IMG/VR virus record: IMGVR_UViG_3300010430_000401
Span: 1 to 26,955 of that record
Origin: a virus
Strand: one strand, 5' to 3'
DNA length: 26,955 nucleotides
Shown: in pieces, positions 1 through 26,955 of the stretch
How the letters are laid out: each line of letters starts with the position of its first letter
Numbering within the stretch: the first letter of the stretch is position 1
Notes under the pieces: generated by a model
What the model was told of the DNA's origin: nothing
Databases searched by the model: none
The model's input: only the letters and a program-made list of their open reading frames with translations
Made by a program: the position numbers and the translations under genes

Positions 1-112
1 GCCGGCGCCACGCGCGTTCCGCCAAACAGAGCAAGCGATAGCCCCGAGACCACTGTCCCGAATGGTAGTGAGCGGCGAAGGTATAGACGGCGGCAACCGT
101 CGCGGCCCTCAT
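1..112 (-). CDS. Partial leftward hypothetical protein (N-terminus only)
   Basis: An open frame starts with ATG at 112 (minus strand) and continues without a stop to the left edge, giving 37 codons that begin MRAATVAAVYTFAAHYHSG. The start overlaps the stop of the upstream gene (ATGA), the same coupling used elsewhere in this cluster. It would therefore be the last visible gene of the leftward operon. No domain can be recognised from this fragment, and the Shine-Dalgarno sequence is weak. It could be spurious, but coupling and absence of stops make a real gene more likely than not. Confidence 0.5.
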   Translation of the reverse strand, partial: MRAATVAAVYTFAAHYHSGQWSRGYRLLCLAERAWRR

Positions 113-396
113 GACGACACCCGATAGGCCGCAATGACTCCCGGGTTGACCCACTCCCAATAGAACCCGTGGCCCCTCGCCCACTCTTCGAGCTTCGGAT
201 TGACCCACGGAAGGCCGGCGCCTTCGACGGGCCGCCCCAACTCTTCCTGAAGAAGAAGCGCGCCCTCCCCGTAGTAATCGGCCGCGTTGTCGCCATGTTC
301 GGCCGAGACCGTCACGGCCGCGCCTTCAGACCACGGGGGGCAGGGATGGAATCCCAGCGCCTCAATTTCAGCTTCGAGCTTCGCGGTATCCGTCAT
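109..396 (-). CDS. Hypothetical protein, leftward cluster
   Basis: This 95-residue frame starts at ATG 396 and overlaps the stop of the preceding gene by 4 bases (ATGA). The protein is slightly acidic and rich in Trp, Gly and Glu (for example WVNPKLEEWARGHGFYWEW, residues about 64-82), with a duplicated WVNP motif. I do not recognise a family. The length, the coupled start and the position in a run of four or five co-oriented small genes support a real coding region. It is probably an accessory protein of the leftward (regulatory) transcript. No membrane segment or signal peptide is visible. Confidence 0.6.
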   Translation of the reverse strand: MTDTAKLEAEIEALGFHPCPPWSEGAAVTVSAEHGDNAADYYGEGALLLQEELGRPVEGAGLPWVNPKLEEWARGHGFYWEWVNPGVIAAYRVSS

Positions 397-698
397 GACG
401 ACACCCGGCCGGCCGCCGACGCCGCCATGCGCTCCCGGCAGCCGACGCCGTGGCCCGCGTCATCCTGAATCGCGCCCGGGTCCGAATGGTTGAGGAAATT
501 GACGGTGGAGAGAGTGGCGGCCCGCAGCGCGGCCGCCTGGCGATCGGCCATCACACCGTGGCCGTTCCCGTCACCCTGAAGTCGATGCTGCTTCGCCGAC
601 TCCGTGAGCGCCTCCGCCGCCCCGGCGGCCGCGGCGAGCACCCGCGCCCCGGCGGCCCGCGCCTCCCGAATCAGTCTTTCCGCGTGTCGTTCCGTCAT
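393..698 (-). CDS. Hypothetical Ala/Arg-rich protein, leftward cluster
   Basis: I place the start at ATG 698 because GGGAGG lies at ideal spacing upstream. This gives 101 residues beginning MTERHAERLIREARAAGARV. A TTG at 773 would extend the protein to 126 residues and overlap the stop of the HTH gene (TTGA), so that start cannot be excluded. The first half is predicted helical (alternating Arg/Glu/Ala) and the second half carries Gly, His and Asp. No known family is recognised. It lies between an HTH gene and another small unknown, consistent with a phage regulatory or accessory protein. Confidence 0.55.
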   Translation of the reverse strand: MTERHAERLIREARAAGARVLAAAAGAAEALTESAKQHRLQGDGNGHGVMADRQAAALRAATLSTVNFLNHSDPGAIQDDAGHGVGCRERMAASAAGRVSS

Positions 699-769
699 GT
701 GAAGCCTCCCGGCCCGTTGCGGGCCTTGCGATTGCGTCCACTCACCCGTACCAGAAACGGGGGAGTTCG

Positions 770-1084
770 TCAACCGGGAGACTTATCGGCGGCCGCCCCA
801 ACAACTTGAGTGGTGTCTTCGAGAGGCGGCCCGGGAAGCATCGGGGAACGACGCGCCGGCCGACTCCCAAGCCCAGGAATCAGTTCTGAAGGCGCCACCC
901 CGACCGCTTGAGAAACCCTCACCAGCGTCCCTAGCTTCACCCCGGCGAGCACCTTCGAATTGAGGCTTTCGAGCTTCGCCACCGTCCCTAGCGTCACGTG
1001 CGCAGCGGCCGCTATCTCCGTCGCGCGCCAGCCCATGGAGAGCCGCAAGCGCCGCAAGGGGGCCGCGGTAGGGGCGTTCGGCAC
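770..1084 (-). CDS. Cro/CI-type (XRE) helix-turn-helix protein
   Basis: This 104-residue protein has an XRE-type HTH over residues about 10-67: LRRLRLSMGW, then EIAAAAHVTLGTVAKLES (the HTH core) and VKLGTLVRVSQAVGVAPSEL. This pattern is typical of Cro/CI repressors that bind short operators as dimers. The C-terminal 35 residues are Pro/Gly-rich and look disordered. The start is GTG 1084, with AGGGG upstream inside the end of the preceding gene (4-base gap). By context it is the likely transcription regulator of the divergent control region at 1443-1991. It is too short to carry a CI-like autocleavage domain, so it is closer to a Cro or small repressor. Confidence 0.8.
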   Translation of the reverse strand: MPNAPTAAPLRRLRLSMGWRATEIAAAAHVTLGTVAKLESLNSKVLAGVKLGTLVRVSQAVGVAPSELIPGLGSRPARRSPMLPGPPLEDTTQVVGAAADKSPG

Positions 1085-1088
1085 CGCG

Positions 1089-1442
1089 CTACCCCTCCGC
1101 CGCGGGCTCGACGCCGCCGGCTCGCGACAGCGCTTCTTCGACGGTGTCCTTCGGAATTAGGCGAGACACCACCGCCGCCATAATGGCCACCGCATCGTCG
1201 TGGTCGATACCCGACGCCATGCGCTCAGCCATCGCCAGCCGCTCAGCCAGCATCGCGTATGCAGCCGTCGCCACCGGAACCCCCCATGCCTCCGCAATCT
1301 CTCGCAATAGCCGCGCCTCCCGCCGGTGAAGCATCACGCCCAGCCGGTGGTTCCGGCGCAGCAACAACCCTGAATCGGTCGCCGCCACGAAGCGGGAAGG
1401 ACTGGCGCCGGGGAGCGGCGCCGGCTCTATCGTGTCGCCCAT
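1089..1442 (-). CDS. Small protein with possible ribbon-helix-helix-like fold
   Basis: I choose ATG 1442 (117 residues, MGDTIEPAPLPGASPS...). The frame stays open upstream to 1901, but that extension is low-complexity and overlaps the control region, so I reject it. Residues about 36-70 (VMLHRREARLLREIAEAWGVPVATAAYAMLAERLA) resemble the strand-helix-helix spacing of ribbon-helix-helix regulators, though this is only a pattern match. No Shine-Dalgarno precedes the ATG; instead an inverted repeat ends six bases upstream. It is the first gene of the leftward cluster, a position usual for a regulator. Function is otherwise unknown. Confidence 0.55.
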   Translation of the reverse strand: MGDTIEPAPLPGASPSRFVAATDSGLLLRRNHRLGVMLHRREARLLREIAEAWGVPVATAAYAMLAERLAMAERMASGIDHDDAVAIMAAVVSRLIPKDTVEEALSRAGGVEPAAEG

Positions 1443-1447
1443 CAATG

Positions 1448-1468
1448 GCCAACGTAGCCGTTGTTGGC
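1448..1468. promoter_or_regulatory. Inverted repeat next to leftward start codon
   Basis: GCCAAC and GTTGGC are separated by 9 bases, immediately upstream of the leftward start at 1442. In DNA this could be an operator for the HTH or ribbon-helix-helix-like product. In the leftward mRNA it would form a 6-bp hairpin where a ribosome-binding site is expected. Nothing in the sequence separates the two readings. Confidence 0.35.
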
Positions 1469-1637
1469 GGGAGGGGAAAGCGGAGGGGAGGGGGTGGGCG
1501 GGATTGAGTGGACGCGCCCCCACCCCCCACGCGGTGGGCTGAGCGTCGCCTTGAGCGCGCGAAACCTCGGGATTGTATCGCTTTCCCTCGAAGGCGAGAC
1601 AGTAGCGGTGCTCTACCGGGCGGAGAGAGCTTCCCAC

Positions 1638-1682
1638 GCCCCGGGGCCCCCTCCCGGGCTCGACCAAGGCCCCCGGGGCCCC
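1638..1682. repeat. Duplicated GC palindrome (CCCCGGGG) in control region
   Basis: The block CCCCGGGGCCCC occurs twice (1639-1650 and 1671-1682) with about 20 bases between the copies. Each contains the 8-bp palindrome CCCCGGGG, and the two copies can also pair with each other. It lies between the divergent transcription units. It may be a hairpin terminator or operator pair, but no U-tract follows on either strand, so the role is unassigned. Confidence 0.4.
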
Positions 1683-1776
1683 TCGAAGGGTCCCATCGCC
1701 GCCGGCCGAGTATCTATATGGGGACCCCAACCCACACGCTGCCCTTCCCCACGCTCTCTCCGACACGGCGCCGCCG

Positions 1777-1805
1777 TTGCGCGATCCGTAGTCAACCGGT
1801 AGACT
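1777..1805 (+). promoter_or_regulatory. Rightward promoter P1 (shared motif copy 1)
   Basis: TTGCGC (1777-1782) and TAGACT (1800-1805) lie 17 bases apart, a plausible sigma70-type -35/-10 pair. The spacer contains GTCAACCGG, and the stretch from GTTGC through GTCAACCGGTAGA recurs nearly unchanged at 6572-6598 in front of another gene. AGTCAACCGGTAGACT (1790-1805) is a near-palindrome with one mismatched pair, so a repressor or activator may sit on it. Transcription should start near 1812 and read the 1992-6391 operon. Confidence 0.5.
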
Positions 1806-1815
1806 GCGGATTCGT

Positions 1816-1898
1816 GGAGACGTCGCGTGCCGCCCGCGCTGGGAGTTTCGCCTTGGAACCGCTTGGTTCCTGGCGCCATTGCGGCGCGCGGCGTCTCC
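1816..1898 (+). ncRNA. Structured RNA at the 5' end of the P1 transcript
   Basis: The arm 1816-1833 (GGAGACGTCGCGTGCCGC) pairs with 1881-1898 over 18 consecutive pairs, two of them G-U. Inside, 1836-1840 can pair with 1872-1876, and 1855-1870 forms a hairpin GGAACC-GCTT-GGTTCC. The stem begins about 4 bases after the expected P1 start, so the transcript would open with it. This could be a stability element, an antitermination RNA comparable in position to HK022 put, or a riboregulator. No known RNA family is recognised. A GTG at 1814 opens a 54-codon frame to 1978, but its product looks unconvincing. Confidence 0.5.
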
Positions 1899-1928
1899 CA
1901 ACGGCTTTACGCCCGTCGTTCCGTTGGG
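1897..1928 (+). promoter_or_regulatory. Second leader hairpin
   Basis: CCCAACGG (1897-1904) pairs with CCGTTGGG (1921-1928), an 8-bp stem with a 16-base loop. It shares 1897-1898 with the outer stem of the preceding structure, so the two could be mutually exclusive at their junction, as in switching leaders. No U-tract follows. Confidence 0.4.
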
Positions 1929-1966
1929 CGGGGTGCAGCGCGGTCATTCGGCGCCTCTCGTCCTGG

Positions 1967-1982
1967 TGTTTCACGTGAAACG
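1967..1982. promoter_or_regulatory. parS: parS-like ParB-binding site
   Basis: TGTTTCACGTGAAACG matches 15 of 16 bases of the conserved bacterial chromosomal parS consensus TGTTTCACGTGAAACA. Its 14-bp core GTTTCACGTGAAAC is a perfect palindrome. ParB CTPase clamps load at this sequence and spread along DNA. The site lies 10 bases before the first gene of the P1 operon, abutting its Shine-Dalgarno. No parA or parB gene is visible in the window, so the cognate ParB would be encoded elsewhere in the phage or borrowed from the host. Confidence 0.7.
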
Positions 1983-1991
1983 GAGGAGTTG

Positions 1992-2147
1992 ATGGGGACG
2001 GCTTCTGGGGAGCTCCCGCGGGTGGCACAGTGTCCGAAGTGCGGCGGTCGGGGTTTGGCGATGGGCCGCACGAGTTACTGGGGCGGCGTTTCGAAGCGGC
2101 TGTACCGGTGTCGCCAGTGTGGTCACGAGTTCGAGGTATCGTCGTGA
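1992..2147 (+). CDS. Small zinc-ribbon protein, Ogr/Delta-like
   Basis: This 51-residue protein starts at ATG 1992 behind a strong Shine-Dalgarno (GGAGGAG). It carries CPKCG (from about residue 14), an RTSY motif, then KRLYRCRQCGHEF. This is a four-cysteine zinc ribbon. The order CPxCG, RTS, KxxYxC and C-HxF resembles the P2 Ogr/Delta late-gene activators, which bind DNA upstream of phage promoters and contact RNA polymerase. The second cysteine pair here is CxxC rather than the longer spacing of Ogr, so the match is by pattern only. As the first gene behind P1 it is a candidate transcription activator. The frame stays open upstream to 1827, but that extension crosses the leader structure and the parS site. 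Confidence 0.7.
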   Translation: MGTASGELPRVAQCPKCGGRGLAMGRTSYWGGVSKRLYRCRQCGHEFEVSS

Positions 2148-2578
2148 CGGTGTTGGATTCGCCGTGGTGTTCGGTGTGCGGCGTGGGAATGATTCTGGCG
2201 ATAGGCGTTTGCTCGAGGTGCCGTTGCCGGACGTGCGCGGACTGTTTCGAGCCTGGCACGAGTCCACCGATTTGCGTGAGGTGTGGTGCGGAGCCGTCGG
2301 TGGAGCGTTTCGGCCGGTTTCGGAGGTGGATGCGGAAGTTCCCCCTCAGAAGAGCGAGGCGCTCTCGATTTTTGGTATGTCCGTCGATTCAAGAGCACGA
2401 AGCCGCTGGCGGGGGTGAGGGAACGCTCAACGGAGCCCCCGCGGTCTACGGCTTCGTCACCGCTGACCTGTTCGGGCCTTATCTCCGTCCGGCATGGGGT
2501 CGCGTGCTGGGAAGCAGGCGCGGAGCGTTACGCCGGAGCTCGGGGTGCCGTGCATGGGCTCGCTTCGACTTCCTGTAG
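2144..2578 (+). CDS. Cys-rich zinc-binding protein
   Basis: I take GTG 2144 as start because it overlaps the upstream stop as GTGA; this gives 144 residues. The N-terminal 45 residues carry CSVCG, then CSRCRCRTCADC, then CVRCG: at least four CxxC-type knuckles arranged like a RING or double zinc-ribbon module. The rest is Arg-rich and lacks a recognisable domain. It is likely a small zinc-binding nucleic-acid or protein-interaction factor co-expressed with the preceding zinc ribbon. Function is unknown; an eight-ligand zinc fold is inferred only from the cysteine spacing. Confidence 0.6.
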   Translation: MTVLDSPWCSVCGVGMILAIGVCSRCRCRTCADCFEPGTSPPICVRCGAEPSVERFGRFRRWMRKFPLRRARRSRFLVCPSIQEHEAAGGGEGTLNGAPAVYGFVTADLFGPYLRPAWGRVLGSRRGALRRSSGCRAWARFDFL

Positions 2579-2590
2579 TTAAGTGAGCAT

Positions 2591-2620
2591 GAACCGTCGC
2601 GAGACCGAAGCTGCCGGTTC
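2591..2620. repeat. Weak inverted repeat in a short intergenic gap
   Basis: GAACCG (2591-2596) and CGGTTC (2615-2620) could form a 6-bp hairpin with an 18-base loop between two genes. There is no U-tract, so it is a poor terminator. It may be a processing or attenuation hairpin, or chance. Confidence 0.25.
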
Positions 2621-2647
2621 GTGAGGCCGGCGTCAAGGAGAAGATTG

Positions 2648-3430
2648 ATGCCTTCGGATTACCGCTGCACATTTTCTGGGCACTGTGACCACGCGCGGCC
2701 GCCGGGGCCGGGGCGCCGCCTGTTCGCCGTCGTTCGTGGCCAGGTCCGACATGATGGCCTGATGAAGCTCTTGGGGCAGGGCGGCGTCGTCGAGGTGCAG
2801 ACGGGCCCGGTGCCGGTTTGGGAGGTGGGGCCGCTGCCGCCGGAGATGACGGTCAGCAGATCGGTAAGTTTCGACGAGCTGCCGCGCGAGCAGCCTGGCC
2901 CGAAAGTCGCGCCGCCGTGTTGGTTGACCGAGGACTGCCCCCAGGACGCGGGGCACCCGGGGGCGTGTGGGCCGCCCCCCGACACATCCTCGGAGGAGTC
3001 CGAAAACGGACAAGAGGACCCGCGCGAGAGTCTCATGCGCATCGACCTCGAGAACCTCATCGGTGGCAAGCCCGGCCAACGATACCAGATGCCCGACGGG
3101 TGGCGTCCCGGCCGCGCCAACCCCGCCGATCAGCTTCCGGTGCCTGGCGAGTCGGCGCTTCTCTGCCGCTACACAGGCTGCACCTACTTCGATGGGCACG
3201 ACGGTGGGTGTTCCAACGCGCCAGACCTGGAGACCGCGGAAGCCAAGCCTCCCCGTGAGCCCCTTCCGGAGTACCCCAAACAGGCTTGGGGCTACCGCTG
3301 GCACACGGACCGCGATTTCCTCGCTCTAGCGGCGGAGGGCGTCCGTCTTGGTGGCAGGAGCGACATCGTTTCCGCCTTCGAGCGGCTCTCGGAGTACATC
3401 AAGAGGCTTGAGGTGTTCCATGGAGAGTGA
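2648..3430 (+). CDS. Protein with three Cys/His repeat motifs
   Basis: The start is ATG 2648 with AAGGAG seven bases upstream; a GTG at 2621 lacks such a site. The product has 260 residues. Three short motifs recur: CTFSGHCDHARPPG near the N-terminus, CWLTEDCPQDAGHPGAC (about residues 98-114) and CRYTGCTYFDGHDGGC (about 175-190). The last two share the spacing C-x4/5-C-x5-H-x3-C, a likely metal-binding knuckle. The linkers are Pro/Glu/Gly-rich and probably disordered. The C-terminal 40 residues look helical. No enzyme family is recognised. It could be a multivalent binding protein. Confidence 0.65.
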   Translation: MPSDYRCTFSGHCDHARPPGPGRRLFAVVRGQVRHDGLMKLLGQGGVVEVQTGPVPVWEVGPLPPEMTVSRSVSFDELPREQPGPKVAPPCWLTEDCPQDAGHPGACGPPPDTSSEESENGQEDPRESLMRIDLENLIGGKPGQRYQMPDGWRPGRANPADQLPVPGESALLCRYTGCTYFDGHDGGCSNAPDLETAEAKPPREPLPEYPKQAWGYRWHTDRDFLALAAEGVRLGGRSDIVSAFERLSEYIKRLEVFHGE

Positions 3431-3659
3431 GAGCTGGGTTCGCGTCCTCTGCACGAACCGCCAAGAGTTTCTGGAGTGGCAAGTAGCCCACCCCAACATC
3501 CCTGCGGTCTGGTTCGAAGAGCCGATGAGGGGCCTCCGGAACGGTCCGGAGGGATTTCCGTTTGTTACCACCGGGACGTTCTGGGAGGCGACGAAGCGCC
3601 CAGATCTCGTCTATGAGCTCGCCAGCTCAAGGGGTATACCCTGGAAAGGAGACCCATGA
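3420..3659 (+). CDS. Hypothetical small protein
   Basis: This 79-residue product begins MESESWVRVLCTNRQEFLEW at ATG 3420, overlapping the upstream gene by 11 bases, with a GAGG stretch upstream. It is Trp- and Phe-rich, with a compact alpha/beta look (VRVLCTNRQEFLEWQVAHPN), and is followed by the coupled exonuclease start. A longer frame from 3348 exists but overlaps the preceding gene deeply, so I reject it. No family is recognised. Confidence 0.6.
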   Translation: MESESWVRVLCTNRQEFLEWQVAHPNIPAVWFEEPMRGLRNGPEGFPFVTTGTFWEATKRPDLVYELASSRGIPWKGDP

Positions 3660-4303
3660 ACGGAACGACCGTGTTTTTCGACCTGGAGACCGGCGGCCTC
3701 GAGCCGCACCACCCGACGATTCAGATCGCCGCCGTGGCGATGGCGCCCGGCTGGCGCGAGATCGATAGCATCGAGCGGAAGCTCCTATTCGATGAATCCG
3801 CCTGCGATCCCGAGGCCCTGGAGATCAACTCCTACGACATCGACGACTGGCGCCGGGAGGCGGTCGCGCCGGCGGTCGCGCGCCAGAACCTCCAAACCTT
3901 CTTCGAGCATCACGCGACCTGGCAACTCGTCTCGAAGAAGGGCAACCATTACAACACGTGCCGGATCGCGGGCCACAACGCGGCGCACTTCGACGCGCCG
4001 CGGTTGAAGGCGCTCTGGGGCGAGCGGTTTGCGCCGTTCGCGTGGTTCTACCCGCTCGATACCGTCCACCTGGCGCTCTGGTACTTCTCCTTCTACGACG
4101 TGCCGCAGCCGCGGAATTACCAGCTCCAAACGCTCTGCGACCACTTCGAGATCGTCCGGACGGGGGCGGCTCACGATGCGCTGGCCGATGTGCGATCGAC
4201 GGCGATGCTGGCGCGCGAGATCCTCTGCCGGCTGGTGGAAATGCGCGATTTGGATTTCAGCGATACGCCGAAGGACGAGAATCCGGGACTGCGGAATAGC
4301 TGA
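3656..4303 (+). CDS. DnaQ-like DEDDh 3'-5' exonuclease
   Basis: This 215-residue protein carries all three motifs of DEDDh exonucleases: ExoI FDLETGG (D9, E11), ExoII AGHNAAHFDAPRL (D113) and ExoIII AAHDALADVRST (H173, D178). Such enzymes remove 3' nucleotides from DNA or RNA with two divalent metals. The length fits a stand-alone exonuclease domain with no polymerase attached. The start ATG 3656 overlaps the upstream stop (ATGA) and has AAAGGAG in front. In an accessory operon it may serve replication proofreading, recombination or nucleotide salvage; substrate cannot be told from sequence. Confidence 0.88.
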   Translation: MNGTTVFFDLETGGLEPHHPTIQIAAVAMAPGWREIDSIERKLLFDESACDPEALEINSYDIDDWRREAVAPAVARQNLQTFFEHHATWQLVSKKGNHYNTCRIAGHNAAHFDAPRLKALWGERFAPFAWFYPLDTVHLALWYFSFYDVPQPRNYQLQTLCDHFEIVRTGAAHDALADVRSTAMLAREILCRLVEMRDLDFSDTPKDENPGLRNS

Positions 4304-4545
4304 TGTGGGTTGAATTCCGAACGCGCTGCGGCTGTACCTGGATGAAGAACATCGGCGAGCCGCTTCCCGATGTCTGGGAGGTCGCCCTGGATCCGCCGGA
4401 AGGGGCCCGCATGGCCTTAAAACCGGAACGCGCCGATCGCCTTGACTTCCTGCCGGCACCAGAGACCTATGAGATCCGGCGCTTTCGGCGAACCCTCATC
4501 CCGCGTAGCGACGGCGGGTATGCCGTCTTCTACGCTGAAATGTGA
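4303..4545 (+). CDS. Hypothetical small protein
   Basis: This 80-residue protein starts at ATG 4303, sharing one base with the exonuclease stop (TGATG). The sequence (MWVEFRTRCGCTWMKNIGEP... ending YEIRRFRRTLIPRSDGGYAVFYAEM) looks like a small all-beta or alpha/beta protein with charged strands. An RCGCTW motif lies near the N-terminus, but there are too few cysteines for a clear zinc site. No family is recognised. Translational coupling to the exonuclease suggests co-expression. Confidence 0.6.
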   Translation: MWVEFRTRCGCTWMKNIGEPLPDVWEVALDPPEGARMALKPERADRLDFLPAPETYEIRRFRRTLIPRSDGGYAVFYAEM

Positions 4546-4850
4546 TGGATCACAAAACGGCCGCCGCCGCGCTGCTCTTCTGCTTGCTGCTCGCGGTGGA
4601 GGCGCAGGGCCACGTCCAGCCGACGCGCATCTTCTGCCCGGTGCTGGTCGAAGGACGCGCGGGCGAGATGTTCGTAGAGATATCGGCATGGCGTGTCGCG
4701 GTTGGTGAAGACGTGGTGTTGACTTGCGTGCATACCGATGGCGTAGACAGTACATGGGGACCACCGCTAGCGCTTCGCCACGTCCCCGAGCCCAAGGGGC
4801 AGTTGATTGCGGGGCTCGTGGCGCTGGCGCTGCTAGGGAGGAGACGATGA
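4545..4850 (+). CDS. Secreted protein with PEP-CTERM-like sorting tail
   Basis: Start ATG 4545 shares a base with the upstream stop (TGATG); GTG 4542 is an alternative. The 101-residue product has a signal peptide (hydrophobic residues about 6-18, possible cleavage after AQG at 20-22). A short ectodomain with two cysteines (C31, C61) follows. The C-terminus is VPEP (80-83), a hydrophobic stretch (87-97) and RRR. This tripartite ending matches PEP-CTERM signals, which exosortases cleave in Gram-negative bacteria. The tail is seen directly; recognition by a host exosortase is inference. Alternatively it could be a small membrane protein with two hydrophobic helices, such as a holin or superinfection-exclusion factor. 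Confidence 0.7.
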   Translation: MDHKTAAAALLFCLLLAVEAQGHVQPTRIFCPVLVEGRAGEMFVEISAWRVAVGEDVVLTCVHTDGVDSTWGPPLALRHVPEPKGQLIAGLVALALLGRRR

Positions 4851-5017
4851 CGCCTGAGAGGACGAGTAGAGAAGAAGTGTTCGAAAGACTGCTTCGCGAG
4901 CATATCAGCAGTGAACTCGCGTGGTGGTTAGCGTGCCTTGACTTTCGTGTCGCCGAAATCTGCGAGCGCCTCGACAAGCCGATCGAGAGGGGAGACGATG
5001 ACGAAGCCGAGCGCTGA
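4847..5017 (+). CDS. Small helical hypothetical protein
   Basis: ATG 4847 overlaps the upstream stop (ATGA) and follows GGGAGGAG. The 56-residue protein (MTPERTSREEVFERLLREHISSELAWWLACLDF...) is predicted to be largely helical and ends in an acidic tail. Its last 20 bases overlap the next gene. No family is recognised. The size is typical of coupled accessory phage genes. Confidence 0.6.
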   Translation: MTPERTSREEVFERLLREHISSELAWWLACLDFRVAEICERLDKPIERGDDDEAER

Positions 5018-5450
5018 GGAGAGGGCACGCAAGCTATCGCCCTGCACTTGCGACCCCGACGAAGTGGCTCTGCCATGCTGGGAGGGCGAAGACGATCGTG
5101 GTCGCTGGTGCTGGAATTGCTTGCACGCTGAGGACGAAGCCAAACAGATCCGCGAAGCCGAGCGCGTCGCCGCTGATGAAGCTGTCATGTTTCGAGATAG
5201 AGAATGGCTTGATGCCTGCAACCTTACAGGGCAAGAGGGTGACGAACCCGACGACTTCATAGAACACGTCAAAGATGCAGACAGACGCTCTCAAATACTG
5301 GGGCTGGAGCAGAAGTTCTCCGACCACATAGACAGAAGAATCAACGCCGCCGCTGAGAGGATGCGGGAGCGAATCATAGGACTACTCGATCCGAAGCGAA
5401 GTGAGGCACTGATCGCTGCCATCCGCGCCCTGCCGATCGAGGAGGAGTGA
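4998..5450 (+). CDS. Cys-motif hypothetical protein with helical C-terminus
   Basis: ATG 4998 (preceded by AGGGGAG) gives 150 residues. Near the N-terminus CTCDP, then C and WCWNC form a possible zinc site over about residues 16-41. The remainder is charged and helical, with a coiled-coil-like segment around LEQKFSDHIDRRINAAAERMRERI. The end is LPIEEE, an ending (EEE) shared with the next gene. It overlaps the previous gene by 20 bases. No enzymatic signature is visible. Confidence 0.6.
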   Translation: MTKPSAEERARKLSPCTCDPDEVALPCWEGEDDRGRWCWNCLHAEDEAKQIREAERVAADEAVMFRDREWLDACNLTGQEGDEPDDFIEHVKDADRRSQILGLEQKFSDHIDRRINAAAERMRERIIGLLDPKRSEALIAAIRALPIEEE

Positions 5451-5656
5451 TGCCTGGACTAGAAATGAAATACTTCGTGTTGAAGCCACGAGCAAAAACA
5501 AAAAATGACGCCTACGCAAACGCTTCACAGGCTGCCATGCACACCTACGCCGATGCTATCGAGGAGCATAACCAAGCGCTTGCGAACGAACTGCGCTCGT
5601 GGGCACAGAGCGAGACTGCACGGCAGCACCAAAGCCTGCCGACGGAGGAGGAGTGA
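5450..5656 (+). CDS. Small hypothetical protein
   Basis: This 68-residue protein starts at ATG 5450 (TGATG junction, GGAGGAG just upstream). It begins MPGLEMKYFVLKPRAKTKND, where the first strand (KYFVLKP) is followed by an Ala-rich helix containing ANASQAAMHTYADAIEEHNQALANELRSW. Short proteins of this pattern (one strand, one long helix) are common in phage accessory operons. Function is unknown. Confidence 0.6.
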   Translation: MPGLEMKYFVLKPRAKTKNDAYANASQAAMHTYADAIEEHNQALANELRSWAQSETARQHQSLPTEEE

Positions 5657-6075
5657 TGCCGACGGATACTGAGAGGCTGGATTGGCTGGAAGAACACGCG
5701 AAAGGCTACGGAGTCGGTTGGATCTGGAGAGAATCGACGACAGGCAGAGGAACACGCCTGCACGAAACCTCACAAACAGACGCATATCGAACGCCTCGCG
5801 AAGCCATCGACGCCGCGATGAAGGGGGGAGTGATGCCGACCGAAGACGAGTTCGGACCTGTCGATCTGACAAACGAGGAGCCTGATCGGGTAATGCCGGA
5901 GCGAGATGTGCCTTGGGATAGCCTGACATGGCTTTCAAGTATTGCAGGTTCGCATCCACAGTTTGCATCGGGTGCTAACAAGACCGCCGACGAGATCCGC
6001 CGCCTGCGCGAGCAACTCACCGCCGCCGAAGCGGAGCGGGACAGGGATAACTGCGCCGCCCTCGCCGAGAATTGA
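5656..6075 (+). CDS. Hypothetical protein, apparent fusion of two small genes
   Basis: The 139-residue frame starts at ATG 5656 (TGATG, GGAGGAG). Residues 1-58 (MPTDTERLDWLEEHAKGY... TPREAIDAAM) look like a complete small phage domain. At 5822-5827 a run of six G is followed by AGTGATGCC. This recreates the Shine-Dalgarno plus TGATG junction seen at 5450 and 5656, but one base out of frame. With five G the first part would stop (KGE*) and a second gene would start at ATG 5833 (MPTEDEFGPVDL...). The second half ends in a helix with Leu/Arg heptads (about residues 112-131). It may be a true fusion, a sequencing slip, or a recoding site. Confidence 0.6.
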   Translation: MPTDTERLDWLEEHAKGYGVGWIWRESTTGRGTRLHETSQTDAYRTPREAIDAAMKGGVMPTEDEFGPVDLTNEEPDRVMPERDVPWDSLTWLSSIAGSHPQFASGANKTADEIRRLREQLTAAEAERDRDNCAALAEN

Positions 6076-6076
6076 G

Positions 6077-6391
6077 ATGGAGCGCTGGAAGCCAACCCCA
6101 GAAGAATCGAAACGTCTTTGCTTCGGTGTCGTATTGCAGGCAATCCACGATCTCTTCAAGGCGCCCAGCAAAATCACGCGCGACCCCAGAGAGCGAATCC
6201 GTTACGAACGGCGCCGGCGAGCTCGGGAAGTAGAGTCAAACCGAAGAACCGCTCGAGAGTTCTTCTTCGATCCAGACTCTCCGTTCGAATGGATGTGCGA
6301 AGGGCTCGAGGTGAACGTGGATTTGGCAAGGGAAGCTCTGCGAGAAGAGATTCGAGCGGGCCGCGTGATCCACGGCTATCTACGCTACTGA
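6077..6391 (+). CDS. Small helical hypothetical protein, end of operon
   Basis: ATG 6077 follows the upstream stop by one base and gives 104 residues. The second half (DPDSPFEWMCEGLEVNVDLAREALREEI) resembles a recurrent phage motif in which an F-W-C-E-x-L-x-V/L-D helix precedes a short DNA-binding-like helix. Arg-rich stretches (RYERRRRAREVESNRRTAREFF) suggest nucleic-acid contact. No firm family is assigned. It is the last gene before the terminator hairpin. Confidence 0.6.
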   Translation: MERWKPTPEESKRLCFGVVLQAIHDLFKAPSKITRDPRERIRYERRRRAREVESNRRTAREFFFDPDSPFEWMCEGLEVNVDLAREALREEIRAGRVIHGYLRY

Positions 6392-6535
6392 AGCGCAGCC
6401 CGGACCCCATGGCCCCCTGGGGGTGAGAGGATCTCGATTTCCGCTTGCTTTTCGCTTTGATCTGTGCTCCACTTTTCGTTGCTACGATTTTCCTGTTGTA
6501 GATGAACACCAGGCCGTCTCGTCAACGGCCACCGC

Positions 6536-6558
6536 CGGCCCGGGTCAATCCCGGGCCG
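6536..6558 (+). terminator. Hairpin terminator after the P1 operon
   Basis: CGGCCCGGG and CCCGGGCCG form a perfect 9-bp stem with a 5-base loop, followed by TCGTGTTT. The U-run is modest, so termination may be partial. The position, between the end of one operon and the second promoter, fits. Confidence 0.65.
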
Positions 6559-6572
6559 TCGTGTTTCCGGGG

Positions 6573-6600
6573 TTGCGGTCCGAGCGTCAACCGGTAGATT
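6573..6600 (+). promoter_or_regulatory. Rightward promoter P2 (shared motif copy 2)
   Basis: TTGCGG (6573-6578) and TAGATT (6595-6600) are spaced by 16 bases. The whole block, including spacer GTCAACCGG, repeats P1. The -10 ends only 7 bases before the ATG at 6608 and no Shine-Dalgarno is present, so the message should be leaderless or nearly so. The 181 bases between the last gene and P2 (6392-6572) hold an AT-richer stretch and the terminator; I see no gene there. Confidence 0.55.
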
Positions 6601-6607
6601 CCAGGCC

Positions 6608-6832
6608 ATGGGACTCACCGAGAACGACCTGGATAACTTCTTCCGCTACCACCCTCCCCAAGACGATCAGATCGGCAAGTACGAGACGCTCCGGGCCGCC
6701 GCGCATGACTTCGCAATCGCGATTCTCGCGTTGACGCCAGCCTGCGCCGATCAGACCGCCGCGATCCGCAAGGTTCGCGAAGCCGTGATGACGGCGAATG
6801 CCGCAATCGCCTGCGAGGAACCCGATGATTGA
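6608..6832 (+). CDS. acb2: Acb2-family anti-CBASS cyclic-nucleotide sponge
   Basis: The 74-residue protein shows the signature of Acb2: F-R-YHPP (residues 12-17), DQIGKYETLR (20-29), a helical middle with P and C before a conserved AIRKVREAVMTANAAIA. Acb2 proteins form hexamers that bind cyclic di- and trinucleotides made by CBASS cyclases, so the effector is not activated. Family recognition is from memory of these motifs, not a search. It is the first gene after P2, which would give early, strong expression without a ribosome-binding site. The start is fixed by the -10/ATG geometry. Confidence 0.85.
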   Translation: MGLTENDLDNFFRYHPPQDDQIGKYETLRAAAHDFAIAILALTPACADQTAAIRKVREAVMTANAAIACEEPDD

Positions 6833-7142
6833 GAAACCCGAGTTCGAGGTCTCCAGTGATGGCAGCGGCGACGGCCACAACCTCGAGCCCGCCGCGCTCG
6901 ATCCCAGCGGCGACGTTCCGGATCCGACTCCGGTCGACGGGCGATGCGAGCAAACTGTCCGGCGCCTGGGCGTCTACCACTTCCCGGATGATGACGACGA
7001 CATTCTCGCCCCGAGCCTCATGGCGGCTATTACGGTCTGGCGCGAGTACCACGGTTTCAATCCCGACATCGATCCGTGCCGCGTCGAGGTTCACAGCGAT
7101 CCCGACGATCTGATTCAAGCTGGCGACCGGGAGGAGACGTAA
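6825..7142 (+). CDS. Acidic hypothetical protein between acb2 and the RyR-like gene
   Basis: ATG 6825 overlaps acb2 by 8 bases; a GAGGA lies upstream. The 105-residue protein is very acidic (a DDDDD run near residue 55 and several D/E clusters), with a disordered N-terminus of about 40 residues. A small C-terminal domain containing MAAITVWREYHGFNP and CRVEVHSDPDDLI follows. I do not recognise a family. Its place between two genes linked to nucleotide signalling makes it a candidate accessory anti-defence protein, which is inference from neighbourhood only. Confidence 0.6.
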   Translation: MIEKPEFEVSSDGSGDGHNLEPAALDPSGDVPDPTPVDGRCEQTVRRLGVYHFPDDDDDILAPSLMAAITVWREYHGFNPDIDPCRVEVHSDPDDLIQAGDREET

Positions 7143-7648
7143 TGGCGACGCTCAGGATTCTCGGCCCCCTCCAGATCGCCCGCATCGCCCACGAGGCGAA
7201 CCGCGTCTACTGCCAGATGACGGGCTCGAAGAGCCGCCAGAAATGGGAGAAGCTGAGCGCCGACGACCATCACTTCCTCGCCGATGGCGTTACCTGGGTC
7301 ATGGAGAATCTCGACTGCACCCCGGAAGAAGTTCACAACCAATGGGTGAAATCGATGCTCGCCGCCGGCTGGACACACGGCGGCGTTGTAGATCGGATTG
7401 TCAGGACCCATACCAATTTGAGGCCGTTCGATCAGTTGATCGAGCGAGAGCAGCTCAAAGACCATCTCTATCTCGGGGTGGTCAAGGCGATGTTGTTCCC
7501 CCTGCGCCAAGCTCTGAATACACAACAAGAGCCCCCCAGCCCCTCAGACGGGCAAGGGTCGAGTCATGGGGTCGCCGACGTTCCGGACGATGTCGGCGGA
7601 GAGAACGCTCCCTCGCGTCCGGGACCCGGGGGGCGCCAAAAGGAGTAA
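7142..7648 (+). CDS. RyR-domain-like protein
   Basis: ATG 7142 shares a base with the upstream stop (TAATG). The 168-residue product has IARIAHEANRVYCQM (residues 11-25), WEKLSADDHH, a HNQWV segment, and then THTNLRPFDQLIEREQLKDH (about 100-119) ending in VVKAMLF. This is the layout of the RyR (ryanodine-receptor repeat-like) domain found in many phage proteins: HEANR-Y, a helical middle, and a P-x-DxL-x-EQ-x-KD motif. The final 45 residues are Pro/Gly/Ser-rich and disordered. RyR-like folds have been linked to nucleotide-ligand binding in defence systems; an anti-defence role here is inference. Confidence 0.7.
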   Translation: MATLRILGPLQIARIAHEANRVYCQMTGSKSRQKWEKLSADDHHFLADGVTWVMENLDCTPEEVHNQWVKSMLAAGWTHGGVVDRIVRTHTNLRPFDQLIEREQLKDHLYLGVVKAMLFPLRQALNTQQEPPSPSDGQGSSHGVADVPDDVGGENAPSRPGPGGRQKE

Positions 7649-7650
7649 AG

Positions 7651-7923
7651 ATGGCGGCACGGAAGAAGAAGAAGACAGGCGGCGGACCGGCTCACAAGAA
7701 AGCCGTGAAGATGCCCGTGATTCAGCACGGAAAAGCCAGCGCTGGAGGGCCCGGGTCCGAGTATTACACCCGGAAGATGAAGCAGAATGGACCGAAAGCA
7801 CCTACACGCCCCGCGAAGCGCGACGTCACGCAAAGCGTCATGGGCAGCAAGCACACGCGGGAGCAGATGAAACAAGTCGACCCTCCGCGTTCGAGGAAGA
7901 AGACGTCGAAGAAGAAGCGATAA
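7651..7923 (+). CDS. Lys-rich small basic protein
   Basis: ATG 7651 follows AAAAGGAG and gives 90 residues. The composition is strongly basic: AARKKKKTGGG at the N-terminus and KKTSKKKR at the C-terminus, with many Gly, Lys and Ser between. No globular domain is apparent. Such proteins usually bind DNA or RNA or sit with packaged DNA. It is followed by an 18-residue peptide with the same kind of ending, suggesting related functions. A longer frame reads in from 7243 but overlaps the RyR-like gene, so I reject it. Confidence 0.65.
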   Translation: MAARKKKKTGGGPAHKKAVKMPVIQHGKASAGGPGSEYYTRKMKQNGPKAPTRPAKRDVTQSVMGSKHTREQMKQVDPPRSRKKTSKKKR

Positions 7924-7936
7924 GGGGACGTTGATT

Positions 7937-7993
7937 ATGCCTTGTAACACAGGCAAGACAAAGAAAAAGAAGAAGCCGCGCAAGAAGCGATAG
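7937..7993 (+). CDS. 18-residue polylysine peptide
   Basis: The short frame MPCNTGKTKKKKKPRKKR starts at ATG 7937 with AGGGGA upstream and stops at 7991-7993, two bases before the endolysin start. It fills the gap between two genes and shares a polybasic KKR terminus with its neighbour. Peptides this small are hard to prove from sequence, so this is a plausible rather than certain gene. Confidence 0.45.
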   Translation: MPCNTGKTKKKKKPRKKR

Positions 7994-7994
7994 G

Positions 7995-8453
7995 ATGAGC
8001 GCGCTTATCCAGTATCCGCACTACGCGGAGATCGCCTTCCGTGAGTTGATGCTCGGCGTTCGCGAGCTTCCGGATCCCGGCGAGAATCCTCGAATCCTCG
8101 ATTACTTCCACTATTCAGGGCTGGAACCCTTCAGGGGCGACGAGACCGACTGGTGCGCCGCTGGTATGAATTTCTGCTTGGCGATGGACGGAATCACCGG
8201 CACCAACGCCGCCAACGCGCGCAGCTTCCAGAACTGGGGTGTCGAGGTCGAGATGCGGCTGGGCGCCATCGTGCCGCTCTGGAGGATCTCGCCGGAGGAT
8301 TGGCGCGGACACGTCGGGATCTGCGTGGGCTTCGACCCCAGCTACGTCGAGCTCCTAGCTGGAAACCACGGGAAAAGCTGGAGCATGAAGCGGTTCAAGC
8401 GCGAGCGAGTCCTGGGCGTGCGATGGGCAACGCTCGATATGCGGTTCACGTGA
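7995..8453 (+). CDS. Endolysin, TIGR02594/CHAP-like cysteine peptidase
   Basis: The 152-residue protein contains DETDWCAAGMNF (C54), a GTNAANARSFQNWG segment, GHVGIC (H106) and LLAGNHGKSW (N124), followed by RVLGVRW. This is the Cys-His-Asn arrangement of TIGR02594-type and CHAP/NlpC-like peptidoglycan hydrolases. The length is normal for a single-domain endolysin. It has no signal peptide, so it would need a holin or other exit route; the next gene encodes a membrane protein. Cell-wall cleavage is family knowledge; which bond it cuts is unknown. Confidence 0.8.
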   Translation: MSALIQYPHYAEIAFRELMLGVRELPDPGENPRILDYFHYSGLEPFRGDETDWCAAGMNFCLAMDGITGTNAANARSFQNWGVEVEMRLGAIVPLWRISPEDWRGHVGICVGFDPSYVELLAGNHGKSWSMKRFKRERVLGVRWATLDMRFT

Positions 8454-8797
8454 CCGATCCGCTTCTCGTCCGGATCATGCTTGGCCTACTCATCGCCTCG
8501 ATCGGAGCTCTTCTACGCATCGCCGCGCTCCACCATCTCCGCGAAGCTGATCTCACGGACGACCAATTTTTCCACGGTCTCCCGCCCGACCGGTACACCG
8601 CCCAGGGCCCCTACGCCTGGATGGACCACCCCGCCTACGTGGGGAGCTTGCTGATCTTCGGGGGAGGTGGAATCCTCTTCCTGGGATGGGGCGGATTCAT
8701 CATCATTCTCGCGGCCTGGCCTTTCTATGAGGACCGGATCCGTTGGGAGAATAGGGTGCGCCGTACTGCGCGGGAGCGAGGGGTAGATGGGGCATGA
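8450..8797 (+). CDS. ICMT-like membrane protein in the lysis slot
   Basis: GTG 8450 overlaps the endolysin stop as GTGA, giving 115 residues; ATG 8423 would add nine. An N-terminal hydrophobic segment (about residues 4-26) and a second hydrophobic region (about 63-92) flank YTAQGPYAWMDHPAYVGSL. This matches the GPYR-x2-RHPxYxG core of isoprenylcysteine carboxyl methyltransferase-like (ICMT) membrane proteins, with D in place of R. A charged C-terminus (YEDRIRWENRVRRT) follows as in that family. It may act as a holin by position or as a real methyltransferase; sequence alone does not decide. Confidence 0.6.
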   Translation: MTDPLLVRIMLGLLIASIGALLRIAALHHLREADLTDDQFFHGLPPDRYTAQGPYAWMDHPAYVGSLLIFGGGGILFLGWGGFIIILAAWPFYEDRIRWENRVRRTARERGVDGA

Positions 8798-9263
8798 GAC
8801 CGGACTCCCGCACGCCGGCGCGGTAGGACTCCGGAAGCCGCTCAACGCCGAGATCGAGACCGCCCCGGTAGGCGAGGACACCGGACACCTCACCGACGAC
8901 CAGATTCTCGCCGCCCTGGAGAAGAACCAACTCTCCGAAGTCCGCCAGCTCGCCCGCACCCATACGGATCTCGCGATCAGGACGCTGGCGAAAATCTGTC
9001 GCAGCACCAAGCACGCCGCCGCGCCGCGCGTGACAGCCGCTCGCGCTCTCCTCGAGTGGGCTCACGGCAAGCCCGCGCAACAGGTCGGAACGCGGGTCCC
9101 TGGATCTGGTGACTCGAAGATGAAGGTAATCATCTTGAAGCTCTCGGACGGCTCGACCGAGGAGCTCCAGGAAGTCGACGTCACCCCGGGCGCTCCGCCG
9201 ATCGAAGAGCAACTCGAACGGAGCAAGGTCCCCGGCGTCCAGATCCTGGAGATTTCAGAATGA
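8787..9263 (+). CDS. terS: Probable terminase small subunit
   Basis: ATG 8787 (AGGGG upstream) gives 158 residues, ending with an ATGA overlap into the large terminase. The middle (EVRQLARTHTDLAIRTLAKICRSTKHAAAPRVTAARALLEWAHGKPAQQ, about residues 51-99) is the helical repeat pattern seen in many phage small terminase or DNA-recognition subunits: AIxTLAxI..ApaaARVaAAraLLewahGKP. The C-terminal part is a short beta/loop region. The position directly before the large terminase supports the call; the family match is by pattern. Confidence 0.7.
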   Translation: MGHETGLPHAGAVGLRKPLNAEIETAPVGEDTGHLTDDQILAALEKNQLSEVRQLARTHTDLAIRTLAKICRSTKHAAAPRVTAARALLEWAHGKPAQQVGTRVPGSGDSKMKVIILKLSDGSTEELQEVDVTPGAPPIEEQLERSKVPGVQILEISE

Positions 9264-10636
9264 GCCCGATTCCTGGCTTCCATAAAGACGACCCGGACGA
9301 TCCGCACCTTGATCGTAAGAACTTCGGCCAAGTCGGCGAGACGACGATCGCGATCCCGCACAAGTGGCTCCCGCGCGACTACCAGAAAGCGGCATGGTTC
9401 GCGCTGGAGAGCGGGATCAAGCGGCTGGATCTCGTCTGGCACCGGCGCGCGGGCAAAGACATCTTCTCGATCAATTACTGCGCGACGCAAGCGTTCCAGC
9501 GCCCCGGCGTCTACTGGCACATCCTCCCGACCTACCGGCAGGGCCGAAAGATCGTCTGGGAGGGCGTGACCCGGGACGGCCGCCCCTTCCTGGATCACTT
9601 CCCCGAGGAGCTCGTGGTCCGAAAGCGGGACGACGAGATGAGCCTCTGGCTTGAGGGCGGGTCGCTGTATCAGGTCATCGGCGCCGACGATCCGGACCGC
9701 CTGGTGGGCGCCAACCCGTTCGGCGTGATCTTCTCGGAGTTCTCGCTCATCGACCCGCGCGTCTGGGAATTGCTCCGCCCGATCCTCGCGGAAAATGGGG
9801 GCTGGGCCGTCTTCATCTATACCCCGCGAGGTTACAACCACGCTCACAAGCTCCACCGGATGGCGATGAAATCGGACTGGTGGTTTTCCCAGGTACTCAC
9901 GGTAGACGACACCAAGGCCGTCTCGGATCTGGCGATCCATCAGCAGCGTGAAGAGGGGATGCCCGAAGAGCTGATCCAGCAGGAATTTTTTTGCTCTTTC
10001 GAGGCCCCGCTCGTCGGCTCCTACTACGGGAAGGAGATCGAGCTGGCCGCCAAGGAAGGCCGGATCGGGAAGATTCCGCACGAGTCGGCCCTTCCGGTGG
10101 ACACCTTCTGGGACCTCGGGATGCGAGACGCCACGGCCATCTGGTTCCACCAGCGCGTAGCCCGCGAGCATCGGCTCATCGATTTCGAGTACCGGAGCGG
10201 CGTCGGGCTCTCCGAGTACGCCAAGATATTGCGTGAAAAGCCCTACGTTTACGGTGAGCACCTCGTTCCACACGACGCCTCGGTCCAGGAGCTCGGGACC
10301 GGTGTCTCGCGCGTGGAGACAGCCGCTTCGCTCGGGATTCCGATGCGGATCATCCGCAAACTCGATCTCATGGATGGCATTAACGCGACCCGGATGTTTC
10401 TCCGTAAGTGCTGGATCGATGAAGAGAAATGCGATTATGGACTCCAGGCCCTCCGCCAGTACACGAAGGAAGACACGGGTGAGCGCGACCTCAACAACCA
10501 GATCGTCTACCGAGATAAGCCAAGGCACGACTGGGCGAGCCACCCGGCGGATGCGCTCCGGACCGGCGCCGTGGGCTGGGTCGAGCCCTGGGAGGAGCAC
10601 GAGGGCCCGCTGGCACCCGAGACGGGCATCGTATGA
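9260..10636 (+). CDS. terL: Terminase large subunit (ATPase/nuclease)
   Basis: This 458-residue protein has a Walker-A-like WHRRAGKD (60-67), Walker B GVIFSEF (155-161) and a coupling motif YTPRG (187-191). The C-terminal RNase-H-like nuclease starts at FWDLGMRDATAIW (D286), with HDASVQELG (D339) and a final HPADALRTG (D431). These are the parts of a headful-type packaging motor that cuts concatemeric DNA and pumps it through the portal. Length and motif order are normal. ATG 9260 is coupled to the small subunit (ATGA). Confidence 0.93.
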   Translation: MSPIPGFHKDDPDDPHLDRKNFGQVGETTIAIPHKWLPRDYQKAAWFALESGIKRLDLVWHRRAGKDIFSINYCATQAFQRPGVYWHILPTYRQGRKIVWEGVTRDGRPFLDHFPEELVVRKRDDEMSLWLEGGSLYQVIGADDPDRLVGANPFGVIFSEFSLIDPRVWELLRPILAENGGWAVFIYTPRGYNHAHKLHRMAMKSDWWFSQVLTVDDTKAVSDLAIHQQREEGMPEELIQQEFFCSFEAPLVGSYYGKEIELAAKEGRIGKIPHESALPVDTFWDLGMRDATAIWFHQRVAREHRLIDFEYRSGVGLSEYAKILREKPYVYGEHLVPHDASVQELGTGVSRVETAASLGIPMRIIRKLDLMDGINATRMFLRKCWIDEEKCDYGLQALRQYTKEDTGERDLNNQIVYRDKPRHDWASHPADALRTGAVGWVEPWEEHEGPLAPETGIV

Positions 10637-10836
10637 GTCTCCGCCTTGAGACAAAGATGGCCGCCCTGGAGAGCCGCGCGGACGCTCAAGACGCAGAGAT
10701 CAAGGAGCTTCGAAGGCTCCTAGAGGCCCTCTCCGAGCCCGAGCTGAATGTGATCGTGCCGGCGTTCCCGAAAATTCTCCGCAAGATGGGCTATAAACCA
10801 CCAGACGACGGGTCTCCAGAGGCCCACCATGCCTGA
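10633..10836 (+). CDS. Small coiled-coil protein between terminase and portal
   Basis: ATG 10633 overlaps the terminase stop (ATGA) and gives 67 residues. Residues about 7-33 (KMAALESRADAQDAEIKELRRLLEALSE) form a clear heptad coiled coil. The rest is a short tail. It overlaps the portal start by 8 bases. No family is recognised; a structural or assembly accessory role is plausible from position. Confidence 0.65.
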   Translation: MSLRLETKMAALESRADAQDAEIKELRRLLEALSEPELNVIVPAFPKILRKMGYKPPDDGSPEAHHA

Positions 10837-12952
10837 TGTCGAGCCTGCTACCGAAGAGCAGATCTACCAAAGCCGACCGATCGAGCCCCTGTCACCGGAG
10901 CAGGTGAAAGGGATCGTTGAGTACGAGATCTCGGACGCCATCGGTGGTCTGGGCGAAGGATCCAGCATCTCCGAGCAGCGCCGTCTTGCTCTCCGGTACT
11001 ACTACGGACGGCCCTTCGGAAACGAGATCGAGGGCCGCTCCCAGGTCATCCTGACGGACGTCGCCGACACGATCGAGTGGATCATGCCGACGTTGATGCG
11101 GATGCTCTGCCCGAACGGGAAGCGCGTCGCGAGGCTGACCCCCACGCGCTCCGGAGATCAGGCGAAGCAATCGGCCAAGGTCGCAACGGCCGGCGTGAAC
11201 CACATCATCATGAAGGAGAACAACGGCTTTTCTCTCCTCCACGACTGGTTCAAGACGGCACTCCTGGAAAAAAACGGCTTCCTGAAGACCTACTACGAGG
11301 AGAAGCTGGAGCCGAACCGCACCGCCTATCGCGGGCTCGACGAGATGGAGCTCGCGGTACTCCTGGAGGATGAGGGCCTACAGGTCGTCAGCTATGACGA
11401 GCGCGTGGAGCCCGTGAACGGAGTTCCGACGGTCTTCTTCGATGTCGTCGTTCAGAACCGCAGTATCCGTGGGCAGATCAAGGTGGAGGGCGTTCCTCCG
11501 GAAGAGTTCCTGATCGCTCGACGCTCGATCAAGCTCGACGACGAAACGGCTTTCTGCGCGCATCACAAGAAGATGACCGTCAGCGACCTTCTAGCCCTCG
11601 GCTTCGATCGCGATCTTGTGCTCCAGACGCCGACGGATGACACGCCGGAGTTCACGCTCTCCAGACAAGAGCGGTTCGATGAAGAAGAGACGTTCCCGAT
11701 CGGCAGCGGGGACCGCGCGGATCCGGCTTCCCGCGAGATCTGGGTTACGGAGTGCTACGCCCGGATCGACGAGGATGGAGACGGCTACTCCGAGCTGCGG
11801 AAGGTTACGGTCGTTGGTCAGACAGCGTCCGTCATGCTCGGGGACGAAGAGATCAACCACAACCCGTTCTCCTCGATCACCCCGGTCCCGATGCCGTTCA
11901 AGTTCATCGGCCAGTCGCTCGCGGATCTCGTGATGGATCTCCAAAAGATCCGCTCGGTTCTGCTCCGCGCGATGATGGACAACCTCTTCCTCCACAACAA
12001 TCCTCGAACCGAGGTCGTCGAGGGGCAGGTCAACATCGACGATCTGCTCACCAGCCGGCCCGGAAACATCGTCCGCGTTCGTGCGCCGAATATGATGCGC
12101 GAGGTCGAGACGCCGGCGTTTTCGCCGATGGCCATGGGGATGATGGAGTTCCTGGAGGGCGTTCGGGAGAACCGAACGGGGATCACCCGCTACAACCAGG
12201 GCATGGATGCCGAGAGCCTCAACCAGACCGCCTCTGGGATCACGCAGATCATGACCGCGGCAGCCGCCCGGGTTGAGCTGATCGCCCGGATATTTGCGCA
12301 GACCGGCATGAGGGACGTCGTCAAGCAGGTCTATCGCTGCATGAAGGAGAGCCCGATCCGACCCTTCGAGGTTCAGCTCGACGATGGCGCCTGGCTGATG
12401 GTTGACCCGAACGTCTTCGTCGAGGACTTTGATGTCGAGATCGTGACTGGTCTTGGCGTCGGCGCAGCCACCGAGAGGATCCAACACATCCAGATGCTCC
12501 TTGAGCTTCAGGCGCAAGTCGTTGATCGCGGGTACGGGGACTACCTCGTCAACGCCGAGAACATCTACAATTCAACCGAAGAGCTGACCGATGCGATGGG
12601 CTTCGAGATGCCGAATCAATTCTTCACCAATCCGAGAGGACAGAAGCCTCCGGAGCCGCGCCCGGATCCGCGCGTCGTCGTGCAGAATCTTCGCAACCAA
12701 GCCGACACACAGAAGCTCGAGGTGACGAAGATCAGCGCCGAAGTGGATGCAAACAAGGAAGCGGCTCTGGTGGAGCACCGCGCGGCGGATCTCGCGCAGG
12801 AATACGAGCTTGAGATGCACCGGATCAAGGTGGATTCGGAGACGCGGATCGAAATCGCAAAGATCCAAGCAGATGCGAGCCTCCAGGTCGCCGCTTCGCA
12901 AGCAGCGGATCGGGACGCCAAAAAGGCGAACGGCAAAGACGCTACAGCGTGA
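10829..12952 (+). CDS. Portal protein
   Basis: This 707-residue protein has the expected place and size of a podovirus portal, the dodecameric ring through which DNA enters the capsid. Recognisable stretches include YYYGRPFGNEIEGRSQVILTDVADTIEWIMP near residues 57-88, and LNQTASGITQIMTAAAARVELIARIFAQTGM around 465-495, typical of portal clip/stem helices. From about residue 594 the tail is Pro-rich and then strongly helical and charged, likely a barrel or capsid-interior extension. It starts at ATG 10829 inside the end of the preceding gene. Confidence 0.88.
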   Translation: MPDVEPATEEQIYQSRPIEPLSPEQVKGIVEYEISDAIGGLGEGSSISEQRRLALRYYYGRPFGNEIEGRSQVILTDVADTIEWIMPTLMRMLCPNGKRVARLTPTRSGDQAKQSAKVATAGVNHIIMKENNGFSLLHDWFKTALLEKNGFLKTYYEEKLEPNRTAYRGLDEMELAVLLEDEGLQVVSYDERVEPVNGVPTVFFDVVVQNRSIRGQIKVEGVPPEEFLIARRSIKLDDETAFCAHHKKMTVSDLLALGFDRDLVLQTPTDDTPEFTLSRQERFDEEETFPIGSGDRADPASREIWVTECYARIDEDGDGYSELRKVTVVGQTASVMLGDEEINHNPFSSITPVPMPFKFIGQSLADLVMDLQKIRSVLLRAMMDNLFLHNNPRTEVVEGQVNIDDLLTSRPGNIVRVRAPNMMREVETPAFSPMAMGMMEFLEGVRENRTGITRYNQGMDAESLNQTASGITQIMTAAAARVELIARIFAQTGMRDVVKQVYRCMKESPIRPFEVQLDDGAWLMVDPNVFVEDFDVEIVTGLGVGAATERIQHIQMLLELQAQVVDRGYGDYLVNAENIYNSTEELTDAMGFEMPNQFFTNPRGQKPPEPRPDPRVVVQNLRNQADTQKLEVTKISAEVDANKEAALVEHRAADLAQEYELEMHRIKVDSETRIEIAKIQADASLQVAASQAADRDAKKANGKDATA

Positions 12953-12960
12953 GGTGATAG

Positions 12961-13101
12961 ATGGCGAAGAAGAAGAAGACGACGATACGTCGACATCCTG
13001 GAATGACGATCCGGGGGCGTTCCGGACCAGCGCCGAAGCCCGGTCCGGTCGATCCTGGGAAATTCAGGACGCCGAAGAACAAGAAGAAGAAGAAGAGGTG
13101 A
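12961..13101 (+). CDS. Short Lys/Arg-rich protein
   Basis: ATG 12961 follows GAGGTGAT and encodes 46 residues: MAKKKKTTIRRHPGMTIRGR, a Pro/Gly middle, and a KNKKKKKR ending. It is highly basic with no fold evident, and ends in KKR like the genes at 7651 and 7937. It sits between portal and scaffold genes, where a DNA- or capsid-interior-binding peptide is plausible. A different frame over this region reads in from inside the portal gene and looks like a shadow. Confidence 0.6.
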   Translation: MAKKKKTTIRRHPGMTIRGRSGPAPKPGPVDPGKFRTPKNKKKKKR

Positions 13102-13104
13102 GCC

Positions 13105-13563
13105 ATGTCGACTCCGAAAGCGAGACAGAAGGCGAAGGATAAGATCGAGGTCGAGCGCGAGACCGAGGTCGAGCGCGAGGTCGAGACCGGGCCCGAGTTC
13201 ATCGACAAGATCGAATGCACCGAGGACGACATCGAGGCGCCTTCGAAGGAAGACGAAAAGCAGGCCAGAATTTCCGAGCTCAGAGAAGAGCTGGCAGAGC
13301 TGGGAGCAGCGGAAGTGGAACCTCTCGGCTACGACCCGCTCGATCCTCCGCATGAAGGCGAGAAACCGAAGAAACCGAGCGAACCGCTCTGCCCGCCGCG
13401 GCCCGGTGGGCGCCGGAGACCGGCACACGTTCCGGATCGCGTCGCCACGGGCCCCGGCGCCCAGGCGGCCTATCTCGACGTGCTCGAGGTGCTTCGGGAA
13501 GGCGGCGATCCGCGAAACTCGATCGACAAGATCAGGGCGCGCTGCCTCAAGGCCCTCGGGTAA
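13105..13563 (+). CDS. Charged hypothetical structural-region protein
   Basis: ATG 13105 is preceded by AAGAGGTGA and gives 152 residues. The N-terminus is a charged helix with a short internal repeat (EVERETEVEREVETG), then a coiled-coil stretch (ISELREELAELGAAEVE) and a Pro-rich region. A small C-terminal domain (AAYLDVLEVLREGGDPRNSIDKIRARCLKALG) ends it. No family is recognised. Located between portal and scaffold, it may be a virion or assembly protein. Confidence 0.6.
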   Translation: MSTPKARQKAKDKIEVERETEVEREVETGPEFIDKIECTEDDIEAPSKEDEKQARISELREELAELGAAEVEPLGYDPLDPPHEGEKPKKPSEPLCPPRPGGRRRPAHVPDRVATGPGAQAAYLDVLEVLREGGDPRNSIDKIRARCLKALG

Positions 13564-13919
13564 TGGTCTCGACCCGAGACCCGGAAGATCAAGCGCTCGT
13601 CGATCGGCAACGTGAAATTGTCGAAGACGCTGAATGGGATATAGCGCGTGCCAAAGAGGCCCAGTCGCTACTCGAAAACCCCATCCTAATCCGAGCGTTA
13701 GAAACGATCGAGAGCACTTGGAACGAGGCTTGGCGTAACACAGCGCCAATCGATCGCGAGAAGCGCGAGGCCGCCTATCAGATGCTCTACATGCTACAGG
13801 AATTTCGAACCGAGTTGCGAAACGTGATTGAGCACGGCAAGATAGCCGCGAAGACGACGGACGCCATCCGAGGCGTTTCCATTGGCAGCTCCGGGGAATT
13901 CGAACCAGGCACCGAATAG
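13563..13919 (+). CDS. Small helical protein upstream of the scaffold
   Basis: ATG 13563 overlaps the previous stop (TAATG); 118 residues. The sequence is mostly helical (AKEAQSLLENPILIRALETIESTWNEAWRNTAPIDREKREAAYQMLYMLQEFRTELRNVIEHGKIAAKTTDAI). Proteins of this shape (LxxAL..LE...W..T...D...RE..Y..L..L..F...L......G..A) recur in podovirus head modules next to the scaffold. Function is unknown. The 3' end overlaps the next start by 38 bases. Confidence 0.65.
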   Translation: MVSTRDPEDQALVDRQREIVEDAEWDIARAKEAQSLLENPILIRALETIESTWNEAWRNTAPIDREKREAAYQMLYMLQEFRTELRNVIEHGKIAAKTTDAIRGVSIGSSGEFEPGTE

Positions 13920-14994
13920 CGATAGCGAGCTTTCAATCGAGGATCAGATCGTCAACCTCATGGACGACGATCTCGACATCCAGAGCTCCGACCCTCCGCT
14001 GACAGACGAAGACGAAGAAGAGAAGCCTGCCTCCGCTCCTCCGGATGAAGGGGAGCCCGCAGAGGAAGAGCCCGCAGAGGAACCCGCAGAGGAGCCCGAG
14101 GCCGCGGGCGAGGAAAAAGAAGAAGAAGAAGAAGAAGAGGAGCCCGAGGCCATCAACACCCTCGCCGACATGGCGAAGGAGTTTGAGGTCGACGAGGACA
14201 CGCTCACCTCTCACGTCAAGGTCCAGCTCGCGGACGGCTCTGAAGTCTCCCTGAAGGACGTCATCGAATCCTACAAAGAGGCGCCGGCCGTCACGCGGAT
14301 CGCCGAACAAGTGGCCGCTGACCAGGAAGCTCTCAAGGTTCGCACGCAAGAGGTCGAGAAGAAGGAAACTGAAGGACTCCAGCAACTCGCCGCCATGACG
14401 GACGCCCTTCTCTCGGAATTCGAAGGCGAGAAGATCGACTGGGCGAAGCTCGAAGAAGAGGACTCCCTTCTCTACCTGAAGAAGCGCGACGAGTACACGC
14501 GCAAGCGCCACACGATTGGCCAAGCGCTGGACCGCCTGCGAGCGGCTGATACCGAGTGGAACAGGAAGCAGGAAGAAGGCCGGGATCAGTACGGGAGAGA
14601 AGAAGCCCGCAAGCTGGTCGCTGCGCATCCGACATGGTCCGATTCTCGCACCGGGCAGCCCACAGAGGCCGGGATCGCCGCTGCGAAGCAGATCGACGCT
14701 TTCCTGCTCGCTTGCGGCTACACGCAAGACGAAATCGATCGCGATCTGATCGATCATCGCCAGATCGACATCGTTTACCAGGCATCTGAATTGGATCGCC
14801 TCAAGAAGAAAGTTCCACTCGCGCGGAAGCGCGTTCGCGAAGCACCGAAGTCTGTTCTCACGGCGCGTTCACAGCGCCGAGAGGGAAGTGGAAAAGCAGA
14901 GAGAAGTCAGGCGTTGCGACGGCGGCTGGCTAAGACAGGCGCAGAAGATGATGCTGCCGCGGCCATCATGGACGCGGACATCCTTGACCTATAA
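13882..14994 (+). CDS. Capsid scaffolding protein
   Basis: The 370-residue product is acidic with a disordered N-terminus (Glu/Pro repeat, about residues 44-90). A scaffold-like segment (KVQLADGSEVSLKDVIESYKEAP, about 113-135) and long helices with charge alternation follow. The C-terminus is basic. This arrangement, directly upstream of the major capsid gene, matches podovirus scaffolding proteins that template the procapsid and then leave. I use TTG 13882 because GAGG precedes it; ATG 13960 (residue 27) is the alternative. Confidence 0.75.
   Translation: MAAPGNSNQAPNSDSELSIEDQIVNLMDDDLDIQSSDPPLTDEDEEEKPASAPPDEGEPAEEEPAEEPAEEPEAAGEEKEEEEEEEEPEAINTLADMAKEFEVDEDTLTSHVKVQLADGSEVSLKDVIESYKEAPAVTRIAEQVAADQEALKVRTQEVEKKETEGLQQLAAMTDALLSEFEGEKIDWAKLEEEDSLLYLKKRDEYTRKRHTIGQALDRLRAADTEWNRKQEEGRDQYGREEARKLVAAHPTWSDSRTGQPTEAGIAAAKQIDAFLLACGYTQDEIDRDLIDHRQIDIVYQASELDRLKKKVPLARKRVREAPKSVLTARSQRREGSGKAERSQALRRRLAKTGAEDDAAAAIMDADILDL
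14055..14150 (+). repeat. Short coding tandem repeats (Pro-Ala-Glu-Glu and GAA run)
   Basis: Three to four units close to GCCCGCAGAGGA run in tandem (14055-14098), followed by an AAGAAG-type tract. They encode the acidic PAEE/EEEE stretch of the scaffold protein. The unit count may vary between related phages by slippage. Confidence 0.6.
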
Positions 14995-15005
14995 GGAGCT
15001 TGGGT

Positions 15006-15962
15006 ATGGCCCAGCCGGACGAAACCTTCGACAGTTACGATTCCGTCGGAACGCGAGAAGATCTCAGCGACATAATCTATAACATCTCGCCCACAGAAAC
15101 GCCGTTCATGATGATGTGCGGTCGCGGGCGAGCCACCAACCGCTACTCCGAGTGGCAGATCGACACCCTGGCGGCCGTCGATCCGAACAACCACCACATC
15201 GAAGGTGACGACGCGGCGCCCGATCCGGTCGCAGCGACCGAACGCCCCGGGAATTACCAGCAGATCTGTTCCAAGACAATCGTGATTTCCGGAACGCAGG
15301 ACGTCACCAACAAGGCCGGTCGCAAGAAGGAGCTCTCCTATCAGCTCGCGAAGAAGGGCAAGGAGATGAAGCGCGACATCGAGCACATCGCCACCGGCAA
15401 TCACGCCGGCGTGGCGGGTGACTCGTCGACCGCCAGAGAAACCGGATCGCTCGAGGCGTGGTACGAGACGAACACCGATTTCGATGCCACCAGCGGCGCC
15501 GATGGCGGTTTCACGGCCCCCAGCACGATCGCGGCGCGCACTGACTCCAGCGCAACGCGACCGCTCACCGAGGCGCTCGTCAAGGGCGAGATCTCGGCGG
15601 CCTGGACGCAGGGTGGAGAACCGAGCGTCATCATGTGTGGACCGGTGAACAAGCAGAACATCAGCTCGTTCACGGGCAACAGCACACGGTTCGACAAGGG
15701 GGAGGACAAGAGGCTCGTCGCGGCGATCGACATCTACGTGTCGGACTTCGGGACGCACAAGATCGTTCCGAATCGCTTCAGCCGCGATCGGACCGTTCAC
15801 ATCCTCTCGCCGAAGCTCTGGTCCCTCATCTACCTCCGCAGCTTCCGACAGCACGCGCTGGCGAAGACCGGCGACTCCGAGAAGCGGCAGCTCCTTTGCG
15901 AGTGGGCGGTGTGCTCGAAGAACGAGGCGGGATCGGCGATCATCGCTGACCTGACTGTCTGA
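15006..15962 (+). CDS. Major capsid protein, SU10/DUF5309 family
   Basis: This 318-residue protein contains LSDIIYNISPTETPFMMM, RYSEWQIDTLA, HIEGDDA, NYQQICSKTIVISGTQDVTNKAGRKKELSYQLAKKGKEMKRDIEH and later an RTVHILSPKLWSLIYLRSF segment. These are hallmarks of the DUF5309 major capsid family, named for Escherichia phage SU10, with an HK97-type fold. ATG 15006 lies seven bases after AAGGAG. The match is by motif memory; length is typical for the family. Confidence 0.9.
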   Translation: MAQPDETFDSYDSVGTREDLSDIIYNISPTETPFMMMCGRGRATNRYSEWQIDTLAAVDPNNHHIEGDDAAPDPVAATERPGNYQQICSKTIVISGTQDVTNKAGRKKELSYQLAKKGKEMKRDIEHIATGNHAGVAGDSSTARETGSLEAWYETNTDFDATSGADGGFTAPSTIAARTDSSATRPLTEALVKGEISAAWTQGGEPSVIMCGPVNKQNISSFTGNSTRFDKGEDKRLVAAIDIYVSDFGTHKIVPNRFSRDRTVHILSPKLWSLIYLRSFRQHALAKTGDSEKRQLLCEWAVCSKNEAGSAIIADLTV

Positions 15963-16021
15963 TCGAAGGCACCGGAGTAGAAATCGCCCGCTGAGCGCGG
16001 GATCCGAAAGGAGAGAGATTC

Positions 16022-16372
16022 ATGAGCGAACGAGACCGAATGCACCTCGTCATCAACCACGCCGACGTCACGGCCGCGGACAGTGTCTTCATCGCCGTCC
16101 CGGAGGGTGGGACGATCAAGAAGGCAACGTCCTGTATCGGATCGGCCCTCACCGGGAACCTCGCGATAGCCCTGGAGATCGCGACGGTCGCCGTCACCGG
16201 CGGTTCTTGGAGCGTGACGGCCTCCGGTTCGGCAGCGGGGGACATCGACGAGGTAGAGCCCACGGCGGCCAACGTGATTCCGGCAGACGGATCCGTCGAG
16301 ATCATCTTCGACGGGACCCCCTCCGGCGGAACCTCGGTCACTGTCCACCTGGAGATTCAGCGCAACGTCTAA
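16022..16372 (+). CDS. Probable capsid decoration/head protein
   Basis: ATG 16022 follows AAAGGAGAG; 116 residues. The protein is beta-rich with repeated short strands (for example ADSVFIAVPEGGTIKKATSCIG, NLAIALEIATVAVTG, TSVTVHLEIQRNV), like small decoration or fibre-base proteins that follow the capsid gene in many phages. No specific family is recognised. The 59 bases before it carry a weak 5-bp hairpin (15987-16001) and a Shine-Dalgarno. Confidence 0.6.
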   Translation: MSERDRMHLVINHADVTAADSVFIAVPEGGTIKKATSCIGSALTGNLAIALEIATVAVTGGSWSVTASGSAAGDIDEVEPTAANVIPADGSVEIIFDGTPSGGTSVTVHLEIQRNV

Positions 16373-16402
16373 GCCGGCCGCGCGCCTGTGAAGGGAGAGA
16401 AC

Positions 16403-16768
16403 ATGGCGGATACCAGACCGCTGCAAGACTACCCCCTGGGGCCGTTCTTGATCGCGAACATCTCGGCGGCGAGCCAAAGCCAGAAGATCCCCGTTCCTAT
16501 GAAGGGGCAGGTGGTCGGAATTTGCGTTGTCCAGGTCGCGCAGACCACGTCCGCGGCAGGCGTCATCACCGCACGGAAGAATGGCGTTGCCATGACGAGC
16601 GTCGCGCAGGCGGCCCCCGTCGCTGCGGCCGGAACCGTCACCACGTCGGAGATCTCGCCGAACCTCGCAACGGGAGCCGTTGACGAGGGAGACGAGATCG
16701 ACATCGACACGGACGGCGGAACGACTGGTGCCGGTGTCGCGACGGTGATGCTTCGCATCAGGCTGTAG
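16403..16768 (+). CDS. Probable capsid decoration-like protein
   Basis: ATG 16403 follows AAGGGAGAG (GTG 16388 is an in-frame alternative); 121 residues. It has a PLGPFLIANISAAS entry, then strands such as GQVVGICVVQVAQTTSAAGVITARKNGVAM and a final VATVMLRIRL. The beta-rich, Ala/Thr/Gly composition resembles that of its upstream neighbour and of surface-decoration proteins. No family is firmly recognised. Confidence 0.6.
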   Translation: MADTRPLQDYPLGPFLIANISAASQSQKIPVPMKGQVVGICVVQVAQTTSAAGVITARKNGVAMTSVAQAAPVAAAGTVTTSEISPNLATGAVDEGDEIDIDTDGGTTGAGVATVMLRIRL

Positions 16769-16771
16769 CCG

Positions 16772-17083
16772 ATGCTGAAGTCTCCGCCGCAGATCGCAGA
16801 GGCCACGAGTACGGCCGTCGCGACAATTCCCGCTATCAGTGCTGCGGTGGCGATTCCCACGAAGTTCGACGGATCGCCGGCTAAGTACGTCCTCGTCACG
16901 TCGGCCAGCTTCGGAAGCCTCTGGAATACCGGAGATTCCACCGTGGCGGCAGACCTAGTGACGTCGGTGGTCCTTGGAGCGAATCACTCGTACATCTTCA
17001 ATGTCTCAGGGGCGACGCACTTCGCTTGCATTCGAATATCGTCCGCCGGACAGCTCAGCGTTTCGCCACTGGAGAATATGTGA
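16772..17083 (+). CDS. Beta-rich virion-region protein, paralog 1
   Basis: This 103-residue protein starts at ATG 16772. It opens MLKSPPQIAEATSTAVATIP and ends THFACIRISSAGQLSVSPLENM. The next gene has the same opening (MLKSPPQI), the same middle (TGDS-x-V-x-A, TS-x-VLG-x2-H-x-YIFNV) and the same ending (LSVSPLEN), so the pair arose by tandem duplication. All-beta character suggests a capsid-surface or fibre-associated protein. Function is unknown. Confidence 0.65.
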   Translation: MLKSPPQIAEATSTAVATIPAISAAVAIPTKFDGSPAKYVLVTSASFGSLWNTGDSTVAADLVTSVVLGANHSYIFNVSGATHFACIRISSAGQLSVSPLENM

Positions 17084-17391
17084 TGTTGAAGTCTCCGCCT
17101 CAGATCACGGATGGGCTATCAGACATCGTCGTAGCCAACGTCGCCACAGCGAGCGCGATCATCCCTGTGACTGCGACCGGCGAGACCGCGAAATACATCT
17201 TGGTGTCTGTAACGTCGAATCCTTGCTACTTCGAGACCGGGGACTCTGGCGTTACTGCGAACACGACAACATCGATCGTTCTTGGCGTCGATCATCCTTA
17301 TATCTTCAACGTCGCCGGGAAGACCCACTTCGCTTACCTACAGATAACCGGAGCTGGGATTCTTTCAGTATCGCCGCTGGAGAACCAATAG
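17083..17391 (+). CDS. Beta-rich virion-region protein, paralog 2
   Basis: ATG 17083 shares a base with the paralog 1 stop (TGATG). The 102-residue protein is roughly half identical to its neighbour, with the differences concentrated in the N-terminal third and single positions elsewhere. Conserved termini and changed centres suggest divergence after duplication, perhaps to form a hetero-oligomer or to vary an exposed surface. I do not recognise the family. Confidence 0.65.
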   Translation: MLKSPPQITDGLSDIVVANVATASAIIPVTATGETAKYILVSVTSNPCYFETGDSGVTANTTTSIVLGVDHPYIFNVAGKTHFAYLQITGAGILSVSPLENQ

Positions 17392-17422
17392 GAGGGTTCC
17401 ATCGGCGCGCAACGGAGGACCG

Positions 17423-17806
17423 ATGGGCACTCTCGACAAGCTGCGATTCGATCCAGACCCGATCGGAATTTCCCAGGAATTCAAGTACCACGAGAGCGAT
17501 GACTCCCTCGTCGTCCGAAGCGTTCAGGACGTCGAGCCGATCCTGAAGAACAACCACGCTCTCAGGCGCGAGGCCGACGAGGGGAATCGCGGCTACTCCC
17601 CAAGCGGCGAGTGGCGCCGCGCGGCCTCCATTCCCAACAGCGTCATTCATCGCTGGTTGATGGAAGGCGTCAACATCTTCGATGATGAAGCCTGGCCTAC
17701 GATCGCCGGACGTCTCGATGATCCTTCGTGGTCAGATCTGAGAACGGCACCGGGGCACATCGGCAAGAATTCAAGGCGGGAATACCCGCTCACGCGGAGG
17801 TGGTAG
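17423..17806 (+). CDS. Conserved-type phage head-region protein
   Basis: ATG 17423 has GGAGG upstream; 127 residues. It contains VVRSVQDVEPILKNNHALRREAD and IPNSVIHRWLMEG, and ends with DPSWSDLRTAPGHIGKN. This pattern (VQDVEPIL-x2-N, IPx-V-x3-W, W-x2-LRT-x2-G) recurs in podovirus genomes between capsid and adaptor genes, but its role is not well established. It could be a head-completion or internal protein. Confidence 0.65.
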   Translation: MGTLDKLRFDPDPIGISQEFKYHESDDSLVVRSVQDVEPILKNNHALRREADEGNRGYSPSGEWRRAASIPNSVIHRWLMEGVNIFDDEAWPTIAGRLDDPSWSDLRTAPGHIGKNSRREYPLTRRW

Positions 17807-18439
17807 ATGCCGTCGGCGTTCGACACCTATCCCAAGGTCCTGAACGGCATCGAGAGCATCCTCGCGCGCGATGATTTGAAGACCGATATCGCGGGATGGA
17901 TCTGGCTCGCGGAGCTCCAGCTTCAGCGCGTGCTTCGCTTCGAGGCCACCGAAACGACCCTTACCGGCCAGACCTTCGTGGGAGCCCAGGCATACGTCGA
18001 TCCGCCCTCAGACTTTCTCGAAGGGCGCTACTTCGAGATTCAGGGAAGCCCGCTTCGGTACGTGACAGCGGCCAGCTTCGACCGCGTGACGAATCTTCGA
18101 ACGAACGTAACCGACGGGATCCCCAGGAGCTTCGCTGTCCACGGCGGGCAGATTCATCTTGGCCCCATTCCTGGCGATGGCATCGATTACGATCTCTACT
18201 ACGTCTCCGGCCTCACGCATTTGAGTCAGAGCAATCCGACCGGATACTTGCTCGACAAGGGAGCGGACGCGGTTCTCTATACCGCGCTACTCAACAGCGC
18301 TCCGTTTCTCGGTGACGACGATCGAATGGATACTTGGGGCAATCTAGCGGCGGCCGCCGTGGAGGCCCTTCGCATTGTGGCCTGGAACGAAAAGCTCGGA
18401 GGCGGTCCGCTCAGGCAGCGGCCCGACGCCTACGCATGA
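17807..18439 (+). CDS. Head-to-tail adaptor protein
   Basis: ATG 17807 directly follows a stop (GGAGGT upstream); 210 residues. Features include a helical N-terminus with DIAGWIWLAELQLQRVLRF, a beta middle (DYDLYYVSGLTHLSQSNPTGYLLDKGADAVLYTALLNSAPFLGDDDRMDTW) and a helical end. YDLYYx(7)Lx3NPT-x-LLx4DxxLYxALxxxAPxLxDD is the adaptor/connector signature seen in SU10-like and related podoviruses. The protein should attach below the portal ring. Family assignment is by pattern. Confidence 0.75.
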   Translation: MPSAFDTYPKVLNGIESILARDDLKTDIAGWIWLAELQLQRVLRFEATETTLTGQTFVGAQAYVDPPSDFLEGRYFEIQGSPLRYVTAASFDRVTNLRTNVTDGIPRSFAVHGGQIHLGPIPGDGIDYDLYYVSGLTHLSQSNPTGYLLDKGADAVLYTALLNSAPFLGDDDRMDTWGNLAAAAVEALRIVAWNEKLGGGPLRQRPDAYA

Positions 18440-19965
18440 TCCGTCCGAAGCGAGTTCCCCTCGGTCCTCTACGGCCAGACGTTGCGCCGTTTCTAAACCA
18501 GAAATCCTTGCTCGTCGCAGATAATGTGCTTCCGGTGACAGGCGGCTACGAGCAGATGCTTTCCTGGGCCGATCTCGGAGAAGATGCTCTAGCCAAGCGA
18601 CCGCGCGGCGGTACGTCTGGAGTGAACCGCTCCGGGAATCCCCACAATTTCGTCGGCACCGAAGACAAGATCTACGAAATAGGAAGCCAAGGAACGCGCG
18701 ACATCTCAGCCCCCGGCGGCTATCTGATTTCAGGGGAAGAACGCTGGGATTTCGCCCAATTCGGTCAAGTGGTACTCGCCGCGAGCTACGACGCGGATCT
18801 CCAGTATTTCGATCTCAATGCCGTCCCTGGGGAGTTCGCTCCCGTGCCAGAGCTTCACGTCGGCATCGGTGTACCTCGAGCCCGGCACCTCGCCGTCGTA
18901 CAGAACCACCTGATCCTCGGAAACTGTTACGACGACGTCTACGGAAGCGTTCCAGATTCGATCTGGTGGGGGGCTATCAATCAACCTCTCTCCTATCCAG
19001 AGATCGGATCCGACGAGGCGGCCAGTCTCCAGTCCGACCGTCAGCCCTTGGCGGGTCACGGCGGATGGGTGCAAGCCGTCGTCGGAGCCGCGGAGGTAGG
19101 CGCCGTCTTTCAAGAGCGATCCGTCTGGCGCATGGACTACCGCGGCGGAGCGCTCATCTTCGAATTGACACGTGTCGAGCCAGACCGTGGCCTTCTGATT
19201 CCGGGTCTTGCGATCCCCTACAGCCGAAACGTCTTCTACATCTCGGAGGATGGATTCTATAGCTTCGACTACACCACATCGAAGCCGATCGGCAAGGACC
19301 GCATGAGTCGCCACTTCTTCGACGATTGGGATTCTCTCTACCCTGATCGCGTTTGGGGCGTCTCGGATCCAGACTCGACGCGAATCTGGGTGATCTATCC
19401 AGGATCGGGGAACACCGACGGGCTGCCGAATCGCGTGATCGTATACGACTGGGCCCTCGATGAGTTCTCTACTGGAACCTTCGACATGGAGCTCATAATT
19501 CCAGTGATCGCCCCTGGGATCAATCTGGACACGCTTCCGGATGACAATCTCGACACCTTCGAGCCCACCACCTCATTCGATGATCGGATCTCAGAGACGG
19601 GAGCGCGGACGCTTGGCGGTTACGATTCTACGTTCAAGCTCGGGACGCTGACGGGCGCCGCGCTAACGGCAACGCTGGAGACCGGGACCCTTGAGCTTAC
19701 GCCCGGACGCCGCTCGTGTACTTCCTACGTGCGACCGATAATCGATGGAGCTGATCGCATTTCGATCGCCGTGGCGGCGCTCAAGAATATCGATTCTCCC
19801 GTCAACTACGGGCTTTCTTCCGAGAAGGATGCTGACGGAAAATGTCCGCTGCGTAAAGATGGACGCTACCACCGTTTTCGCGTGCAGATTGGGGATACGG
19901 GATTCACGGGTTTCGACTTTGCGACGGCGCTAGATGTCGCGTACTTCAGGACGGGGATGCGATGA
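18436..19965 (+). CDS. Tail nozzle/hub-like protein
   Basis: ATG 18436 overlaps the adaptor stop (ATGA); 509 residues. The body is a run of beta motifs with Trp/Asp-rich turns, for example ARHLAVVQNHLILGNCYDDVY, IWWGAINQPLSYPEIGSDEA and VFQERSVWRMDYRGG, consistent with a beta-propeller or barrel nozzle below the adaptor. Podovirus nozzle and gp10-like hub proteins share this layout. It likely forms the tail tip channel. The C-terminal third (from about residue 360) is a separate beta domain. Homology to a named nozzle is inferred, not searched. Confidence 0.7.
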   Translation: MIRPKRVPLGPLRPDVAPFLNQKSLLVADNVLPVTGGYEQMLSWADLGEDALAKRPRGGTSGVNRSGNPHNFVGTEDKIYEIGSQGTRDISAPGGYLISGEERWDFAQFGQVVLAASYDADLQYFDLNAVPGEFAPVPELHVGIGVPRARHLAVVQNHLILGNCYDDVYGSVPDSIWWGAINQPLSYPEIGSDEAASLQSDRQPLAGHGGWVQAVVGAAEVGAVFQERSVWRMDYRGGALIFELTRVEPDRGLLIPGLAIPYSRNVFYISEDGFYSFDYTTSKPIGKDRMSRHFFDDWDSLYPDRVWGVSDPDSTRIWVIYPGSGNTDGLPNRVIVYDWALDEFSTGTFDMELIIPVIAPGINLDTLPDDNLDTFEPTTSFDDRISETGARTLGGYDSTFKLGTLTGAALTATLETGTLELTPGRRSCTSYVRPIIDGADRISIAVAALKNIDSPVNYGLSSEKDADGKCPLRKDGRYHRFRVQIGDTGFTGFDFATALDVAYFRTGMR

Positions 19966-20279
19966 CGATTCGCTATCCGAGATTGCCGCTTCGCTGGACG
20001 ACGCTCGACGATCAGATGTTTCTCGTCTCGCAATCTCTTAACGGAGTCCTCGACGGCCAGACGAACAACGATCTTGAATTGACACTGACAGCAAACGCTA
20101 CGACAACTGAACTCTTGGATGACCGAATTCACTTGGCGACGGTTCCGGTATTGGTGCCGCGCACGCCATCGGCGGCCGCTGCCGTCGTGAGTTTTGCAGC
20201 CACGAAAGGAAAGGTCACGCTGACCCATGACAGCTCCGCAGCAACAGACAGAACCTTCGCAGTCTTGCTCTGCGCCTGA
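19962..20279 (+). CDS. Small tail-region protein
   Basis: ATG 19962 is coupled to the preceding stop (ATGA); 105 residues. It contains VSQSLNGVLDGQTNNDLELTLTANATTTELLDDRIH, an AAAAV segment and VTLTHDSSAATDRTFAVLLCA. Proteins with the trailing TLTHDssAxTDRTF motif follow nozzle genes in podovirus modules and are probably tail or fibre-attachment parts. Its C-terminal 53 coding bases overlap the next gene in another frame. Confidence 0.65.
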   Translation: MTIRYPRLPLRWTTLDDQMFLVSQSLNGVLDGQTNNDLELTLTANATTTELLDDRIHLATVPVLVPRTPSAAAAVVSFAATKGKVTLTHDSSAATDRTFAVLLCA

Positions 20280-20706
20280 AATCATCATCCTTCCGTCAGA
20301 GGGCGTAGGGGCGCTGGCGGATCTCGTGCGCCCGTTCGTAGATACGTTCGCGGCAACGACGAAGGGGAAGATCGCGGGAGAAGACATCTTCGAGAGTGCC
20401 GCAAAAGGGCTGTACCAAATATGGGTCATCTACGAGCCAGACAGTGACAACGTCACAGGCATGATCTTGACGGAGCTTCGGAGATTCCCTCGTCAGCTTT
20501 CGTGCGCGATCATCGGCTCGGCTGGCGCTGGCATCTTTCAGATGGATTCGAAGCGCGTTATCGGTCAAATCTCGGATTGGGCTCGGTTCCAGGGATGCAC
20601 AACAATTCTCTGTGAGGGCCGGCTCGACTGCATGTTTTACGATTGGGCTCGTCACCTTGGAGATGGCTTCGAAGAAATCAGCCGTCTCTGGGAAAAGGAG
20701 CTCTGA
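20227..20706 (+). CDS. GNAT-like phage protein
   Basis: ATG 20227 lies 53 bases inside the previous gene; no better in-frame start follows. The 159-residue product has an N-terminal linker, then IWVIYEPDSDNVTGMILTELRRFPRQLSCAIIGSAG, WARFQGCTTILCEGR and LGDGFEEISRLWEKEL. This resembles a reduced acetyltransferase (GNAT) fold found beside tail genes in podoviruses, without an obvious catalytic signature. It may be a structural or modification protein; activity is unproven. Confidence 0.55.
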   Translation: MTAPQQQTEPSQSCSAPEIIILPSEGVGALADLVRPFVDTFAATTKGKIAGEDIFESAAKGLYQIWVIYEPDSDNVTGMILTELRRFPRQLSCAIIGSAGAGIFQMDSKRVIGQISDWARFQGCTTILCEGRLDCMFYDWARHLGDGFEEISRLWEKEL

Positions 20707-20707
20707 A

Positions 20708-21457
20708 ATGGGAGGAGGTGGTGGCTTGGGTGGAAACGCGGGATCTTCAAAACAAAGCAGTACACCGTGGATCGGTCAGCAGCCGTATCTTTCGACGCTC
20801 TATCAGCAAGCCGGAAAGATGCTCGGCGACCAGTGGGATTACTACCCGGGCGCGACGGTTGCGCCGACCGATCCGACTACGACCGAAGCCCAGAATATGG
20901 CGCTCAGCATGGCTCGTGAAGGATCTCCCAACATCGACGCGGCGCAGGCTGAGAATCTCAAGACACTCCAGGGAGGTTACTACGACTCAAATCCGTACCT
21001 CGATGCGACCTACAATCGGGCAGCGTCCGGAGTCACCAGGGCCTTCAACCGTGCCGTCCTCCCGAACCTCGAAAGCCGCTTTGCTGGCGCTGGAAGGATG
21101 GATTCCGGCGCCTACCAAGGTGCGCTCGGAGAGGCGGGAAGGGGTCTTGCCGGAGAACTCAGCGGCATGGCAACCGACATCTACGGAGGCGCCTACCAGG
21201 CGGAGCGTGGGCGCCAGAACGCCGCGGTGGGAGCCGCGGCCCCACTTGCCAAAGCTGGTTACATGGGGGCCGACGTCATCGGCGGCGTCGGCGCGCAGCG
21301 CGAGCGATACAACCAGGCTCAGATCGACGAAATGGTCCAGCGTTTCCAGTTCGAGCAAGAGGCGCCCTACCAGTCCATTGCTCGCTACGCGAATCTGATC
21401 GGGTCTCCCGTAATGACGAGCTCCGGCAGATCGAAAAATTGGGGGTTCTCGATATGA
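20708..21457 (+). CDS. Probable internal/tail protein
   Basis: ATG 20708 follows AAAAGGAGC at good spacing (ATG 20663 is an in-frame alternative); 249 residues. A Gly-rich N-terminus (GGGGGLGGNAG) leads into helical segments: GVTRAFNRAVLPNLESRFAGAGRMDSGAYQGALGEAGRGLA, then IYGGAYQAERGRQ and QRFQFEQEAPYQSI. These are typical of internal or tail proteins near the ejection genes of podoviruses. No named family is recognised. The stop is coupled to the next start (ATGA). Confidence 0.6.
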   Translation: MGGGGGLGGNAGSSKQSSTPWIGQQPYLSTLYQQAGKMLGDQWDYYPGATVAPTDPTTTEAQNMALSMAREGSPNIDAAQAENLKTLQGGYYDSNPYLDATYNRAASGVTRAFNRAVLPNLESRFAGAGRMDSGAYQGALGEAGRGLAGELSGMATDIYGGAYQAERGRQNAAVGAAAPLAKAGYMGADVIGGVGAQRERYNQAQIDEMVQRFQFEQEAPYQSIARYANLIGSPVMTSSGRSKNWGFSI

Positions 21458-22704
21458 CCTGGAAAGTCATCGCTTGGATGGCCTTCGCTCTGATGGTCGT
21501 CTACGCGCGCAGCGACGCGGCAGGCGATCCTTCCCAGAATCTCGCGTGGGCCTGGCTTCTCGGTATTCTCGGCAAGCTGGGAACGGCGGCCAAGGCCGTC
21601 GGCAGCGGGGTAGCCGCCGCCGGAAAGGCGGCTGGAGGCGCCGTTACTAGCACGCTCGGCAAGATCACCGGCGGCGGCGCAGCCCAGGCGGCTCCGCAGC
21701 TCGCGGCCGGGCCCACGGCGGCCGCGCCAACCTTCGGCACTCCGATGTCCGCAACGGCTTCGAAGCTGGCCGGCGCGCTACCCCAAGCCCAGCCCAGCAT
21801 GGTGAACGCCTCGGCGCCGTCCGCGCTACCGACCAGCGGAACCGGGGCTCAGAGCTTCGGTCAGCGGTTCGCTCCGGACGCCTCCCCCGGAGTCGCTGAT
21901 GCGCGTTCGATGATCGCGCCGCGCCCGACCGCGAGAACTCCCGCCGCCCCGGCTGCCAAGCCTCCCGGGTGGTATGAGCGCTTTCTTCTGGGGAAGGATT
22001 ACGCGAGCAAGATGACGCCAGAGCAACGCAATCGCGCGCAGACAAGCGGAACGCTGCGAATGCTCTCGGGCTTCGCCCAGGGGAAGCCATTCGCGGGCAT
22101 GGCGGACGCTCGCGAGGCGGCCCGTGAGACCGCGGAGTCGGATCTCGCCGTCAGGAACCGCGACCGCTTCCACAAGGAAATTGACCGGAGGCTTTCTTCT
22201 CGCGGAATGACGGACGCCCAACGGACTTCACTCGAAGCGATGCGTACCGATCGCACATCCTATACCCAGGTCCCGGGGCGGAGGCGACCGATCGTTCTCA
22301 ACATCGGCGGCGGGCAGGCAGCCTACCACCAATACAACGACCAAGGCGAGCTTGAAAGGGTGCCCGACCTGGACACCTTCAAGCGCTACAAGCCGTCCGG
22401 AGAAGGCGGGCTGACCGAATCCCAGAAGCGAGACAATCGCTCGATGGTCGCCGCGCGAGAGGATTGGAAAGACCGAGTCATGGCCGGAGAGGATCCGGAG
22501 ATGCTCTCGTTCATGTATCCGGATCTTTACGAGAATTCACACGAATCTTTGTATGGTGAATCGATGTCCGAATACGAGGACTATCGACGGAGGGAATCCG
22601 GGTTCATGGGTTACGGCGGTGCGCCGGAGACGGAGCCTCGGCCCCCAACCAGCGCCGAACGAGCGGAGAAATTGAGACGACTCCGCGAGCGCTATGTCTA
22701 TTGA
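21454..22704 (+). CDS. Probable internal virion (ejection) protein with N-terminal hydrophobic helix
   Basis: ATG 21454 overlaps the upstream stop; 416 residues. The N-terminus is hydrophobic (WKVIAWMAFALMVVYA, residues about 3-18), followed by an Ala/Gly-rich stretch to about 180 (GSGVAAAGKAAGGAVTSTLGKITGGG and similar). Charged helical sequence then runs to the end. Ejection proteins that enter the host envelope often combine a membrane-active N-terminus with long helices. The assignment is by position and composition only. Confidence 0.6.
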   Translation: MTWKVIAWMAFALMVVYARSDAAGDPSQNLAWAWLLGILGKLGTAAKAVGSGVAAAGKAAGGAVTSTLGKITGGGAAQAAPQLAAGPTAAAPTFGTPMSATASKLAGALPQAQPSMVNASAPSALPTSGTGAQSFGQRFAPDASPGVADARSMIAPRPTARTPAAPAAKPPGWYERFLLGKDYASKMTPEQRNRAQTSGTLRMLSGFAQGKPFAGMADAREAARETAESDLAVRNRDRFHKEIDRRLSSRGMTDAQRTSLEAMRTDRTSYTQVPGRRRPIVLNIGGGQAAYHQYNDQGELERVPDLDTFKRYKPSGEGGLTESQKRDNRSMVAAREDWKDRVMAGEDPEMLSFMYPDLYENSHESLYGESMSEYEDYRRRESGFMGYGGAPETEPRPPTSAERAEKLRRLRERYVY

Positions 22705-25700
22705 CCGAAAGATCTTCTTCGATCAGGAGTTCGCATCGCTCCCGCCGGAGGCGAAGCGCTCTTTCATCGCAGAGCACGATCCGGAGTTCGCAGGGATCCC
22801 GGAATCAGACCAAGCGACGATCGTCCGCGACGCGAGCCGCCTGGCGCCTGGCGGCCTCAATGTTCCCGAGCTCGGATACGACGACACGGCGCCAGAGCTT
22901 CCTAAGCCTCTAGGCACGATCCCGCCCCGGGTCCCATTCGTCGGCGGTGCTCCCGTGCCCGATCCGCGCGGCTATCTGCCCTACATGGCCGACCGTGCCA
23001 AACGCGCCTGGGGTGGCTTCGGCGACTACCTCTCCGAACTCCCAAGCCAAATCCACACTCGCGGCGAGGCAGTTCGGAGGAAGGGGGGCGCCGTGATCCG
23101 TGGTCCGATGGCCGGATCGATGGCGGCCAGCACCGCCGCGGCCGCCGGCGCGGTCGACTTCCTCACCGACACCGAATGGGATCCGGCGGAGGGCCGCGAG
23201 ATCCCGGTGGATCCCGAGACGCAGAAGATCATGCTCGAGGCGGGCCTGGGTCCGCGGCGCATCGGCAAGGAAGGCGGCGTACCCCACTGGCTCATGAAGC
23301 CCGCCCACTACGCGAAGCAGGCTTACGACGTTGCGATTCCCGGGACACTCTCGAAGATCGCGGACGTTACTCCACGACCCACCCGATCCGGCGTCACGCG
23401 GGGTCCCGTCGGAGGGCCTGGGCCTGCGGATCGGCTGAAAGGGAAGCTGGAGAATTGGGCCTCGCGACTCCGGACGATCGAGGAGCGCCATAGCCAGCGC
23501 GTCCATCCCGAGCTCGACGTCCCGGGTCCGGTCGACGAGATCGTTCGAGCCGGCGTTGGAGCTGCCACGACAATCGCCGCGCTTGCAGCAGGGGGGGGAG
23601 CCCTGGGCGTGCTGGGTCGTTCCGCGGGTGTCGCGGGGGCCCAGCACGCCATCCTCCCTGCCTACGGCGCCATGGAGGCGCGCGGGCGCGGCGAGGGGCA
23701 GGCGGAGCAACTGAAGGGCGCGGCGGGCGGAGCGGTCATCGCCGGCGGTCTCAAGATGATCTCCAAGCTGAAGGGCCCGCTCAAGCGGACGGCGCTCGGC
23801 GCCGCGCTCTTCGGCGCGGAGCCCACGAAGGCCACGATCGAGGGCGAGCTGCCGTGGGAGGACGCCCTCGCGGAGCTGATCGTCGGCGGCTACTTCGGCT
23901 GGCATGGGGGCATCAACCCACGCGCCGACGAGCTCGACGGCATGGATCGGAAGTACCGGAAGCAGATCGAGGAGTGGCGGCCGGAGAAGCCCGCGGACAC
24001 GCCGGAGGGCGTCGAGTCGGTCGGCGAGAGCGTCTTGAAGGGCGCTCCGAAGCTGCCGCCGGAGGTGCCGCGCGAGCCCATCGTCAAGCCTGCCAACGAG
24101 TACGACTACGCCGATTCGACTGGAAAGCTCATCGAGCCTGAGCGGGCGATGGAGACGGAGCTCGGCCGGATTGCCGAGACCGGCACGGAACAGGACCTAC
24201 GCCAAGCGTTCAAGGATCGGGTGATCCCGGCGACGCTCATGGAGGAGCGTGGAATCGCAATGACCGGTCCAAGCCATCCGGCAATCCGGGCCGAGAATTC
24301 GATCTTGGGCGCCGAGAAGGGCTATGACGACGGCTTCGTAGACCGCTACACGGGAGAGTTCTTCTCGCGGAAAGCCATCAAAAAGATTACTGAGGGCCGC
24401 CTCACCGCGGAGGGCGAGCTTGTCGGAACCGAAGATCTTCCCAAGGCGCCTCCGCCCACGACCCCGACCGGCGAGCCCCTCCCGCCGGACGTCAAGGTCA
24501 AGCCCCAGCCGGACCCGCCGATCAACGACCAGCCTGGGCTCCCGGGTGATTTCGACCCCAAGCCTGGCGTGCCGGCGCCGCGCAGCTACGGGCCCGACGA
24601 GCTGCCGGAGTGGAAGGGCGCGTCGATGTGGGCGGACGGCGAGGGCAAAGCCCCCCTCCCGGATGGCACAGAGCGGCGCTCGCGCGTCGCGATCGTCGAG
24701 CTGGATGAGCTGAAGAACGAGATCAAGCTCGAGGATCTCGGCGAGGGCGTCGCCGACAGTCGAGCCGATCTCACGGTGCTACCGGGCGGGCAGGTGGTTG
24801 ATGGTCTCGGCGCGCTCCGGGAGCTGGGCAAGCTCGAGCCGCAGGAGATCACGACCGCCACTGTGGCGCGGGCTCAAGAGCTCGGCTTCGACCCGTCCGA
24901 GATCATGGGCCGCTTCGAGCGCCCGGTCCTCGTGCGCACGCTCCTCGATGGCCTACCGGAGACCACCGCGGAAACCGGGGCGCTGGCGAACCTCTTCTCC
25001 GGTCGCATCCTCCCGCCCTCCCCGATCGAAGGCGTCACGCCGATGGCGATCAACGAGGCCGGCGGGATGCCGACGGTCGGCAGCCGTTATGAGGGTTTCC
25101 CTGACTTCCCGCTCGAGCGGCCCCACGAGCTCCTCCCGAAGCGCGTCCGGAAGAAGGGCGACATCATGTACCGGCTGGCCAAGGGCCTCGGAGCTCCGAT
25201 CCAGCAAGGCAAGCTCCCGCTGACACGCAACCGCCCGAGCGTCTTGGGCTACCGGGTGCGCGGCACCGGTGAGATGCGGATCAAATACTGGGGCGACATC
25301 GCGGTGGCCGCCCACGAGATGGGCCACCACCTGGCGGAGAAGTACCCCGAGATCCGTGAAATGTTCCAGCAGAAGCGGAACCCCGAGACCGGCTGGATCG
25401 AGATGTCTGACATCAACCGCCAGCTCACCTCGGTCAGCTACGAGGTCCGGCTCCCCGAGGAAGGCTGGTCGGAGTTTCTCCGCCACTGGCTCACCAACAA
25501 GGGCCACGCCCAAGACGCCGCGCCCGACGCGCTCGCGCGCTGGGAGGAGATCATCCGAAACGTCTTGCCGAAGAAGGAAGCGAAGGCGCTCTGGGATGCG
25601 CAGCGCGACATGCACCGCTATTTCGGACAAGGCGCAGAGCGCGGGATGAAGAATCTCTACGGGGACCCCGGCCGGAACCCATCCGACGTGAACGCCAACA

Positions 25701-26955
25701 TCGGCGACCGGATCCGCGAGAACATGGTGGACGATCTCCAGGGAATCCTACGCGCAGAGCGCGACCTGCGGGGAGGGCAGGTTCCGGATGGCGCCTACGA
25801 GGCGGCCCGCGGGCTGCGCGGCCTGGCCGATGTCGTTCACGGGATCTTTCGCTACGGGCCGCTGCGCTGGCGGCGCGACGCCAATGGTCGCATGACTGGA
25901 GAGTCGGAGTTCTTCGGCGAATCGGTGGAAGACATCCTTCTGCCGGTATCGAAGGACTTCAAGACCGCCGAGAAGTTCTGGCATTACCTCGATGCTACGC
26001 GCGCCCAATTCCTCTCACGCGAGGGTCGCGAGCGGCTCATCAAGGGAAATCTCCTCGAACAAGGTCTCAGCTACGCGGATATGCCGCACTTCAAGGAAAC
26101 GGCGAAGAAGCTCGACGACTTCCGGAAGACATTTCTCAAGTACGGATACGAGCAAGGTCTCTACTCCAGGCAAGCCTACGAGCACCTGGACAAGCAATGG
26201 AACCCGATCGCCTTCTTCCGTGAGCACGCGCAAGCCCGTCAGCTCTCCGGGAAGTCGAATTCGATGGCCGGCTACACGGGGATCAACACGCTTCACGGAA
26301 GCTCCCGAAATCTCCGGCCACCGATCGAGCGGCTCCTCGAAGGTCCGGCGCGGATCATTCAGGCTGCGTGGGAGAACCGGGTCAAGCGGAAGCTCATCGA
26401 TCTGATCGCCTCTCCCGGAGGCGGCGCCTTCGGAGCTCGGATCCCAGAGGGCAGCAAGGCCGTCAAGGTCGACGTGGATCGTTTTGCCGACGAGCTCGCG
26501 AAGCGTTTCGCGGAAGAGGGGATTCCGATCCCGGAGGGCTTCTTCGAGGCGACCGGGATGGTCGACTTCGTCACCCTCTGGTACGGCGGTCAGAAGCCCT
26601 TCGGCGACAACGTCATGACCTACATGCGGAACGGGAAGCCGGAGTATTACGAGATCTTCGATCCCATGCTCCAGCGCGCGATTCAATCGTTCCGCCGTCC
26701 GATGCTCGGCATGGTCGGCGAGGCGTTCAACAGCGTTCGCCGCTTCGAGCAAGGGGCCGTCACCTCAACGCTCGACTTCATGGGCGCGAACCTGTTTCGG
26801 GACACTCTCCTTTCGTCGATGTCTACGAAGACCGGGCATCAGCTCTTCACCGCCCTCCCGCGTGGGTTCGTATCGGCTGCGATGCGAGATGCGGAGATGC
26901 GCGACATCATCGCCAACGGTGGCTCTGGCGACACGCTGCGGATCCAGGGTCACGA
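22694..26955 (+). CDS. Giant internal virion protein with HEXXH metallopeptidase motif (3' end missing)
   Basis: ATG 22694 starts inside the previous gene and the frame stays open to the right edge: at least 1420 residues, so truncated by the window. The N-terminus (FDQEFASLPPEAKRSFIAEHDPEFAGIPESD) is a pattern common to giant phage proteins. Hydrophobic Ala/Gly segments lie at about residues 137-157, 285-315 and 343-355. Residues about 664-710 (RVAIVELDELK, then GQVVDGLGALRELGK) loosely resemble a ParB/sulfiredoxin-like fold. HEMGHH at 874-879 is an HEXXH zinc site, with EEGWSEF (922-928) as likely third ligand. Such multi-domain proteins are ejected with DNA; the peptidase could act on host targets or virion proteins. 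Confidence 0.75.
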   Translation, partial: MSIDRKIFFDQEFASLPPEAKRSFIAEHDPEFAGIPESDQATIVRDASRLAPGGLNVPELGYDDTAPELPKPLGTIPPRVPFVGGAPVPDPRGYLPYMADRAKRAWGGFGDYLSELPSQIHTRGEAVRRKGGAVIRGPMAGSMAASTAAAAGAVDFLTDTEWDPAEGREIPVDPETQKIMLEAGLGPRRIGKEGGVPHWLMKPAHYAKQAYDVAIPGTLSKIADVTPRPTRSGVTRGPVGGPGPADRLKGKLENWASRLRTIEERHSQRVHPELDVPGPVDEIVRAGVGAATTIAALAAGGGALGVLGRSAGVAGAQHAILPAYGAMEARGRGEGQAEQLKGAAGGAVIAGGLKMISKLKGPLKRTALGAALFGAEPTKATIEGELPWEDALAELIVGGYFGWHGGINPRADELDGMDRKYRKQIEEWRPEKPADTPEGVESVGESVLKGAPKLPPEVPREPIVKPANEYDYADSTGKLIEPERAMETELGRIAETGTEQDLRQAFKDRVIPATLMEERGIAMTGPSHPAIRAENSILGAEKGYDDGFVDRYTGEFFSRKAIKKITEGRLTAEGELVGTEDLPKAPPPTTPTGEPLPPDVKVKPQPDPPINDQPGLPGDFDPKPGVPAPRSYGPDELPEWKGASMWADGEGKAPLPDGTERRSRVAIVELDELKNEIKLEDLGEGVADSRADLTVLPGGQVVDGLGALRELGKLEPQEITTATVARAQELGFDPSEIMGRFERPVLVRTLLDGLPETTAETGALANLFSGRILPPSPIEGVTPMAINEAGGMPTVGSRYEGFPDFPLERPHELLPKRVRKKGDIMYRLAKGLGAPIQQGKLPLTRNRPSVLGYRVRGTGEMRIKYWGDIAVAAHEMGHHLAEKYPEIREMFQQKRNPETGWIEMSDINRQLTSVSYEVRLPEEGWSEFLRHWLTNKGHAQDAAPDALARWEEIIRNVLPKKEAKALWDAQRDMHRYFGQGAERGMKNLYGDPGRNPSDVNANIGDRIRENMVDDLQGILRAERDLRGGQVPDGAYEAARGLRGLADVVHGIFRYGPLRWRRDANGRMTGESEFFGESVEDILLPVSKDFKTAEKFWHYLDATRAQFLSREGRERLIKGNLLEQGLSYADMPHFKETAKKLDDFRKTFLKYGYEQGLYSRQAYEHLDKQWNPIAFFREHAQARQLSGKSNSMAGYTGINTLHGSSRNLRPPIERLLEGPARIIQAAWENRVKRKLIDLIASPGGGAFGARIPEGSKAVKVDVDRFADELAKRFAEEGIPIPEGFFEATGMVDFVTLWYGGQKPFGDNVMTYMRNGKPEYYEIFDPMLQRAIQSFRRPMLGMVGEAFNSVRRFEQGAVTSTLDFMGANLFRDTLLSSMSTKTGHQLFTALPRGFVSAAMRDAEMRDIIANGGSGDTLRIQGH

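Follow-up and report, generated by a model that had tools for sequence, protein, structure and literature searches.

The stretch of DNA analysed here, which we call the window, is a virus record from IMG/VR, linear and 26,955 bases long, that probably represents a genome fragment. Its phage identity is marked by a large terminase gene (Table 1), and it also carries portal and major capsid genes that are distant kin of those of Pseudomonas podoviruses and of uncultured spring-water phages. Inference of the host from isolates was uninformative, since nothing closer turned up than contigs from spring water and a mixed set of phages, all at ~53% identity or below. Within an accessory region of overlapping genes, an ORF at 4545-4850 fills the gap between two short neighbours, and it is the product of this ORF that concerns us.

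Table 1. Features of the window, and paired PEP-CTERM genes of two other virus contigs.
Feature	Position	Strand	Remarks
DnaQ-type 3'-5' exonuclease (phrog_192, RNase_T)	3656..4303	+	
Upstream overlapping gene, 80 aa	4303..4545	+	no family match
ORF, 101 aa, predicted exported and anchored protein	4545..4850	+	ATG shares bases with stop of 4303-4545 (TGATG); TGA shares bases with ATG at 4847 (ATGA)
Signal-peptide-like segment MDHKTAAAALLFCLLLAVEAQG	4545..4610	+	hydropathy; lipobox pattern search negative
Predicted periplasmic part, 57 aa, Cys31 and Cys61	4611..4781	+	low-confidence beta strands (pLDDT 51)
PEP-CTERM-like tail VPEPKGQLIAGLVALALLGRRR	4782..4847	+	no TIGR02595 match
Shine-Dalgarno and spacer of next gene, GGGAGGAGACG before ATG at 4847	4836..4846	+	same bases as terminal GRRR codons
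Downstream overlapping gene, 56 aa	4847..5017	+	
Putative endolysin or tail-lysozyme domain	7995-8453		
Large terminase subunit	9260..10636	+	marks phage identity
Portal protein (phrog_1216)	10829..12952	+	~33% to Pseudomonas podovirus portals
PEP-CTERM pair, contig L183	8244-8936 and 8958-9596	-	same pair in L169
PEP-CTERM pair, contig L190	6195-6974 and 6971-7741	+	

The ORF encodes 101 residues, MDHKTAAAALLFCLLLAVEAQGHVQPTRIFCPVLVEGRAGEMFVEISAWRVAVGEDVVLTCVHTDGVDSTWGPPLALRHVPEPKGQLIAGLVALALLGRRR, followed by a stop codon. Translation and hydropathy agree with what an earlier note on this DNA had described: a signal-like N-terminus, two cysteines in the mature part (31 and 61; a third, Cys13, precedes it) and a C-terminal VPEP followed by a hydrophobic segment and RRR. 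The same note had called the product phage-encoded and secreted, and its phage origin and probable export stand: phage genes surround it on the contig, and hydropathy, from which both the signal peptide and the C-terminal helix were predicted, also supports a C-terminal anchor. The structure was predicted without an alignment.

Several other small genes deserve mention in their own right. At 8423-8797 (+), directly upstream of a small-terminase-like gene, the window encodes a membrane protein that resembles methyltransferases (PEMT in Pfam, E=2e-10; ICMT, E=9e-8) and that has a homologue in a syntenic relative (L012, 5232-5576) and no match among cultured phages. Over 48 residues, a small ORF at 5447-5656 (+) matches phrog_9572 (E=7e-5), which stands for a sulfatase-modifying factor enzyme; the ORF is too short to be such an enzyme. 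The syntenic relative encodes, at 3071-3589 (+), a secreted protein that ends in a dockerin-like repeat (Dockerin_1, a sub-threshold 15.8 bits; GDANEDGELDVLDATVIRRRLAGL); by eye it resembles the product of ORF 4545-4850, and it was dropped as a counterpart at a BLASTP E of 70. In another related phage, a small, membrane-anchored and cysteine-rich protein of 69 aa is encoded upstream of the packaging genes (L011, 3256-3465, +).

What makes ORF 4545-4850 conspicuous is its tail, which the earlier note had taken for a PEP-CTERM signal recognised by exosortases. In fact, the end of the protein, VPEP-KGQLIAGLVALALLG-RRR, shows P-E-P, helix and basic cluster in the right order at the extreme C-terminus, with a normal spacing of 15 residues between PEP and the arginines. 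The models nevertheless do not recognise it. At E<=10, TIGR02595 (cut-off 16 bits) matched neither the full-length protein nor its excised tail, nor anything on the contig, and the protein gave no match to PF07589, a model that finds just 22% of TIGR02595 instances according to the founding paper of the class (PMC1569441). An HMM search with PEP-CTERM models had been proposed beforehand as the check, and its best result was a sub-threshold one: NF038126 scored 15.8 bits on the tail against a cut-off of 50, in an alignment spanning the whole tail (E=0.003-0.013). The note had named the lack of a PEP-CTERM model match as what would refute its idea, and a lack of such a match is what the search gave. 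By comparison, all seven undisputed viral PEP-CTERM proteins used as positive controls passed TIGR02595 with 23.9-29.8 bits, and each of them matched 13-19 models, mostly of PEP-CTERM types. The MYXO-CTERM model (TIGR03901, cut-off 20 bits) gave 13.0 bits with the protein and 16.3-16.9 with the tail alone; this partial match is confined to the helix and arginines, and the invariant cysteine is missing from the tail. Because the defining model tests failed, we do not accept PEP-CTERM membership for this protein.

A closer look at the residues points the same way. We built a profile from 35 real tails taken from gammaproteobacterial genomes, each left out in turn for scoring: the tail of ORF 4545-4850 received 1.5 bits, against 10.7-52.3 for the left-out real tails. 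These training tails had been picked by TIGR02595, so the profile may miss unrecognised variants. The bias correction matters here, because the score without it rises to 16.1 bits, near the top of 10,056 phage ORF tails, although the uncorrected match covers just the generic L..GL..L..RRR part and, separately, VPEP. With an ungapped matrix the tail scored 4.6, a value reached by 23 unrelated phage tails, whereas real tails scored at least 25.6. The misfit can be located: after PEP the protein reads K-G-Q, in place of the [A/G/S]-[S/T]-x of most real tails, and its G-L core is shifted two residues towards PEP. Scanning for VPEPK ahead of a basic run revealed no membrane-tail protein with VPEPK, a hydrophobic stretch and RRR in 83 viral stretches, in a search limited to the GTG valine codon that the window's own tail (GTC) would itself escape, and none in 200 Pseudomonadota genomes. 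Thus, in its detailed sequence the tail misfits PEP-CTERM, and exosortase processing is not the best-supported reading.

How uncommon is such a layout in the first place? The window and 113 related viral loci (114 sequences, 1.22 Mb) contain 10,055 closed ORFs with 50 codons or more. Two of these passed a filter that required P[EST]P together with a hydrophobic stretch and basic residues at the C-terminus: ORF 4545-4850 and a borderline case in L101 that lacks a true membrane segment. In a larger set (1.57 Mb), from which loci fetched for carrying VPEP were excluded, a hydrophobic N-terminus combined with a terminal helix and basic end occurs in only five ORFs, of which ORF 4545-4850 alone has PEP. 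Both counts make the layout uncommon. Its parts, however, are not independent proof, because the last codons of the ORF (GGG AGG AGA CGA) double as the Shine-Dalgarno sequence and spacer of the gene at 4847. RRR ends are not routine at comparable gene overlaps (2 of 65), so this double use lowers the weight of the arginines and does not explain the tail away. We would expect VPEP at the periplasmic end of a helix by chance in ~1e-4 of proteins with the same layout, a rough estimate of ours rather than a computed value, and this counts against reading the tail as a plain anchor.

Canonical PEP-CTERM genes do occur in other virus contigs. A scan of IMG/VR for VPEP[AG][ST]L...RRR returned 35 stretches, and at least 26 contigs carry 27 convincing PEP-CTERM tails. 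Several of these genes lie beside phage hallmarks: a terminase in L165 and L190, a portal in L181, a head protease in L175, and both a portal/adaptor and a terminase in L183. Two PEP-CTERM genes sit close together in each of L183/L169, L190, L172 and L164, and in L183 and L190 the pair is found shortly upstream of the large terminase. By BLAST, 18 of the proteins cluster, to which their shared tails contribute. Contigs without hallmark genes may possibly be misbinned bacterial DNA. Among cultured phages, neither of two PEP-CTERM proteins tested was found and nothing matched the consensus tail; the titles and abstracts that came back from searches of open-access papers report no connection of PEP-CTERM or exosortases to phages, prophages or auxiliary metabolic genes. 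These canonical genes look like a real and apparently undescribed class of phage cargo. The smallest of them, in L182 (614-793, -), is a protein of 59 aa that comprises a signal peptide, a two-cysteine linker, a canonical PEP-CTERM (TIGR02595, 29.8 bits) and little more; its contig also holds a Holliday-junction-resolvase-like phage gene. The earlier note had expected PEP-CTERM cargo to be unusual in a phage. This proves half right: canonical genes do turn up in at least 26 contigs, but ORF 4545-4850 is unlike them.

Could the tail then be a diverged but genuine PEP-CTERM? The protein would be exported and parked in the membrane by its helix until a host exosortase cuts it at PEP, releasing it to the surface or the extracellular matrix, where it would alter envelope or biofilm. 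The layout, unique to this ORF among those of related phages, and the NF038126 alignment along the full tail both speak for this, as does the lack of homology outside the tail, which is typical of the class (PMC1569441). The canonical genes in phage contigs, down to the minimal L182 protein and the pairs beside terminase genes, make phage use of the system plausible. Against it stand the failure of TIGR02595, PF07589, profile and matrix alike, the residues after PEP with the shortened distance to the core, and the empty VPEPK scans. Moreover, no related phage that we fetched has a convincing tail (L114, in one relative, reaches 13.8 bits with TIGR02595, under the cut-off), and the 27-kb contig encodes no second PEP-CTERM protein. 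Another PEP-CTERM trait, a gene that forms an operon by itself behind a long intergenic region, may not suit phage genomes; it is absent here as well, since ORF 4545-4850 lies in an operon and overlaps both neighbours. The contig carries no exosortase; 29 of 150 genomes drawn evenly from one phylum, Pseudomonadota, have one, a base rate only, for a phylum that may not be the host's. On balance we consider a divergent PEP-CTERM unlikely, although it is the alternative to be taken most seriously. It is about as doubtful that the phage hijacks a host exosortase to display a small surface protein through a signal so diverged, with its K-G-Q and shortened core, that current models miss it; that the product works like an exosortase substrate in some form is unlikely to a similar degree.

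A more radical alternative holds that the ORF is not translated at all and is a chance open frame in DNA of 63% GC. Its codon score is indeed weak (-0.03 per codon, where known in-frame stretches have a 5th percentile of 0.07 and off-frame ones a median of -0.21), and no homologue turned up in viral_contigs, phages, plasmids or PDB, the plasmid search giving one partial match of 33 bits (E=4). A single genome_contigs match, in Thiohalocapsa (L115), was rejected as spurious: it runs antisense inside an ATPase/nuclease-like gene, and its E-value is relative to pre-selected stretches only. Yet the adjoining accessory genes also score poorly, their choice of synonymous codons departing from the norm just as much, and a signal sequence together with a terminal helix is improbable by chance. 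The ORF is tiled with both neighbours, its start and stop overlapping them exactly and its frame filling the sole gap between them, and this supports it as a gene; on the minus strand, ORFs across the same interval have no Pfam match. We consider it very probably a real gene, and a chance frame correspondingly improbable.

The weakest candidate is a unimolecular spanin, the type of lysis protein that spans the periplasm to connect both membranes. In its predicted layout ORF 4545-4850 would resemble T1 gp11 (PMC6139136), with an export signal, a beta-type periplasmic domain, to which the strands of the low-confidence model would correspond, and a C-terminal inner-membrane helix. We reject this reading as very improbable since two defining features fail, the lipobox being replaced by LLFC before Cys13 and two cysteines lying in a periplasmic part where 0 of 58 surveyed u-spanins have any (PMC6139136), and since the ORF lies outside a lysis cassette, ~3.1 kb from the putative endolysin.

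Since the tail fails every PEP-CTERM model, the likeliest identity for the product of ORF 4545-4850 is that of an orphan envelope protein of the phage. By a slight preponderance we favour a Sec-exported accessory protein anchored in the inner membrane, a reading built on predicted features. The N-terminal signal sequence would direct Sec export, with cleavage probably near AQG-H, and leave 57 residues in the periplasm, where Cys31 and Cys61 may form a disulfide. The C-terminal helix would hold the protein in the inner membrane with its arginine cluster in the cytoplasm (N-out/C-in). From there it would most likely act at the host envelope during infection, and its size, topology and accessory position suggest superinfection exclusion as the likeliest role.

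As things stand, ORF 4545-4850 thus adds another orphan phage membrane protein. It also calls for caution, because look-alikes that combine PEP, a helix and RRR need to be checked against sorting-signal models and for overlap with the Shine-Dalgarno sequence of the next gene. The canonical viral genes carry a different implication: through them, we envision, phages could feed proteins into the sorting pathway that biofilm bacteria link to exopolysaccharide.

Compared with known systems, the protein resembles several in part. Like PEP-CTERM proteins (TIGR02595/PF07589; exosortase EpsH/Xrt, PF09721), it begins with what looks like a signal sequence, has P-E-P ahead of the terminal helix and a basic end, and lacks homology elsewhere; it is unlike them in its model scores, in the K-G-Q after PEP and the displaced core, and in being a single copy in an overlapping operon on a contig without exosortase. 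The canonical proteins from IMG/VR (L182, L183/L169, L190, L165 and others) likewise come from virus-classified contigs, several beside packaging genes, and the L182 protein, smaller than ours, also has two cysteines. In contrast to ORF 4545-4850, those tested pass TIGR02595, and BLASTP detects no similarity between them and our protein. Finally, phages are known to encode small membrane proteins for superinfection exclusion, which are accessory and located in the envelope. We found no sequence relationship to them, but the product of ORF 4545-4850 is likewise small, accessory and, by prediction, located in the envelope.
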